NCBI RefSeq assembly: GCF_021295395.1
Contig: NZ_JAIWOU010000001.1
Location: forward strand, 65,001 to 129,000
Length of the DNA: 64,000 nt
Source of the DNA: Komagataeibacter sp. FNDCR2
GTDB taxonomy: Bacteria > Pseudomonadota > Alphaproteobacteria > Acetobacterales > Acetobacteraceae
Direction: 5' to 3'
A program made the translations under genes and the position numbers. The notes under the pieces were generated by a model. The model saw nothing but the letters and a program-made list of their open reading frames with translations, did not search any database and was not told the DNA's origin. The first letter of the stretch is position 1, and each line of letters opens with the position of its first letter. Of this stretch, positions 1 through 64,000 are shown piece after piece.

Positions 1-1530
<1,530 letters not shown>

Positions 1531-1642
1531 TCCATCGCCACAATCGTGGCAACATACATGCACAGCAGTCATCCACTCTCAACACTCATACAAAACACAC
1601 CAACCCATCCACATCCTCTCCCCTCAATCAGGGGGACTGGAT

Positions 1643-1761
1643 GACCTGGTGGCCATGGCGGGGAATGATCCACCCGATCCCATCCCGAACTCGGCCGTGA
1701 AATACCCCAGCGCCCATGATACTGTGCCTTAAGGCACGGGAAAGTCGGTCGCCGCCAGGTC
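1643..1761 (+). rRNA. rrf: 5S ribosomal RNA
   Basis: The terminal helix pairs GACCTGGTGG at the 5' end with CCGCCAGGTC at the 3' end, giving 119 nt. The interior CCCGATCCCATCCCGAACTC is the canonical 5S helix and loop. It lies about 110 nt after the 23S end and 20 nt before the initiator tRNA, the usual alphaproteobacterial order. Confidence 0.97.
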
Positions 1762-1780
1762 TTCCAATCCCCCTCACAAT

Positions 1781-1857
<77 letters not shown>

Positions 1858-1884
1858 AAACTTATTCAATATAATCAGCATGTT

Positions 1885-1912
1885 AAGCCGTCCGTAAGGG
1901 CGGCTTTCTGCG
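1885..1912 (+). terminator. rRNA operon terminator hairpin
   Basis: A 9-bp stem (AAGCCGTCC / GGGCGGCTT, one G-T pair) closes a GTAA loop at 1885-1906. It is followed by a short T-containing stretch, 27 nt after the tRNA. This fits an intrinsic terminator for the rRNA operon. Confidence 0.7.
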
Positions 1913-2029
1913 TTTCAGATACACCTGCAGGATGCGTATAGGATGCAAATGGGAGTGAAACTCCAGCGTAGTTTGGACTCATAACAAGGCTTTTCACGAT
2001 GGCGTGAGCTTTATCGGCAGCCTTATTGA

Positions 2030-2660
2030 TTAGTGGAAAGTGCGCGATCTGACGACGATACGCTCACCGGCGGAATCGCTGTCATGGGCGCTCTCAGCAG
2101 AGGTGCGATTACCAACGTCTGCGAGCAGGCCGGAGAAATCGATAATCTCCTTTGCCACTAGATGCACGACCTCGCCTTCCTTCTGCAGCATGCCTGTCGC
2201 CGCCAGCATCTGGCCGCCAAGCACCACGCGCCGATTTGCGTCGAACATATCGGACCAGATGATGACGTTCATGTTGGCCGTCTCGTCCTCCAGCGTCCAT
2301 GAACACCATGCCTTCGGCAGAGCCGGGCCGCTGCCGGACCAGCACCAGCCCTGCCACGCTGAGACGCTTCCCATCCTTCGCTGCCAATGCGTGCCGACAG
2401 GATATGATGTCCCTGGCCTGAAGATCCTCGCGCAGAAAGATCAAGAGATGATCCCGCAGGGTCAGGCCAAGCCCCGGTTATAGTCCCGCACAACCTCAGC
2501 CCCGTCGCGCATGGGCTGCAGCAGCACATGCGGCTCCTCTGCTTCCCGTGTCACCTGCGCTGCAGCGAACAGCGGCAGCGGTTCGTCCCGTAGCGCCTTG
2601 ATCGCCCACAGCGCCTCCCGGCGTGCCAGCCCGCAGCGACGGAGAACCGCTCGCTTTCTT
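2030..2660 (-). pseudogene. dnaE2: dnaE2 (imuC) C-terminal remnant
   Basis: The minus strand encodes the last ~200 residues of an error-prone DNA polymerase III alpha subunit: AKDGKRLSVAGLVLVRQRPG, then TLEDETANMNVIIW (OB-fold) and a native-looking C-terminus ending SRTFH. The reading frame is broken at least twice. One extra base lies near 2297, between GMVFM and TLEDE, and one base is missing near 2478, after VRDYNRG. The upstream ~80% of the gene is absent. At about 2640-2690 the sequence switches to the opposite-strand yedK remnant. In related bacteria this polymerase works with ImuA/ImuB in SOS mutagenesis. Neither of those genes is in the window, so this is a dead relic. Confidence 0.85.
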
Positions 2661-2689
2661 TCGGGATCTGGTGCCGATGCACCTCAGTG

Positions 2690-2875
2690 CGGAAACTGGC
2701 GGAAGGCGAGACGACGGACGACCTGTTCGGGTTCCTGACCACAGAGGCCAACCGGGAAGTGGGCGCGATCCATCCGAAGGCTATGCCTGTGATCCGGACG
2801 CAGCCGGATGAGCTGGACGTATGGATGAACGCCCGGTCGCAGAAGCTCTGCGCCTTCAGCGGCCTATCCCTATGG
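2690..2875 (+). pseudogene. yedK/HMCES-type SOS peptidase C-terminal remnant
   Basis: The plus strand encodes AEGETTDDLFGFLTTEAN, EVGAIHPKAMPVI and LDVWM. These match the C-terminal part of SRAP/HMCES family proteins, which form a covalent crosslink to abasic sites in single-stranded DNA. The catalytic Cys2 and the N-terminal two thirds are missing. The end is frameshifted: the expected EALRLQRPIP continues in another frame near 2845. It abuts the dnaE2 relic on the opposite strand, so two SOS genes appear to have been deleted through and joined here. About 150 nt after it (to 3030) show no recognisable gene. Confidence 0.75.
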
Positions 2876-3030
2876 TCTTCAAGGCGGACATTTTTGGGAG
2901 ATCCAATTCAAGATCAGAAAAGGTCCGGCCAACCAGTCGGGTGATGCGTAAAAATCCTCTGACACAAACCATCATTGGCATAAAGGCGTTTATCCTTACT
3001 AAAACCGCAGGGTAACTCCACATCAAATTC

Positions 3031-4245
3031 TTAGCTCCCGCTCCCATGCCCGAGCCGATGGCCGGGTCGAAACCCATGGGACCGGGCCTGGCATGCGATC
3101 AGGAAGCCGACCGCGACAAGCCCCATCACGGCCCAGGGGAATGAGGCCGCGCCCCATGTGTCGAGCAGCACGCCGCCCAGAAGGCCCCCGCCGGCTATGG
3201 CACTGTTCCACGCCACCACATTCATCGACAGCGCGACGTCCGCGCCGTCGCCGGCCGCATCGGCCAGCGCCGTCTGGAGCAACGTCGCGGCCCCGCCGAA
3301 TGTCAGCCCCCATATCGTCACCCCGATCATGATCACCGCAGGCGACGCTGATCCAAGGGCAAAAGCCACTGCCACGACCGCGAATATGGCCAGACTGAGC
3401 AGGACGGACAGGCGCAGGGCGTGATCGACCGTGCGGCTGGTCAGCCAGATACCAACCAGAGCGGCGATCCCGAAGAGCAGCAGGATGCGATCCGCCTGCC
3501 CCGCCAGCCCGGCCGGTGTCACGAACGGCACGATGTAGGTGTAGAGCACGTTATGTGCGAGCATCCACGCCATCACGACACCCAGAACGGACCGCACGCC
3601 CGGCATGTCCAGAACATGCCGGAACGGCAGACGCTCGTGATGCGCGGCCCCCGGAAAATCAGGAACCTTCGCCAGAACCCATGCGATCAGCAGCACGGTC
3701 AGGCCCGACATGATCCAGAAAGCCAGGCGCCAGCCGACGGCAGCGCCCAGCCATGTCCCGGCGGGAACCCCCAGCGAGAGCGCGATCGGCGTGCCGACCA
3801 TGGCAATCGCCAAAGCCCGCCCCTGCTGGGCGCGCGTCACCATCCGGCGCGCATAACCGGCCAGCAACGCCCAGGCGAGACCCGCCGCCGCACCTGCGCC
3901 GTACCGGGCGATGAGGGTCGCGCCGTAATGTGTTGAAAAAGCGGTGATGGAATTGAACACCACGAAGCCAATGATCGCCAGCAGCAGGACCTTTCTGCGC
4001 CGCCATCGCTGCGTGGCGAGCGTCAACGGGATCGCGGCACTCAGCGAGCCTATGGCATAGGCCGTCACCATCTGCCCTGCCAGCGCAGCGGAAACATGCA
4101 GGCCGGTCCCGATCTCAGGCAACAGACCCGCCGGCAGGGTTTCGGTCATGATGCAGATGAAGCCGGTCATGGCCAGCGCGAGCAGGCCGGCGACCGGCAG
4201 GCGCTCGTCGGTTTTGTTCTTGGACACTGTGATGGTCGGGGTCAT
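3031..4245 (-). CDS. MFS transporter (drug/sugar efflux type)
   Basis: The product has about 404 residues and roughly twelve hydrophobic segments. The opening LLALAMTGFICIMTETLPAG resembles the AraJ/YdhP/CmlA group of drug:H+ antiporters (DHA1), which export small molecules at the inner membrane. I start at 4245 (MTPTITV) because the longer reading frame adds a hydrophilic stretch that overlaps the promoter region. The gene diverges from the TetR gene at 4351 over a 105-bp gap containing a putative TetR operator, so repression by that regulator is likely. The substrate cannot be told from sequence. Confidence 0.85.
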   Translation of the reverse strand: MTPTITVSKNKTDERLPVAGLLALAMTGFICIMTETLPAGLLPEIGTGLHVSAALAGQMVTAYAIGSLSAAIPLTLATQRWRRRKVLLLAIIGFVVFNSITAFSTHYGATLIARYGAGAAAGLAWALLAGYARRMVTRAQQGRALAIAMVGTPIALSLGVPAGTWLGAAVGWRLAFWIMSGLTVLLIAWVLAKVPDFPGAAHHERLPFRHVLDMPGVRSVLGVVMAWMLAHNVLYTYIVPFVTPAGLAGQADRILLLFGIAALVGIWLTSRTVDHALRLSVLLSLAIFAVVAVAFALGSASPAVIMIGVTIWGLTFGGAATLLQTALADAAGDGADVALSMNVVAWNSAIAGGGLLGGVLLDTWGAASFPWAVMGLVAVGFLIACQARSHGFRPGHRLGHGSGS

Positions 4246-4256
4246 GGGCTGCTCAC

Positions 4257-4280
4257 ATATGGATCGTTCGGTACACATAT
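4257..4280. promoter_or_regulatory. putative TetR operator, copy 1
   Basis: The shared core ATCGTTCGGT lies in the divergent MFS/TetR promoter region. The same core, or a one-base variant, recurs twice in front of the SDR gene at 5148. Repetition at the two promoters flanking the tetR gene suggests a TetR-family binding site. This is inferred from repetition only. Confidence 0.5.
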
Positions 4281-4350
4281 AAGGAGGCAGCCGCCTTGGC
4301 AATCACTTCTGGATCACTTAATATGGAAGTCTTTCGGAAGGAACGAGGCC

Positions 4351-4989
4351 ATGGCGCGGACAGGGCGTCCCCGTGAGTTTGACCGCGACAAGGCGATTGA
4401 CGCCGCCACGGCGCTCTTCTGGGCGCAGGGCTACGAACCGACCTCCCTGACCCAGCTCAAGGCCAGCATGGGCCATATCTCGCCTGCGAGCTTCTATGCC
4501 GCATTCGGCTCGAAGGAAGCCCTGTTCAGGGAAGTCGTGCAGCATTATCTGGCGACCTATGGACAGGTCATGGCGCCCTTATGGGACGAAAGCCTGCCGC
4601 CGCGCGAGGCCATCGAGCGGACGTTACGCGGTTCGGCGCGCATGCAGGCGGCCCGGACGCATCCGACCGGCTGTCTGGTCGTGTCCGGCGCCAGCAATTG
4701 CTCGCCCGAAAACGAACCCGTCCGCGCCCTTCTCACCGCAGAACGACAGCGCACGCGGGCAGGCCTCAGGGCCTGTGTGGAGCGCGCCATCGCCAGAGGC
4801 GACTTGCAGGCGTGCCCGGCGACCGCTGTCCTGCCCGATATTCTCGCGACTTTTTTCCACGGCATGACATGCGAAGCCCGGGACGGGATGACCGCAGACA
4901 CTCTGGATGCGGCCATCACGTCTCTCCTGACCTTGTGGGATGTCAACGCAGTGAAGCCGGAAACAGAAAAGCGGCCCAAAAAACGCTGA
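4351..4989 (+). CDS. TetR/AcrR family transcriptional regulator
   Basis: The 212-residue protein has an N-terminal helix-turn-helix (residues ~8-55: GRPREFDRDKAIDAATALFW, then the recognition helix ISPASFYAAFGSKEALF). The C-terminal domain is of the kind found in YxaF/AcrR-like TetR proteins (TetR_C_33 type). Start 4351 follows GGAACGAGG with good spacing. It is divergent from the MFS gene and 159 bp ahead of an SDR gene. The repeated ATCG(T/G)TCGGT motif in both intergenic regions suggests it represses its neighbours and itself until an aldehyde- or quinone-like ligand binds. The ligand is unknown. Confidence 0.9.
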   Translation: MARTGRPREFDRDKAIDAATALFWAQGYEPTSLTQLKASMGHISPASFYAAFGSKEALFREVVQHYLATYGQVMAPLWDESLPPREAIERTLRGSARMQAARTHPTGCLVVSGASNCSPENEPVRALLTAERQRTRAGLRACVERAIARGDLQACPATAVLPDILATFFHGMTCEARDGMTADTLDAAITSLLTLWDVNAVKPETEKRPKKR

Positions 4990-5034
4990 CGGGCTGAAGG
5001 AGGCGAGGCCAGCCGGTCGCAGCACGATTCTTCC

Positions 5035-5096
5035 GTATCGTTCGGTCCATAATTTCTTGACCTCGCCCCACGCTCCTTTTATGGATCGGTCGGTAT
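5035..5096. promoter_or_regulatory. putative TetR operators, copies 2 and 3
   Basis: Copy 2 (GTATCGTTCGGTCCAT, 5035-5050) and copy 3 (ATGGATCGGTCGGTAT, 5081-5096) share the core of the 4257 site. They sit 52-113 bp ahead of the SDR start. Paired sites suggest cooperative repression of the SDR-to-AKR operon by the TetR protein encoded just upstream. The palindromy is imperfect. Confidence 0.5.
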
Positions 5097-5147
5097 GGAA
5101 ATGGTGCCTTCGGAACACGACGCCATGCCTCCTCAAGGAATCCGATC

Positions 5148-5909
5148 ATGACCCCATCAAAAATCGCCCTCGTCACGGGTGCCAATCGCGGCATCGGCTA
5201 CAGCATCGCGAAGCATCTGATGGCCGCCGGCATCAGCGTGATCGGCACCTATCATGCCAATGAAGACGAGGCGAAGGCTGCTGAAACCGCCCTCAGCCAG
5301 AAGGACGCAAAGCTGCGCATGCTGCAGCTAGACATCGCAGATCATACGTCGTTCACGAATTTTGCAGAGGAGGTCAAAACCCTTCTCGCAAACGAGTTCG
5401 AGCAACAGGCACTGAATTACGTTGTCCAGAACGCTGGCAACATCATTCACACACGCTTCGATGCCGCGACATCCGAACAGGTCGACAATCAGTATAACAT
5501 TCACTTCAAGGGCCCTTGTCTGCTGACGGTAGCCCTTCTTCCACTGATCCGTGATGGTGGCCGCATTCTCAACATCACCTCTGCCGCGACGCGCTTCTAC
5601 CTGCCGGATCACGGTCCTTACGCGGCCATGAAAGCCGCGACCGAAGTCATCTCGCTCTATATGGCGAAGGAACTGGGCGCGCGGGGCATTACTGTCAATG
5701 CGGTCGCACCTGGCGCGGTCGCATCAGATTTCGGTGGCGGTCTGGTCCGTGATGATGCCACGGTCAACAAAAGTCTCGCGGAGATCACGCCGCTGGGGCG
5801 TGTCGGCCAACCCGACGACATCGGGGCCGCGGTGCGTGGCCTTCTGTCTGACGACATGCATTGGGTAAATGGCCAGCGCATCGAAGTGACGGGCGGCCAG
5901 TCACTTTGA
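5148..5909 (+). CDS. SDR family NAD(P)-dependent oxidoreductase
   Basis: A classical short-chain dehydrogenase of 253 residues. It has the cofactor motif TGANRGIG (10-17), NAG (95-97), catalytic Ser145, and the YxxxK pair Tyr158/Lys162. The ending resembles 3-oxoacyl-ACP reductases. It likely interconverts a carbonyl and an alcohol, but the substrate is unknown. It leads a plus-strand run (SDR, SRPBCC, SDR, AKR) with small gaps and is preceded by two copies of the putative TetR operator. A second SDR at 13093-13854 is clearly related: both keep YAAMK, a VAPGA segment and an IEV-GGQ end. Confidence 0.92.
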   Translation: MTPSKIALVTGANRGIGYSIAKHLMAAGISVIGTYHANEDEAKAAETALSQKDAKLRMLQLDIADHTSFTNFAEEVKTLLANEFEQQALNYVVQNAGNIIHTRFDAATSEQVDNQYNIHFKGPCLLTVALLPLIRDGGRILNITSAATRFYLPDHGPYAAMKAATEVISLYMAKELGARGITVNAVAPGAVASDFGGGLVRDDATVNKSLAEITPLGRVGQPDDIGAAVRGLLSDDMHWVNGQRIEVTGGQSL

Positions 5910-5940
5910 TCCCACACAGAAAAGGGCAGGGGGTATCCGT

Positions 5941-6393
5941 ATGATCCACGTTATGGCCAGCAGCGTCATCAATGCACCCGTTTCGTCCGTATGGAGGCTG
6001 ATCCGTGATTTCGGCACCCTTGGTCGCTGGTTGCCGGGCGTGAAAAGCTGCGTGATCGAAGGCGATGATCCCGGTGATCGTGTCGGCGCGATCCGCCGTG
6101 TTGAAATGGGTGATGTCGGTGTGATCCGTGAACAGCTTCTGGCGCTGTCCGACGTGGAGCATGCAGTGACGTTCTCGATCATTGAATCGGCCCTGCCGAT
6201 CCGGAACTACCGCTCGACCATCACGCTTCTGCCCATAACAGATGGCGATCGCACGTTTATCCGCTGGCGCGGCCAGTTCGAAGCATCGGCCGAACATGCT
6301 GCCAGCATGGAGACCCGGATGCCGACACACATCTACCAGCCAGCGTTCGACAGGCTGACAGAAATTCTGGCGTTGAGGGAAACGCGGTCATGA
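5941..6393 (+). CDS. SRPBCC family protein (polyketide cyclase/dehydrase-like)
   Basis: The 150-residue protein has the START/Bet v1-like pattern. SSVINAPVSSVWRLIRDFG opens the fold, a W-containing segment follows (LGRWLPGVKSC), and it ends with an amphipathic helix (PAFDRLTEIL). This fold binds hydrophobic ligands in a deep cavity, and no catalytic residues can be assigned. It lies 31 bp after an SDR and overlaps the next SDR by an ATGA, so translation is probably coupled. The context suggests a ligand-binding or cyclase-like helper to the two oxidoreductases. Confidence 0.85.
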   Translation: MIHVMASSVINAPVSSVWRLIRDFGTLGRWLPGVKSCVIEGDDPGDRVGAIRRVEMGDVGVIREQLLALSDVEHAVTFSIIESALPIRNYRSTITLLPITDGDRTFIRWRGQFEASAEHAASMETRMPTHIYQPAFDRLTEILALRETRS

Positions 6394-7103
6394 CCAGCTT
6401 TCATGGTAAATCCGTTCTCGTGCTGGGGGGCAGTCGCGGGATTGGGGCCGCCATCGTGCGTCGCTTCGCAACGGATGGCGCCAAAGTCATTTTCACGTAT
6501 CTGTCCTCCCCTGACGATGCCCAGGCCCTGGCGGCCGAGACCGGAAGCAGGGCCATGCGCGCCGACAGTGGCGACCGGGACGCTCTCATCGCGCTGATCG
6601 CCTCGCTCGGCCCTCTCGACGTGCTGGTCGTCAATTCCGGAATTCTGGGCGCGGGTGACCCGCTGGACATGCCGCCAGATGCCATCGATCGGCTTTTCCG
6701 CATCAATACCCTCGCGCCTTATCACGCGGCGGTTGCCGCCGCACGGAATATACCTGACGGCGGCCGCATCATCCTGATCGGCTCCGCCAATGCCGACCGG
6801 ATGCCGATGACTGGCCTTGCCGCCTACAGCGCCAGCAAGGCGGCACTGAAAGGCATGGTCAAGGGACTGGCGCGCGATTTCGGGGCGCGCGGCATCACCG
6901 TCAATGTTGTCCAGCCCGGCCCCACCGATACCGACATGAACCCTGCCGATGGGCCATTGAAGGACGTCATGCACGACTTCATGGCGATCAAGCGCCATGC
7001 CACGGGCGCGGAGATCGCGGGGCTGGTCGCGTATCTTGCCGGGCCAGAGGCCGGCATCATCACGGGGGCTGCATACAATATCGATGGTGGCTTCGCGGCC
7101 TGA
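6390..7103 (+). CDS. SDR family oxidoreductase
   Basis: The 237-residue dehydrogenase has GGSRGIG (13-19), NSG in place of NAG (82-84), Ser132, and Tyr146/Lys150 of YSASK. It ends with the usual tetramer contact [10 protein letters not shown]. The length and motifs fit BdcA/3-oxoacyl-ACP-reductase-like SDRs. The start overlaps the SRPBCC stop (ATGA). It belongs to the TetR-linked run. The substrate is unknown. Confidence 0.9.
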
Positions 7104-7150
7104 CGGAATTATTGACCTCCATTCACCCGCTGGAAAAAGGAACGAGGGCC

Positions 7151-8041
7151 ATGACCCATTCATCCGCTAATGCCGCCAACGCGGGCACTTTCACGATCGG
7201 TGGCGATCTCAGCGTTCATCGGCTTGGCTTCGGCGCGATGCGCATCACAGGCCCGGGCATATGGGGACCGCCCGCCGATCATGATGAGGCCATCCGCACG
7301 CTGAGGCGCCTTCCGGAGATCGGCGTCAACTTCATCGACACCGCCGATTCCTACGGTCCCGATGTCTCGGAATGGTTGATCAGGGAAGCGCTGTACCCGT
7401 ACCGCAAGGGCCTCGTGATCGCGACCAAGGGTGGTTTGACCCGGTCGGGACCGGATATCTGGAAGCCGGTCGGGCGGCCGGAATACCTGCTGCAGCAGGT
7501 ACACAAGAGCCTGCGCAATCTCGGCGTCGAGCAGATTGATCTGTGGCAGTTGCACCGGATCGATCCCAAGGTCCCGGCCGATGAGCAGTTCGATGCGGTC
7601 AGGTCCTTCATCGACCAGAAACTGATCCGTCATGCGGGGCTGAGCGAGGTGTCCGTCGCAGACATCAAGGCTGCGTCAAAGTTCTTTGACGTAGCCACCG
7701 TCCAGAACCGCTATAATCTCGTTGATCGCATCAGCGAGGACGTGCTCGATTATTGCACGGCGCAGAACATCGGGTTCATCCCCTGGTTTCCGCTCGCCGC
7801 CGGTGATCTCGCGAAGCCGGGCTCAATTCTGGACACCATGGCAGGAAAATACGGCGCGCACCCGAGCCAGATCGCACTGGCATGGGTCCTGAAACGCAGT
7901 CCGGTAATGCTGCCAATTCCCGGCACCTCGAAGGTCGCGCATCTGGAGCAGAATGTCGCTGCTGCTGACATCAGCCTCTCTGACGAGGACTTCGTGGCAC
8001 TGGATTCAGAAGGCCGCAAGGCATTTCAGTCAACGCCGTAG
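7151..8041 (+). CDS. aldo/keto reductase
   Basis: A 296-residue (alpha/beta)8 NADPH-dependent reductase with the full catalytic tetrad: Asp63 and Tyr68 ([10 protein letters not shown]), Lys93 (ATKGG) and His135 (QLHRID). The C-terminal LPIPGTS-HLEQN is the usual cofactor-phosphate site. It should reduce aldehydes or ketones. I start at 7151 because AAAGGAACGAGG lies just upstream, the same ribosome-binding form as the TetR gene, and because the 13-residue extension is not typical. It is the last clear member of the TetR-linked run. Confidence 0.92.
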
Positions 8042-8142
8042 GGAAGGATCCCGGACAGTCACAGTTCCAGTCCCGAGAGGCCGGGGTGATTGTCCGGACG
8101 ACCCCTGACATTTTCGCTTTCGGTGCCAATAAGGCTGCTCCA

Positions 8143-8790
8143 ATGAAAATTTACGACTGGCCCACAGGACCTTATCCAGCCCGTGTCCGGATTGCCTTGG
8201 CAGAAAAGAATCTCCAGTCCGACGTCGAATTCGTGCCGGTTAACCTGTGGAAAGGGGAACACAAGAGCTCTGCTTTCCTCGCCAAGAATTATTCCGGAAC
8301 GTTGCCAGTTCTTGAACTGGACAACGGAATTTGCCTCGCTGAATGTACGGCGATCACGGTCTATCTTGATGCGCTTGTCGGGGAACCCACGCTGACCGGT
8401 CGAACGCTGCTTGAGAAAGGCGTGATCCAGATGATGACAAAACGTGCCGAGATCGAGATGCTGGACGCCATCAGCGTCTATTTTCATCATGCCACACCGG
8501 GTCTTGGTCCAGATGTGGAACTCTACCAGAACCGGGAGTGGGGCCTCCGCCAGCGTGACAAGGCTTTGCGCGGAATGCATTACTTCGATGCGGTACTGAG
8601 GAAACAGTCCTTCATAGCTGGTGAGGCTTTCTCGATGGCGGATATTGCAGTCATCGGGGGCTTTATATTTGCAGCAGCCGTAAAATTGCCGATCCCGCAG
8701 GAATGCGAAGCACTTTTAGACTGGTTCGCGAGGATGCAGGAGCGTCCGAGTGTCCGCGAACAACTGGCAATTGTTCCGCCAAAGCGCTGA
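8143..8790 (+). CDS. glutathione S-transferase family protein
   Basis: The 215-residue protein has a thioredoxin-like N-terminus (MKIYDWPTGPYPARVRIAL), a glutathione-contact region (GTLPVLELDNG then AECTAITVYLD), and an all-helical C-terminal domain with the N-capping GEAFSMADIAVI motif. It probably conjugates glutathione to electrophiles in the cytosol. I start at 8143, since the N-terminal extension of the longer frame does not belong to the fold. It is 101 bp after the AKR gene, and convergent with the aldehyde dehydrogenase gene across a perfect inverted repeat. Confidence 0.9.
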   Translation: MKIYDWPTGPYPARVRIALAEKNLQSDVEFVPVNLWKGEHKSSAFLAKNYSGTLPVLELDNGICLAECTAITVYLDALVGEPTLTGRTLLEKGVIQMMTKRAEIEMLDAISVYFHHATPGLGPDVELYQNREWGLRQRDKALRGMHYFDAVLRKQSFIAGEAFSMADIAVIGGFIFAAAVKLPIPQECEALLDWFARMQERPSVREQLAIVPPKR

Positions 8791-8863
8791 AGCGCAAAGC
8801 AGTTCCGAGCGGATCGGCAGCGTTCGCCCTCATGTCTGGCATTTGCCCTTTTGAGCTGAATAG

Positions 8864-8897
8864 CCCTGTCCCGGACAGGATTCTGTCCGGGACAGGG
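8864..8897. terminator. perfect 15-bp inverted repeat between convergent genes
   Basis: The arms CCCTGTCCCGGACAG and CTGTCCGGGACAGGG are perfectly complementary around a GATT loop. It lies 73 bp after the GST stop and 16 bp before the aldehyde dehydrogenase stop. The position fits a bidirectional terminator, although no T-tract follows on the plus strand. Confidence 0.65.
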
Positions 8898-8913
8898 AAC
8901 GGCATCATGCCTG

Positions 8914-10284
8914 TCAGGCGACGCGGATCAGTTTACGGTTGATGAACTCCTCAATGCCCAGGAAGGACAGTTCGCGGCCAAAGCCAGAGTTCTTGATCCC
9001 GCCAAAGGGCAGTTCCGGGGCTGCGGCCGTCGCCGTGTTGATGAACATCATGCCGGTTTCGACTGCTTCGGCCACCCGTTCCGCCCGGCCAAGGTCACGC
9101 GAGAACACGAACCCGCCAAGGCCATAGGGTGAGTCATTGGCCAGTTCGATGGCCTCATGCTCGCCCGCGACCTTGTGCACGACGGCAACGGGGCCGAAAA
9201 TCTCCTGATAGAAGACCGGGTTGTCCTTTGACACATTGGTCAGGATGGTCGGTTCCATGAAGAAGCCTGTCCGCTCCATCCGCTTGCCCCCGGCCACCAG
9301 CGTCGCTCCTGCCCTGACCGCTTCGTCGGTCTGCGCCAGTGCGGTGTCGAGTGCCTTCCTGCTGCTCATCGGGCCATGGGTGGTGCCCTCGGCCAGCGGA
9401 TCACCAATGCGGAACTGCGTGATCGCCTTTTTCAGGCCCGCGAGGAAGGCGTCATAGACCTTCTCATGCACGATCATGCGCTTGGCCGCCGTGCAGACCT
9501 GCCCGTTATTGGCAAACCGGCCCCACGTCGCCCACTTGACCGCCAGTTCAAGGTCCGCGTCATCCAGCACGATGAACGCGTCGCTGCCGCCAAGTTCCAT
9601 CGTGTCCTTCTTCAGCGCCGCCCCCGCTTCGGCCGCGACCGTCTGGCCCGCGCGTTCGCTGCCGGTCAGGGCGACGCCACGGATGCGGACATCCCTGATC
9701 AGTTCGGCCGACTGATCGTTGTCGAGGAAGATATTGGTATAGACGCCAGCAGGCGCGCCCGCGTTATGAAACAGCTTTTCAAAGGCCAGCGCGCATTGCG
9801 GCACGTTGGGCGCGTGCTTGGCGATGACCACGTTGCCCGCCATCAGGTTCGGCCCCGCCACGCGGGCAAGCTGGTAATAGGGGAAATTCCATGGCTCGAT
9901 ACAGTAGATCAGGCCCAGAGGCTGGTTGATGATCTTCGCATGGCCTTCCTTAACCTTCAGATGCGTGGGGGCAAGGAATTCTGCCGCACCATCGGCATAG
10001 AAGGACAGGATATCAGCGGTGATGTCGATTTCTTCCAGCGCGTCAGGCAGGGCCTTGCCCATTTCGGTCGCGATCAGGCGCGCATGGGCCACCCGGTCGC
10101 GGCGCAGCAGGTCGGCGGCCTTCGACATGATGACCTTGCGAGCGGCGATATCGCGCTTCTTCCAGTCGGTCTTCCACACATGGTCCGCGCGATCGACAAT
10201 CGCCTTCATCTGCGCGGCGGTGTGCAGTTCGAACGTGCGTTCCACGGTTTCCGTGGTCGGGTTGAGGGTCTGGTAAAAACTCAT
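8914..10284 (-). CDS. NAD(P)-dependent aldehyde dehydrogenase (succinate-semialdehyde type)
   Basis: The 456-residue ALDH opens with LNPTTETVERTFE and has the general-base segment MELGGSD (Glu) and the nucleophile in NNGQVCTAAKR (Cys). PWNFPYY and the ending FGGIKNSGFGRELS are family signatures. The closest type is the NAD-dependent succinate-semialdehyde dehydrogenase group of ~456 residues, oxidising an aldehyde to its acid. I start at 10284 because CAGGGA precedes that ATG; the longer frame runs into the upstream gene. It is 16 bp behind the Old Yellow Enzyme gene, so the two probably form an operon under the HxlR regulator. Confidence 0.92.
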   Translation of the reverse strand: MSFYQTLNPTTETVERTFELHTAAQMKAIVDRADHVWKTDWKKRDIAARKVIMSKAADLLRRDRVAHARLIATEMGKALPDALEEIDITADILSFYADGAAEFLAPTHLKVKEGHAKIINQPLGLIYCIEPWNFPYYQLARVAGPNLMAGNVVIAKHAPNVPQCALAFEKLFHNAGAPAGVYTNIFLDNDQSAELIRDVRIRGVALTGSERAGQTVAAEAGAALKKDTMELGGSDAFIVLDDADLELAVKWATWGRFANNGQVCTAAKRMIVHEKVYDAFLAGLKKAITQFRIGDPLAEGTTHGPMSSRKALDTALAQTDEAVRAGATLVAGGKRMERTGFFMEPTILTNVSKDNPVFYQEIFGPVAVVHKVAGEHEAIELANDSPYGLGGFVFSRDLGRAERVAEAVETGMMFINTATAAAPELPFGGIKNSGFGRELSFLGIEEFINRKLIRVA

Positions 10285-10300
10285 TGGTCCGTTTCCCTGT

Positions 10301-11431
10301 TTATTGGTTATGGAAAGGGTAGTCGGTGTAGCCATGCGCGCTGCCGCCATACATCGTCGCCGGGTCCAGCGGATTGAGCGGCCAGTTATGTTCCAGCCGC
10401 GCGGGCAGGTCCGGATTGGCGATGAACTTCCGGCCAAAGCCGATCATGTCCGCCCATCCATGGCCCAGCACATGCTGCGCCTTGTGCAGGTCGTACCGAC
10501 CCGCGCACAGGATGCGGCCGCCAAAGATGTCGCGCACGCTGGCGCGGAAGGCGTCCGGCATTTCGGGTGCGTTGTCCCAATCAGCCTCGGCCAGCGAGAC
10601 ATAGGCGATGCCTGCCTCGGCCAGCACGCGTACGGCCTGCGTGTAGGTCTCCGCCGGATTGTCCTCCAGCAGGCCGAGATAGACGCGCTCTTGTGTGGTC
10701 GTGCCAAACAGCGGGGAAAACCGCACGCCCATCCTGTCAGGCGTAACCACGGCGGAGACGGCTTCCACCACCTCGCGCAGGAAGCGCAGGCGGTTGGACA
10801 GGCTGCCGCCATAAGCATCGGTGCGGAAATTGGCGCGTTCGGATAGGAACTGGTTGATCAGATACCCATTGGCGGCGTGGATCTCCACGCCATCGAAGCC
10901 TGCGGACAGCGCATTACGCGCCGCCTGCGCATACATCTCCACCAGTTCATGGATTTCGGGGACGGAAAGTGTGCGCGGCATGTCGGGTGGGACCAGCTTT
11001 CCCGTGCCCGGTCCCGTGGGGATGAACACGTTTACGCCTGTTGCCGCGACGGCGGCCGGGGCGATCGGTGCCTCATGACCGGGCTGCAATGCGCGGTGGG
11101 AGACGCGGCCGACATGCCACAATTGTGCAAAGATGGGCCGCCGCGTTGCGTGCACCGCGTCGGTGACGAGTTTCCAGCCTGCGATCTGTTCGGGGGAGTA
11201 AATGCCCGGCGTCCACGCATAACCCTGTCCGCGGGGTTCGATCTGCGTGCCTTCGGTAATCAGGCAACCCGCCCGAGTGCGCTGCGCGTAATATTCGGCC
11301 ATCAACGCGTTGGCGATGTCTCCGGGCTGGGTACTGCGGCAGCGTGTCAGTGGCGGCAGGAAGATCCGGTTTTCAAGGGGAAGGTCGCCCAGTCGCACGG
11401 GACCGAATAACGAAGATGAAGATATAATCAA
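10301..11431 (-). CDS. Old Yellow Enzyme family alkene reductase (NemA-like)
   Basis: The 376-residue FMN-dependent TIM barrel has FDGVEIHAANGYLINQFL (the substrate-binding His/Asn pair), YGGSLSNRLRF, and GFGRKFIANPDL near the phosphate site. Such enzymes reduce activated C=C bonds, such as alkyl maleimides or nitro-olefins, with NAD(P)H. It is divergent from an HxlR-type regulator at 11541 and followed by an aldehyde dehydrogenase. This matches electrophile-response operons in other proteobacteria. Confidence 0.93.
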   Translation of the reverse strand: MIISSSSLFGPVRLGDLPLENRIFLPPLTRCRSTQPGDIANALMAEYYAQRTRAGCLITEGTQIEPRGQGYAWTPGIYSPEQIAGWKLVTDAVHATRRPIFAQLWHVGRVSHRALQPGHEAPIAPAAVAATGVNVFIPTGPGTGKLVPPDMPRTLSVPEIHELVEMYAQAARNALSAGFDGVEIHAANGYLINQFLSERANFRTDAYGGSLSNRLRFLREVVEAVSAVVTPDRMGVRFSPLFGTTTQERVYLGLLEDNPAETYTQAVRVLAEAGIAYVSLAEADWDNAPEMPDAFRASVRDIFGGRILCAGRYDLHKAQHVLGHGWADMIGFGRKFIANPDLPARLEHNWPLNPLDPATMYGGSAHGYTDYPFHNQ

Positions 11432-11540
11432 CCTTGTTCACAAATACAGGCCATCTGTCCGGCCCGCATGTAAACATTGACCCAGCCTGCGGTGTGCGCA
11501 AGAACGCGCATAAACCGCCACTAGTGTCAGGAATGATACC

Positions 11541-11903
11541 ATGCCCCGCATCCGTCACACCACGCTGGCCTGCAGCCCCGGCTGCACGGTGGAGGCCACG
11601 CTCGAACTGTTCGGGGGCAAGTGGAAGGCGCTGATCCTGTATCACCTGTTCGAGGACAGGGTGCTGCGGTTCGGCGAACTGCGCCGCCGCCTGCCGAATG
11701 TCACGCAGCGGATGCTGACCAACCAGTTGCGCGAACTCGAGGCCGACGGACTGGTGTCACGCACCGTTTTCCCCGAAGTGCCGCCGCATGTGGAATACGC
11801 CCTGACCGATCTGGGAAAGACGCTGAAGCCGGTCATTCAGGCGCTCAAGACATGGGGCGATCGGTATGCCCATTCTGTCCAGCGGAACACATCTGTTGAT
11901 TGA
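11541..11903 (+). CDS. HxlR family winged-helix regulator
   Basis: The 120-residue HxlR-type protein has a conserved core: [13 protein letters not shown], then [20 protein letters not shown] (recognition helix) and [12 protein letters not shown]. Cys11 and Cys15 of ACSPGC precede the core, where redox- or electrophile-sensing HxlR proteins often place thiols. It is divergent from the alkene reductase over a 109-bp gap, the usual arrangement for local control. The 200 bp after it contain no gene that I can see. Confidence 0.9.
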
Positions 11904-12106
11904 GATTGGCCGAGAATATTTACAGAAACCAAAGAGGCGGCTGGCTTCACTTTCCTCGCAATGGAATAATCCGTCATCAGACAGCCCGAGATTCCGGGAA
12001 ATACGATATTTGGTGATTATCTGTCGCAGAGGATTTGAGTAACTTCAGGACGTGAGCAGGCAGAGGCTGGACATTGCCGGTTCATTATTCCGGAAAAAGC
12101 GCTGTT

Positions 12107-12985
12107 CTACTTCAAGGAATCTGCCCGGATCGTAGCCTCCAACCATGCACTAATGCGGGTAATGACCTCTGCCTCAATGCCAAAATAGCCGTGTGGCGTA
12201 AGCGAACCACAGTTCTTTTCAGACCGGGTTGTGCCGCCTGCCACCATTAACACGGTGACTTCACGACTGCCTGTCATGGCCGCGCCAATTCGCTTTGCGT
12301 CCTGCGGCGGGGCAACGTTGCATCGGTCATCGTGATTGGCGACAACGAGAACGGGGGCCTGTACCTTCTCTGGATGGGCGCTGAAAACGGTTTCCCCGCT
12401 GCCGCCCATAACGGACACCGATTCAGTCAGCACGACACCGGCGATATCCCCTGAAGCGGCATGGGCCGCGCCATTGACGGCTGCAATGGCGCCCTGGCTT
12501 GTACCAAGTAGAAAAACAGGCCTTGAGTCCTGTCTGTGCAGGAAAGCGATGATATCCTCGACAAGATGGGCATAATACGCGGAACTACGCTGCCCGCGCA
12601 GATTGAGACGACCAACTGTATCGGGAATGAGAACCGCAAACCCCTGCCTGTTCCACGCGCCACGCGTTCGCACGACGAAGTTGTCGCCATGACGGATGCG
12701 TCCGTCTTGCCCGAGGCCGATGTCACCAGTTCCGCCCGGAAACATGATGATCGTTGCCAATGGCCGCTCCGGGGAACTGAAAATGGCCCGGACAGACCCG
12801 CCTGCATGGAGAGGTATATTCATGACACGTTCATTGATGCCCGGATCTGGAATGTTGCCAGTAATCCCCGGTGCGGTGCGATCACCGGCAAATCCCACGC
12901 GTGGCAGGAGAACGCAGGCGGCCAGCACGATGATCGTGCAGCACAGAGAGTTCGGCATGGGCCTACGCTGACTGCTTCTGATCAT
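12107..12985 (-). CDS. exported alpha/beta-hydrolase family protein
   Basis: The ~292-residue protein has an N-terminal signal-like segment (SLCCTIIVLAACVLLPRVGF) followed by an alpha/beta-hydrolase fold. The nucleophile elbow is GTSQG, with a downstream Asp in VVANHDDRCN and His in LTPHGYFG as the likely triad. It is probably periplasmic. The substrate is unknown, with dienelactone-hydrolase-like or esterase activity possible. The start is uncertain: ATG at 12985 gives a basic n-region, ATG at 12958 is also workable, and a TTG at 12994 is less likely. It stands alone, in the same direction as the SDR gene upstream. Confidence 0.78.
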   Translation of the reverse strand: MIRSSQRRPMPNSLCCTIIVLAACVLLPRVGFAGDRTAPGITGNIPDPGINERVMNIPLHAGGSVRAIFSSPERPLATIIMFPGGTGDIGLGQDGRIRHGDNFVVRTRGAWNRQGFAVLIPDTVGRLNLRGQRSSAYYAHLVEDIIAFLHRQDSRPVFLLGTSQGAIAAVNGAAHAASGDIAGVVLTESVSVMGGSGETVFSAHPEKVQAPVLVVANHDDRCNVAPPQDAKRIGAAMTGSREVTVLMVAGGTTRSEKNCGSLTPHGYFGIEAEVITRISAWLEATIRADSLK

Positions 12986-13092
12986 CTCATCCAATGCCCA
13001 GGCCCATTATTGCTCATGGCCCGAAGACCAGACATGGTCTCCGAGCCGCTTCATATATCATTGTGGCGTTCCGTTTGTGGAACGGCCAGCCT

Positions 13093-13854
13093 TCAGATGG
13101 CCTGACCACCAGAAACTTCGATCCGCTGCGCGTTCACCCAGCGATTGTCCTCTGACAGGAGCGAAGCGATCATCGGGCCAATGTCATCCGGAAGGCCGGG
13201 ACGGCCAAGTGCGGTGATCTCCCCAATATGGCGGGCGATGTCCGGATTGTCCCGTACCATGCCGCCCGAGAAATCCGTCTGGATCGCGCCTGGCGCGACC
13301 GTGTTGACGGCAATACGACGGGTCCCAAGTTCCTTGGCCATGTAATGCGTCATGACTTCCACCGCGCCTTTCATGGCAGCGTAGGCAACCCTGCCGGGAT
13401 AGGCGAAGCGCGTCAGGCCGGATGAGATGTTCACGATCCGGCCTCCATCCGCAATCAGCGGCAGCAGCGTCTGCGTCAGGAAGAACGGACCTTTGACATG
13501 AACCCGATAGGCGGCGTCGAAATCCTCCTCGGTCACCTCGCCGAACAGCCCCTCATGGGATGTGCCGGCCATGTTGACCAGATAATTGAAACGCTCCGCG
13601 CCCCATTCGCCCAGCACGCGTCGGACTTCGTCGGCAAAGGCAGGAAAGGCATGCGTATCGCCGGTGTCGAGTTGCAGGGCCACCGCGCGGGCGCCGCTGC
13701 TCTGGACATTCTCAACCACGTCATCGGCTGCGGATCCGTTGGTGTGATAGGTGAAAATCGACGAGACGCTGCGTCGGGCGAGAGCCTCAACGGTGGCGCG
13801 ACCCAGTCCACGGCTGCCGCCGGTGACAATGGCGATGGTGTTCGCTTCTGGCAT
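13093..13854 (-). CDS. SDR family oxidoreductase
   Basis: The 253-residue SDR has TGGSRGLG near the start, NMAG, ISS, and YAAMK (catalytic Tyr/Lys), ending IEVSGGQAI. It is a close relative of the SDR at 5148. The start at 13854 is set by GGAG seven bases upstream; the earlier in-frame ATG lacks one. It is divergent from a LysR gene whose N-terminus is frameshifted, so its regulator may be lost. A short hairpin (CGTTCC/GGAACG, 13067-13084) lies just beyond the stop. Confidence 0.9.
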   Translation of the reverse strand: MPEANTIAIVTGGSRGLGRATVEALARRSVSSIFTYHTNGSAADDVVENVQSSGARAVALQLDTGDTHAFPAFADEVRRVLGEWGAERFNYLVNMAGTSHEGLFGEVTEEDFDAAYRVHVKGPFFLTQTLLPLIADGGRIVNISSGLTRFAYPGRVAYAAMKGAVEVMTHYMAKELGTRRIAVNTVAPGAIQTDFSGGMVRDNPDIARHIGEITALGRPGLPDDIGPMIASLLSEDNRWVNAQRIEVSGGQAI

Positions 13855-13955
13855 GAGTATCTCCATCTGGTGAGGAACCAATCTTGGTCACACCATCGCC
13901 CGTTCGATAAGACCGCTCTTTCCGTCAGCATTGTTTTGCGCCATGGAATAATCCC

Positions 13956-14847
13956 ATGGACAGGCTTGCCACACTCGACCTCTTCGTTCGCATTGTTGTT
14001 TAGCGCCGCGGCAACTGATTGCGGCGTCTCCCGCCCGGTTGCGACCGCCGCGATCAAGGCGTTGGAGCAAAGGCTCGGTACCCGACTGCTGCACCGCTCC
14101 ACCCACCACGTCCGACCAACTGAAGAAGGCGCTGCCTATTATCGCTGGTGCGTGGCGATCCTGGCGGACCTTGAAGATGCCGATCGTGGTGCGAGTGGGG
14201 CTGTGGCCGGTCTCTTGCGCGCTGATGTGATCGGGCGTCTGGCGCGCATGACCCTGCTGCCAGCGTTGCCGGACTTCCTTGCGCGCCACCCGGCGCTGAC
14301 CGTTCATCTTGGCGAGGGCGAGAGGTTTGTCGATCTGGTGCGCGAAGGGGTAGATTGCGTGGTCCGGACCGGAAGCCTGCCGGATAGCGACATGATCGCC
14401 CGGCCGCTGGGCGTTATGGAAGAGGTGACGGTCGCCAGCCCGGACTATCTGGCGCGGCACGGAATGCCTGCTTCTCCCGCTGATCTTGCGGGCCATCAGA
14501 TGATTGGCTTCGTGTCCTCACGCACCGGCCAGATTCTGCCACTGGAGTTTACGCGCGGAGAGGAGGTGATCGAGGTCTCGCTTCCCGCACGCCTGCTGGT
14601 TGGGGGTGTTGATACCTATGCCGAAGCGGCCAGGCTCGGCTTTGGCCTCGTGCAGGTTCCGCGCTATGGTTTTGAGGATGACCTTGCAAATGGCACGCTG
14701 ATCGAAGTCCTCCCTGATTTCCCACCGACGCCAACGCCGGTTTCGGTGCTTTATCCGAGCAACAGGCAGCTTTCTCCACGCGTGCGTGTGTTCGTGGACT
14801 GGCTGGTGGAGATTATTGGCCTGCGACTTCATCCACAATGCGCGTGA
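13956..14847 (+). pseudogene. LysR family regulator, frameshifted near its N-terminus
   Basis: The start MDRLATLDLFVRIV is a canonical LysR opening but hits a stop at 14001. The rest of the helix-turn-helix (FSAAATDCGVSRPVATAAIK) and the whole effector domain continue in a different frame to 14847. The expected four or five residues between VRIV and FSAAA are missing, so a small deletion not divisible by three is likely. Without that region the DNA-binding domain is not made. The protein would have been ~295 residues and is divergent from the SDR gene. Initiation from another start would give a protein without a complete first helix. Confidence 0.8.
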
Positions 14848-14853
14848 GCGTCC

Positions 14854-15795
14854 CTACACGGGCGCAAAGGCGAGATAGAGCGAGATCGTTGCAATCGAGA
14901 ACACCGTGGAGGCCAGAACGACCCGTCCGGTAAGGGCGGCCTCCCGATCATAGAATTCCGCCAGCATGAACGATCCGGTTCCCGTGGGCAGTGCGGCAAG
15001 AAGCACGGCAATATGTGTCATTGCTGGAGGCAGGTGGAGCACGGGCGCTGCGATGACCCACGTAACCAGAGGCTGGGCGATCAGCTTCAGGCCGACAAGA
15101 ATGGCGGCAGTCGACGGGCGTGCAGACGCGGCACCAGCCGAATTCCCGGCAAGGAACAGACCGAGGGCGATCAGGGCGCAAGGGGATGCTGCCCCGCCGA
15201 GAAGCTTCAGGAAGGCATGAATGGGTTCCGGTAGGTGGCCACCCGATACCATGACAAGGCCACCAAGTGCTGGCGCCACCAGCAATGGATTTTTTACCAG
15301 CGAAAAGAGCGTTTTCGCGACGATATCGCGCGGCCGTGCTTCGGTCTGCAATCCGGCCTCGATCAAAACGATCGCTATGACAAACAGCACACAGACCGTC
15401 ACGATCGTGGCGATAAGCGTCGGTGCCATGCCGGTATCGCCGACAAGAGACAGGACGAGCGGGAAGCCGACGAACCCCGTATTGGCATAGCTCGCGTTCA
15501 GTCCGTCAATGGCGGCATCGGCAAGATGATGTCCTGTTGATACCCGCCACCACAGCGTCCCGGCAAACACGATAAAACAGCCAAGCGTGAACGCCGCAAT
15601 GAATCCCGGCTCCCACAGATCAGTCATTTTTGCATTCGCCACGATGTCGAACAGCACCGCGGGCAGCGCAAGATAGACTACGAGCCGATTGACCTCACGC
15701 GTGGCATTCGGGCCAAGCGCACCTGATTTGCGTGCGATCCATCCGGTGAGGATGAGGGCAAAGATAGGCAGGACGATCAGCAGATTGTTCAGCAT
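14854..15795 (-). CDS. AEC family transporter
   Basis: The 313-residue inner-membrane protein has about ten hydrophobic segments in two similar halves, matching the auxin efflux carrier family. Markers are ASYANTGFVGFPL in the first half and LAALPTGTGSFMLAEFY in the second, the crossover regions of this fold. Bacterial members export or exchange organic acids such as malate. It converges with the broken LysR gene (6-bp gap) and diverges from the LysR gene at 15895, which is the more likely regulator. Confidence 0.88.
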   Translation of the reverse strand: MLNNLLIVLPIFALILTGWIARKSGALGPNATREVNRLVVYLALPAVLFDIVANAKMTDLWEPGFIAAFTLGCFIVFAGTLWWRVSTGHHLADAAIDGLNASYANTGFVGFPLVLSLVGDTGMAPTLIATIVTVCVLFVIAIVLIEAGLQTEARPRDIVAKTLFSLVKNPLLVAPALGGLVMVSGGHLPEPIHAFLKLLGGAASPCALIALGLFLAGNSAGAASARPSTAAILVGLKLIAQPLVTWVIAAPVLHLPPAMTHIAVLLAALPTGTGSFMLAEFYDREAALTGRVVLASTVFSIATISLYLAFAPV

Positions 15796-15894
15796 CAGAG
15801 ATCTCGGGCGGTCAGCAAAAGCGTGACGCTACCGGACGCTATTGATATAATCCAATGCTCATATGGTTCACGATCAATGCTTTCAGGGTATCAG

Positions 15895-16782
15895 ATGGAC
15901 ACGCGGCATATGCGGTATTTCATGGCCTTGGCGGAGACGCTTCATTTCGGTCGGGCCGCCGAGCGGATGAACATGAGCCAGCCGCCGTTCAGTCGTCAGA
16001 TTGCCATGATCGAGCACACGTTGGGCGTGAAGCTGTTTGAACGAAACTCGCGCAACGTAGCGCTGACCCCGGCCGGGAAACACTTCATGAAAGATTGCCG
16101 AAATGTACTGGGGCAGTTTGAGGACGCCTGTCGGGATGTCAGGCTGGTTGCCAGCGGCATGAAAGGCGAGATGCGGTTTGGATTCATGATGCATGCCGCC
16201 CACAGCGTCGTACCGCAACTCGTGCAGCTTTATGCGGAGGCGAGGCCGGATGTCCGCCTTGTGCTTGATGAACGCACGCCGACCGAGATCGATGAGATGC
16301 TGGTAGCAGGAACACTGGATGCCGCCGTAACATTTGACTGCGGATATGCGCCGCACCTGCAGACCGTGCTGCTGGCCAAGGAGCGATTACGCATCATCAT
16401 GCAAAAGGACCATTCCCTTGCCGCGGTCGGCCAGATCGGCCCTGAGGAACTCCGCGACGAGAAGATCGTCGCGGCACCCGCCGCGACGGCGCCGGCTCTG
16501 CGATCTGCGATCAACAGCTATTTTTCTGCCAGGGGAATTGTCCCACATGTCGTGCTTGAACCGCGGTTACAGCACACGATCATCCAGCTTGTTGCGAAAG
16601 GGCTGGGGGTAGCCCTTATCCCCGCATCGCTGTGTGCCGAACTGGGGGCCGGGCTGATATCACGGGCTTTGACAGACGCGCCTCAACTCGACGTTGTCCT
16701 TCGAGCGCCGATTACTACGAAAAACCCCGCAGTCTCGACATTCATGGAAATCGGGAAATCGATACAGCGGGCTTCACTCTAA
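15895..16782 (+). CDS. LysR family transcriptional regulator
   Basis: The 295-residue protein has an N-terminal helix-turn-helix (MRYFMALAETLHFGRAAERM, then SQPPFSRQIAMIE) and a periplasmic-binding-like effector domain. The style resembles the CatR/BenM group. I start at 15895, where MDTRHMRYF begins in the usual LysR way; the longer frame adds 24 unlikely residues. It diverges from the AEC transporter over 99 bp. The inducer is unknown. Confidence 0.9.
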   Translation: MDTRHMRYFMALAETLHFGRAAERMNMSQPPFSRQIAMIEHTLGVKLFERNSRNVALTPAGKHFMKDCRNVLGQFEDACRDVRLVASGMKGEMRFGFMMHAAHSVVPQLVQLYAEARPDVRLVLDERTPTEIDEMLVAGTLDAAVTFDCGYAPHLQTVLLAKERLRIIMQKDHSLAAVGQIGPEELRDEKIVAAPAATAPALRSAINSYFSARGIVPHVVLEPRLQHTIIQLVAKGLGVALIPASLCAELGAGLISRALTDAPQLDVVLRAPITTKNPAVSTFMEIGKSIQRASL

Positions 16783-16840
16783 TTCATGGAACCTGTGCAG
16801 AGAGCCAGTTTCCAATATCTTCGCTCTCCATATTCCATTG

Positions 16841-17470
16841 TCATGAGTGAAGTAATTTTATGATGTCTTCCGACGCCAGACCCAGACCAAGCATAATCAT
16901 GATTGCTCCGGATATATAGCCCGTCACGATGGAGGCTCTGGGGCGGCTGCTTAAGATTGTCCGTGCGCCAAATCCGACCATCAGATAGATGGATACGCAG
17001 TTTATTGTATGAATGATTCCCAAAACCCCGATCTGCAAAAAGATCGGCCACGAAGAACCCAGATTTGTAAACTGGGGCAGAAGGGCGAGAAAAAACAGAA
17101 GAGCCTTGGGGTTCAGGCCACTGATGGCGAACCCTTTGGCAATCCAGCGCCGTACGCTTGTTTCCCGTTTATGTCCTTCTTTCGGCAGGGGAGGATGACG
17201 CAACAGGGAAATGCCCAGTTTTATAAGATAGGCCGCGCCTGCAAACGTCAGAATGGTGACCGCAAGTGGCATGCTGGCGACAAGCGCGCCGATACCGCCT
17301 GCGACCGTTCCGGTAATGGCGAGATATCCCAGAAACAGGCCGAACACAGCGGGAACGACTGCGGCATGATCACGTATTCCCGCGGAAATGACATATGCCC
17401 AGTCAGCACCAGGGGTTGCGGCAAGGAGGATGGAGATCGTCCAGAAGGCAAGAAGTGTATGCAAATTCAT
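16841..17470 (-). CDS. LysE/RhtB family amino-acid exporter
   Basis: The 209-residue membrane protein has six predicted hydrophobic segments and family marks: LLAATPGADWAYVISAGIRD near the N-terminus and GLNPKALLFFLALLPQF in the middle. The family exports amino acids and analogues using the proton gradient. It is divergent from the Lrp/AsnC regulator at 17670 across a 199-bp AT-richer gap, the usual regulator/exporter pairing. Confidence 0.92.
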   Translation of the reverse strand: MNLHTLLAFWTISILLAATPGADWAYVISAGIRDHAAVVPAVFGLFLGYLAITGTVAGGIGALVASMPLAVTILTFAGAAYLIKLGISLLRHPPLPKEGHKRETSVRRWIAKGFAISGLNPKALLFFLALLPQFTNLGSSWPIFLQIGVLGIIHTINCVSIYLMVGFGARTILSSRPRASIVTGYISGAIMIMLGLGLASEDIIKLLHS

Positions 17471-17669
17471 CGAAGATGCGTCGCTTTAGAAGAAAATCCA
17501 CAAGGTCCCACGGCGTTTTCATGCTCTCCGATTATGCTCCGGATCGCCACCCTACGACGCGAGAGAGGGCAGGATAGCGCGGACCAGCGGATATGAGGTT
17601 GCGTTTATGCCAATTTCTCCATCAATATTTGGCATATGATTGCGTCAGTACGCTCATCCCTGATATAAG

Positions 17670-18128
17670 ATGTCAATGAAACTGGATGCGATTGATCGGC
17701 GTATTCTTCGTGTTCTTCAGGAAGATGGCCGCTGCCCCAACAATGAACTTGCGAGGCGCGTTGGGCTCTCTCCATCACCATGCCTGCGCCGGGTGCGGAT
17801 GCTGGAAGAAAGCGGCGTTATCGAGGGCTACGTCGCCGTTGTGAATCCTGCAAAAGCCGGGTTCGGCGTGACGGCCTTTGTCAGGATATGGCTGACGGGA
17901 GAAGACGAGCGGCAGTCCGAGCATTTCGTCGAGGAAATTGGAAAACTTCCACAGGTGACAGAAGCGCATGTCCTCGCGGGAGATTGTGATTTCCTGTTGC
18001 GCGTTGTTGCAGAAGACCTTCCAGGACTGAGACGTTTTCAGAGTGAACAGCTTGCACGGATCAAAGGCGTGCGGAGTATGAAGACCGACATCCCCCTCCT
18101 GAAGGTCAAGAACGCAAGCTTTGCATAG
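17670..18128 (+). CDS. Lrp/AsnC family transcriptional regulator
   Basis: The 152-residue protein has an N-terminal helix-turn-helix (LDAIDRRILRVLQEDGR then NNELARRVGLSPSPCLRRVR) and a C-terminal RAM domain (VTEAHVLAGDCDFLLRVVAEDL). It should bind an amino acid and control the divergent LysE-type exporter. ATG codons at 17670 and 17676 are both possible starts, and neither has a strong ribosome site. The 198 bp after it to the next gene show nothing clear. Confidence 0.92.
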   Translation: MSMKLDAIDRRILRVLQEDGRCPNNELARRVGLSPSPCLRRVRMLEESGVIEGYVAVVNPAKAGFGVTAFVRIWLTGEDERQSEHFVEEIGKLPQVTEAHVLAGDCDFLLRVVAEDLPGLRRFQSEQLARIKGVRSMKTDIPLLKVKNASFA

Positions 18129-18326
18129 GGTGAGGCTTATTCTTGGTGGCGAGATATAACTTTTCGGCAGCTGTCAGGGTGATGTCTGCATTTGATGCAA
18201 TGTTCTGGGTATGACGGCCCCGGTAATTCACGAACGTCCGGACCGCCCGGCAGTAAAATAAACGACTGGAGCTGGGACGTGGGCCGATCTCTGCAGACTA
18301 CAAAGGTCGGCCCTCCGGGTGAGGAA

Positions 18327-19196
18327 TCAGAAGAACTCGGCTATGGTGACATCGAAAGGAGTGGTCGTTCGCCCAATCAGCCGGGCAAGATCGCCGCTGT
18401 CATCAAATAATGCCCCTTTTTCCACGCCCGCATCGGTGTCGGAAAGGATCATGGCAAGAGGCTCCGGCGTCCCCGCGGCAAGCAGCGCCTGGCGATAATC
18501 TTCCGGAGCCATGTTTCGGTAGGGCAGTGGTTTGCCAGAGATCTTCGCGACAGTAGCGACGAAGTCGGGGAGTGTGTAGGAGGCGTCGCCAGCCAGTTCA
18601 TAGGTCCGGCCGGCGTGGTTCCCGTCCGCCAGCACCACCGCAGCAGCCCTTGCGTAATCTTCACGCGCAGCAGAGGAGATACGTCCATCTCCGGAAGCGC
18701 CGAGGAAGACGCCTGCCTGCAGGGCAGGTTGTATTCTCCACGTGTAAACCTCGGTGTACCAGCCATTCCGAAGCAGAACGAAGGGCACGCCGGCCTCCTG
18801 CAGCGCAAGTTCGGTTTCGTAATGCTCGCGGGCAAGGAACAGAGGAGAAGTGTCTGCGTGGAGAAGGCTGGTATAGGCGATCTGGTCAACGCCTGCGCCT
18901 TTGGCTGCCGCGATGACATTTCGATGCTGAGTTGTCCGCTTCCCCACCTCACTGCTGGAAATGAGGAGGAGCCGATCGATCCCTGCAAACGCGCTATTTA
19001 ACGTTTCCGGCCGGTCATAATCGGCCACGCGAACGTCCACGCCTTTGTTGCGGATCGCGATTGCAGCTTCGCGGGACGGATTACGCACGCCCGCCACAAT
19101 GACGCTGGCGGGCAGCGTCTCAAGGAGCGCATCGATGACCAGGTTTCCGAGGTGGCCGGTAGAACCGGTGACAAAAATCTTGGATGTAGCAGGCAT
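18327..19196 (-). CDS. NmrA/QorB-like NAD(P)H-dependent quinone reductase
   Basis: The 289-residue atypical SDR has the N-terminal dinucleotide motif VTGSTGHLGN, then LLLISSSEVGKR, IAYTSLLHAD and LLRNGWYTEVY, the pattern of E. coli QorB (YtfG). That enzyme reduces quinones with NADPH. The neighbour on the other side is an HxlR gene, as in the E. coli ytfG-ytfH pair, which strengthens the call. The two genes are 77 bp apart and divergent. Confidence 0.9.
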   Translation of the reverse strand: MPATSKIFVTGSTGHLGNLVIDALLETLPASVIVAGVRNPSREAAIAIRNKGVDVRVADYDRPETLNSAFAGIDRLLLISSSEVGKRTTQHRNVIAAAKGAGVDQIAYTSLLHADTSPLFLAREHYETELALQEAGVPFVLLRNGWYTEVYTWRIQPALQAGVFLGASGDGRISSAAREDYARAAAVVLADGNHAGRTYELAGDASYTLPDFVATVAKISGKPLPYRNMAPEDYRQALLAAGTPEPLAMILSDTDAGVEKGALFDDSGDLARLIGRTTTPFDVTIAEFF

Positions 19197-19273
19197 CGTC
19201 GCTCTTCCTTGCGGTTCACAATTGACACAAGGTAACTAGGTGAGACCAATAGCGGTGTGAAGGAGGCAGAATT

Positions 19274-19699
19274 TTGGGACAGGGTGAGGCAGAAGTAACC
19301 GTCCCGGCAGGCGAGGTCGTACGGGACTTTTCTGCGGAATGGCAATGTGACCGACTGGCTGATGGAGAGTGCGCGGTGCGTGATGTTCTCGATCGCATCG
19401 GAGATAAATGGTCGACGCTCATACTCGGGACACTCGCGGCAGGCCCGCATCGGTTCAGCGCCGTTCAGCGTGCGATACCGGACATTTCCAAACGGATGTT
19501 AACGCAGACCTTACGCGACCTCGAGCGCGACGGTCTGATTGCACGCGCGGTGTTTCCGACCAAACCGCCTAGCGTCGAGTACCGGTTAACCCCCCTTGGC
19601 GTTACGATCCTGGAGCCGCTGACCGCCCTGATCCGATGGGCCAACAGGAGCCATGCTGCCATCCTCACCGCTCGTTTGGCATTCGACCGAACTTGTTGA
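19274..19699 (+). CDS. HxlR family regulator (YtfH/QorR-like)
   Basis: A 141-residue HxlR protein with [38 protein letters not shown] and [13 protein letters not shown]. Translation appears to start at a TTG (19274) set by AGGAGG eight bases upstream; no ATG is available in a sensible place. Cys30 and Cys38 flank the start of the conserved core and could sense quinones or thiol oxidants, as in QorR/YodB-type proteins. It is divergent from the QorB-like gene that it probably represses. Confidence 0.88.
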
Positions 19700-19819
19700 A
19701 ACCGTGCATCGCACCTTGACGCGTCCACCAGTTTTCAGGAGTACAATGGTAATAAGCCATCCCGCTACAGGATCGTGGTGGAAGAGGATGCATTCAATAT
19801 CGGATGGTCTCCATGCGGA

Positions 19820-20722
19820 TTAGGCACGCATGTATGCCTGAAGGCGCGGAATAACGAAGTCGAGAAATACCTTTACGCGCTGGGGCGCCTGTTTGCCGCC
19901 CAGATAGAGCGCATGGATCTCTTCTTCGTCCTGCGCGTCCGCATGAGCCAGAACTTCGACGAGGCGGCCGGCCTTGATGTCGTCGCGCACATGGTAGTCG
20001 CCAAGCCGTGCCAGCCCTGCGCCCGCTAGAGTCAGGCGCCTTACTGTTTCCCCGTTATTGGCGAGCAGGGGGCCTCGGACGATACGATCCGCGATGCGTC
20101 CTTTCTCCTGTAGCGGCCAGACAGGGGCGGCACGTCGGAAATTGAAGCCGAGGCATTTGTGGCGGTCCAGATCATCAATGCTTTGTGGCGTGCCGAACCG
20201 ACTCAGGTAATCCGGCGATCCAACAATCTTGCGTCGTGCCGTGCCGATATGCCGGGCTGTCAGATTTGAGTCCTGCAATGGTCCGACCCGAAAGGCGACA
20301 TCCGTACGATCAAGATAAAGATCCGTCAGTTCATCGGAGAGCGACAGATCCACGACGATATCCGGATAGGCGCCCCAGAATTCTGGAAGGAGAGGTTCGA
20401 GCGCCAGTGTTCCAAAGGCCACCGAGGCGTTGATGCGCACAGTGCCGCCCGGCCGAACCGATCCTGTTGTGAGCGCATGTTCCATGTCATAAAGTTGGGC
20501 GATCAGCGCCTGAGCACGTTCGTAGTAAAGCCGCCCTTCCGGCGTGATGGAAAGGCGGCGTGTCGAACGTTCGAGCAGGCGTACGCCAAGGCGTGTTTCA
20601 ACGCGGGCAATCAGTTTGCTGATCGTCGAGGGCGTTGTCATCGACAGGCGCGCTGCTTCGGAAAAACTGCCGCTTTCCACGACACGCAGAAACATCTGCA
20701 TTTCGCCAATCCGGTTGTCCAT
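19820..20722 (-). CDS. LysR family transcriptional regulator
   Basis: The 300-residue protein has helix-turn-helix EMQMFLRVVESGSFSEAARL, then STISKLIARVETRLGVRLLE, followed by a LysR substrate-binding domain. It belongs to the DmlR/CrgA-like group. It diverges from the MdaB-like reductase over 199 bp, so that gene is its probable target. The 120 bp before its 3' end hold no gene. Confidence 0.9.
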   Translation of the reverse strand: MDNRIGEMQMFLRVVESGSFSEAARLSMTTPSTISKLIARVETRLGVRLLERSTRRLSITPEGRLYYERAQALIAQLYDMEHALTTGSVRPGGTVRINASVAFGTLALEPLLPEFWGAYPDIVVDLSLSDELTDLYLDRTDVAFRVGPLQDSNLTARHIGTARRKIVGSPDYLSRFGTPQSIDDLDRHKCLGFNFRRAAPVWPLQEKGRIADRIVRGPLLANNGETVRRLTLAGAGLARLGDYHVRDDIKAGRLVEVLAHADAQDEEEIHALYLGGKQAPQRVKVFLDFVIPRLQAYMRA

Positions 20723-20921
20723 CAGCGCCCCTTTGATGAAACAGGTTCACAAGTTCTGTGGAGAAGCGACGGATTATCAAACCCTGTCAAGTTCATCATG
20801 TTCCGTAGGGAACAGATGCCGCTCGCACTGCTGATGCGTCATCATATTGAAAATTCTTCCGGACATTGGCTCTGAATTCTGGTCAGGCGTATCCGGGATG
20901 CTTTTGCAGGACACTATTGCG

Positions 20922-21572
20922 ATGAAAAACATTCTCCTTCTGAACGGCGGAAAGGCTTTTGCCCATTCTCATGGCCGTCTGAACGATACGCTGCACGACG
21001 TCGCCCTTGAGATCCTGTCGAACGCGGGTTTCAGCACGCGGCAGACAAAGATCGATGCTGGCTACGATATTCAGATGGAAGTCGAAAATATTCAGTGGGC
21101 TGACCTGATCGTCTATCAGATGCCGGGCTGGTGGATGGGCGCGCCCTGGACCGTCAAGAAATATGTCGATGAAGTTTTCACCGCCGGGCATGGCACGCTT
21201 TACGCCAATGACGGGCGCAGCCGGTCGCATCCTGAGCGCAAATATGGTTCAGGCGGCCTGCTGCAGGGGAAGCATTACATGCTTTCCCTCACATGGAACG
21301 CCCCGGAAGAAGCCTTTGTCGATCCGAGGCAGTTCTTTGCAGGGAAGGGGATCGATGCGGTCTATTTCCCTTTCCACAAGGCCAATGAGTTCCTGGGGAT
21401 GACACCGCTTCCGACGTATCTGGCGACTAACGTCATCAAGGAACCACACGTTGACCAGACGATCGCGCGCTATCGTGCCCATCTGGCAGACGTTCTTGGC
21501 TTTGTTCCGTTTAAGACTGATGTCACATCAGAGTGCAGAGCGCAGGATCGTCCCGGCACCATGGAACCGTGA
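20922..21572 (+). CDS. NAD(P)H-dependent quinone reductase (MdaB-like flavodoxin fold)
   Basis: The 216-residue protein matches the MdaB/NQO family. [20 protein letters not shown] is the FMN/FAD-binding start, and [21 protein letters not shown] is the signature around the flavin site. The family reduces quinones in one two-electron step and avoids semiquinone stress. It is ~20 residues longer than E. coli MdaB at the C-terminus. I start at 20922, since the preceding 25 residues of the open frame are not family-like. It ends 7 bp before the sorbosone dehydrogenase gene, so the two may be co-transcribed under the divergent LysR protein. Confidence 0.9.
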
Positions 21573-21579
21573 GAATAAT

Positions 21580-22920
21580 ATGAAGACGTGGATAGGATGG
21601 GGTGGTGTCGGAGTGATCGGACTGGCGGTGCTCGGTGCAGCGACATGGGAACTTGGGCTGCGTCCGGAAATGGCATCCCTTCCCGTGATGGCAGGAACAG
21701 GCCCGCACCCTGATCTGCCGCAGCCCCGCCATACCCTGTTTCCCACCGTCAATGTCGCGACGCCTGTGGGTTGGTCGGACGGTCAGGCGCCCGTACCCGC
21801 TCAAGGGCTGACTGTTACGCCCTATGCGAAGGACCTCGATCATCCCCGATGGCTCTACCGGTTACCCAATGGCGATATTCTGGTGGCTGAGAGCAACTCG
21901 CCCAAAACGGATGTCCAGACCCTCAAGAATCGCATTGCGGGGTTTGTGATGGGCAAGGTTGGCGCGGGGAAGGCCAGCCCGGACCGGATCATCCTGTTGC
22001 GTGACACGACAGGGAACGGGTCGGCGGATACCCGCACGGTTTTTCTTGACCATCTCTATTCGCCTTTCGGGATGGCTCTGGTGGGCAACGATCTGTATGT
22101 CGCCAACGCCAATGCCATTCTCCGCTTTCCCTATCATGACGGTGACACGCGGATTGATGCGCCGGGCACCAAGGTCACGGATCTGCCGGCCGGCTACAAC
22201 CATCACTGGACGAAGAACCTGCTTGCCAGTCCGGACGGCCGTTTTCTGTATGTGACCGTCGGATCCAACAGCAACGTTGCCGATAACGGGATGGAAGTTG
22301 AGGAAGGACGGGCACGAATCGATCGGCTCGCTCTGGCCACCGGAAAGTTGACGCCCTATGCGACGGGGCTGCGCAACCCGAACGGCCTGGCCTTTGAGCC
22401 GGAGAGCGGTGCCCTGTGGGCGGCGGTCAACGAGCGTGACGAAATCGGTAGCGATCTCGTCCCCGACTACATCACCTCGGTCAGGGAGGGCGCATTCTAT
22501 GGCTGGCCTTATAGCTACTATGGCCAGCACGTTGATACACGGGTTTCGCCGCAGCGACCGGACCTCGTTGCGCAGGCGATCGCGCCGGATTACGCGCTTG
22601 GCCCGCATACGGCCTCCCTCGGCATCACCTTCTCCCAGGATGCCACCCGGCTTCCAGATGCCTGGCGCCACGGGATGTTCGTGGCACAGCATGGATCGTG
22701 GAACCGCCGTCCCAAGAGCGGCTACAAGGTTATCTACATACCATTCGCTGACGGGAAGCCGTCCGGGCCGCCAGTTGACGTGCTGACGGGCTTTCTGACA
22801 CCGGACGAAGTGCATGTGCATGGTCGACCGGTGGGCCTTACGATGGATCATTCGGGAGCATTGCTGGTGGCCGACGATGTGGGCGGTGTTGTGTGGCGCA
22901 TGACTGGAAAGGAGCAGTAG
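21580..22920 (+). CDS. PQQ-dependent sugar dehydrogenase, L-sorbosone dehydrogenase type
   Basis: The 446-residue protein starts with an N-terminal membrane anchor or signal ([19 protein letters not shown]) followed by a six-bladed beta-propeller. Blade markers include [52 protein letters not shown] and [12 protein letters not shown]. This is the soluble-glucose-dehydrogenase/SNDH family. In Gluconacetobacter liquefaciens the homologue oxidises L-sorbosone to 2-keto-L-gulonate with PQQ in the periplasm, passing electrons to the respiratory chain. The gene follows the MdaB-like quinone reductase by 7 bp. The family is characteristic of acetic acid bacteria. Confidence 0.9.
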
Positions 22921-23381
22921 CGGGTGGGGATAAGAGTGCCCCCTGAAGGTCTTTGACATCCTGCTTGATATCAACCGCCGGGATGGCATGCGTGGCATAC
23001 GGCTTTGGGCTGCTGCAGCCGATCAGAGTGTTCTGCGACATCTCGCTGCGTGCGTTTGACGAAGTCTGGCCCGCAGCAAGACGACCGGAACAGCTCCGTA
23101 TGTCTGACGCCGGAGCAACTGGTGGAGTTTGTTGGCGCAAAATGGGTCGATGTCAGCCAGTACTCATGTCCAATTTCGCCTCAAACTGGACGTTCAATCG
23201 CAGTCGACGCTGCACCGTTAGCGGACATATTGTCTCGATCGACTGTCCAGTTTGTCGCATCTGTCAACAGACGACAAAACGGTCGCTCCCCGCTGATGGT
23301 GGTGAGCGAGAAAATTGCGAAAGCTACTCTAAATAGCTCCTGAATCTATTTATAGACGCGCGTAATTGGAACGTAATTGCG
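22921..23381. other. 460-bp intergenic region, left edge of low-GC insert
   Basis: I see no convincing gene here. Base composition falls from the high-GC sorbosone dehydrogenase gene towards the nuclease/ATPase module. A 10-bp inverted repeat CAAACTGGAC (23182-23191) / GTCCAGTTTG (23245-23254) encloses 53 bp. Open frames in this stretch have no recognisable homologues and no good ribosome sites. It may be a scar of the insertion. Confidence 0.5.
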
Positions 23382-25088
23382 TTATTCCGCAGCCAGTATC
23401 TTTTGGAAGAATGGATCGAAGATGTTCTTAACCCGATCAAATTCGTTTTCACGAAGAATTTGGCGCTTGGCTTCGCCATAAGTGGCGATGGCGACCCCTT
23501 CGAATTTAAGCCCTGAAGCGTCCTCGGTAGCAACGATGGTCTGCACGTCGTCGGGAACGTGATCGAAAATGAACTTCAACATCTGGGGAAGGTGAACTTT
23601 GTCCTGACCTTGCTGGTTCGGGGAATCAATCACGACAGGGAATCTGATGCTCGTCGTGAATTTAATCTTCGTGTAAAGGAACGCATAATAGTAAGCCAAT
23701 AAAGCCCGCGGTCCCTCGCTTCCTCGCGCAACGTTGATGGAAACGATTGACTGCTTTTCCGGTGCGTCGAGATGGACGTCCAGTTCCTGCGAATACATCG
23801 ACAGTCGGGAGCGATAAAATCTCATGATCTCCGAGGTGCGCATTTTTTCGGTGAACTTACTCATCGAAGCACGCAGAAGCTCGGTTTTATTTCTGGAACC
23901 GTCCGCCGCCACAATCTTTTCGTTTAGCGATACCCGGAGAAGCTTGGCGGCTTCGGTTTTGCCGGCCGCGACGAGCACGTCATTGAGGGACAGCGACTGT
24001 TTTTCCGTTTCGAGAATCTTTTGGACGCGCGTCAGGCTTGCACTGATCTCGTCAAGCTTTCCTCGCTGGGCCAGCTCCTTTTCGGTAAGTCTTCCCAGTT
24101 TATACTTCGCCTCAGTCAGCGCCTTCGACAAGACGCCCTCATCCTCGATCAAGGCGAACCTTTCGGCAAGGGAGTTCTGGTACTCGTGCCCGCAGGTGGG
24201 GCACTCAACCTGATGTGGTAACGAGGACGCGAGGTCGAACTCACCTCGCATTTCGTTCAGAGTATTCCTGAGGAAAGCAGCTTCGGCCCTGACAAGATGA
24301 GATTCCTCATGAAGGTCGGACATCGTCCGACGATGCCTCGCCTGCAGCACAAGAAGACGCTCGCTTTCCGCAACAAGATCATCGCACTCGCTGGCAAATT
24401 CCTGCAAGTCGTAGATTGGGGTCGTGCCTTCGATCTCTTCAAGCTGGGTCATCGCCTGGCGAAGCGTGTCGACGGCAGTCTCCAAGCTGGAAAGGACGAT
24501 CTTCTCCTTCGTAAGTTCGGCCTTGGCGGCATAGTAGCCATCCGGCCGTATGCCTGAATGATAATCCGCAAGCGTACGCACACTCTCTGGCAGGTAGAAG
24601 TCCTGGCGGAAGGAGACCCAAGTATTGTCCCAGCTTCCATCTTGATCAATGTAGAACGGTGCGAACAGATACGCAGGCGGCGGCGTTAATGTTTCCCCAT
24701 CCTTGTCCACCATCTCCAGCTTGAAGCCGAAGAACTCGGCAAGCTTTGGCCCCCAATCTTTGACCAGTCGCTGCCCCCAGAACTGTCTGTTGCCCTTGTC
24801 ATCGAAGAGCGAAAGCATTCCGTGGGCCTTTACCGAAAACCAGATCGCACCCGCGAACTCAAATTCGAGGCAACTCGATACGTTGGCTTTCTTCCAGCGG
24901 TCGTCAATCTTGTTCGGCGTCGCGCCTAGAGTCTCGTACAAGCTCTTCATTATAACTGACTTTCCAAAGCCGTTTGCGCCTTGAATCAACAGTTTTTGTG
25001 AACGCAATGGTACGTGCAACGCTCTCTTTTCGACTTGCGACAACAGGTAGAGATTTTTGAATTTTACCGTTGGCATTGCTACTCTCAC
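23382..25088 (-). CDS. SMC/Rad50-like ABC ATPase (Lamassu LmuB / ABC-3C type)
   Basis: The 568-residue protein has a Walker A GANGFGKS (37-44), then coiled-coil-prone segments (~190-290 and 305-430) around a zinc-hook-like CPTCGHEY (CxxC at 296-299). A signature-like GSEGPRALLA follows (~456-465), and Walker B PVVIDSPNQQGQD (~484-496). This is the head/coil/hook/coil/head plan of a compact SMC protein that clamps DNA. The start is GTG at 25088 or ATG at 25076. It lies 45 bp after a DUF4297 nuclease-like gene. An SMC-type ATPase plus a Cap4/DUF4297 effector is the core of Lamassu (ABC-3C) anti-phage systems. The lower GC fits acquired defence DNA. Confidence 0.8.
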   Translation of the reverse strand: MRVAMPTVKFKNLYLLSQVEKRALHVPLRSQKLLIQGANGFGKSVIMKSLYETLGATPNKIDDRWKKANVSSCLEFEFAGAIWFSVKAHGMLSLFDDKGNRQFWGQRLVKDWGPKLAEFFGFKLEMVDKDGETLTPPPAYLFAPFYIDQDGSWDNTWVSFRQDFYLPESVRTLADYHSGIRPDGYYAAKAELTKEKIVLSSLETAVDTLRQAMTQLEEIEGTTPIYDLQEFASECDDLVAESERLLVLQARHRRTMSDLHEESHLVRAEAAFLRNTLNEMRGEFDLASSLPHQVECPTCGHEYQNSLAERFALIEDEGVLSKALTEAKYKLGRLTEKELAQRGKLDEISASLTRVQKILETEKQSLSLNDVLVAAGKTEAAKLLRVSLNEKIVAADGSRNKTELLRASMSKFTEKMRTSEIMRFYRSRLSMYSQELDVHLDAPEKQSIVSINVARGSEGPRALLAYYYAFLYTKIKFTTSIRFPVVIDSPNQQGQDKVHLPQMLKFIFDHVPDDVQTIVATEDASGLKFEGVAIATYGEAKRQILRENEFDRVKNIFDPFFQKILAAE

Positions 25089-25133
25089 TGAGTTTTCGAA
25101 GGACTCGCCGCAGTCTCATAGTGTTGTCGTCTG

Positions 25134-26222
25134 TCATGTCATGGCTTCCATCAACTCGACGATCATGGCGGACTGGAGATCGTAGGGCTCTGACGTGGGC
25201 TCAACCAGGCCGTGGGCTTTCAAGGCTACGGCCGCCTCCTTTACGCTCTCCATCGTGCTCACTGCGGTCTTGTCGATTGCGCCGCGGATCGCTTCGCTCA
25301 GATTGGTGGCCGCCCTGATTCCAATGCGACGGGCATCAACATACGCTATGCACATGTTCTTAATACGCTGGATTTGTATCGCTTTCATTCCATCGGCAGC
25401 GAATTCGTCTTTCACGCTAGACCACCATTCGACAAGATTTTTCCGCCTGCTCTGAACCCGTACGATCAGACGGTTGATCGCTTCGCGGTCCAAAGCAACA
25501 CGCTTACGCAATTCTTCGACAGTCGCCGACTTGGTCTTGTTGCCGGTACACTCACCCGCGGCAGCAAGGAGAGTCGTGTAGAAAGGGCTGGAGACGGCTA
25601 CAAAATCCGGATCGAGTTCTTCTAACATCGTTACGATCCTGCCAAGCACCGTGGCGCGATAGCTTTCCAGATCGAATGGAACACGCTCGAAAGTCAGAAG
25701 CGTCACGTGGCTCTTGTCGAAACCGGTAGGGAAATCTTCCTCTAGTGACTTCATTAGTGCTTTCTGATCAGCGGAGCAGAGATCGGCGATCGAAAGCTCG
25801 CCATCGTGGAGACCAGATTGGGTGGCTGTAGCCAAGGTTGCGTTCAGCGGTCGGTTCGACAATATTGATGCTCGGCGAATTTCTGGGCCGAACTGTGCAA
25901 TATTATAGTACGCCTTGCCGATGATGGATTTCGGCAGTTCACCCTTCGGGCTTCGCCTAGCGAGCCTCTTGGCGGTCCAAGTCAGTTCGCTGCTCGATTT
26001 CACTTGATAGAATGAAAGCTCTGAGTTCTCACCTTCTCCAACGAAAACGACGAGATCGTCGTGATGATCGAACAGGGCGACGAATTCCTTGCCTTGCTTG
26101 AAGATGTCGAGAACCAGCGCTATCGACACGTTCACCTGAAAGTCAAAGGCTCTGAACGCGGATGGGCCGGCGGTTTCGCGCGGCTGTTTCGATGCTACCG
26201 TCTTTAACGTGGGCTTTGGCAA
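25134..26222 (-). CDS. DUF4297 / Cap4-type nuclease-like effector (Lamassu LmuA-like)
   Basis: The 362-residue protein begins with the DUF4297 pattern. FRAFDFQVNVSIALVLDIF forms the first helix, then DDLVVF (Asp near 55-56), then a strand ending FYQVKSSS (QVK at ~72-74). This is the PD-(D/E)xK arrangement of the Cap4 family, which cleaves double-stranded DNA. The remaining ~280 residues are helical and lack a SAVED sensor domain, so activation must come from a partner. The partner is probably the ATPase downstream. Its stop overlaps an ATG in ATGA form at 25137, but the frame that opens there is mostly a shadow of the ATPase gene. Confidence 0.8.
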   Translation of the reverse strand: MPKPTLKTVASKQPRETAGPSAFRAFDFQVNVSIALVLDIFKQGKEFVALFDHHDDLVVFVGEGENSELSFYQVKSSSELTWTAKRLARRSPKGELPKSIIGKAYYNIAQFGPEIRRASILSNRPLNATLATATQSGLHDGELSIADLCSADQKALMKSLEEDFPTGFDKSHVTLLTFERVPFDLESYRATVLGRIVTMLEELDPDFVAVSSPFYTTLLAAAGECTGNKTKSATVEELRKRVALDREAINRLIVRVQSRRKNLVEWWSSVKDEFAADGMKAIQIQRIKNMCIAYVDARRIGIRAATNLSEAIRGAIDKTAVSTMESVKEAAVALKAHGLVEPTSEPYDLQSAMIVELMEAMT

Positions 26223-26542
26223 TGACTCTCGTTCCAGAAGGGTTTGAAAGTTTTACCAACGTAATACAAAAAATAGAAGTGAGGCTATAGCCAGCAGCGT
26301 CGGATCACTGGTGGCGTTAGTTGTAAGACACACCAGATCTCGGTGAAATGTGCTCTTTCAAGATAAAGGCAAGTGCCTAGCCATGACCAAATGAGGGCGC
26401 TTCGCAATCGAAACATGACGACCTCGGGAACAGCCGTTTTCTCACCCCGGCAGCCCATGAGCAGGCTGTCTGCTCTCCCCCCCCCCTTTTGCCTCATGCC
26501 TATGTACGACATGCCGTTTCAGACGATTGAACGCCTTAATCT
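26223..26542. other. intergenic region with a run of ten C residues
   Basis: No gene is recognised in these 320 bp. A homopolymer of ten C (26477-26486) followed by TTTT stands out in an otherwise mixed sequence. The open frame crossing it on the minus strand (26285-26512) has no known relatives and no good ribosome site. GC returns to the high level of the cytochrome gene after this point, so the right edge of the acquired insert is probably here. Confidence 0.5.
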
Positions 26543-27088
26543 TCAATCCCGTCCACATTGCCAGGTCATGCTCCGCAGCACCCCATCGTGCCGGATCAGC
26601 CCGTGAAACAGGGCCGCGCCTATGTGAAGCAGCACGAGCCCGAACAGCAGCAACGCCAGCACCGTGTGGGCTGACCGCAGCGCTGCCCATAAAGCCGGAT
26701 CATGCGGCAGGATCGGTGGCAACAGCACGGACTGCCGCCATAACGGAATGGGATAGCCACCGGCCGACAGCATGCCCCAGCCGACAAGCGGCATGGCGAT
26801 CATCAGCGCATAAAGCAGCAGATGCGATGCCTTGGCCCCGATTTTCATCATGAATGGAAGTTCTTCCGGGAATGCTGGTGGCGGTGAACGAAGGCGGTTT
26901 GCCAGACGCACAAGCGCGAGCACAAGGATGGCAATGCCCAGAGGGCGATGCAGGGTCACCAGCCGATCGTAATTCGGCCCCACGGTCGAGGCCATAAACA
27001 CGCCGATGCACAGCATGGTCAGGATCATGACGGCCATCAGCCAGTGCAGGATACGCGATGGCAGGGAAAACGATTTTGCGCTGGTCAT
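26543..27088 (-). CDS. cytochrome b561 family protein
   Basis: The 181-residue protein has four transmembrane helices. Haem-ligand histidines appear in SRILHWLMAVMI, VTLHRPLGIAIL, ASHLLLYALMI and LLHIGAALFHGLI, as expected for bacterial b561. It carries electrons from the quinone pool across or along the inner membrane. The start overlaps the catalase stop by ATGA, so the two are translated together. The likely role is feeding electrons to the periplasm-facing catalase-like peroxidase. Confidence 0.93.
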   Translation of the reverse strand: MTSAKSFSLPSRILHWLMAVMILTMLCIGVFMASTVGPNYDRLVTLHRPLGIAILVLALVRLANRLRSPPPAFPEELPFMMKIGAKASHLLLYALMIAMPLVGWGMLSAGGYPIPLWRQSVLLPPILPHDPALWAALRSAHTVLALLLFGLVLLHIGAALFHGLIRHDGVLRSMTWQCGRD

Positions 27089-28179
27089 GATTTTTTCCCT
27101 TCGGCACCGCCCGGCGCGGCCGTCATGGTCGGAGTGATGGCGGGCACCGGGGGCTTTTCACCGGAACGCGCGGCGAATGATCGCATGTAGGCGGCCGAAC
27201 GGGCCTGAAGGATTGGATCACCGGACGGCCTGATACCCTGCGGCAGCACCAGCGGATCGAAGGTGATGCCGGCACAGGGACCGTCTTCCTCGCTTTCGAC
27301 AGTTGTGAGCGTCAGGGTTCCGGCGTCGATTTGCCGGTCGTCTTCCGCCCAGCCCTGGCTCGGGTCGTCGATGACATCGTGATTGCCCGCCACCGTCACC
27401 ATCAGCCGCCATTGCAGGGGGTGAGCGTGAAGGTCATTGATCAGATGGCGGAAGAGGTAATCGTGGTCGTCGGCGTGAGCATCGACCGATATGACAGGCT
27501 GCAAAGGCACCATGGACCAGCGCACGGCTGATTTTGCGCCGTTCACCGCCACGAACAAGAAACTGTCGAGACTGCGATAGGTGTCATCGGCAAAACCTGA
27601 CGAAAGAGGCCGATGGGTGATCTGTGCGCCTGCTGCCTGCAACCAGGGGTGAGCCGCACGAAAGGCCTTTACCCGCGCGGGGTCTGGTTTTCCGGTTGCC
27701 GGATCGGGGCGCGACGCCAGCTGGAGATCCTGAAACTCCTGCGGAGTCCGGACGGGAAAAACCGGGATGTCGTTGATGCCCATGCGCCACTCCTGGCCAC
27801 CCGGAAGCATCAGGCGCAGCGCTAAGCTGCGGACCTTTGCCGGCGCATCGTCCTGAAAGGGCATGCCCCCGGCGAGGGCGAAACGTCCGACCACGGGAAC
27901 CCGGCCCGGTCGCAGGACGGAGGCCGTCGAAAGCCCGGCGGCATTGCCGTTACCCTCGAACCAGCCCGTCACGCAGACACCCTTGGCATGATTGCGCCGA
28001 AAGCCCGGATGCGTGCCGTCCACTGCACGCAGGGCATCCAGCAGGCTGGTCTGTGTCAGGCGATGGGGCGTCAGCCAGCCGCCGGCCCACAGGAAGCCCA
28101 GCGCCAGGGCCGTTGGTGCCGCGACCACACTGAGCCAGCGCAGAGCTGAGGCAGAGGGCACAAGTGGCTTCGTTGCCAT
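27085..28179 (-). CDS. catalase-family peroxidase (SrpA-like), membrane-anchored
   Basis: The 364-residue protein starts with an N-terminal hydrophobic helix (WLSVVAAPTALALGFLWAGG) that anchors or exports it. It then has the catalase core: GFRRNHAKGVCVTGWFEGNG with the distal His at 64, the Asn region, and FPVRTPQEFQDL. It is shorter than true catalases and matches the catalase-related peroxidase group. It probably reduces peroxides with electrons from the co-encoded cytochrome b561. The promoter region upstream holds a motif shared with the divergent ECF sigma gene. Confidence 0.9.
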   Translation of the reverse strand: MATKPLVPSASALRWLSVVAAPTALALGFLWAGGWLTPHRLTQTSLLDALRAVDGTHPGFRRNHAKGVCVTGWFEGNGNAAGLSTASVLRPGRVPVVGRFALAGGMPFQDDAPAKVRSLALRLMLPGGQEWRMGINDIPVFPVRTPQEFQDLQLASRPDPATGKPDPARVKAFRAAHPWLQAAGAQITHRPLSSGFADDTYRSLDSFLFVAVNGAKSAVRWSMVPLQPVISVDAHADDHDYLFRHLINDLHAHPLQWRLMVTVAGNHDVIDDPSQGWAEDDRQIDAGTLTLTTVESEEDGPCAGITFDPLVLPQGIRPSGDPILQARSAAYMRSFAARSGEKPPVPAITPTMTAAPGGAEGKKS

Positions 28180-28209
28180 GGTTTCGATCCTTTGAAAGCG
28201 TCTGATGGC

Positions 28210-28238
28210 AAGACGCCCGAGAGAACGGATCTATTCCC
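28210..28238 (-). promoter_or_regulatory. putative ECF-type promoter for catalase-b561 operon
   Basis: The minus strand reads GGGAATA, 16 bases, then CGTCTT, ending about 30 bp before the catalase start. The same two blocks occur on the plus strand ahead of the sigma gene. This is the form expected of a -35/-10 pair recognised by one ECF sigma factor. Confidence 0.65.
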
Positions 28239-28287
28239 TTCGTGCTGCGTGCATTGCGAAATATTTTGCGGTCGCCCTTATTGGGGC

Positions 28288-28315
28288 GGGAATAAACAGA
28301 CGCCAGGAGCGTCTT
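28288..28315 (+). promoter_or_regulatory. putative autoregulated ECF promoter for the sigma operon
   Basis: GGGAATA, 15 bases, then CGTCTT, just ahead of the proposed sigma start. It matches the divergent catalase promoter except for one base of spacing. If it is the promoter, the sigma start must lie downstream of ~28322, which argues against the in-frame ATG at 28205. Confidence 0.65.
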
Positions 28316-28357
28316 CATCAGCAGCAATACCGGAAACCATATGAGGCACGGGCAGGA

Positions 28358-28864
28358 TTGAACGACGGTGATGACAGCAGGTTGCAGAACGCCATACCGG
28401 CCCTGAGACGATATGCCCGCGTGCTGACACGCGACCCGCATCAGGCCGATGATCTGGTGCAGGACTGCCTGGAGCGTGCCCTGACCCGGATGCATCAGGT
28501 GCGTGGCCGGCCGGACCTGAGGCCCTGGCTGTTTACCATCGCCCATAACCTCAATGTCAGCTACTGGCGGCGTCTGCGGCGTCTGGCTCCCTTCATGGAA
28601 ACGACCGATCCGGAACCGATGCAGGAGGCGGGGCAGATTCCCCATCTGGAATGGAAGGAAGTGGCCGACGCTTTCGAACACCTTTCCGATGACCATCGGC
28701 AGGTGCTGATGCTGGTCGGTGTCGAAGGGCTGGAATACGCAACGGTCGCGGACATATTGGGGGTGCCGGCGGGCACCGTGATGTCTCGGCTGTCACGGGC
28801 CAGGACGGCATTGCACCGGCTTGTTGAACATGAGGAGCGGCCCATGCTCAGGAGGATAAAATGA
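28358..28864 (+). CDS. ECF RNA polymerase sigma factor
   Basis: The sigma70-family factor has region 2 (ALRRYARVLTRDPHQADDLV, then RPWLFTIAHNLNVSYWRR) and region 4 (FEHLSDDHRQVLMLVGVEGL, then VADILGVPAGTVMSRLSRAR). Starting at TTG 28358 gives 168 residues, normal for ECF factors. The open frame reaches ATG 28205, but that start would lie upstream of the putative promoter and add a non-family N-terminus. The stop overlaps the anti-sigma start by ATGA. It probably activates its own operon and the divergent catalase/b561 operon. Confidence 0.85.
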   Translation: MNDGDDSRLQNAIPALRRYARVLTRDPHQADDLVQDCLERALTRMHQVRGRPDLRPWLFTIAHNLNVSYWRRLRRLAPFMETTDPEPMQEAGQIPHLEWKEVADAFEHLSDDHRQVLMLVGVEGLEYATVADILGVPAGTVMSRLSRARTALHRLVEHEERPMLRRIK

Positions 28865-29616
28865 CACGGCCCGACCGCCCCGTGACCGAAGACGATCTCC
28901 AGGCCTGGGTCGATGATCTTCTCTCTCCCGAACGGCGGAGAACTGTGGAGGTATGGCTGGACACCAACCCCGATTCACGAATGCGGGTCACGGCATGGCG
29001 TGCGGAACGCGATCTGTTGCGGGCGACGATGGATGCCGAACTCCGGCAGCCCGTACCAGCACGGTTTGACATCACCCGGCTGAAACAGCGCAGAGTCGGC
29101 CGTTTCAGCATGCCGCAGATGGCGGCGTCCGTTGCGCTGGCCCTGTCTGTGGGACTGGGGAGCGGATGGATGCTCCGCGACCGGGAAGTGCCTCTCGGCC
29201 TTGCCTCGGTCGAGCAGGAGGCGACGATCGTGCATGACGCTGGCAAGGGCAGCACGATCGCGGCAGGCAATGTCGCGCAACTGGCGGCATGGGGCGGGCG
29301 GACGCTCGGGCGACCTGTCCGTCCGCCCGATCTGTCGGCGGCAGGCTATCAGCTGACGGGCGGACAGCTGGTCACAACGGATCATGGTCCGGCCTGCGTC
29401 TTTTTCTACAAGGATGGCAATGGCAGCCGGATTTCCCTGTTCGTTCGGCCCATGTACGGCCATGACGTGACGGCTCCCATGCGGCCGATGCGGCGAATAC
29501 CGGGCTATATCTGGGCGCAGGACGGGCTGGGAATCAGCATGGTCGCGGACACGCCTGATGGCGATCTGCATCGTCTCGCCAATCATGCCCGAGATCTGAT
29601 GGGGGAAGCGGGGTAA
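28861..29616 (+). CDS. membrane anti-sigma factor
   Basis: The 251-residue protein has a cytosolic N-terminal helix domain (VTEDDLQAWVDDLLSPERRR, typical of anti-sigma domains), one transmembrane helix (~residues 82-100, AASVALALSVGLGSGWML), and a periplasmic domain. Overlap with the sigma gene indicates stoichiometric production. No HxxxCxxC zinc motif is visible, so it is not a ZAS-type sensor. A periplasmic signal, perhaps peroxide, would release the sigma factor. Some ORFs opposite to it are shadows. Confidence 0.85.
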   Translation: MTRPDRPVTEDDLQAWVDDLLSPERRRTVEVWLDTNPDSRMRVTAWRAERDLLRATMDAELRQPVPARFDITRLKQRRVGRFSMPQMAASVALALSVGLGSGWMLRDREVPLGLASVEQEATIVHDAGKGSTIAAGNVAQLAAWGGRTLGRPVRPPDLSAAGYQLTGGQLVTTDHGPACVFFYKDGNGSRISLFVRPMYGHDVTAPMRPMRRIPGYIWAQDGLGISMVADTPDGDLHRLANHARDLMGEAG

Positions 29617-29809
29617 CGGTCAAAATGCCCTTTTTGATCGGAAGCGGACTGTTTGCTTTCCCTCTCATTGCCGATATTTTTCTGCCGGGAACGGGGAGAG
29701 CGTGCTGGCTTGGGTGCAGCCGTCAGAGTCAGAGGGCTACGCGGATTTTCGTGACGGGTTGAGAGGGTAGGGGAGAGTCTCCTGTCCGCCCGTCATGGAG
29801 CTTTTCGCC

Positions 29810-31888
29810 ATGGCGACCGCTATTCCCAAAATCACCCTGAGTTCCTCCCGTGACATCCCGTTCAACCGGCTGGTGCTATCCCAGTCCAACGTCCGGCGTG
29901 TGAAGTCCGGTCTGTCGATCGAGGAACTGGCCCGCGACATCGAGCGCCGCGGGCTGCTGCAGAGCCTGAACGTCCGCCCCGTTCTTGACGGCGAAGGGGC
30001 CGAGACCGGCAGCTATGAAGTGCCCGCCGGTGGGCGTCGTTTCCGCGCCCTCGAACTGCTGGTGAAGCAGAAGAAACTGGCCAAGACGGCCCCGGTGCCA
30101 TGCGTGGTCCGCGAGGTTGGATCGGCCATTCTTGCCGAGGATGATTCCCTGGCCGAGAACGTCCAGCGCGTGGCCCTGCATCCGCTGGACCAGTTCCGCG
30201 CCTTCCGTGACATGCTGGAGAAGGGCATGTCCGAGGAGGAAATCGCCGCAGCGTTCTTCGTCGCACCGGCCGTGGTCAAACAGCGCCTGCGGCTGATGAC
30301 CGTGTCCGACAAGCTACTGGATATCTACGAGCAGGACGGCATGAAGCTGGAACAGCTGATGGCCTTTTCCATCAGCGATGACCATGCCCGCCAGGAGCAG
30401 GTCTGGGACATCGTGTCCCAGAGCCATAACCGTGAACCCTATGTCATCCGCCGCATGCTGACAGAAAAGACTGTGCGGGCCTCGGACGCCCGTGCCCGCT
30501 TCGTCGGGCTGGAGGCCTATATCGCAGCGGGCGGTCATATCATGCGCGACCTGTTCGAGGCCGATGACGGCGGCTGGCTGCAGGATCCGGCTATTCTGGA
30601 CCGGCTGGTGATGGAAAAGCTGCATGCAGCCGCAGAAGATATCCGCGCCGAGGGCTGGAAATGGGTCGAGACGGCCCTGTCGTTTCCATGGGGGCATACC
30701 CGGCAGTTCGCGGAAATTGATGGCACGGAAGTGCCACTGGCCGATGAAGAGACGGTCCGCCTCGAAGCCCTGCGTGTCGAGCAGGAAACCATCGAGGCCG
30801 AATACGCCCAGGCCGATGAATACCCTGATGAGGTTGATGCAAGGCTGGGCGAGATCGAACGGGCCATTCTTGCCCTAGAAGAACGGCCTCTGGCGTTCGA
30901 TCCCGCTGACATGGCGCGGGCAGGTGTGTTCGTCAGCCTCGACAGTGATGGCACATTGCAGGTGGAGCGGGGCTTCGTGCTGCCCGAAGACATGCCAGCC
31001 GAGCCGAAAGACGATGATGTTGACGGTTCGGATGAATACGATCACCCCGCGTATGATGGGCAGGAGCACGGTAGCACAGGCCATGGCTATGATGAGGACG
31101 GGGAGGGCGACGGCATCGCTCCCGCCGTCGAACCCGAGGAGGAAGACGGGATCAAACCACTGCCTGACCGGCTGCTCACCGAACTGACAGCCTGGCGTAC
31201 GCTGGCCCTGCGGGACGCGTTTGCCAGCAACCCGCACATCGCGCTGACCGAAATGCTGCATACGCTGGTGCGCGATGTTTACTGGCAGACACCGGGTGCA
31301 GATTGCCTGGAAGTCTATGTCCGGGAAATCTCCCTGCCGGTCCATTCACCCGACATGCCGGGCAGTCTGCCGGCCCACGCGCTGCGCCAGCGCAACGAGG
31401 GCTGGAAGCACGATCTGCCGGATGACGAGGATGCGCTGTGGCGCTGGATCGACGGGCTGGACGACGCCAGCCGTATGGCCCTGCTGGCCCATTGTCTGTC
31501 CTTCGGCATCAATGCGCTTTACGAGCGCATGCCCGCCTATGGCGCGGTGTCCCAGCGCAGCGTGACCGAACGCCTCAAACGGGCAGACCGTCTGGCATCC
31601 GCCCTCAGCCTCGATCTGGTTGAGGCAGGCTGGCAGCCCACGGTCGAGAACTATCTCGGCCGGGTGACCAAGGCCCGCATCCTCCAGGCGGTGCGGGAAG
31701 CACGCGGTGACGAGGCAGCAGAGCGCATCGCCCACCTGAAGAAGCCCGACATGGCCCGTGAGGCGGAGCGGCTGCTTGATGGTTCGGGTTGGCTGCCCGA
31801 GGCGTTGCGGACCGTAGGACTCGCCGATCAGGCACGGGTTGAAACGGTGACGGCAGGCGGGGATATGGAGGCCATCGCTGCCGAATAG
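29810..31888 (+). CDS. ParB/RepB/Spo0J-like partition protein (ICE type)
   Basis: The 692-residue protein has an N-terminal ParB domain (DIPFNRLVLSQSNVRRVKSG; the AENVQR box near 120) and a central helix-turn-helix (MSEEEIAAAFFVAPAVVKQR). A long C-terminal region follows with an acidic, Asp/Glu/Gly-rich linker (~400-455) and a helical end. Such large ParB proteins lead the maintenance genes of this ICE family, usually without an adjacent ParA, as here. I start at 29810, with GGAG eight bases upstream; an ATG at 29795 is possible. A near-palindrome GGAGAGTCTCC (29772-29782) lies in its promoter region and could be an operator. Confidence 0.9.
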   Translation: MATAIPKITLSSSRDIPFNRLVLSQSNVRRVKSGLSIEELARDIERRGLLQSLNVRPVLDGEGAETGSYEVPAGGRRFRALELLVKQKKLAKTAPVPCVVREVGSAILAEDDSLAENVQRVALHPLDQFRAFRDMLEKGMSEEEIAAAFFVAPAVVKQRLRLMTVSDKLLDIYEQDGMKLEQLMAFSISDDHARQEQVWDIVSQSHNREPYVIRRMLTEKTVRASDARARFVGLEAYIAAGGHIMRDLFEADDGGWLQDPAILDRLVMEKLHAAAEDIRAEGWKWVETALSFPWGHTRQFAEIDGTEVPLADEETVRLEALRVEQETIEAEYAQADEYPDEVDARLGEIERAILALEERPLAFDPADMARAGVFVSLDSDGTLQVERGFVLPEDMPAEPKDDDVDGSDEYDHPAYDGQEHGSTGHGYDEDGEGDGIAPAVEPEEEDGIKPLPDRLLTELTAWRTLALRDAFASNPHIALTEMLHTLVRDVYWQTPGADCLEVYVREISLPVHSPDMPGSLPAHALRQRNEGWKHDLPDDEDALWRWIDGLDDASRMALLAHCLSFGINALYERMPAYGAVSQRSVTERLKRADRLASALSLDLVEAGWQPTVENYLGRVTKARILQAVREARGDEAAERIAHLKKPDMAREAERLLDGSGWLPEALRTVGLADQARVETVTAGGDMEAIAAE

Positions 31889-31914
31889 CGCAATGGATTT
31901 TGGAGCTTTGAGAC

Positions 31915-31946
31915 AGCGGCTTCCGGTGCCCGGAAGCCGCTTTTTT
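31915..31946 (+). terminator. intrinsic terminator after the ParB-like gene
   Basis: A perfect 12-bp stem (AGCGGCTTCCGG / CCGGAAGCCGCT) with a TGC loop is followed by TTTTT, 27 bp after the stop codon. Confidence 0.9.
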
Positions 31947-32025
31947 CATGTCCGGCGCCCCGGAAAGAGGGAGAGGGCGGCTTCGCCTCTGGTGCCGAAT
32001 AACCGGCATCAGAGGAGAGTTTTCC

Positions 32026-33228
32026 ATGACCACAACCACCATCCTGCCCCCTGCGTCCCGTGGCACCGCGTCCGGCGGCTTCCGGATCGATCCTTCGCGT
32101 GGGGAGCGTAGCGCCCGCGTTTCGTCCGAGTGGTTCTCGCGCCCCGATGACGAGCGTTACCTGTCGCTGTCCGACCTGCATGCCGCGACCCTGGCGCGGG
32201 CGGATCGGGCCACGGCCCGTACTGTCGAGAGCCGCGCCATTCGCGTCGAGGCATCCCGCGATAATGCCGAGCGCCTGACCCTGACCGTACCAGGGCAAAA
32301 TGGCCCGATCGCCCCCACACACTGGTCGTTCGGCCAGATGTGCAGCCTAGTTGGTGCCCCGTCTTCCTATCTGCGCAATCTCCCGGCTCCGCTGGCGGCG
32401 ATCAATCTCCAGCACGGGCTGCTGTCGCACCGCACAGAACTGGTGAAAACGCTAGAGACGGAGGATGGGCGTGTGGAACTGCGCGCCGTGACCGGTCCCG
32501 ATTACGGCCGCATCTGGGACCATGAACTGGTCGGCGCGGTGCGCAAGATTGCCGGTGACGGCACGGGCGATACCAACTGGAAGGTGCCGGGTGTCATCGA
32601 CTGGGCCACCATGACCCATAATCCGTACGTGGACATCACGAAGGAAACCACGACGCTGTATGCGTCAGACAGGGATGTCTTCCTGTTTTTGGTCGACGAT
32701 ACACACCCGATCGAGGCCGGACGCCTGCCCAATGGTGACCCCGACCTCTACTTCCGGGGCTTCTATGCCTGGAATTCGGAAGTTGGCAGCAAGAGCCTAG
32801 GTATTGCGTCGTTTTATCTGCGCGGAGTGTGCCAAAATCGCATGCTCTGGGGCGTGGAGAATTTCGAACAGATCACGATCCGGCATAGCAAGTTCGCCGC
32901 CTCGCGTTTTGTGCATCAGGCCACACCGGCCCTGCGAAATTTCGCCACGGCCAGCCCGGCGTCGTTCGTCTCGGGCATTCAGGCCTCGCGCAAAGCGCTG
33001 GTGGCCAGAACCGATGATGATCGGGAAAGTTTCCTGCGTCGTCGTGGGTTCTCCAAACCGGAAACCAGCAAGATCATCGAAACCGTGCTGCACGAGGAGG
33101 GACGCAAGCCCGAGAGCGTGTTCGATTTCGTGCAGGGGATCACGGCGCTGGCGCGGACGAAGACCAATCAGGACACGCGGCTGGATCTGGAGGGCAGGGC
33201 ACGCAAGCTGATGGAGAAGGTCGGATGA
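32026..33228 (+). CDS. DUF932 domain-containing protein (ICE-encoded)
   Basis: The 400-residue protein contains the DUF932 core: SFGQMCSLVGAPSSYLRNLP, LRAVTGPDYGRIWDHELV, FVDDTHPIEAGRLPNG-like strands, and SLGIASFYLRGVCQNRMLWG. The family is common on plasmids, phages and ICEs. Its biochemical role is unknown, with a link to element replication or maintenance suggested by gene order. The start at 32026 follows AGGAGAG. The gene ends just ahead of a bidirectional hairpin and the convergent HU gene. Confidence 0.9.
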   Translation: MTTTTILPPASRGTASGGFRIDPSRGERSARVSSEWFSRPDDERYLSLSDLHAATLARADRATARTVESRAIRVEASRDNAERLTLTVPGQNGPIAPTHWSFGQMCSLVGAPSSYLRNLPAPLAAINLQHGLLSHRTELVKTLETEDGRVELRAVTGPDYGRIWDHELVGAVRKIAGDGTGDTNWKVPGVIDWATMTHNPYVDITKETTTLYASDRDVFLFLVDDTHPIEAGRLPNGDPDLYFRGFYAWNSEVGSKSLGIASFYLRGVCQNRMLWGVENFEQITIRHSKFAASRFVHQATPALRNFATASPASFVSGIQASRKALVARTDDDRESFLRRRGFSKPETSKIIETVLHEEGRKPESVFDFVQGITALARTKTNQDTRLDLEGRARKLMEKVG

Positions 33229-33265
33229 TAGCGTCCATCATCAGAGGCCAGCGTGATGGGGAAGG

Positions 33266-33292
33266 GGCGGCGGACGAGGTCCGCCGCCTTTT
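33266..33292. terminator. bidirectional terminator between DUF932 and HU genes
   Basis: A perfect 10-bp GC stem (GGCGGCGGAC / GTCCGCCGCC) around GAG is followed by TTTT on the plus strand. It lies between two convergent genes. Confidence 0.85.
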
Positions 33293-33305
33293 GCCTGTCG
33301 GCAGG

Positions 33306-33581
33306 TCAGTCGTTCAGGCTGTCCTTGAGCGCCTTGGCAGGCGTGAAGGCCAGCTTGCGCGAGGCTGCGATCTGGATGGTCGTACCCGTGGCCGGGTTGC
33401 GGCCTTCGCGGGCGGCGACTTCTTTCACCTTGAACTTGCCGAAGTTCGGCAGGGTGATTTCATCACCGGCCTTGGCGGCAGTGGTCATCGCCTCGATCAG
33501 GGCGTCCAGCACCTTGCGGGTATCCGTTTTGCTCGTGTCGGTGGTGGTGGCGATATGATCGACCAGATCGGCAATCTTCAT
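33306..33581 (-). CDS. HU family DNA-binding protein
   Basis: The 91-residue histone-like protein has MKIADLVDHIATTTDTSKTD at the start, LPNFGKFKVKEVAAREGRNP over the DNA-binding arm (GRNPATG), and AFTPAKALKDSLN at the end. AAGGA precedes the start at 33581. HU proteins bend DNA and help replication, recombination and relaxosome assembly. An element-encoded HU is standard for this ICE type. It is the only minus-strand gene in the maintenance block apart from the HEPN/MNT cargo. Confidence 0.95.
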   Translation of the reverse strand: MKIADLVDHIATTTDTSKTDTRKVLDALIEAMTTAAKAGDEITLPNFGKFKVKEVAAREGRNPATGTTIQIAASRKLAFTPAKALKDSLND

Positions 33582-33670
33582 GAAACTATCCTTTTGCATT
33601 CGGGCCTGTGCCCGTTGCCTCTGCCGTTACGGGGGAATCATGGCGGCATCAAGCCTGCAGGGAGGGTGAG

Positions 33671-34750
33671 ATGACCAACGCGCAGTCATGGGATGCTGGC
33701 GATCTGGCCCGCAGGCTGGCCGAGAACGCCGAGGCGGTCTGTCGGCATTACCTCTCGGCCGGGCGACGGCACGGCAATTACTGGCTGGTCGGCGACGTCC
33801 ACAACACCCCCGGGCGGTCACTTTATGTCCGCCTGCATGGTGGACCGGACGGCCGTGGCCGTGCGGGGAAATGGACGGATGGCGCGACGGGGCAGCATGG
33901 CGATCTGCTCGACATCATCCGGGAAAGCCTCGGGCTGCTGGATTTTCGCGCTGTCGCCGATGAGGCCCGGCGTTTTCTCTGCCTGCCGCAGTCCGAGCCA
34001 CGATTGACCCCTGATCGCGGCCGTTCCCATGCGTTCAGCCACGATATTTCTGGACAGGCATCTGGCACCGCAGACGCAGCAAGTCGGCTCTGGGCCATGT
34101 CCCGCCCGATTGCGGGCACATTGGCGGAAACCTGGCTGCGGCATCGTGACCTGACCCGCCTGTCAGACCTGTTATCCCTGCGTTTCCATCCTGACTGCTA
34201 CTATCGCGCCGATACCGACAGCCCGACCGAGACCTGGCCCGCGCTGATCGCGGTCGTGACCGACCTTGAAGGCCGCGTCACCGGCATGCATCGTACCTGG
34301 CTGGTGCGGGATGGAAAGGGCAAGGCCCCCGTTGCCATACCCCGTCGTGCGATGGGCGACCTGCTTGGCAATGCCGTGCGCTTTGGCGCGGTGTCCGACG
34401 TGCTGGCGGCAGGCGAGGGGATCGAGACGGTGCTGTCGCTCCACGAAGTCATGCCCGCTCTGCCGCTGGCCGCCTGCCTGTCCTCGGCGCATCTTGCCGC
34501 CATGACGTTTCCGCCCGCCCTGCGCCGCCTCTACGTGCTGCGCGATGACGACCCGGCCGGGGACCATGCGGTGACGGCCCTGCAGGCCCGGACGCAGGAA
34601 GCCGGGATCGAATGCGTCGTGCTGTCACCGCGTCTGGCAGATTTCAACGATGATCTCCGCTACCTCGGGCGTGGGGCGATGCGGGCGATCCTGCACCCCC
34701 AGCTTGCCCCGCAGGACGTGGCGCGGTTTCTGCAATCCGTTGCGCACTGA
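33671..34750 (+). CDS. Toprim / DUF7146 domain protein (primase-like)
   Basis: The 359-residue protein has an N-terminal region with the zinc-less primase-like GKWTDGATGQHGDLLDIIRE motif. A C-terminal Toprim domain follows: LAAGEGIETVLSLHEVMP holds the catalytic Glu, and LYVLRDDDPAGDHAVTAL the DxD/DxxG acidic cluster. This fits ICE/phage primases that prime single-stranded DNA after transfer. The start at 33671 follows AGGGAGGGTGAG. No helicase domain is attached. Hairpin element A follows in the 314-bp gap after it. Confidence 0.88.
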   Translation: MTNAQSWDAGDLARRLAENAEAVCRHYLSAGRRHGNYWLVGDVHNTPGRSLYVRLHGGPDGRGRAGKWTDGATGQHGDLLDIIRESLGLLDFRAVADEARRFLCLPQSEPRLTPDRGRSHAFSHDISGQASGTADAASRLWAMSRPIAGTLAETWLRHRDLTRLSDLLSLRFHPDCYYRADTDSPTETWPALIAVVTDLEGRVTGMHRTWLVRDGKGKAPVAIPRRAMGDLLGNAVRFGAVSDVLAAGEGIETVLSLHEVMPALPLAACLSSAHLAAMTFPPALRRLYVLRDDDPAGDHAVTALQARTQEAGIECVVLSPRLADFNDDLRYLGRGAMRAILHPQLAPQDVARFLQSVAH

Positions 34751-34883
34751 GGCGGGCCGGGAAGGGGGTATGAGGTCTGCCTTCTTTCCCTGCCGTGCGG
34801 GGCTGTCCCGTTTCCGGACGGGGCGCGCCCGCGGGCCTTTCAAGAGGGGGAGCGGGCGTCAGCCAGGCCGGGCCTGCAATGGC

Positions 34884-34972
34884 GGAGACGGCTATTTTCC
34901 GCCGCGCGTGCCGCGCTTTGCATCGCGAAGCAAAATAGCCGTCTCCCTGCCATCCTTCACTGCGTTCCGGCC
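34884..34972 (+). repeat. hairpin element A (upstream of DUF2493 gene)
   Basis: A perfect 15-bp inverted repeat (GGAGACGGCTATTTT, 34884-34898; AAAATAGCCGTCTCC, 34932-34946) holds a 33-nt interior with its own small hairpin. It is followed by a 28-nt block starting CCCTGCC and ending CGGCC (34945-34972), which recurs 23/28 identical in element B. It lies 92 nt before the GTG of the next gene. It may be a leader RNA or a DNA hairpin site; the function is unknown. Confidence 0.7.
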
Positions 34973-35064
34973 GCGCGATGCGCGGTTCCGGCCCGGCCTT
35001 CGTCTGCCGCTTGCCGCCCCCGGAAAGGCCGCGAGGGGCGCGGCCAGAACCGGAGGACAGACCC

Positions 35065-36000
35065 GTGACCCGCACACAGGACGATTTCGAACCCGTACAC
35101 GCCACATCTTCCACCGCCCATGTGCTGGCGGAACTCCAGCTTTACGGCCACCGTCCGTTTGAGGACGAGCCTGACCTGAGGCCGCTGCCTGACGCCAGCC
35201 AGATCGAGGGCGCGGTGGCTGATATCTTCGATGCCCTGTCCGCCACGCTGACCGACACGCGGCTGGAACCCGATCTCGAACCGCTGCTCTGGTCCACGGT
35301 CAATGTCTTCCACCGCATGGTCGGGCAGGTGGAGCGTGATCTTGATCGCAACGAGGCGGCGCAGAAACGCAGCCAGCAGGAACAGGATGGCAGTGAGATC
35401 CGCTCGGTGGAACTGGAGCGCCTCATTGCCGAGGGGCTGACCCTGCTGGAGCGACGTAATGCCTACGAGATATTCCGCGACCTCGCCTGCGACCAGTTCG
35501 AACGCCTGACGATGTCGCCCTGGCGACCACGCTCTGGCTCGCTGGTCAGCCGCAGCACCCTGACGGCATCGATGATCGACAGCCGTGATTTCCTCAACGC
35601 CCGCAGGAAAGCTGAAACGGAGCTGCTGGTACCGGCCGGCCCCAAGATCGCGGTCACGGGCGGTCCTGATTACGACAACCACCATCTGATCTGGAAGCGT
35701 CTGGACAAGGTGCGGGAGAAGCACCCCGACATGGTGCTGCTGCACGGCGGCTCACCCAAGGGGGCGGAATTCATCGCCTCCCGCTGGGCCGATCATCGGC
35801 AGGTGGCGCAGATCGCCTTCAAGCCGGACTGGAACCGGCATGGCAAGGCCGCCCCGTTCCGGCGCAACGATGCCCTGCTGAAAGTCCTGCCCATTGGGGT
35901 CATGGTGTTCCCGGGATCGGGTATTCAGGACAATCTGGCCGACAAGGCAAAGCAGATGGGTATCCCGGTCTGGAGGTTCATCAAGGAGGCTGGCGCGTAA
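35065..36000 (+). CDS. DUF2493 domain-containing protein
   Basis: The 311-residue protein has a helical N-terminal half and a C-terminal DUF2493 Rossmann-like domain: KIAVTGGPDYDNHHLIWKRL, VLLHGGSPKGAEFIASRWAD, FKPDWNRHGKAAPFRRNDAL, and GSGIQDNLADKAKQMGIPVW. This fold is related to SLOG/DprA-like nucleotide- or DNA-binding proteins. The start is a GTG at 35065 preceded by GGAGGA, and a longer in-frame ATG start at 34978 would run through the hairpin leader. It is part of the ICE maintenance block. Confidence 0.88.
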   Translation: MTRTQDDFEPVHATSSTAHVLAELQLYGHRPFEDEPDLRPLPDASQIEGAVADIFDALSATLTDTRLEPDLEPLLWSTVNVFHRMVGQVERDLDRNEAAQKRSQQEQDGSEIRSVELERLIAEGLTLLERRNAYEIFRDLACDQFERLTMSPWRPRSGSLVSRSTLTASMIDSRDFLNARRKAETELLVPAGPKIAVTGGPDYDNHHLIWKRLDKVREKHPDMVLLHGGSPKGAEFIASRWADHRQVAQIAFKPDWNRHGKAAPFRRNDALLKVLPIGVMVFPGSGIQDNLADKAKQMGIPVWRFIKEAGA

Positions 36001-36099
36001 GCGGCTCCTCCGAATGAGAATACTGTTTCGGTATTCACCAGTGCATTGTCGTCATATACACTGTCACGAAGTGTTACCGAACCACATAGGGAGAGCGAT

Positions 36100-36822
36100 A
36101 TGGAGACTGCATTGCCAGGGGCGCAAGCGGACATCGACTCGCGTGACAGCGTTCTGACCTGCGTTCAGAAGACTGAAAAAATCACTGCCGTTGTCCCACT
36201 CGCAATCATGATTATCTGTGTGGCGCCACCGGTTCTTGGAAATCTGGTTCATTTGAGCCTTGGTAGCGCTCTTGTGAACGGGTTTCTGTGTTTCCTGATT
36301 TCAGGTCTGCTGATCAAGGGCGTCAAGGCATTCATTCTCACGCCCTTTCAGAATTTTCGTTACAAAAAAGCCGCCGAGCAGTTGGGGGCTGAAATTCAGG
36401 CGGGCAATTCGTCTGTCCTGCAAAAGCGGATATGGTGGCAGGATACGCCGGGCGCACTTGCGATCACCCGACAGGGCGAGGTTATCGTCATGGACCAGAA
36501 CAGCGATTATCGGAAACGGCATCTCCGTGCTGACCAGATCGTCGGAGTTCAGGTGGAGCGTGAGGCGACGCACATCACGAATACACGTCACGGCGGACGC
36601 TTCACTGTTGGAGGCCTGTCGCGCAGTGGTTTGTTCGGCGGCTATACTTTCGGCGGCCGTTCTCGCTCGACCACACGCACCGTTGAGACAGCCTTTCTCG
36701 AACTCCAGTATCAGTTGGACCCCAACGGGCTGACTTATAAGACAATCGTACCGTTTGGTACCGCCCGTCGGGAGGCTGATGCACTCTGCACGACGATCCG
36801 CCGCATGGCGGGACTGTCCTAG
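36100..36822 (+). CDS. hypothetical membrane protein
   Basis: I do not recognise this family. The 240-residue protein has two hydrophobic segments near residues 32-80 (VVPLAIMIICVAPPVLGNLV; NGFLCFLISGLLI). A basic linker (NFRYKKAAEQLGAEI) follows, then a mostly beta C-terminal part with a Gly/Ser/Arg-rich stretch (GGLSRSGLFGGYTFGGRSRS). ALAITRQGEVIVMDQNS and IVGVQVERE suggest a PH-like or small beta domain facing the cytosol. GGAGAG precedes the start at 36100. GC is lower than in the ICE backbone and it sits next to a HEPN/MNT pair, so it looks like cargo. Confidence 0.7.
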   Translation: METALPGAQADIDSRDSVLTCVQKTEKITAVVPLAIMIICVAPPVLGNLVHLSLGSALVNGFLCFLISGLLIKGVKAFILTPFQNFRYKKAAEQLGAEIQAGNSSVLQKRIWWQDTPGALAITRQGEVIVMDQNSDYRKRHLRADQIVGVQVEREATHITNTRHGGRFTVGGLSRSGLFGGYTFGGRSRSTTRTVETAFLELQYQLDPNGLTYKTIVPFGTARREADALCTTIRRMAGLS

Positions 36823-36863
36823 GCTCAACTGTGATCTGCGGGTGAATCCGGGGCAGGGGCTGC

Positions 36864-37343
36864 TCAGCGGGGAGGCGACGTGACGTTTGCTATCGCGTTG
36901 AATGCATCCGGTGTGACTGTCACCTCGAAATGTCGTGTGATGGTTTCGACCAGACGTGAAGCCGTTTCCTGCCAGTGATCGACGTCATGTGGATCAGGGG
37001 CGCGGGGAATATTACCGCCGGGTGTCGCATAGCGATAGGTGGTTGCATAACCCGTCAGTACCTCAACCTCACGAAACCCCGATTTCAGCGGATTATCGTC
37101 AGGCAGGCCATCGAGAATAGCGCCGAGCTGGTGCTGATGCTGACGTCCGATGTGAATCCCTTCCGCAGTCATGACGGCAATCAGGGCTGCCTCGACCGCG
37201 TAGAAAAGCTGGTTGACCGCATTTCGGCTACCGGAAGCATGGAGCAGGCGGGCATCGCTGAGGAAATTATTGGCCAGCCAGATCTGCGCGCCGATCTTCT
37301 TTGCAACGGGGGCAGGCGTTTTAGCCAACGCGCACACCCTCAC
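36864..37343 (-). CDS. HEPN domain protein (putative toxin of a HEPN-MNT pair)
   Basis: The ~159-residue helical protein has a HEPN-like core (WLANNFLSDARLLHASGSRN, then AVNQLFYAVEAALIAVMTAE) and a late R-LVETIT-RH segment that may be the R-x4-6-H RNase motif. The open frame extends to 37424, but the likely start is a GTG (37343 or 37337) inside the end of the nucleotidyltransferase gene, giving a coupled overlap. HEPN proteins paired with MNT partners are RNases held inactive by AMPylation (HepT/MntA). That model applies here by family only. Confidence 0.7.
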   Translation of the reverse strand: MRVCALAKTPAPVAKKIGAQIWLANNFLSDARLLHASGSRNAVNQLFYAVEAALIAVMTAEGIHIGRQHQHQLGAILDGLPDDNPLKSGFREVEVLTGYATTYRYATPGGNIPRAPDPHDVDHWQETASRLVETITRHFEVTVTPDAFNAIANVTSPPR

Positions 37344-37740
37344 GGTGAAGAATATAAGACAATGTGTTGGGCACGTTGATGGTCGAGCGAATCTCGGCGT
37401 CTCGTTCAGCGACGATATCCGCAATCAGGCCGGCCTCTCGACCAACGGCCCAAGTTTTGCTGGGACTGAGGTCACTGTCACTGGCCCGGTTCGGAAGAAC
37501 CAGAAAAATATCCCAGTCGCTGTCAGGGCGATTTGTACCGGTCGCCCGGCTGCCGAAAATCCAGACCTGCTTGGCCCCTAGCTTCTGCTTCGCCAGGCGA
37601 ACCACGGTTTTGAGCTTTGGTTCGCTTGCCAGTAGGGCACGCGTCCGATTGTTATGCCGCCAGTCTCGTGATCCTGCGGCTTTGCGAACAGCATCGACGG
37701 CGATGCGGTCCCCATCATTCTTGCTCGTCACCGTTGGCAT
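37321..37740 (-). CDS. MNT-type nucleotidyltransferase (putative antitoxin)
   Basis: The 139-residue protein has the minimal nucleotidyltransferase motif GSRATGTNRPDSDWD (GS-x-ARG-like, then Asp-x-Asp) followed by strand IFLVL. A third acidic residue lies in IADIVAERDAEI. It is upstream of, and overlaps, the HEPN gene. MntA-type enzymes add AMP to the HEPN toxin and block its RNase activity. The ATG at 37740 has a weak ribosome site. Confidence 0.82.
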   Translation of the reverse strand: MPTVTSKNDGDRIAVDAVRKAAGSRDWRHNNRTRALLASEPKLKTVVRLAKQKLGAKQVWIFGSRATGTNRPDSDWDIFLVLPNRASDSDLSPSKTWAVGREAGLIADIVAERDAEIRSTINVPNTLSYILHREGVRVG

Positions 37741-37807
37741 CCTGATAGCCCATATACGTGTTCCGCTTCCAGACCATGCTTTCTAGCACAATTCCACCAT
37801 GTCGTCG

Positions 37808-38209
37808 TCACATATCATGGGACTGCGGACATGATCGGTCAGCCGGAGTGCGACCGTTTGGGCCGCCGCCTCGGGCGCGGCGCACCCGGAAGGCCCCGCC
37901 CGGGGAGACCGGGAGGGACGGCGACGTCTCTCCCATTTCCGGCTGGCCGAGTGACTGACAAGAAATGTGACGGTCCCCGTCATCGACGGTAAAACGGTCG
38001 GCAATGAATGCGGCGAAGGACGGATCGTCCAGCGGGCAACCGGCTGGCCAGCCTTCGTTGAAACGACGGGTCCATAGGATACGGCCCGAACCGTTCGCAG
38101 GAGGGACGCGGCAGTCGGGGGCGGGTGTCAGGCCGTAGTCCATGTCACCAGCATGGAGGACGGTCGCACCGGGCGAGCGCGATATCCTCTTGTGTCGCAC
38201 GTTTTCCAC
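37808..38209 (-). pseudogene. degenerate inverted copy of a DUF736 gene
   Basis: The minus strand reads DCRVPPANGSGRILWTRRFN, then [18 protein letters not shown]. This parallels the DUF736 gene at 38517 ([39 protein letters not shown]). The DNA after the homologous part also matches: both copies run into a GGTCTCCCCGGGCGGGG hairpin-like end. The N-terminal DUF736 motif MANIGSFKK is missing, and the upstream part of the open frame is unrelated. It appears to be an old inverted duplication that has decayed, although the frame itself is open for 133 codons. Confidence 0.6.
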
Positions 38210-38341
38210 CTGTCGGACCGGTCATGCCCGGCATCGTATCTCCTGGGGGGCTGTCGGGTCCGCACACCATGGCCTCTGTCGGATGGCTGATCTAGCCGAA
38301 GACCGGCTGCGCCTCGATCGGCTGGCCGCAACGGCGTTCCT

Positions 38342-38426
38342 GAACTTTCTTCCCCTGCCGGCTGCGCCGCCATTCCTCGCGAGACAAGAAAGTTCCGGCC
38401 CTGCCGTCCTCCGCTGCGCTTCGGCC
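38342..38426 (+). repeat. hairpin element B (upstream of DUF736 gene)
   Basis: The arms GAACTTTCTT (38342-38351) and AAGAAAGTTC (38386-38395) enclose 34 nt ending CTCGCGAGAC. The 28-nt block at 38399-38426 repeats that of element A with five transitions only. It lies 90 nt before the ATG at 38517, nearly the same distance as A from its gene. The stem sequence differs from A, but pairing is kept. Confidence 0.7.
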
Positions 38427-38516
38427 CTGAAGGGTGCTCTGCCGCTCGCCTCCGGCTGGTCGATCGCCATCGAGGCCACGGTGGTCGCGGCCCGATAACA
38501 GCATGGAGATACGACA

Positions 38517-38840
38517 ATGGCTAACATCGGTTCCTTCAAGAAGGTGGGCGAAGGCTTCGAAGGCGAAATCGTCACCCTGGCCCTGCAGGCCCGCAACGTC
38601 CGGCTGGTGGCCGAAACCAACCGTCCCAACGATAACGCCCCCAACTACCGCGTCTAGCTGGGCAGGATTGAACTCGGTGCGGCCTGGACCCGCCGTTCCA
38701 ATGAAGGGCGCACCTATCTGAGCCTGAAGCTGGATGATCCCTCCTTCGCCGCCCCGATCTTCGCCAACCTGTTCACCGACGAGGAAGGCGAGGGCTACTC
38801 CCTCATCTGGACCCGGCCCCGCAGCCGGAACGGGGAGTAA
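38517..38840 (+). pseudogene. DUF736 gene with in-frame amber codon
   Basis: The gene starts MANIGSFKKVGEGFEGEIVT, the family opening, after GGAGAT. Codon 47 is TAG (38655-38657), exactly where family members have an aromatic residue before [10 protein letters not shown]. The same frame then continues to 38840 with the full C-terminal half ([22 protein letters not shown]). One base change would restore a 107-residue protein. It could be a recent null allele, read through by an amber suppressor, or a sequencing error. DUF736 proteins are small beta-rich proteins found in almost all ICEs of this type; their role is unknown. Confidence 0.85.
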
Positions 38841-38855
38841 ACTCCCCACTACCAA

Positions 38856-38896
38856 CCCCGCCCGGTCTCCCCGGGCGGGGTCTTCCAGGTCTTTTT
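38856..38896 (+). terminator. terminator after the DUF736 gene
   Basis: A perfect 10-bp stem (CCCCGCCCGG / CCGGGCGGGG) with a five-base loop at 38856-38880, followed shortly by TCTTTTTT. It lies 15 bp after the stop. Confidence 0.8.
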
Positions 38897-39002
38897 TCCA
38901 CGTGATCTTCCGGGGCGCGGGTAATCGTGCTGGTCGCCCGACGTGAGACGCAGGCAGAATACGAGGCTTTCCCTCAGCCTTCCCATTGTGCCATGCGCGA
39001 GG

Positions 39003-39078
39003 GCGCACCGCGTCAAGGACGCGTGGTCCCCCCAATTTTGCCCGACGCACCCGTGCCGGGCACGCCGAACAAAATCGG
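39003..39078 (-). repeat. hairpin element C (inverted orientation)
   Basis: The arms CCAATTTTG (39032-39040) and CAAAATCGG (39070-39078) pair at 8 of 9 positions around 29 nt. Read on the minus strand, the order (ATTTTG stem, GTGCC, GGCAAAAT, then GTCCTTGACGCGG) parallels element A. The match is weaker than between A and B. The rest of the 38841-39182 gap contains no gene that I can see. Confidence 0.45.
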
Positions 39079-39182
39079 CTCCCCCACGCGCCGGCAGGCC
39101 GGTCGCCTGCGGCGATCCCTGACCCGGTCCGCCCCGGCATGAGCCGTGCGTCCTGTCTTCGAGAAACGAAAGGAGCAGGACG

Positions 39183-39320
39183 ATGACCACGTTACACGAC
39201 CACATCCAGATGCTGTGCGCCGAACTGACCAGCTTTCACCTCAGCCGGCGCGAGCGCCTGCAGATCGAGCGCGAACTCAAAGAAGCGCTTGCCCGACGCG
39301 ATGCCGAGCCCCCCGCCTGA
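39183..39320 (+). CDS. small ICE protein (45 aa)
   Basis: A 45-codon gene starting MTTLHDHIQMLCAELTSFHL, with AAAGGAGCAGG eight bases upstream. The product is a basic amphipathic helix (SRRERLQIERELKEALARRD). An intrinsic terminator overlaps its stop, so it is a self-contained short transcription unit. I do not know the family by name. The strong ribosome site, coding-like composition and terminator all support a real gene. Confidence 0.72.
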   Translation: MTTLHDHIQMLCAELTSFHLSRRERLQIERELKEALARRDAEPPA

Positions 39321-39334
39321 CGGGGGGCTTTTTT
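39307..39334 (+). terminator. terminator overlapping the stop of the 45-aa gene
   Basis: AGCCCCCC (39307-39314) pairs with GGGGGGCT (39322-39329), followed by six T. The left arm encodes the last residues of the small protein. Confidence 0.88.
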
Positions 39335-39430
39335 CTGGTCAGCCCGACGGTCTTGTCCGACAGGACTGGAGCCGCCTGAATGGTGCGTGGACGCCGATTC
39401 CTTTTTCCCATCGTCCGGAAAGAACGACGT

Positions 39431-39460
39431 TGAATATTCACAATGCGACTATTATAGTCG
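39431..39460. promoter_or_regulatory. tandem palindromes ahead of the XRE gene
   Basis: A perfect 10-bp palindrome TGAATATTCA (39431-39440) is followed by CGACTA-TTA-TAGTCG (39446-39460), also perfect. They lie 43-72 bp before the XRE-type regulator, in an AT-rich pocket. Autoregulatory operator is the likely role. Confidence 0.6.
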
Positions 39461-39502
39461 TATTTCTGGTGTGCAGGCCTTGCGTGTCGGATGTGATCGC
39501 GG

Positions 39503-39787
39503 ATGATCACTGGCCGACAGGTAAGGGCGGCACGGGCACTTCTGAACTGGACACAGGAAAGGCTCGCTGAAAAGGCCCTCGTAGCATTGACCGCGCTCAA
39601 GCGCCTTGAATCCGAACGCGGTCTGGGTGTTCATGAGGGCACGATCGATCAGGTCCGTCGTGCGCTGGAAGCGGCGGGCATTCTGTTCATCGAGTCCGGA
39701 CAGGGACGCGGCGTCATGTTTCTTAACGAGACTTCCGATATCCTGGTGCGGCAGGGTAGAGGGCGTGGCCGGGTGGAATCCTCCTGA
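39503..39787 (+). CDS. XRE family helix-turn-helix regulator
   Basis: The 94-residue protein has the helix-turn-helix in QVRAARALLNWTQERLAEKA and LTALKRLESERG, then the typical tail TIDQVRRALEAAGILFIESG and GRGVMFL. This compact XRE type is common in alphaproteobacterial ICEs and prophages. Two palindromes upstream are probable binding sites. It may control the replication/transfer genes that follow. Confidence 0.9.
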   Translation: MITGRQVRAARALLNWTQERLAEKALVALTALKRLESERGLGVHEGTIDQVRRALEAAGILFIESGQGRGVMFLNETSDILVRQGRGRGRVESS

Positions 39788-39917
39788 TCCGCTCCGGTCA
39801 TGTCATTCCTTGCCCTTTGAGCGCGCTGATTTCTGGCGGGGCATGCGAACCGGGCCGGTCAGCAATCCCGATCTTTGTTATCGAAGCGATCTGGTTGCGG
39901 TATCATGAGGAACCGTC

Positions 39918-40181
39918 ATGACGGAGCCGTCTTTCCTCGATCATCCGCCTCTCACCCAACGGGTGAACGCCTACGACGAAGCGCATCTCGGGCTCTATCT
40001 GCGCCTTCTGGTCGCGGACGAGGAAGGGGCGGACTGGCGCGAAGTCGTTGCCGTGCTGTTCGAAATTGATCCGGTTCGTGAACCGGTGCGCGCGAAGGCT
40101 GTTCATGACAGGCATCTGGCACGGGCGCGCTGGATGACCGCAGCCGGTTTCCAGCATCTGCTGCAACCGCGCCTGCAATAG
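39918..40181 (+). CDS. DNA-binding-like DUF2285-associated small ICE protein
   Basis: The 87-residue protein reads TQRVNAYDEAHLGLYLRLLV, then DWREVVAVLFEIDPVREPVR and AKAVHDRHLARARWMTAAGF. This is the short ICE protein that often precedes the DUF2285/DUF6499 regulator gene; it resembles the C-terminal domain of DUF2285 proteins (DWREV-LFGIDP, HLARA-WM--GY). The function is unknown and is probably DNA binding. The upstream ribosome site is weak. Confidence 0.75.
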   Translation: MTEPSFLDHPPLTQRVNAYDEAHLGLYLRLLVADEEGADWREVVAVLFEIDPVREPVRAKAVHDRHLARARWMTAAGFQHLLQPRLQ

Positions 40182-40319
40182 CCGGGCTTCGCCCCGGCTC
40201 GCGCATCCGCCCTGCGCTTCTCTCCCTGATAAGAAATCAGGGTCTATGCACTCCCGTTCCCGATCTGGCTGATGGAAGCTCCCCCTTTTGCCGCGTGGGG
40301 GACAGACAGGGAGGCCCGT

Positions 40320-41106
40320 ATGCCCACATCCTTCTGGCGTTCACCGGAACTGCGCGACCATATCAGCCGTCTGGACCGCTCCGGTTTCGCCGTCGAATTT
40401 CTCCGCCGTAACACCACCTATCGCCGCGATTATGCCCGTCTGCAACGGCGGATCGGCCGTCGGGGCGTGGATGCCGCCGCCGAGTGCGCGGCGTTCGCCC
40501 GGCGCTGGGGGCTCTGCTTTTGTCCATGCGCCCGATGAACCCGCCCGTCAGGGGCGCATGGTCTGGCGGCCCGAGGTTTCACCGGCCACGCTGATCCTCA
40601 CACCCGCACCATCGGATTTCGCCATCGTGACCCCGATCAATCCGGCGGTGCTCGGAACCATCCTGGCCCGTCATGATGCGGAAGACGACATGTGGCTGGT
40701 GATCGGCGATGTGGCGGGCGATCTTTACCTTCGGCTTCTGAGCCCGCTGGCCATCGGTAGACCCGCCGTGCTCTTGCCGATGGATGACGCCGCCGAACTG
40801 CGTCTCGACGTGGCGCTGCGTTTCTTTCGCAGGCAGCGCGGTCAGCGCGTTGGCCTGCTTCCACGCGCCCTCCAACTCACCCCGCTGCAACGCGCGCGAC
40901 AGATGCTGCTCCTGCTCGCCTTCGATATTCACGAAGCGGGCGGTACCACCCGCGATATCGCCATTGCGGTCAATCGTTCATGGCAGGCGGCTTTGCCAGC
41001 GGTGGAATGGCGCAACACGGCGGCGCGTCGCCATGCGGAGCGCCTGCTTCTTGACGCCCGGAACCGGGTCAGTGGCGGCTATCTGGATTTTTTACGCGGG
41101 CGATAA
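40320..41106 (+). pseudogene. DUF6499-DUF2285 regulator gene with one-base insertion
   Basis: The N-terminal domain (SFWRSPELRDHISRLDRSGF, then FLRRNTTYRRDYARLQRRI and CAAFARRWGLCF) is in one frame up to a stop at 40538. The C-terminal DUF2285 domain (VHAPDEPARQGRMVWRPEVS through AARRHAERLLLDARNRVSGG) is in another frame to 41106. Removing one T from the run TTTT at 40518-40521 joins them exactly. Relatives are single proteins of ~260 residues. If real, the lesion splits the regulator; ATG 40558 could still give the C-terminal part alone. Confidence 0.78.
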
Positions 41107-41326
41107 CACAACCGGTTTTCGCTCCTTCGCGCAGAGTTTTCTCATGTGTTCAACGCTGCCCTATGCCCGGCTGCGCCCGGCATCTCTGGAATACGCTCCG
41201 ACGCGTGGGGGGGGACACTGACCTCGAAAAATCTTCGTCCACCCCCAACGCCCGCTTTCTCCGCCACCGTCATCCCGATCCGCCGCACCGTCCCCGCGGC
41301 GCTTCGAGACCAGATGGAGGCGTACC

Positions 41327-41578
41327 ATGTTCGACAGACACGCGCCGTCACCGGCGCGCTACCTGCGCACACATCAAGCCGCGCAGATCCTTGGCCTTTC
41401 TCCCCGCACGCTGGAAAAATACCGCTGCCATGGCAGTGGCCCGACCTTCCGCAAGCTTGGTGGTCGTGTCGTCTATCTGATCGACGACCTCGACGCCTGG
41501 GCCACCGCCAGCGCCTGCCGGTCCACCTCTGATCCGAATTATGACGAGGCCCGTTCTGCCGGCCTTGATCGCCGGTGA
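41327..41578 (+). CDS. AlpA/excisionase-like helix-turn-helix protein
   Basis: The 83-residue protein has a MerR-type winged helix (RYLRTHQAAQILGLSPRTLE, then GSGPTFRKLGGRVVYLIDDL). Such small proteins act as excisionase-like or AlpA-type regulators in mobile elements. It lies 13 bp before the repA start. The preceding 220 bp (41107-41326) have no gene. It probably controls repA or excision. Confidence 0.88.
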   Translation: MFDRHAPSPARYLRTHQAAQILGLSPRTLEKYRCHGSGPTFRKLGGRVVYLIDDLDAWATASACRSTSDPNYDEARSAGLDRR

Positions 41579-41591
41579 GAGGAGGATGGAC

Positions 41592-42671
41592 ATGCAGGCC
41601 CGCCATACCCTCACGGCCAGCGAGCGCAGCAGGCTCCTGCCGTTCGTTGTCGCCAGCGGCGAGATCAGCCCGCGCGACCAGCGCGATCTGATGGAGCGAC
41701 CGTTTTTCTCGCTGTCCAAAACGAAACGTACGACACCAATCCTCTATGCGGCAGGGGACACGCGCGTCGAGGTGTTCGGGATGCCCGAGCACGGCATGGC
41801 GACGATCTGGGACGCTGACGTGCTGATCTGGGCTGCCAGCCAGATTGTCGAGGCGGAAAATCTCGGCCTGACAACGTCACGCTTCCTGCGTTTCACCCCC
41901 TACCAGTTGCTCACCGGCATTGGCCGACAGACCGGGGCGCGGGATTATGGGCTGCTCAGGGCGGCACTTGCCCGGCTCCAGTCCACCGTGGTCGCTACCA
42001 CGATCCGCAACGGCCAGAACTGGCGACGGCAGCAGTTTTCCTGGATTACCGAGTGGGAAATCTGCGCCAGCCGGAACGGTCGCGCCGCTGGTGTCGAGAT
42101 CGTCATTCCTGAATGGCTCTATCGTGGCGTGATCGACCGTTCGCTGGTGCTGGCCATCGACCCGGCCTATTTCCGGCTGACCGGTGGCATTGAGCGCTGC
42201 CTCTACCGTGTCGCCCGCAAACATGCTGGTCGCCAACGTACCGGCTGGACTTTCGAGATCGGGCATCTGCACCAGAAATCCGGCAGCCTGATGCGTCCCT
42301 CGGACTTTGCCATCCAGATCCGGCGTGCCGCCGTCAGCCAGCCCTTGCCAGGCTATCGCCTGAGCATTGAACGTGCTGGCGTGCGCGAGTTGCTGCGCAT
42401 CCTGCCAACTGACTTATCCACACATCCTGTGGACAACTATGTGGATGGTATCGGGACTTCACACGCATCCACTATCGGGACATCACACGCAGGACTATCG
42501 GGACTTCACACGCACAAACCCCAGCTAAGTCTTTGGCCTGAAACGGCGATTCCGGCCCTTAACTTATCTAACTTAGACTCTAACTCTTATGTTGATGCGA
42601 AGCGCCGTTCTGCGGATAACGCCTCTTGCCCGTCCATTGCCCCCTTCAAGGGACCGGGAGACAGGCCATGA
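41592..42671 (+). CDS. repA: replication initiator protein A
   Basis: The 359-residue RepA-type initiator has MERPFFSLSKTKRTTPILYA, VEVFGMPEHGMATIWDADVL, and TSRFLRFTPYQLLTGIGRQT. Then come the winged-helix core DYGLLRAALARLQSTVVATT and FSWITEWEICASRNGRAAGV. Alphaproteobacterial plasmids and ICEs use this family to start replication. The start at 41592 is best spaced from GAGAGGAGG; ATG 41586 is too close. Its last ~85 codons contain DnaA-box-like sites and three iterons, a candidate origin. It overlaps the DUF2840 gene by ATGA. Confidence 0.9.
   Translation: MQARHTLTASERSRLLPFVVASGEISPRDQRDLMERPFFSLSKTKRTTPILYAAGDTRVEVFGMPEHGMATIWDADVLIWAASQIVEAENLGLTTSRFLRFTPYQLLTGIGRQTGARDYGLLRAALARLQSTVVATTIRNGQNWRRQQFSWITEWEICASRNGRAAGVEIVIPEWLYRGVIDRSLVLAIDPAYFRLTGGIERCLYRVARKHAGRQRTGWTFEIGHLHQKSGSLMRPSDFAIQIRRAAVSQPLPGYRLSIERAGVRELLRILPTDLSTHPVDNYVDGIGTSHASTIGTSHAGLSGLHTHKPQLSLWPETAIPALNLSNLDSNSYVDAKRRSADNASCPSIAPFKGPGDRP
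42414..42514. other. candidate replication origin inside repA (DnaA boxes and iterons)
   Basis: TTATCCACA at 42414-42422 is a consensus DnaA box. TGTGGACAA (42428-42436) is its inverted near-match and TATGTGGAT (42438-42446) another. Three 19-bp direct repeats follow at 42449, 42473 and 42496 (TATCGGGACTTCACACGCA; the second has one change), with 24- and 23-bp periods, about two helical turns. Within the protein they encode the repeat IGTSHA. Confidence 0.75.
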
Positions 42672-43165
42672 CCCGGCACTCTCCCATCTCCCACCGGCAT
42701 CCGGCGGCACTGACGCATGTTGAACTGACTTGGATCGACAGGCGCATCGAACACTGGCTGCGCTTCGGGCATTGCAGCGACGAGCAGACCCTTGATGATC
42801 GCCGCCGCATTTCCAGCTTTGCGCCAGGAAGTATTTTCGCCTTCGTGCGCTGGGCGTCCAATGATCTCGGTATCACCGTCTCCCGGCTGGATATCGTCCG
42901 CGCAGTCAGGGCTGGCGAGGTGTTCCAGACTTTGCCGTTCGTGCGTCCCGGCGGCGAAATTCTCCTGCGTGTCGATAGCTGGCCGAGGGTCGAACATGTG
43001 CTCCGGGCGGTCGATGCCATTGAGGCGCTGGGTCTCGATCCGGCGGATGCAGCGCCCGAATACTGGCGGCATCTCCACCATCGTGTCACCGCAGGACATG
43101 AGCCGCGTGCCTATACGCGCGAGCAGCATTCAGCATGGCTCAAGCGGCGGCAGGTGATGTCATGA
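42668..43165 (+). CDS. DUF2840 domain-containing protein
   Basis: The 165-residue protein has LTHVELTWIDRRIEHWLRFG, FAPGSIFAFVRWASNDLGIT and VRAVRAGEVFQTLPFVRPGG, the DUF2840 pattern. The family is found only next to repA and traF in ICEs and plasmids of this type, and its function is unknown. It overlaps repA upstream and traF downstream, both by ATGA, so the three are translated as one unit. Confidence 0.92.
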   Translation: MTRHSPISHRHPAALTHVELTWIDRRIEHWLRFGHCSDEQTLDDRRRISSFAPGSIFAFVRWASNDLGITVSRLDIVRAVRAGEVFQTLPFVRPGGEILLRVDSWPRVEHVLRAVDAIEALGLDPADAAPEYWRHLHHRVTAGHEPRAYTREQHSAWLKRRQVMS

Positions 43166-43719
43166 CCCGGCGTGGCTGGTTCTTTGCGACCTATTTCGCT
43201 GTGCTCGGTGTGGGCGCGTCGATGGTCCTTCATCCTACGCCACGCCTGATCTGGAACGAGACGGCGAGCGTGCCCGTCGGGTTGTACCGATTGCACCCGG
43301 TTCCCGCGCCGCATGTCGGTGATCTGGTCGCTGTTCGCCTGCCCAGGCACGAGGCGATGCTGCTGACGACACGCAGCTACCTCCCTCTCGGTGTGCCCCT
43401 GCTCAAGCCTGTAGCCGCCCTTGCAGGGCAGACCGTCTGCCGTGCCAGCCAACGCATAACCATCGACGGAAAATTCGCTGGCGACGCGCAATCCGTCGAT
43501 CACCGGGGGCGTCCGCTGCCCGTCTGGCAGGGCTGCCACCGCCTTGAGACAGGGGAAGTCTTCGTCATGAATCCCGCTGAACCACGCAGTCTCGACGGTC
43601 GGTATTTCGGCGCGCTGCCGCTCTCCACCGTCATCGGACGCGCAACGCCAGTCTGGCTTCCGTCCGGGAGCCAGCAATCTGTCGACGTGATCTTCACTCC
43701 ATCCACGAAAGGGCAATGA
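43162..43719 (+). CDS. traF: S26 family signal peptidase / conjugal pilin protease TraF
   Basis: The 185-residue protein has an N-terminal membrane helix (FFATYFAVLGVGASMVL), the serine site ASVPVGLYR (catalytic Ser), and the lysine region LLKPVAALAGQTVC (catalytic Lys), ending GALPLSTVIGRATPVW. In RP4, TraF matures and cyclises the TrbC pilin. Here trbC is 10 kb downstream. It overlaps DUF2840 (ATGA) and is followed by a DUF736 gene one base later. Confidence 0.92.
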   Translation: MTRRGWFFATYFAVLGVGASMVLHPTPRLIWNETASVPVGLYRLHPVPAPHVGDLVAVRLPRHEAMLLTTRSYLPLGVPLLKPVAALAGQTVCRASQRITIDGKFAGDAQSVDHRGRPLPVWQGCHRLETGEVFVMNPAEPRSLDGRYFGALPLSTVIGRATPVWLPSGSQQSVDVIFTPSTKGQ

Positions 43720-43720
43720 G

Positions 43721-44059
43721 ATGACTCAGATCGGTCTTTTCACGCGCACGAAAACCGGCTTTGCCGGGCGCATCCGCACCCTCACCGTGGCGCAGGATAT
43801 CCTTCTCGTTCCGGTCGAGTTTTCCGACGCCGAACATGCCCCGGATTACCGCATCCATCTCACCGATGCCGATGGCCCGGAGGTTGGTGCGGGCTGGAAA
43901 CGCACCGGCGAGAGGGCCGGTGAATACATCGCCGTAGCCCTCGACGACCCCGCCTTTGCACAGCCGATCCGGGCCAATCTCTTCCGTGCCGGTGGGGAGC
44001 GTGCGGTCTGGGTGTTGAACTGGACGCGTCCGTCACGGCGTGTCGAACGCGGGGAGTAA
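43721..44059 (+). CDS. DUF736 domain-containing protein
   Basis: The 112-residue protein has the DUF736 opening TQIGLFTRTKTGFAGRIRTL and end VALDDPAFAQPIRANLF with VWVLNWTRP. It is an intact paralogue of the amber-broken gene at 38517. The start lies one base after the traF stop, so it is translationally coupled. Function unknown. The broken copy may be tolerated because this one remains. Confidence 0.9.
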   Translation: MTQIGLFTRTKTGFAGRIRTLTVAQDILLVPVEFSDAEHAPDYRIHLTDADGPEVGAGWKRTGERAGEYIAVALDDPAFAQPIRANLFRAGGERAVWVLNWTRPSRRVERGE

Positions 44060-44063
44060 GGCA

Positions 44064-44780
44064 ATGCGATGCACGGTTCTCCTCGCTGTCGCCGTCTCGT
44101 CGATGGGTGTCCCTGTGGCCGCTCTTCATGCGCAGAATGTGCCGGGTTCGGTGTCTGGCGGCGCTGATCCCTATGCTGCTTCCATTGCGGAGGCCGTGCA
44201 GCGTTTCGATATTCCCGCGACGTGGATACGGGCTGTGATGGGCGCTGAAAGCGGTGGTGATACCGGCGCGATTTCTGCAAAGGGCGCGCGTGGTCTCATG
44301 CAGATCATGCCCGCGACATGGAGCGACCTTCGTACCCGTTACGGGCTGGGAAGCGATCCGTTCGATGTGCATGACAACATCCTCGCGGGCGCTGCGTTCC
44401 TGCGCGAGATGCACGATCGTTACGGCTCGCCGGGTTTCCTGGCAGCCTATAACGCCGGGCCGGGGCGCTATAAGGACTACCGTGATCGGCAACGTCCGCT
44501 GCCACCCGAAACGCGCGCCTATGTCGCCGGATTGCTGCCCCTGATCGGTCAGGGCGGTGCTGAATCGTTGCTGCCGGTTTCGCATCCCGATCCGCTGTTC
44601 TGGACTCATGCGCCGATTTTTGCCGCGCAGTCGGACGACGCGAGGAAAGGCGTTCCGGTTGCAATGAAGCTGCCGCCGAATGGTGTTCGAAGTGACATCA
44701 TTGCGCATGGTCTTGCGCCTGTCAGGCCGCTTTCGGATGGATTGTTCGTTGTCTCTTCCGCATCGGGAGCATTGCCATGA
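44064..44780 (+). CDS. lytic transglycosylase (SLT domain)
   Basis: The 238-residue protein has a signal peptide (RCTVLLAVAVSSMGVPVAAL), then an SLT domain: AVMGAESGGD with the catalytic Glu, GARGLMQIMPATW, and FLAAYNAGPGRYKDY. It opens peptidoglycan to let the secretion channel pass. The start at 44064 follows GGGGAGTAAGG. It is in the same run as traF and DUF736, with gaps of 5 bp or less. Confidence 0.93.
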   Translation: MRCTVLLAVAVSSMGVPVAALHAQNVPGSVSGGADPYAASIAEAVQRFDIPATWIRAVMGAESGGDTGAISAKGARGLMQIMPATWSDLRTRYGLGSDPFDVHDNILAGAAFLREMHDRYGSPGFLAAYNAGPGRYKDYRDRQRPLPPETRAYVAGLLPLIGQGGAESLLPVSHPDPLFWTHAPIFAAQSDDARKGVPVAMKLPPNGVRSDIIAHGLAPVRPLSDGLFVVSSASGALP

Positions 44781-45062
44781 ATGCGCGCCTTGCGGCGCTC
44801 GCTTCTATCGGCTTTTCACGGTTCATGGATAGTGCCCAGGCCAGAGGACATCATCGCGGGGTGTGTGCTGGCGGGGAAGAATGGGCGCTCTGGGGCTTGG
44901 AGAATGAGAGGCGAGATAAAAGGGCGCACATTGCGCCTCGGTTGGAGTGTTGGTTTTCCTGCGTTTTTTCGTTCTCCCAACAATGTTCTGCTCCTTCCGG
45001 CAATGTTTGCCGCCCCTGTTTTCCCTTGTTGCTCCGGGCTTTTTCGCACATTGGAGGGTCCG
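44781..45062. other. relaxase upstream region, candidate oriT
   Basis: This 280-bp gap between the transglycosylase and relaxase genes has no convincing gene. It contains an inverted repeat GGCGCA-CAT-TGCGCC (44923-44937), then TTTTCCTGCG (44954-44963), loosely like an IncP-type nic core (ATCCTG). A T-rich stretch and GGCAA-TGT-TTGCC follow. Position next to the relaxase makes it the best oriT candidate. An open frame overlapping it (44777-45079) is not coding-like. Confidence 0.4.
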
Positions 45063-46779
45063 ATGGCGCGCGAGAATGACTTCCAGCCCCGTCTGGGTCG
45101 TATCCGCTCGCCGCGTGCCCAGCGGCTCAAGCCCTTCGTCGCCCAGGCCCTCGCTTCGGCCCAGCGTGCCGGTGGCTTCCGATCAGGCCGCAGTGGCGGT
45201 TCCCGCTCGTCTTTCGGGCGTGGCCGTGTCGCGGCAGCCAAGGCCAATCGCCTGCTGACCAGCCGTGCCCGGCGCGTGACCGTCAAGGCCCGTGTCGTCC
45301 GCCACAGCGGGCGCAAGGCGCCACTAGCTGCCCATCTGCGCTACCTGCGCCGGGAAGGGGTGACGAAGGACGGTGAGAAGGCGCGGCTCTTCGGTCCCGG
45401 CATCGACGATGCCGACCCGAAGGCCTTCGCCGAGCGCTGCGAGGACGACCGTCACCATTTCCGTTTCATCGTCTCGCCGGAGGACGCGCCGGACATGGCT
45501 GACCTCAAGGGCTATACCCGCGAACTGGTCGGGCAGATGGAAAAAGACCTCGGCACGACGCTGGACTGGGTGGGGGTGGACCACTGGAACACCCGGCACC
45601 CTCATGTCCACATCCTCGTGCGCGGCGTGGCCGAGGATGGCAGCGATCTCGTGATCTCCCGCGATTACATCCGCGAGGGCTTGCGCTCCCGCGCCAGGAT
45701 CTGGCGACGCAGGAGCTCGGGCTGCGTAATGACGTCGAAATCCATCGCGCCCTCGAACGCCAGGTCGATCCCGAGCACTGGACCCAGCTTGACCGGCAAC
45801 TGGCCCGCGATGCGGGCCGCAACGGCGTCATCGACATGGCGCCGGCGCCAGATCGGCAGCCTGATCCGTTCGAGGCCCTGAAGGTCGGGCGCTTGCGCTG
45901 TCTGGAGGGGCTTGGTCTCGCCCATCAGGTCGGACAGGGACAATGGATGCTGGATGAGTCCGCCGAGGCGACGTTGCGCGAACTCGGGGAGCGTGGCGAC
46001 ATCATCAAGCGCATCCACCGATCGCTGACCGAGCGTGGGATCGAGCGGAGCACGTCGAGCTATGTACTGGCCGGCGAAAGCCTCGACGTCCCCGTCATTG
46101 GCAGGCTGGTTGATCGTGGTCTGGACGATGAACTGAAAGGCACGGCCTATGCGGTCATCGACGGCGTGGATGGCCGTACGCATCATATCCGTTTTCCGGA
46201 TCTCGACGCGACCGGTGATGGTAGTACGGGGGCGATCGTGGAACTTCGTGCCTTCGATGACAGGAAGGGGCAGCGTCGTGTTGCGCTGGCTGTTCGTTCC
46301 GACCTGGCGATCGAGGATCAGGTGACCGCGCGCGGGGCGACCTGGCTCGACCGGCAGGCGGTGGCGCGCGATCCTGTTGCATTGGGCCAGGCAGGCTTTG
46401 GCGCCGAGGTGCGTGCGGCGATGGAGCAGCGGGCGGAGCAGCTGTTGCCGAACGTCAGACGCAGCGGGTGGTTCTGGCGCGCAACCTGATCGGGACGCTC
46501 AGGGACTGCGAGGTCCAGGAAGTCGGAGAGCGGCTGGCCGTCGAGACGGGACGGACGTTCAGCCAGTCGGCTTCAGGTGAGTATGTGACGGGTACCTATC
46601 GCCAGCGCATGGTGCTGGCGTCGGGTCGCTATGCGATGATTGATGACGGGCTTCAGTTCCAGCTCGTGCCTTGGACGCCATCGCTGGAAAAGCAGCGTGA
46701 ACGGCATGTGTCCGGGGTTGCGCGCGGTGATGGCGGGATCGACTGGAGTTTCACCCGCAATCGGGGGCTGGGTTTGTGA
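45063..46779 (+). pseudogene. relaxase (VirD2-like, DUF3363) with two frameshifts
   Basis: The start ARENDFQPRLGRIRSPRAQR follows GGAGGG. The relaxase domain includes VRHSGRKAPLAAHLRYLRRE and the histidine triad in HWNTRHPHVHILVRG. Near 45694 one base is missing (GCC for GCCC), and the frame shifts before QDLATQELGLRNDV. Near 46447 a second base is missing (TTG for TTGG), before ERQTQRVVLARNLIGTLRD. The DUF3363 C-terminal part runs to 46779. Joined, it is a ~573-residue protein. As read, only the N-terminal 272 residues are made, with a foreign tail. That would disable transfer unless the deletions are sequencing errors. Confidence 0.85.
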
Positions 46780-47137
46780 ACCGATTTTCCGTCAAGTCGG
46801 CTGGCATTTCCGTAATTCGAGCGGTCGGGCCCCGACAGGGCAAGTTCATGCCAACGATGAGGTTCGATTAGGGGATGCCTAAGGACCGGTATGATGGAAA
46901 GTTGGTGCGGCCGGATCAACGAACAGTCCGGTTTGTAGGAGTGTTTCAGTAACTGGCGACTGGTTGTTATGGATCAGTAAGAGACGGCGTGGCTAGACTG
47001 GAATCTTGCAGCTGTTCCTCGCCTCCAGCGCTCAGTTGCTTGCCTATTGGCGCGATGCGTTACGAACCTACGGAGTGTTTCTTGCGAGCAGTTCGCCGGG
47101 GGATCAGGAGGAACCACCCTTGACAATCCCGTACCGC

Positions 47138-47187
47138 GATACCCGGGATACCGCGACACCCTGATACCCCGATACCTTGTGATACCC
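47138..47187. repeat. GATACC octamer-spaced repeat array
   Basis: GATACC or GACACC occurs at 47138, 47147, 47155, 47163, 47171 and 47181, with spacings of 9, 8, 8, 8 and 10. TACCGCGA also repeats at 47132 and 47149. An AT-rich tract follows at once. Confidence 0.7.
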
Positions 47188-47501
47188 ACAATTATATACC
47201 AAAACATTGAAAAACCGTCATAATATACCATACACGCGGCATAAAAAATCCGACTCAACATACGAGTTGGCATATAAAACCCATCTACATATTCCACAAC
47301 GCCATATTAATGGGCCACTCGATCGCAAATTCCGGAACTACGCACTCGACTCCGAGACCAGGCTATGAGATAAGTTAGCCATCGTGAGGATCGGGCGACT
47401 AGCTGGCATTCACCCCCAGCCATATCGCCATGGTGCCGACTTTCTCGGGGTATCGGCGCCGGGTCGAGTAGCGAAGGAGCAGGCTTTCAAACCCGGTTCC
47501 T

Positions 47502-47531
47502 GGGCTCGGGGTCCAAACTCGAGCCCCTTTT
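47502..47531 (+). terminator. leader hairpin with T-tract before the 47549 gene
   Basis: GGGCTCG (47502-47508) pairs with CGAGCCC (47520-47526), then CTTTT. It lies 18 bp before a start codon, so it would act as an attenuator or end a short upstream RNA. Confidence 0.6.
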
Positions 47532-47548
47532 CATATTTGGAAACGATT

Positions 47549-48241
47549 ATGGCCAAGAAGAAAAACGCCGTTCTGGAACGACAACTGCAGGTCCGCTCCA
47601 AATTGTGGCCCGATGTGACCGACGCGATGCTCTGGGGCGGCGAGAACGCTCAGGGCTTTTCTATGGTTCCGCGCCTGATGCCGCTGATGATGAGCATTAT
47701 GGACGACCTAGCTGGCAAGGGATTTCCCGTTGGACAAACTTACCTAGAATTGTGGTGCCGACTTCGGGAAGAACGCTTCTTAACGCTCAACCGGCCGGAA
47801 GAAATGGCTTTTCATGCGGGCTTCTCCGGGCAACGCGCACTTCGAACCTGGAAGGACCGAGTTAGGCGGTTAGCTGACCTAGGGTTCATTGACGTTCAGG
47901 ATGGTCCGCTCGGCGACCTATCCTACGCTATTTTTGTTAATCCATATCATGTGTTAAAACGTCATTTCCTTTCCGGAAAAATCAACTCAGCCAAATGGCA
48001 GGCTCTTGTAATTCGCGCACTCGAAATTGGCGCCTATGATCTGGATGAGATCGACGAATACGGAAAATTAGTGGTGGACGATCACAAAGAAACCGATACC
48101 GAAGACCAGGAACAAAAAGTTGACGCTACTGAGCAGACCGAAACTGCCAAGGTAGGCGCTGAGAAGCACTCCGGCCGGTATCGTTTGCGTAAGAAGCACA
48201 GAGCACGCGCAGCCAAGCAGACTGAGAAAACTACGGAGTAG
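47549..48241 (+). CDS. hypothetical winged-helix-like protein (cargo)
   Basis: I do not recognise a named family. The 230-residue protein has LWPDVTDAMLWGGENAQGFS, a run of methionines (PRLMPLMMSIMDDLAGKG), and a probable winged helix (FHAGFSGQRALRTWKDRVRR then LADLGFIDVQDG). A conserved-looking YAIFVNPYHVLKRH follows, and a charged tail with acidic then basic parts (residues ~178-230). The start at 47549 is MAKKKN; the longer frame crosses the hairpin leader. It resembles plasmid or ICE replication/regulation helpers. GC is lower than in the ICE genes. The nearby GATACC array could be its DNA target. Confidence 0.6.
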   Translation: MAKKKNAVLERQLQVRSKLWPDVTDAMLWGGENAQGFSMVPRLMPLMMSIMDDLAGKGFPVGQTYLELWCRLREERFLTLNRPEEMAFHAGFSGQRALRTWKDRVRRLADLGFIDVQDGPLGDLSYAIFVNPYHVLKRHFLSGKINSAKWQALVIRALEIGAYDLDEIDEYGKLVVDDHKETDTEDQEQKVDATEQTETAKVGAEKHSGRYRLRKKHRARAAKQTEKTTE

Positions 48242-48408
48242 GCCCGTTCACCGGGATTACGGCAGGGGCAACGTAAGCTGTGTATCCATTCCTTCTTTCT
48301 CCGCCAAAGAGGGACGTGGGCTTTCTAAATGATAAAAGCCAGTCTTAACGTGATATAATTGAATGTCGGCATTTGCAAAACAGAACCGCCAATAAGGTCG
48401 GGGACCGA

Positions 48409-49314
48409 ATGATCAAGCTAAAAAAGATTTTGAACTATCCGGAGGAAGCGACATATCGTGAGCTCCAAAAGCTATCGACGGAATACGGCTATAATGTACA
48501 CGTGAAAATTAGACTTGCAGATGTTCTGCCCATTGAAGGAAGTGGCATCGATCACGCGCACTACAGTTTCGCCCTCAAGTCACATTTCGACTTTCTCATT
48601 TGCAATACAGAGCAAGACCCGATTTTTGCTGTGGAGTTTGATGGCCCGAGCCATAAAGGGCCAGTTCAAATATCACGCGATAAAAAAAAGGATGCACTCA
48701 CCAAACACTTCGAATTGCCGTTACTACGCATTAAAACTAGTCATTTACTCAAGAAATACAATAAGGCAAGTCTTCTGCGATGGATTATCTCGTCCTGGGA
48801 GCTTCAAAGGGAGTTTAACGCGGCACAGGAACGAGGTGAAATTCCAATTGATGAGGATTTCGACCCCATCATGGTCTGGCATTCAGGTAAGACTCTTGAA
48901 GAGGTCCACCCACATTGGCTCGCGCTACAGCCACGCCTTCATATCGACAGGCTCTACAAGGAAGGGCGTTTGCCTGTCCGGAATACCTGCGCCGTCACAT
49001 TTACCGATGAGCAAGGACACAGCCGGGGCATAGAATGGATCGATGTCTCGCCTGGCCAAGTCATTTGCGTCGAAAGCGCAATGCGAGAACAGCAGTTCCC
49101 ACTATATCTAGGCGACTTGTTCCGCGAAATTCTGACGGTACTTTTGCACGAGAAACTTATGATTTTCCTAAGCACTGGTGTTGGTACGGTTGCTCCAGAA
49201 GCTGTGTCCGCTCGACTTCAGGAAATGAGAAGTCGATACAGTTTTTCGGGAAGCTTCGGAGGGAATACATCTGTAAATTTCTCTTTTACGCTTGGTGGGG
49301 AGCACCCAAAATGA
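48409..49314 (+). CDS. DUF2726 nuclease-like protein (cargo)
   Basis: The 301-residue protein has an N-terminal DUF2726 domain: EATYRELQKLSTEYGYNVHV, then SHFDFLICNTEQDPIFAVEF (Asp ... Glu-Phe-Asp) with DGPSHKGPVQISRDKKKDAL, and LPLLRIKTS. This is the Vsr/PD-(D/E)xK-like fold, with the D-(x)n-E-x-D pattern of a metal-dependent nuclease. The C-terminal ~150 residues are unfamiliar. GC is low and there is no close operon partner. I infer a role in DNA defence or repair only from the fold. The start at 48409 is the first plausible ATG; 167 bp separate it from the winged-helix gene. Confidence 0.72.
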   Translation: MIKLKKILNYPEEATYRELQKLSTEYGYNVHVKIRLADVLPIEGSGIDHAHYSFALKSHFDFLICNTEQDPIFAVEFDGPSHKGPVQISRDKKKDALTKHFELPLLRIKTSHLLKKYNKASLLRWIISSWELQREFNAAQERGEIPIDEDFDPIMVWHSGKTLEEVHPHWLALQPRLHIDRLYKEGRLPVRNTCAVTFTDEQGHSRGIEWIDVSPGQVICVESAMREQQFPLYLGDLFREILTVLLHEKLMIFLSTGVGTVAPEAVSARLQEMRSRYSFSGSFGGNTSVNFSFTLGGEHPK

Positions 49315-49644
49315 ACTATCAACTCAAAGCGCGATTCGGACGCACTAGAGCATTCTTTCTCAATCTGCTTCATATCCAGCGGCGGTGAAGGTCGGCGTTG
49401 AGGGATAGATTGACCGGCCGTTGCGGGGCTGTCCCGTCGTAGGGCGTGGTGCTGATGGCAGTGCCAGCCATTTTTCGACTCCTCATACGCATGCCATGCG
49501 CATGACCAGATCATGTGGAGGGGCACCGCATGGTGCAAGTATTTTTTCGCTCCTAACCGACTGGGTGCGATCGGGGCAACAATGCGCTTGCGTCCTTTGA
49601 AATGACGGCTGTCCGCTGTTTCTCCGATGGATCGGAGAGTGCAG
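49315..49644. other. intergenic region before traG, likely promoter
   Basis: No gene is seen. GCAAGTATTTTT (49535-49546) also occurs ahead of trbB at 52112-52123. A GCATGCCATGCGCATG-like partial palindrome lies near 49489. GC recovers toward the traG start, so the cargo insertion ends here. Confidence 0.5.
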
Positions 49645-51645
49645 ATGGACCAGCCCGGAACACGTATTCAATGGGGACAGGTTGCGCTGGTTCTGTCCAT
49701 GATCGTCCTGTCCTGGTGGGCGGCGACTGAATGGACGGCATGGGAACTGGCCTTTCAGCCTGAACTCGGTCGGCCCTGGTTCGTGCTCTTCCGCCGCTGG
49801 CCGGTCTATGCGCCGCCGCTGTTTTTCTGGTGGTGGTACGTCTTCGATGCCTATGCCCCGGCTGTGTTCGCGCGCGGCGCCTGGATCGCAGGCTCAGGCG
49901 GCGTGCTGGCCTTCGCCGCTGCCGTGGCCATGTCCGTTCATCGTGCCCGCGAGGTCAAGAAGATCGAGACCTATGGTTCGGCGCGCTGGGCAGGACCGGC
50001 TGAAATCGCCCAGGCCGGGCTGCTTGACCCGGACGGGGTGGTGCTGGGCCGGTATGGCAAAGCCTACCTGCGGCATGATGGACCGGAGCATGTCCTGACG
50101 TTCGCACCGACCCGCAGCGGCAAGGGTGTCGGCATGGTCATTCCCACACTCCTGACCTGGCCCGGTTCGGCGATCGTCCATGACATCAAGGGTGAGAACT
50201 GGGAGCTGACGGCGGGATTTCGCTCTCGTTTCGGGCGCGTCGTGCTGTTCGATCCAACCAATGCGACCTCGGCTGCCTATAACCCGCTGCTGGAGATCCG
50301 ACGAGGAGAATGGGAGGTTCGGGACGCCCAGAACGTCGCCGACATCCTCGTGGACCCGGAAGGTAGTCTGGAGAAGCGCAACCACTGGGAGAAGACCTCG
50401 CACTCCCTGCTGGTCGGTGCCATCCTGCACGTCCTCTATGCCGAGCCCGACAAGACCTTGGCCGGTGTCGCCAATTTCCTGTCGGACCCGAAGCGTCCGA
50501 TCGCCACAACGCTGTCGGCGATGATGCGAACGAAGCATCTTGGCGATGCCGGCGCGCATCCCGTCGTGGCTTCGGCCGCGCGCGAATTGCTGAACAAGTC
50601 TCCCAACGAGCGGTCGGGTGTGCTGTCCACCGCCATGTCCTTCCTCGGCCTCTATCGCGATCCCGTGGTTGCGGAGGTGACGCGGCGCTGCGAATGGCGG
50701 ATATCTGACATCGTCGATGGTGATCGCCCGGTGACGCTCTATCTGACCGTGCCGCCATCGGATATCAGCCGGACCAAGCCGCTGATCCGGCTGGTGCTGA
50801 ACCAGATTGGCCGTCGATTGACGGAAGACCTGGAGGCTGCGGCACAGCGACGCCGGCTCCTGCTGATGCTCGACGAATTCCCGGCCCTCGGGCGGCTGGA
50901 TTTCTTTGAATCGGCGCTGGCCTTCATGGCGGGCTACCGGATCAAAAGCTTCCTGATCGCCCAGTCTCTCAACCAGATCGAACGGGCTTATGGGCCGAAC
51001 AATTCGATCCTCGACAACTGCCATGTCCGGGTGAGCTTCGCCACCAACGATGAGCGGACCGCGAAACGTGTCTCGGACGCGCTCGGCACCGCCACGGAGA
51101 TGAAGGCGATGAAGAACTATGCCGGGCACCGGCTTTCGCCCTGGCTGGGCCATCTGATGGTTTCGCGCTCGGAGACGGCACGCCCGCTGCTGACGGCGGG
51201 AGAAGTCATGCAGCTCCCGCCAGCGGACGAGATCGTCATGGTCTCCGGGCTGTATCCGATCCGCGCGAAGAAGGCCCGCTATTTCGAGGATGCCCGCTTT
51301 CAGGAGCGCATTCTGCCGCCGCCGAAGCCCATGCGTCCGACGGAGGGATGCCCGGACGACTGGAGCAGTCGTCCACTCCCACCCAGACCGCCAGCGCCAG
51401 ATGCGGCGACTCAAACGCAGATGATGGACGATGAGGAAGAAGATCCGAACCAGTCCGCCCGACGCCGTCAGCCGGAACTGGGTGAAGGCACTGTCGAAAA
51501 GAAGGAGCCGATGGAGAACGAGTTCACGCCTGATCCGGTCGATGAATTCGACGACATCGCGCCCCGCAACAACCGGATGAACGATCTCATGCGCGGCGTC
51601 GCCCGGCAGGCATCGCTCGACCGTGGCGATGAACTTGGACTGTGA
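49645..51645 (+). CDS. traG: conjugal transfer coupling protein TraG/VirD4
   Basis: The 666-residue protein has two or three N-terminal membrane helices, Walker A APTRSGKGVGM (~153-163) and Walker B LLLMLDEFPALGRL (~406-419). YRIKSFLIAQSLNQIERAYG and HVRVSFATNDERTAKRVSDA are family marks. The C-terminal ~100 residues are acidic and Pro-rich. It links the relaxase-DNA complex to the Trb channel. GGAGAG lies seven bases before the start at 49645. It is followed after 7 bp by the CopG-like gene. Confidence 0.95.
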   Translation: MDQPGTRIQWGQVALVLSMIVLSWWAATEWTAWELAFQPELGRPWFVLFRRWPVYAPPLFFWWWYVFDAYAPAVFARGAWIAGSGGVLAFAAAVAMSVHRAREVKKIETYGSARWAGPAEIAQAGLLDPDGVVLGRYGKAYLRHDGPEHVLTFAPTRSGKGVGMVIPTLLTWPGSAIVHDIKGENWELTAGFRSRFGRVVLFDPTNATSAAYNPLLEIRRGEWEVRDAQNVADILVDPEGSLEKRNHWEKTSHSLLVGAILHVLYAEPDKTLAGVANFLSDPKRPIATTLSAMMRTKHLGDAGAHPVVASAARELLNKSPNERSGVLSTAMSFLGLYRDPVVAEVTRRCEWRISDIVDGDRPVTLYLTVPPSDISRTKPLIRLVLNQIGRRLTEDLEAAAQRRRLLLMLDEFPALGRLDFFESALAFMAGYRIKSFLIAQSLNQIERAYGPNNSILDNCHVRVSFATNDERTAKRVSDALGTATEMKAMKNYAGHRLSPWLGHLMVSRSETARPLLTAGEVMQLPPADEIVMVSGLYPIRAKKARYFEDARFQERILPPPKPMRPTEGCPDDWSSRPLPPRPPAPDAATQTQMMDDEEEDPNQSARRRQPELGEGTVEKKEPMENEFTPDPVDEFDDIAPRNNRMNDLMRGVARQASLDRGDELGL

Positions 51646-51652
51646 GGCAGAT

Positions 51653-52099
51653 ATGGTAATGCCGAAAAAGAAAGCTCAGATCTCCGTCTATCTCGACCCC
51701 GAGGTGATGAAGACTTTGTCCGCCTATGCGGCGCGACGCGCACAGTCGATGTCGCTGATCGTCGAGGCCGCTGTCGCCTCCTTCCTTTCGCCCGATGGGG
51801 AGGAGCGCCGCGAGGCTGCCACATCGAAGCGCCTCGACCGGCAGGACCGGCGCCTCGCGCGGCTGGAGCGTGATATTGGCATCACGGTGGAGACCCTGGC
51901 GCTGTTCATCCGCTTCTGGCTGACCACGACCCCGCCGCTACCCGAACCGGCGGCGAAGGCAGCGCGCGCGCAGGCCGGGGCACGTTACGATAATTTTGTC
52001 GCCGCCCTCGGTCGCAGGCTGGCCCAGGGACCGAGACTCCTGCAGGAAATCCCGGAGGATGTTTTGGACCCCGGCGCACCGGATGAACCGGAGGCATAA
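51653..52099 (+). CDS. CopG/ribbon-helix-helix protein
   Basis: The 148-residue protein has an N-terminal ribbon-helix-helix (KAQISVYLDPEVMKTLSAYA, then SMSLIVEAAVASFL) and a C-terminal helical part with a hydrophobic stretch (ETLALFIRFWLTTTPPLPEP). It is the usual small gene between traG and trbB in this ICE type, probably a DNA-binding accessory of the relaxosome or a regulator of trb. The start could be 51653 or 51659; spacing from GAGG favours 51653. Confidence 0.88.
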   Translation: MVMPKKKAQISVYLDPEVMKTLSAYAARRAQSMSLIVEAAVASFLSPDGEERREAATSKRLDRQDRRLARLERDIGITVETLALFIRFWLTTTPPLPEPAAKAARAQAGARYDNFVAALGRRLAQGPRLLQEIPEDVLDPGAPDEPEA

Positions 52100-52111
52100 A
52101 ATCCGCACCTC

Positions 52112-52123
52112 GCAAGTATTTTT
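52112..52123 (+). promoter_or_regulatory. shared GCAAGTATTTTT motif ahead of trbB
   Basis: The same 12 bases occur at 49535-49546 ahead of traG. It is 123 bp before the trbB start. It could be a common regulatory site for the two transfer transcripts; only two copies were seen. Confidence 0.4.
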
Positions 52124-52245
52124 GCCCTGCGTTTTGCTGCCGTCCTACGACGCCTGAATTCCTGTTGAAACGCGCTGTTTCCAGCCTTTCTTAATGGTCC
52201 CCGTCGCTGTTCGTCCGTCGCGTTGGGCCCATACGGGGGAAGGTC

Positions 52246-53250
52246 ATGTCGGTTTCCGTCATCCATGAAGGGGTCAGGGTGCGCGGCACGTCCATGCTGC
52301 GCACGGCGATGGGACCGGCGATTGCCCGGCATCTCGCTGATCCTACCGTGGTCGAGGTCATGCTCAATCCCGATGGGCGGTTGTGGATCGACCGTCTGTC
52401 CGAGGGGCTGGGCGATACCGGCGACAGGGTTGCGCCGGCCGATGCCGAGCGCATCGTGCGTCTCGTGGCCCACCATGTCGGGGCGGAGGTACATGAGGGT
52501 GCACCCCGTGTCTCGGCCGAGTTGCCAACCGGCGAACGGTTCGAGGGGTTGCTGCCGCCCGTGGTGACGGCTCCGAGTTTTGCCATCCGCAAGCCCGCCG
52601 TGGCCGTGTTCACCCTCGATGACTATGTCAAAGCCGGGATCATGACCGATGCCCAGGCAGATTTCCTGCGTCATGCGGTCTCGGACAGGAAGAATATCCT
52701 AGTCGTAGGCGGGACCAGCACCGGCAAGACCACGCTGGTCAACGCCCTGCTGGCCGAGGTGGCTAAAACCGGTGACCGCATCGTGCTGATTGAGGACACG
52801 CGCGAACTGCAATGCATGGCACCCAATCTCATTGCCCTGCGCACCCGCGAAGGTGTCATCACACTGTCGGACCTTGTCCGCTCCGGTCTCCGTCTGCGTC
52901 CTGACCGTATTCCCATCGGTGAGGTGCGTGGAGCCGAAGCGCTCGATCTGGTCAAGGCATGGGGCACCGGCCATCCCGGCGGCATCGGTACACTACATGC
53001 CGGGTCGGTGCTGGCGGCCCTATATCGTCTGGAACAGCTGATCCAGGAGGCGGTGGTGACAGTGCCACGCGCCATGATCGCCGAAACCATCGACGTCATC
53101 GCCGTGCTTTCGGGGCGCGGCAATTCCCGCCGCCTGTCCGACCTGGCCGAAATTGACGGCCTCGATCCCGTGACGGGCGCCTATCGCATCCGTCCGGTCA
53201 GCCTCTCTTCTCCCGAAATATCCATCTCTGCCAATGGAGAGTCATCATGA
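52246..53250 (+). CDS. trbB: P-type conjugative transfer ATPase TrbB
   Basis: The 334-residue VirB11-type ATPase has Walker A GGTSTGKT (155-162), the Asp box LIEDTREL, and the His box [15 protein letters not shown]. The hexamer powers pilus assembly and transfer at the inner membrane. It is the first gene of the trb operon, and its stop overlaps trbC by ATGA. Confidence 0.96.
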
Positions 53251-53615
53251 TGCCGCCTTCACGTCTGCGCGCCATCGTGTGCGCTGTCGCACGTCCTGAC
53301 CGGCATATGCCGGATATGCGTGTATTCGGAACCTCCATGCTGCTGTCGCTTGTTTTCGCATCATCGGCATGGGCGTCAGGATCCAGCATGCCATGGGAAA
53401 CACCCCTGAACGAGATCCTGGAATCCGTGCAGGGACCGGTGGCCAAGATCATCTCGGTCATCATCATCACGGTCACGGGGCTGACCCTGGCCTTTGGGGA
53501 AACATCCGGCGGGTTCCGCCGCCTGATCCAGATTGTCTTTGGACTCAGCATCGCTTTTGCGGCGTCCAGCTTCTTCCTGTCGTTCTTCTCCTTCTCTGGC
53601 GGAGCGCTGATCTGA
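53247..53615 (+). CDS. trbC: TrbC/VirB2 family pilin
   Basis: The 122-residue prepilin has a long N-terminal export region with the likely cleavage after SSAWA. Two hydrophobic helices follow (VAKIISVIIITVTGLTLAFG; IQIVFGLSIAFAASSFFLSF). The pilin is probably processed and cyclised by TraF. It overlaps trbB upstream and trbD downstream (TGATG). Confidence 0.93.
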   Translation: MMPPSRLRAIVCAVARPDRHMPDMRVFGTSMLLSLVFASSAWASGSSMPWETPLNEILESVQGPVAKIISVIIITVTGLTLAFGETSGGFRRLIQIVFGLSIAFAASSFFLSFFSFSGGALI

Positions 53616-53893
53616 TGGCCGTCGGATATGAGGATGACGCGGTGCCGGGCTTTCATGTCCCGGTGCATAGCTCGCTGACCGACCCGATCCTGCTGGGGGG
53701 CGCGCCGCGTGCTGTAGCCATCGCTAACGGCACGCTGGCGGCGGCGATCGCGCTCGGCCTGCGGCTGTGGCTGATCGGCGCCGTCTTCTGGATCGCCGGT
53801 CATGGGCTCGCGGTGTGGGGGGCGAAGCGCGATCCGCTGTTCATTGAGGTCGGACGGCGGCATCTCCGCTATCCCGCCTGGCTCCGGGCTTAA
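53615..53893 (+). CDS. trbD: conjugal transfer protein TrbD (VirB3-like)
   Basis: The 92-residue protein reads VPGFHVPVHSSLTDPILLGG, then one hydrophobic region (ALGLRLWLIGAVFWIAGHGL) and the end RHLRYPAW. This is the VirB3-type inner-membrane component that works with TrbE. The start at 53615 overlaps the trbC stop by one base. The longer frame to 53369 is only an extension inside trbC. Confidence 0.93.
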   Translation: MAVGYEDDAVPGFHVPVHSSLTDPILLGGAPRAVAIANGTLAAAIALGLRLWLIGAVFWIAGHGLAVWGAKRDPLFIEVGRRHLRYPAWLRA

Positions 53894-53905
53894 GGAGGAT
53901 CGGCC

Positions 53906-56323
53906 ATGATGTCCCTTGGGGAATATCGCAACCGTGCTGCCCTCCTGTCGGATTTCCTGCCCTGGGCCGCGCTGGTCGAAACAGGTGTCGTCCTCAATAA
54001 GGACGGCAGTTTCCAGCGCACGGCGCGCATCTGTGGCCCCGATCTGGACAGCGCCACGCCCGCTGAACTGGTTGGGGTCACCGCGCGCCTGAACAATGCC
54101 CTGCGGCGTCTGGGCTCAGGCTGGGCCGTGTTCGTCGAGGCACAGCGCGTCCCGGCAACAGTGTACCCCGAGAGCGATTTCCCCGATGCCGCCAGTCAGA
54201 TGGTCGATCTGGAACGACGCGAGGCGTTCGAGGACGAGGGGGCACATTTCGAGAGCCGGTATTTTCTCACCCTGGTCTGGCTGCCACCGGCTGAATCGTC
54301 CGATCGGGCGGCGCGGTTCCTCTTTGAGGGGCCGGACCCGCACGGCATGCTGCATGCATTCGTCGATCGCACGGACCGGATGCTGGCCCTGCTCGACGGG
54401 TTCATGCCCGAAGTCACCTGGCTGAATGACGGCGAGACGCTCACCTACCTGCATTCCACGATTTCGAACCGCAGCCAGCGCGTGCGGATGCCGGAAATCC
54501 CGATGCACCTCGATGCCCTGCTGGTGGATCAGTCGCTGGCGGGTGCTCTGGAACCCAAACTCGGTGATGCGTATCTGAAAACCCTGACGATCACCGGTTT
54601 CCCGTCGCGGACCTTCCCCGGAATCCTCGACGACCTGAACCGGCTGGCCATGCCCTATCGCTGGTCCACCCGTGCGATCCTGCTGGACAAGACGGATGCG
54701 ACGAAGGTGCTGACGAAAATCCGTCGGCAGTCGTTCGCCAAGCGGAAATCGATCGCGGTGATCGTCCGGGAAGTGATGACCAACGAGGCGTCGGTGCTCG
54801 TGGACAATGACGCTGCCAACAAGGCCGCGGATGCCGATCTGGCCTTGCAGTCTCTCGGAGCTGACGATGTCGGGCAGGCGTATCTCACCGCGACCATCAC
54901 AGTCTGGGATGGTTCCGCCTCCATCGCGGCCGAGAAGCTCCGGCTAGTCGAAAAGATCATCCAGGGCCGCGACTTCACTTGCATGGCGGAGAGCCTCAAC
55001 GCGGTGGAGGCGTGGCTCGGCTCCTTGCCCGGTCATGTCTACGCCAATGTCCGCCAGCCGCCTGTTTCAACCCTGAATCTGGCGCATATGATTCCTCTGT
55101 CCGCCGTGTGGGCTGGGCCGGAACAGGATGGCCATTTCCGTGCTTCCCCCCTTTTCTACGGCAAGACGGCGGGCGCCACGCCATTCCGGTTCAGCCTTCA
55201 CGTCGGGGATGTCGGTCACACGCTGATCGCAGGACCGACCGGGGCAGGTAAATCCGTGCTGCTGGCACTGATGGCACTCCAGTTCCGCCGCTATCCGGGA
55301 TCTCAGGTCTTCGCCTTCGATTTCGGCGGCTCGATGCGGGCGGCGACGCTCGGCATGGGCGGAGACTGGCACGATCTCGGGGGCGGACTGACCGACGAGG
55401 ATGATGGGCAGCCCGCCATGTCACTCCAGCCGCTGGCAAAGATCGACGATGCCGACGAGCGCAAATGGGCCTCAGAATGGCTGGGGCAGATTCTCGTGGG
55501 TGAGGGCGTGGCACTGACGCCGGACGTGAAATCCCATCTCTGGTCTTCTCTCAACTCCCTCGCGTCATCGCCCGCCCATGAGCGGACCCTGTCCGGACTG
55601 GTAGCGCTTCTCCAGTCCAACGCCCTGAAGCAGGCGCTGGTGACCTATTGTCTGGGCGGTCCCTATGGCCGCCTGCTCGATGCGGACGCCGAACGTCTTG
55701 GCGACGCGGACGTCGTCATGTTCGAGACTGAGGGGCTGATCGGCTCCGGCGCGGCGTCTTCCGTGCTGTCCTATCTCTTCCACCGCATCGAGGGCCGTCT
55801 GGACGGCCGCCCGACCCTGCTGGTGATTGATGAGGGCTGGTTGGTCCTGGACGATGGCGATTTCGCCGGCCAGCTTCGCGAATGGTTGAAAACCTTGCGC
55901 AAAAAGAATGCGTCGGTGATTTTCGCCACGCAATCCCTGTCCGATATCGCCAATTCCCGCATTGCGCCGGCCGTGGTGGAAAGCTGCCCCACGCGGATCT
56001 TCCTCCCCAACGAGCGGGCCATCGAGCCGCAGATAGCCACGATTTATCGGGATTTCGGGCTGAATGACCGGCAGATCGCCATCATTGCCCGTGCCGTGTC
56101 GAAGCGGGAGTATTATTGCCAGACCCAGCGCGGCAACCGTCTGTTCGAGCTGGGGCTGGGACCGGTGGCGCTCGCCCTGTGCGCGGCATCCGGGAAGGAC
56201 GATCACAAGCTGATCGATGCAGTGTTGGCGGAACACGGACGTGCCGGATTCCTCACGGCATGGTTCGACGCACGCAGCGTGGCATGGGCTGCGGACCTTC
56301 TGCGGGAAGGAGACGTGCCATGA
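53906..56323 (+). CDS. trbE: conjugal transfer ATPase TrbE (VirB4-like)
   Basis: The 805-residue protein has an N-terminal CagE/VirB4 domain, Walker A AGPTGAGKS (~442-450), and Walker B TLLVIDEGWLVLDD (~635-648) with downstream KKNASVIFATQSLSDIANS. It energises channel assembly. AGGAGG before ATG 53906 is the strongest ribosome site in the operon. Its stop overlaps trbJ (ATGA). Confidence 0.96.
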   Translation: MMSLGEYRNRAALLSDFLPWAALVETGVVLNKDGSFQRTARICGPDLDSATPAELVGVTARLNNALRRLGSGWAVFVEAQRVPATVYPESDFPDAASQMVDLERREAFEDEGAHFESRYFLTLVWLPPAESSDRAARFLFEGPDPHGMLHAFVDRTDRMLALLDGFMPEVTWLNDGETLTYLHSTISNRSQRVRMPEIPMHLDALLVDQSLAGALEPKLGDAYLKTLTITGFPSRTFPGILDDLNRLAMPYRWSTRAILLDKTDATKVLTKIRRQSFAKRKSIAVIVREVMTNEASVLVDNDAANKAADADLALQSLGADDVGQAYLTATITVWDGSASIAAEKLRLVEKIIQGRDFTCMAESLNAVEAWLGSLPGHVYANVRQPPVSTLNLAHMIPLSAVWAGPEQDGHFRASPLFYGKTAGATPFRFSLHVGDVGHTLIAGPTGAGKSVLLALMALQFRRYPGSQVFAFDFGGSMRAATLGMGGDWHDLGGGLTDEDDGQPAMSLQPLAKIDDADERKWASEWLGQILVGEGVALTPDVKSHLWSSLNSLASSPAHERTLSGLVALLQSNALKQALVTYCLGGPYGRLLDADAERLGDADVVMFETEGLIGSGAASSVLSYLFHRIEGRLDGRPTLLVIDEGWLVLDDGDFAGQLREWLKTLRKKNASVIFATQSLSDIANSRIAPAVVESCPTRIFLPNERAIEPQIATIYRDFGLNDRQIAIIARAVSKREYYCQTQRGNRLFELGLGPVALALCAASGKDDHKLIDAVLAEHGRAGFLTAWFDARSVAWAADLLREGDVP

Positions 56324-57099
56324 CGGAAAAACTCTTCCGGATTCATGCAATACTTTTCCGTCGTATGGGACTGTTCGCATCCGTCACGGCGCCGGCCGTT
56401 GGTGCCTGCGTCAGTTCGGTGCAATCCGCCCATGCGCAATGGGCGGTCTATGACGGGGCTGCGCATGTCCAGACCGTGCTGATCGCGGCGCGGGAATTGC
56501 AGCAGATCGACAACCAGATCACGTCTCTCGCCAATCAGGCGCAGATGTTGGTCAACCAGGCGAAGAATCTCGCCCTGTTGCCCTTGTCGACATTGTCGAC
56601 GCTGCAATCAACGATTTCCCAGACTACCGCGCTACTCGCGCAGGCGCAGAACATTGCCTACAGCGTCACCTCGGTCGAGCAGCAGTACCAGCAGTCCTAC
56701 ACGTCCGTCTCCTTGGGGATGTCCGACAGTGCCCTGTTCAGCCAGGCCCAGACCCGCTGGCAGAATTCCGTCGGCGGGTTCGAGGATGCCCTGAAGATGC
56801 AGGCCCGTGCCGTCGGCAATATCCCGTCCGACAGCAGCGCCATGACCCAGCTCGTCTCAGCAAGCCAGAGTTCGAGCGGCGCGCTCCAGGCGGCGCAGGC
56901 CGGCAACCAGCTTCTGGCCCTGCAATCCCGGCAGCTCTCGGACGTGGTTGCCGTGCTGTCGGCCAACGGACGGGCACAAGACCTCGACCGGGCGCGTGAG
57001 GCGGCGGCCGAGGCAGAAGGCCAGGCGCAATACGAACATTTCGCACAGCATGACGCCTACGTGCCGGGCGCTGTCTCCGTCTTCAATGACGGGAACTGA
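56320..57099 (+). CDS. trbJ: P-type conjugative transfer protein TrbJ (VirB5-like)
   Basis: The 259-residue protein has a signal peptide ending near SAHAQWAVYD, then helical, Gln/Ala-rich segments: ARELQQIDNQITSLANQAQM and NLALLPLSTLSTLQSTISQT. It is exported and probably sits at the pilus tip. The start at 56320 overlaps trbE; earlier frames are extensions inside trbE. No trbK gene follows, as trbL begins 5 bp later. Confidence 0.93.
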   Translation: MTEKLFRIHAILFRRMGLFASVTAPAVGACVSSVQSAHAQWAVYDGAAHVQTVLIAARELQQIDNQITSLANQAQMLVNQAKNLALLPLSTLSTLQSTISQTTALLAQAQNIAYSVTSVEQQYQQSYTSVSLGMSDSALFSQAQTRWQNSVGGFEDALKMQARAVGNIPSDSSAMTQLVSASQSSSGALQAAQAGNQLLALQSRQLSDVVAVLSANGRAQDLDRAREAAAEAEGQAQYEHFAQHDAYVPGAVSVFNDGN

Positions 57100-57104
57100 C
57101 GGTC

Positions 57105-58544
57105 ATGGCGAGCACGGGTATGACCAATGCAGGTGTTATCGACAATTTCCTGAATATTTTTACCACGACGATCGATAGCGGTTTCGGTCTGGTGAAAAGC
57201 GATGTCGTGTCCCTGGCCGGTTCGCTGTCCGTGCTCGACATCGCGCTCGCCGGTCTGTTTTGGGCCTGGGCGGCAGACGAGGACATCATCCAGAGGCTGG
57301 TGAAAAAGACGCTCTATATCGGTTTCTTCGCGTTTGTCATCGATAATTTCGACGGTTTATCGAAAGAGGTCTTCGACAGTTTCGCCACCCTCGGCCTGAA
57401 GGTCGGCGGTGGCAAGCTGGCGCTGGGTGATCTCGTGCATCCCGGCAGGCTGGCGGCGACCGGGTTTGACGCGGCGCTGCCGCTGCTGGATGCGATGCAC
57501 CAGTTCCTCGACCCGATCCATTTTTTCACCGGCTTCGCCCAGATCGCGGTGTTCCTGATCTCCTGGTTCATCGTCATGGCGGCGTTCTTCGTGCTCGCCG
57601 TCCAGCTTTTCGTGGCGATCATCGAGTTCAAGCTCACCACGCTCGCGGGGTTCATCCTGATCCCCTTCGCGCTGTTCAACCGCACGGCATTTCTCGCCGA
57701 GAAGGTGCTGGGCAACGTGGTGTCCTCCGGTGTGAAGATCATGGTCTTCGCCGTGATCAGCGCCATTGCCTCCACGCTCTTCTCCCAGTTCACCACGTCT
57801 TACGGCGATAGCCTGCCCACGATCGGCCAGGCGCTCTCGGTGGTGCTCGCCGCCCTCGCGATGATCGGGCTCGCCATGTATGGCGGCAGCGTCGCCAACG
57901 GGCTGATTTCCGGTGCGCCGCAGCTTGGCGCCGGGGCGGCGGCCGGGACTGGAATGGCGGTCGGTGCGATGGGTGCCGCTGCCGTGGCTGCCCCCGCTGC
58001 CCTGGCGTCGGGCGGGGCTGCCGCACTCGGCGCGACGGCAGCCGCCGCACGCGGAGGGGCAGCCGTCGCGGGTGCTGCCACGACGGCTTACAGCGCCGGA
58101 GCGGGCGGTGCCGGAGGCGTGGCTGCCGGTATCGGCGGAATGGGCCGGGCTGTTGGTGGCGCTGCCGTGAACGCGGCGAAGAGCAAGGTCGGCGCGGCGG
58201 CGTCGTCATTGAAGGAAAGCTACGCGGCCGGCGGACGCTGGGCCGCCGGTGCGATGGGCAGCGGGGGAGAAGGCGACGGTCCGTCGGATAACGGTGGGTC
58301 TTCAGGCCCGTCCGGCGGCGGGGATGACCCCGGTTCCAGGCCTGCCGGTAGCGGTAACCCTGGTGGCGGCCCCTCGGGAGGTGGCCCTGATGGCGGCGAC
58401 GCCTCCGACGGCAAGCCGCCGCGCTGGGCGCGGAAGATGAAGCGCCGGAATGCGGCCGCCCATGCTGCCGAGGCCGCCAATGTCATCCGCTCCGCCGATG
58501 GCGGCGGCGGATCCGCCTCCATCGATCTCTCGGAGAAAGAATGA
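57105..58544 (+). CDS. trbL: P-type conjugative transfer protein TrbL (VirB6-like)
   Basis: The 479-residue polytopic protein has about six helices in residues ~40-270 (FITGFAQIAVFLISWFIVMA-like, then LTTLAGFILIPFALFNRTAF). A long Ala/Gly tail follows (~270-370), with a Gly/Pro/Asp-rich end (~380-445). The tail is low complexity and of the kind that varies among TrbL proteins. It forms part of the inner-membrane channel. Its stop overlaps trbF by ATGA. Confidence 0.95.
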   Translation: MASTGMTNAGVIDNFLNIFTTTIDSGFGLVKSDVVSLAGSLSVLDIALAGLFWAWAADEDIIQRLVKKTLYIGFFAFVIDNFDGLSKEVFDSFATLGLKVGGGKLALGDLVHPGRLAATGFDAALPLLDAMHQFLDPIHFFTGFAQIAVFLISWFIVMAAFFVLAVQLFVAIIEFKLTTLAGFILIPFALFNRTAFLAEKVLGNVVSSGVKIMVFAVISAIASTLFSQFTTSYGDSLPTIGQALSVVLAALAMIGLAMYGGSVANGLISGAPQLGAGAAAGTGMAVGAMGAAAVAAPAALASGGAAALGATAAAARGGAAVAGAATTAYSAGAGGAGGVAAGIGGMGRAVGGAAVNAAKSKVGAAASSLKESYAAGGRWAAGAMGSGGEGDGPSDNGGSSGPSGGGDDPGSRPAGSGNPGGGPSGGGPDGGDASDGKPPRWARKMKRRNAAAHAAEAANVIRSADGGGGSASIDLSEKE

Positions 58545-59227
58545 TGTTCCGTCGCTCCACCACACGCTACGGGACCACGCCCGAGCCGGTGACACCCTAT
58601 CAGAAAGCAGTGCAGGTGTGGGACGAGCGCATTGGTTCCGCCCGCATCCAGGCCCGTAACTGGCGGCTGATGGCGTTCGGTTCCCTGTTCCTGTCCGCCG
58701 GTCTCGGGGCTGGCCTGGTCTGGCAGTCTATGCGCGGCACCATCACGCCGTGGGTGGTGCAGGTGGACCGGCTGGGGCAGGCGCAGGTCGTAGCCCCGGT
58801 GACAGGGGGCTACACGCCCGCCGATCCGCAGATCGCCTGGTATCTGGCGCAGTTCGTCCAGGACGTGCGGTCCCTATCGTCGGACGCCGTGGTGGTCCGG
58901 CAGAACTGGCTGCGTGCCTATGATTTCACCACCACGTCCGGGGCTGCGGCCCTCAACGATTATGCCCGCCTGAACGATCCGTTTTCGCGCATCGGGCATG
59001 AGCAGGTCGAGGTGGACATCGCCTCGGTGATCCGGGCCTCGCCCGCCAGCTTCCGCGTGGCCTGGACCGAGCGTCATTACCGTGACGGCGCGTTCACCGG
59101 CACCGAACGCTGGACCGCAATCGTGTCGGTTGTTCTGCGCACGCCGCGCGACGCTGATCATCTGCGGAAAAACCCGCTTGGAATCTACGTCTCCGCCATC
59201 AACTGGTCGAAGGAGCTGGGTCAATGA
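58541..59227 (+). CDS. trbF: conjugal transfer protein TrbF (VirB8-like)
   Basis: The 228-residue protein has a cytosolic N-terminus, one transmembrane helix (~40-60, LMAFGSLFLSAGLGAGLVWQ), and a periplasmic NTF2-like domain (DPQIAWYLAQFVQDVRSLSS, FRVAWTERHYRDGAFTGTER). It nucleates assembly of the core complex. It overlaps trbG by ATGA. Confidence 0.95.
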   Translation: MMFRRSTTRYGTTPEPVTPYQKAVQVWDERIGSARIQARNWRLMAFGSLFLSAGLGAGLVWQSMRGTITPWVVQVDRLGQAQVVAPVTGGYTPADPQIAWYLAQFVQDVRSLSSDAVVVRQNWLRAYDFTTTSGAAALNDYARLNDPFSRIGHEQVEVDIASVIRASPASFRVAWTERHYRDGAFTGTERWTAIVSVVLRTPRDADHLRKNPLGIYVSAINWSKELGQ

Positions 59228-60225
59228 TCCGCATGATCGTGCGCGCGTTGCCGCTGACGCTGCTCGCCCTGTCCGCCTGCTCGGGGCAGTATCATCCGCC
59301 TGTCATTCGCTACGATGACGCCGTGCAGGCGACACGTCTGCCCGACCCGCCGAAACCGGTGCAGGTCGTGGAAGTGCCGCAGCCTCTCCCGTTGCCGGGG
59401 CAGCTCAAGCCGTTGCCGTCACGACGCGCGGTCCATCCGGCCCCCGAAGTCGCCGACCCCACAGCGCGTGTGACACAGGCCAATCTGGCGGCACGCATCC
59501 AGCCCACGCGTGCGGGCTTCATTAACGCGGTGCAGGTCTATCCCTACAGCCCCGGTGCTCTCTATCAGGTCTATGCCTCGCCGGGCGAGATCACTGACAT
59601 CATGCTCCAGAAGGGTGAAAAGCTGGTCGGCACCGGACCCGTGGCGGCAGGTGACACCGTACGCTGGATCATCGGTGATACCGAAAGCGGGGCAGGGGCG
59701 ACAAAACACATCCATATTCTGGTCAAACCGACGCGGCCGGATCTGACCACAAACCTGATCGTCAACACCGACCGGCGGACCTATCTCGCCGAACTGCGCT
59801 CCACGCCCGCGACCTACATGGCATCGGTGTCGTGGGACTATCCCGAGGACGACCTGATTGCCCTGCATCGACAGGACAGTGCGGCCGATGACGCTGCCCC
59901 CGTGGACGTGGGGCTAAATCTCGACGCGCTGAATTTCCGCTACGCGATCGAGAGTGTGAAAGGCGGAGTGCCCCCCTGGTTGCCCGGCCGGGCCTTCGAT
60001 GACGGCCACAAGGTCTATATCGCGTTCCCGTCCGGGATCGGGCAGGGGGAATTGCCGCCACTCTTTGTGCTGGGGGCCGATGGCGGGGTGGAACTGGTCA
60101 ATTACCGGGTCCGGCAGAACTGGATGATCGTCGATCGCCTGTTTGCCGCCGCCGAATTGCGGCTCGGGGATAAACACAGCGAGCAGCGCGTGCGCATCGT
60201 CCGCACCGATGGACGGCGGACATGA
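59224..60225 (+). CDS. trbG: P-type conjugative transfer protein TrbG (VirB9-like)
   Basis: The 333-residue lipoprotein has a lipobox LSAC (Cys at ~19) after ALPLTLLA. The VirB9/CagX domain follows: VQVYPYSPGALYQVYASPGE, DTVRWIIGDTESGAGATKHI, HILVKPTRPDLTTNLIVNTD, and VNYRVRQNWMIVDRLFAAAE. It is part of the outer-membrane ring with TrbI. It overlaps trbF and trbI by ATGA. Confidence 0.95.
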   Translation: MIRMIVRALPLTLLALSACSGQYHPPVIRYDDAVQATRLPDPPKPVQVVEVPQPLPLPGQLKPLPSRRAVHPAPEVADPTARVTQANLAARIQPTRAGFINAVQVYPYSPGALYQVYASPGEITDIMLQKGEKLVGTGPVAAGDTVRWIIGDTESGAGATKHIHILVKPTRPDLTTNLIVNTDRRTYLAELRSTPATYMASVSWDYPEDDLIALHRQDSAADDAAPVDVGLNLDALNFRYAIESVKGGVPPWLPGRAFDDGHKVYIAFPSGIGQGELPPLFVLGADGGVELVNYRVRQNWMIVDRLFAAAELRLGDKHSEQRVRIVRTDGRRT

Positions 60226-61409
60226 CTAGGCAGGTTCCAACAGCGGGCGAAAATCCAGCGGTTCCGGCAACAGGGGGAAATTCCGCATCACCACCGCCCG
60301 ATCTGCGTCTGAGGGCCGAACGGCCGCGCGTAGTAAGGCTCAACCGTACCGTGGTCTGGGCGCTCGGCGGTGCGGGCATGCTCGCCATTGGTCTGGCACT
60401 CGGCTACGCGCTGGAGAACAGCAGCCACAAAGCGCCACCGGCCGCCAGCCAGGACACGGATGTGCGTCCGTCCGCCGATGGGCTGGCAGGGCTGCCCTCA
60501 GACTACGTCGGCAGTGGCGTCCCGAAGCTCGGTCCTGCACTGCCCGGTGACCTTGGGCACACCATCCTGAAGGCACAGGGGAAAGCCGCATCAGGCGGGG
60601 ATGATCGCCGTGTCGCGCAGGAGGTCGAGGCCGCGATCGCCAGCCGGCTATTCGTGCAGATGGGGGAACGTGACCGCGCCGGCGAACAGACGATGCCGCC
60701 CGCGCCGGACGCTCCTGCCACTCAGGAGCGGGCGTCCACCACGACCGGGCCACAGGCTGGGAACCTCGCCTTTCTGGAAGGGCAGCCTGATCGCGCGACG
60801 ACCAGCCCGGACCGCATTGCGCCGCCTGCCTCACCTTATGTCCTCCAGGCGGGCACGGTGATCGCTGGCGCACTGAACACGAAGATCAGTTCCGACCTGC
60901 CGGGCCAGATCGTGGGGCACGTCACGCAGAACGTCTATGACAGCCCGACCGGCCGCTATCTGCTGATCCCGCAGGGCAGCAGGCTGTTCGGGGCCTATAA
61001 CAGTGGGATCTCCTTCGGGCAGCAGCGCACGCAGATCATCTGGACGCGGCTCATATACCCCGACGGCGAGAGCCTCGTGCTGGAGAAGCTGCCCGGTGGT
61101 GACGCCATCGGCCAGTCCGGCCTGTCTGACGAGGTCGACAATCATTGGGGCCAGCTTTTCAAAGCGGCCCTGGTGACCACGCTCCTCAGCGTCGGCTCCG
61201 AGGCGGGCACCAGCCAGAGCGAAAACAATCTGGCCCAGGCGATCCGCTCCGGCGCCAGCAATGGATTTTCCATGGTCGGCAACCGCCTGATCGATCGCAG
61301 CCTGAACGTCCAGCCCACCCTGACCGACCGGCCGGGGCTGCCGTTCACCGTTCTGGTCGGGCACGACCTGCTACTCAAACCCTACCGGGATCAAGGACAC
61401 AGACGATGA
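60222..61409 (+). CDS. trbI: conjugal transfer protein TrbI (VirB10-like)
   Basis: The 395-residue protein has a Pro-rich cytosolic start, one transmembrane helix (~44-66, VVWALGGAGMLAIGLALGYA), a linker, and a VirB10 C-terminal domain: LQAGTVIAGALNTKISSDLP, GHVTQNVYDSPTGRYLLIPQ, GSRLFGAYNSGISFGQQRTQ. It spans both membranes and senses energy state. It overlaps the DUF2274 gene by ATGA. Confidence 0.95.
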   Translation: MTRQVPTAGENPAVPATGGNSASPPPDLRLRAERPRVVRLNRTVVWALGGAGMLAIGLALGYALENSSHKAPPAASQDTDVRPSADGLAGLPSDYVGSGVPKLGPALPGDLGHTILKAQGKAASGGDDRRVAQEVEAAIASRLFVQMGERDRAGEQTMPPAPDAPATQERASTTTGPQAGNLAFLEGQPDRATTSPDRIAPPASPYVLQAGTVIAGALNTKISSDLPGQIVGHVTQNVYDSPTGRYLLIPQGSRLFGAYNSGISFGQQRTQIIWTRLIYPDGESLVLEKLPGGDAIGQSGLSDEVDNHWGQLFKAALVTTLLSVGSEAGTSQSENNLAQAIRSGASNGFSMVGNRLIDRSLNVQPTLTDRPGLPFTVLVGHDLLLKPYRDQGHRR

Positions 61410-61639
61410 CGGACCTGAAAATCAGCGAACTTCCCGATGAGAAGCCGGTCAGAATGACGGTGGCGCTACCCGCCGATATCCATCGTGACCTGCTTGCCTA
61501 CGCAGCACTTCTTTCCGGCAACGATGGGGCGACGGATCCAGCCCGACTGGTCGCGCCCATGCTTCGGCAGTTCATGATGTCGGACAAGGGATTCGCCAGG
61601 GCGCGGAGAAAGAGGAAAGGAACGTCGTCAGAAAAATAG
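61406..61639 (+). CDS. DUF2274 domain-containing protein
   Basis: The 77-residue protein reads LKISELPDEKPVRMTVALPA, DIHRDLLAYAALLSGNDG and RLVAPMLRQFMMSDKGFARA. It is the small gene normally at the end of trb operons in this ICE type, probably a ribbon-helix-helix DNA-binding protein. It is the last plus-strand gene of the conjugation block. Confidence 0.92.
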   Translation: MTDLKISELPDEKPVRMTVALPADIHRDLLAYAALLSGNDGATDPARLVAPMLRQFMMSDKGFARARRKRKGTSSEK

Positions 61640-61641
61640 CT

Positions 61642-62556
61642 TCATGGTCTGTGGCTTTCGATATAGCGGGCGAAACTCAGGGCGCAGGGATTTTCATTGT
61701 CGGGTCGCCAGACCATCCCGAATTCCAGATGGGAGGAGCCACCCGCGTCCCGGATTTCCGTGATCGCGATGTCATGGCCATGCCGATCGCGGATTAGCGG
61801 TAGCCACGAGGCGGGAAGCAGGGCGACGCCTTCGTTGTTCTGGACGAGTGCGACGATTCTGTTGCTGCCGATATCATGACGCTGGATCTTTGGGCGGATG
61901 CCGGTTTCCCCGAGCTTGCGCTGGATGAGTGCCTCGAAGTCCTGACCCGCGTTGTCGCGTCCCGTGAGGAACGTCTCGTGACGCAGGTCTGTCCAGGATA
62001 CTTCCGGTCGTGTTGCCAGGGGATGATCAGTGGGGAGTGCGGCCACGATGCGGTCGCTCCACAGAGGCGTGACCCGCAAGGCGGGCGCCAGGTTGCGGCG
62101 GGTGACGACCGCGAAATCGATCTGTCCGCGCTGGAGCCGGCGCAGCAGCCTCTTGCCTGTACCCTCGGAATAGCGAAAGACGATATCGGGGTGAGTGGCG
62201 CGGAAGTCTGCCGTGAAGGTCGAGAGTCTTCCGGGCAGGACGCAGGTCTGGATACCGATAGAGATCTGGCCATTCTCGCCCTTGCCCGTCCGCCGAGCGC
62301 GGGTGTTCATGCCTGCCACATTGTCCAGGATCGTCTGGCTCCAGCGGATGAATTCCTGACCGAACATGGTTGGAGCAGCGCCCGCCGGCGAACGGATGAA
62401 CAGCCTGACATCAAGCCGCTCCTCAAGGTTATGCAGGGATCGGCTGACGGCCGATTGTCGGATGTTCAGGAAACGCGCCGCGCCGTGGATACTGCCGTGC
62501 TCGGCGATTGCCCGCACGCACAGCAGTTGCCACAAATCGAATGGCGGACGGCGCAT
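61642..62556 (-). CDS. LysR family transcriptional regulator
   Basis: The 304-residue protein has helix-turn-helix CVRAIAEHGSIHGAARFLNI, then RQSAVSRSLHNLEERLDVRL, and a LysR substrate domain. It is convergent with the trb operon, 2 bp after the DUF2274 stop. It is on the same strand as the RND gene and 6 bp behind its stop, so it is probably co-transcribed with the pump. LysR genes at this spot, with DUF2274 upstream, are common in the ICE type. Confidence 0.9.
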   Translation of the reverse strand: MRRPPFDLWQLLCVRAIAEHGSIHGAARFLNIRQSAVSRSLHNLEERLDVRLFIRSPAGAAPTMFGQEFIRWSQTILDNVAGMNTRARRTGKGENGQISIGIQTCVLPGRLSTFTADFRATHPDIVFRYSEGTGKRLLRRLQRGQIDFAVVTRRNLAPALRVTPLWSDRIVAALPTDHPLATRPEVSWTDLRHETFLTGRDNAGQDFEALIQRKLGETGIRPKIQRHDIGSNRIVALVQNNEGVALLPASWLPLIRDRHGHDIAITEIRDAGGSSHLEFGMVWRPDNENPCALSFARYIESHRP

Positions 62557-62562
62557 GGCCTG

Positions 62563-64000
62563 TCACACCGTCTTGCTGCGGCGCGGCCTGATGACCGTGT
62601 AGACCGAGGGCAGAACGAACAGCGTCATGGTCGTGCCGACGATCATGCCGACAACGATTACCGTGCCTAGTCCGAAGCGGCTGTTCGCGCCCGCACCGGT
62701 AGCGATGACCAGGGGCGCAAGCCCCACGACCATTGCTGCTGTGGTCATGATGATCGGTCGGAAACGGATGGCGGCCGCCGTCTCGATTGCTGTCCTGCGG
62801 TCTACATTGTCACGATGAAGAATCTCGTTTGCGAACTCGACCATCAGGATGCCATGCTTGCTGACCAGCCCGATCAGCGTAATGAGTCCGATTTCGGTAT
62901 AGATATTTAAGGTCGTCACACCGAGAGCGAGCGGAATAAGGGCGCCGAACACGGATAACGGCACACTGACAAGGATGATGACCGGGTCGGTGAAGCTGTT
63001 GTACTGAACCGACAGGACGAGATAGATCGCAATCAGTGCGAAAAGGAACGCAAAAATCAGTGCGTTTCCTTCCTGTACATACTGACGTGAATCAGACTGC
63101 CAGTCATAGCTGTAGCCGGGCGGGAACTCCGCCGCCTTTGCCTTCAGGAAGCTCACGGCGTCACCCATCGTAACACCTTTGGCGAGAATGGCCTGAAACG
63201 TGGCCGAATTCTGCTGGCCGAACTGGGGCAGGCGGTTGGGCTCGACATCGACGCGCACGCTAGCCAGGGCCGACAGCGGTACCTGATGGCCGTTCTGGTC
63301 GCGCATATAATAGGTCTTCAGCGCGTCAGGTGTCAGGCGGGACAGGGGAACGGCTTGCGGGATCACGTCATAGGACCGGCCATAATAGCCAAAGCGATTG
63401 ACGTAGTTTTCCCCGATAAGCGTATTCAGCGCGTTGCCGATCCGCTCCATACGGATCCCGAGCGCATTGGCTTTGGTCCGATCGACCGTGACCCGAACAA
63501 CCGGATTATCGAAAGCGAGGTCGCTATCGACCACGGCAAACAGACCGCTTTTAGAGGCTTCTTCCCGCAGGTGTGACATGATGCTGAAGACGTTGCGATA
63601 GGTGTCATCACTGCGAACGACCATCTGGACTGGCAGGCCGCCCGTTGAACCCGGTAGCGCCCCCATCTGGAACACGAAGACGCTGGTCCCTTGGATGGAA
63701 GCAACACGCTGTTGAAGGTCCATCTGGATTTGATCGGCGTTACGCCTGCGCTTGCCCCAGTCATCGAGATTGACACCGCCAACGCTGTTGGCAATTCCAT
63801 CGATTCCGTTCATCTGCCAGTGGCTATGGCCTTCCGGGATTTCAGACATCTTCTCGTAAAGCGCCTGGGCATAGGTCTCGACATAATGAAGATTGGCGTA
63901 TTGCGGAGCCTTGACCGCAGTATAGACGATGTCCTGGTCCTCATTGGGTGCCAGTTCGCTCTGCGAGACATGCAGCATGACCGGAATAAGAAGGAAGATC
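62563..64000 (-). CDS. RND efflux pump, inner-membrane subunit (partial)
   Basis: Only the C-terminal part is in the window; the frame stays open to position 64000. It has porter-domain segments (GVNLDDWGKRRRNADQIQMD, VVDSDLAFDNPVVRVTVDRT) and helices of the HAE1/AcrB family: FAFLFALIAIYLVLSVQYNS, LITLIGLVSKHGILMVEFAN and FGLGTVIVVGMIVGTTMTLF. It exports drugs or solvents by proton antiport as a trimer with a periplasmic adaptor and outer-membrane channel, which must lie beyond the window. Confidence 0.92.
   Translation of the reverse strand, partial: IFLLIPVMLHVSQSELAPNEDQDIVYTAVKAPQYANLHYVETYAQALYEKMSEIPEGHSHWQMNGIDGIANSVGGVNLDDWGKRRRNADQIQMDLQQRVASIQGTSVFVFQMGALPGSTGGLPVQMVVRSDDTYRNVFSIMSHLREEASKSGLFAVVDSDLAFDNPVVRVTVDRTKANALGIRMERIGNALNTLIGENYVNRFGYYGRSYDVIPQAVPLSRLTPDALKTYYMRDQNGHQVPLSALASVRVDVEPNRLPQFGQQNSATFQAILAKGVTMGDAVSFLKAKAAEFPPGYSYDWQSDSRQYVQEGNALIFAFLFALIAIYLVLSVQYNSFTDPVIILVSVPLSVFGALIPLALGVTTLNIYTEIGLITLIGLVSKHGILMVEFANEILHRDNVDRRTAIETAAAIRFRPIIMTTAAMVVGLAPLVIATGAGANSRFGLGTVIVVGMIVGTTMTLFVLPSVYTVIRPRRSKTV

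Follow-up and report, generated by a model that had tools for sequence, protein, structure and literature searches.

A predicted two-gene Lamassu type I module in Komagataeibacter sp. FNDCR2

By combining profile searches, predicted protein structures and a comparison of related loci, we found that two adjacent genes in the genome of Komagataeibacter sp. FNDCR2 (3.29 Mb) very probably form an anti-phage/anti-plasmid module of the two-gene Lamassu type I, a prediction from sequence and structure comparison to which we assign a probability of roughly 0.93. The genes lie in a stretch of 64,000 nucleotides, positions 65001-129000 of the contig, here called the window. The initial annotation had described them as a Lamassu-like or ABC-3C-like pair and, as LmuC was not seen, had proposed a minimal variant of a three-gene system. 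The Lamassu identity stands; the absence of a third gene is normal for type I, and the pair is therefore not a new minimal variant and gives no lead to a new system. It is an ordinary member of an already described Lamassu type, and the claim to novelty fails. A search for literature on Lamassu together with Komagataeibacter found none.

The two genes follow each other on one strand, lmuA before lmuB, as had been noted, and 45 nt separate their longest open reading frames (Table 1). For lmuB, the ATG at 25076 is the probable start of translation and would give 564 aa, since the profile match described below begins at residue 5 and the corresponding ATG opens the longest reading frames of three related loci (L003, L004 and L005). 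The lower GC content of the pair was also recovered, at 0.529 vs 0.610 in the remaining window, and values this low occur in 2.3% of the same-length sliding windows within the window. The flanking genes presumably encode a PQQ dehydrogenase and a cytochrome, as the initial annotation named them, and the next gene out, at 27085-28179, has a match to the Pfam family Catalase. A 16S search of the genome, meant to separate chromosome from plasmid, gave no match.

Table 1. Coordinates in the window of the Lamassu genes and associated features.
Feature	Position	Strand	Remarks
lmuA	25134..26222	(-)	362 aa from a TTG; PD-(D/E)xK nuclease of the Cap4/DUF4297 type, C-terminal part helical
lmuB	23382..25088	(-)	Rad50/SMC-like ATPase; longest ORF 568 aa, GTG start
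lmuA-lmuB spacer	25089..25133	(-)	45 nt; place of lmuC in a type II system
Stretch shared with Acetobacter sp. MAG (L002)	23179..26437		96.9% DNA identity; blastn match ends beyond
Conjugative element	29795-61409		Pfam: ParB_N, Toprim_3, YspA-like, RPA replication initiator, peptidase S26, T4SS coupling protein, T2SSE ATPase
DUF2726 protein inside conjugative element	48373-49314		Pfam E=4e-15

Downstream of lmuB, a 19-nt inverted repeat (84%) at 23182-23254 is perhaps a terminator. Beside the module, about 160 bases at 23004-23164 have copies of 73-83% identity in six of the 18 other genomes of the genus, and the same DNA search gave no lmuAB match in these six; the stretch is possibly the remnant of a mobile element. 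When repeats bordering the module were sought, a single 10-nt inverted match was found between the two flanks tested, and the repeats over the whole stretch were weak. A mobile unit delimited by border repeats was rejected, as neither comparison held anything convincing.

Profile searches, one of the checks proposed by the initial annotation, returned the PADLOC families LmuA and LmuB for the two proteins, both almost end to end. LmuB matches PDLC00249 at E=1.9e-199 (residues 5-566 on positions 1-563 of 565), a near-complete match in keeping with the SMC/Rad50-like ATPase of Lamassu type I; in Pfam, nothing above cut-off was found in it. LmuA matches PDLC00238 at E=1.1e-42 over nearly its full length (residues 6-336 on positions 6-337 of 365), and combines an N-terminal effector domain, identified as Pfam Cap4_nuclease (E=2.8e-18, residues 18-209), with a C-terminal domain, as in type I. 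Since Cap4_nuclease is the sole Pfam family in LmuA at E<=1, a SAVED domain was not seen, in agreement with the earlier observation. Neither protein reaches the cut-off in NCBIfam. The D...QVK motif of the nuclease was confirmed as D56, Q73 and K75, invariant in all 21 aligned LmuA (window included), 20 of which also keep E16 and Q29.

The three ATPase motifs were likewise located in LmuB, namely a Walker A (GANGFGKS), a CPTCG zinc hook at C296 and a Walker B (VVIDSPNQQ). We aligned 19 LmuB, omitting the broken sequences of L007, L008, L009 and L037; six of the 19, window included, are close relatives. Residues N39, G42, K43, S44 and D488 are invariant in this alignment, and a CPxC hook occurs in 16 of the sequences. 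The remaining three (L043, L044 and L045) are type I LmuB without such a hook. The usual catalytic glutamate after the Walker B aspartate is absent from the LmuB of the window, where a Ser is found, and the position is Ser, Ala or Thr in all 19. According to passages of a review (PMC10586767), this glutamate is generally replaced in LmuB, by glutamine there as opposed to Ser here, and ATP hydrolysis may be slow or nil. The missing glutamate suggests that the present LmuB is a switch that binds ATP and hydrolyses it slowly, if at all.

Structure prediction for the two proteins led to the LmuAB-DNA complex 9ux7 as the best match of both models, whose mean pLDDT is 85.5 (LmuB) and 77.7 (LmuA). 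The absence of LmuC from this complex is taken from its title, and 9ux8 holds the same sequences. For LmuB, the best fold match was the 9ux7 LmuB (E=1.6e-21), with the LmuACB entries 9hqu, 9hqx and 9uxh just below; for LmuA it was chain C (E=3.1e-6, 353 columns), followed at lower rank by Cap4 and DUF4297-HerA structures. Identity to 9ux7 in the structural alignments is about 16% for LmuB and about 15% for LmuA, and the whole-chain TM-scores to the complex are 0.41-0.49, with rmsd values of 10.5 and 38 A. Bends in the coiled coil or a weak C-terminal model could be the source of these low scores; as they are below 0.5, the fold matches back the family and the architecture, not fine detail.

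With LmuB as a single sequence, the best PDB match was the 9ux7 LmuB (4.5e-6), which was also the sole LmuB structure reached at E<=1, and the corresponding search with LmuA found none. A profile of 17 LmuB reached 9ux7 at 1.1e-48 vs 3.1e-8 for the three-component 9hqu, a comparison that favours 9ux7 in that the profile was made from two-gene relatives. The LmuA profile, made from 19 sequences, scored the Hachiman protein 8zue (1.3e-5) slightly above the 9ux7 LmuA (5.3e-5), both matches being confined to the N-terminal part; this ranking, like the low identities and TM-scores above, counts against the type I reading. The pair resembles the type I complex in having two components of similar sizes, a Cap4-like nuclease and a short Rad50-like ATPase, and differs from it in that both proteins are distant in sequence and LmuA has 315 aa there and 362 aa here. 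Together, 9ux7 and 9ux8 contain four LmuB and two LmuA chains, which suggests a 2:1 stoichiometry of LmuB to LmuA.

The premise of the initial annotation that Lamassu systems usually have LmuC holds in one source and fails in others. The review PMC10586767 calls three components usual while allowing for some systems without LmuC, whereas passages of PMC12409362 and PMC8565338 treat LmuA plus LmuB as the originally described Lamassu, type I, and LmuC as the mark of the later type II, found in about 10% of the Lamassu systems in a PADLOC survey. The sources disagree on the frequency of LmuC, and all of them permit two genes. Type II and ABC-3C systems (LmuACB, DdmABC) share the ATPase superfamily with the present pair, and a Cap4 effector is described for the DdmA of DdmABC (PMC12409362); the difference lies in a third, middle protein, LmuC, and in a longer LmuB (660 aa in 9hqu).

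A minimal variant of such a three-gene system, in which LmuC has disappeared or become joined to the C-terminal end of LmuA, would fit the helical C-terminal part of the LmuA model and the review's view of three components as usual; it is nevertheless very unlikely. The layout is that of type I, with two adjacent genes, and the 45-nt spacer is too short for an LmuC gene; the ABC-3C label is unfit because there is no room for a middle gene. A PADLOC scan of two window ORFs downstream of lmuB gave no match. LmuA is of ordinary length, its 362 aa comparing with 365 profile positions and with 355-397 aa for the longest ORFs of the relatives, and nothing suggests a fusion. The 568 residues of LmuB, regarded earlier as unusually few, are normal for a family whose profile has 565 positions, and are close to the 562 of 9ux7. 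The finding of 9ux7 as the only LmuB structure with LmuB alone speaks against the variant too, as does the profile ranking of 9ux7 over 9hqu, with the lean towards two-gene systems noted above.

Relatives were collected from several sources. A scan of a species-genome collection, reaching close relatives only, gave eight loci, and further genome searches five more; plasmid and phage collections yielded 32 and 13 matching records, ten of which were examined. After dropping L001, L010 and L016, which repeat the window, and L036, which repeats the Roseomonas locus L013 with the same scores, 22 relatives were left, nine of them from plasmid or phage collections. Matches were found in five of 397 family genomes (E<=1e-20) and in two of 385 class genomes (E<=1e-60), the own genome included in both counts. 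The 13 genomes of the same genus listed in the family search all lack the module, and a DNA comparison covering 19 genomes of the genus left the lmuAB part unmatched in all 18 others.

In 20 of the 22 relatives, LmuA is the immediate upstream neighbour of LmuB and no gene separates them, the exceptions being L007, without the LmuB N-terminus, and L009, which is part of an LmuB only. A scan of virus contigs added 20 loci, 19 with the same arrangement and one (L064) cut off inside LmuB. Among loci with two open frames, the spacing ranges from -26 to 57 nt in the relatives and from -26 to 81 nt in the virus-collection loci. It seems wider in L008 (420 nt) because the start of the LmuB frame is broken there, and the LmuB homology starts immediately after LmuA; in L048, the apparent gap is filled by the remainder of LmuA. 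No separate gene between LmuA and LmuB was found among the 22 relatives and 20 virus-collection loci, which argues against the minimal variant and against a third gene kept in relatives and lost here. These loci are partly non-independent: when LmuB is clustered at 90% identity, they and the window fall into 30 clusters, of which 29 include a member with the LmuA-LmuB pair, L009 alone being the exception.

Two rhizobial relatives, L003 and L004, have an additional ORF of 201 aa on the same strand, 3 nt past the lmuB stop (9708-10313 in both). Pfam and PADLOC gave nothing for it. Nothing in the window or the other loci compared, where it was not seen, matched it better than E=1.5, and a search of 372 class genomes, run without a positive control, was also empty. 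It was rejected as a conserved, required third gene.

Damage to the module is seen in a number of loci. LmuB is split in L037 (two ORFs), L049 and L065. For LmuA, L048 and L057 have a broken copy and L058 an incomplete one. The broken or truncated frames, found in L007, L008, L009, L037, L048, L049, L057 and L065, may reflect sequencing errors or a system that is being lost. That the window likewise holds an inactive Lamassu remnant draws on those of these loci that are relatives (L007, L008, L009 and L037), and we give this little credence, as both frames in the window are open and the motifs intact. A nuclease of Cap4 (CBASS) or DUF4297-HerA beside an unrelated ATPase, for which the shared nuclease family and the lower-ranking Cap4 and DUF4297-HerA fold matches could be cited, is hardly credible given that no SAVED domain was seen (Pfam E<=1), that the partner matches LmuB and not a HerA-type ATPase in PADLOC and the fold search, and that the two genes stay together in relatives and virus loci.

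For the two-gene Lamassu type I module, a likely mode of action can be outlined from the family. Two LmuB subunits would bind ATP and join via their heads and the zinc hook, and the dimer would keep LmuA inactive. ATP-bound LmuB may then sense the ends of an invader's DNA, or DNA that is aberrant, upon which LmuA would be released, assemble and cut DNA, either stopping the invader or killing the cell. Passages of PMC12409362 describe LmuA as freed on activation and forming a homotetramer, by which the Cap4 nuclease is activated, and sensing of DNA ends and stem-loops is reported for Lamassu in PMC12904381. Both results come from other Lamassu systems, and we infer their transfer to the present one.

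The module sits beside a conjugative element (Table 1); for two of the nine element proteins scanned, Pfam returned nothing at E<=1e-5. We take its later genes to resemble a Trb cluster. Its DUF2726 gene lies within the other low-GC stretch of the window, at about 46.4-50 kb. Relatives of the element genes adjoin LmuAB in five of the 22 relatives (L006, L008, L015, L037 and L041), a count made without a background control, with short flanking sequence for many of the loci and with many of the relatives coming from a plasmid collection. It is conceivable, if somewhat doubtful, that type I LmuB as a class is a non-hydrolysing ATP switch and that the module is cargo of Trb-type conjugative elements, serving competition between mobile elements.

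The two-gene order of the window is shared by close relatives in Acetobacter sp., Mesorhizobium, Phyllobacterium, Rhizobium, Gemmobacter and Pseudogemmobacter, whose LmuB are 83-97% and LmuA 78-97% identical to those described here, and whose flanks are different. As the likeness to the Acetobacter sp. locus is limited to the module and its immediate borders (Table 1), the pair has moved from one genomic setting to another. The finding thereby adds to Lamassu type I a compact group of modules in Alphaproteobacteria, 78-97% identical, which spans several genera and has moved between flanks.
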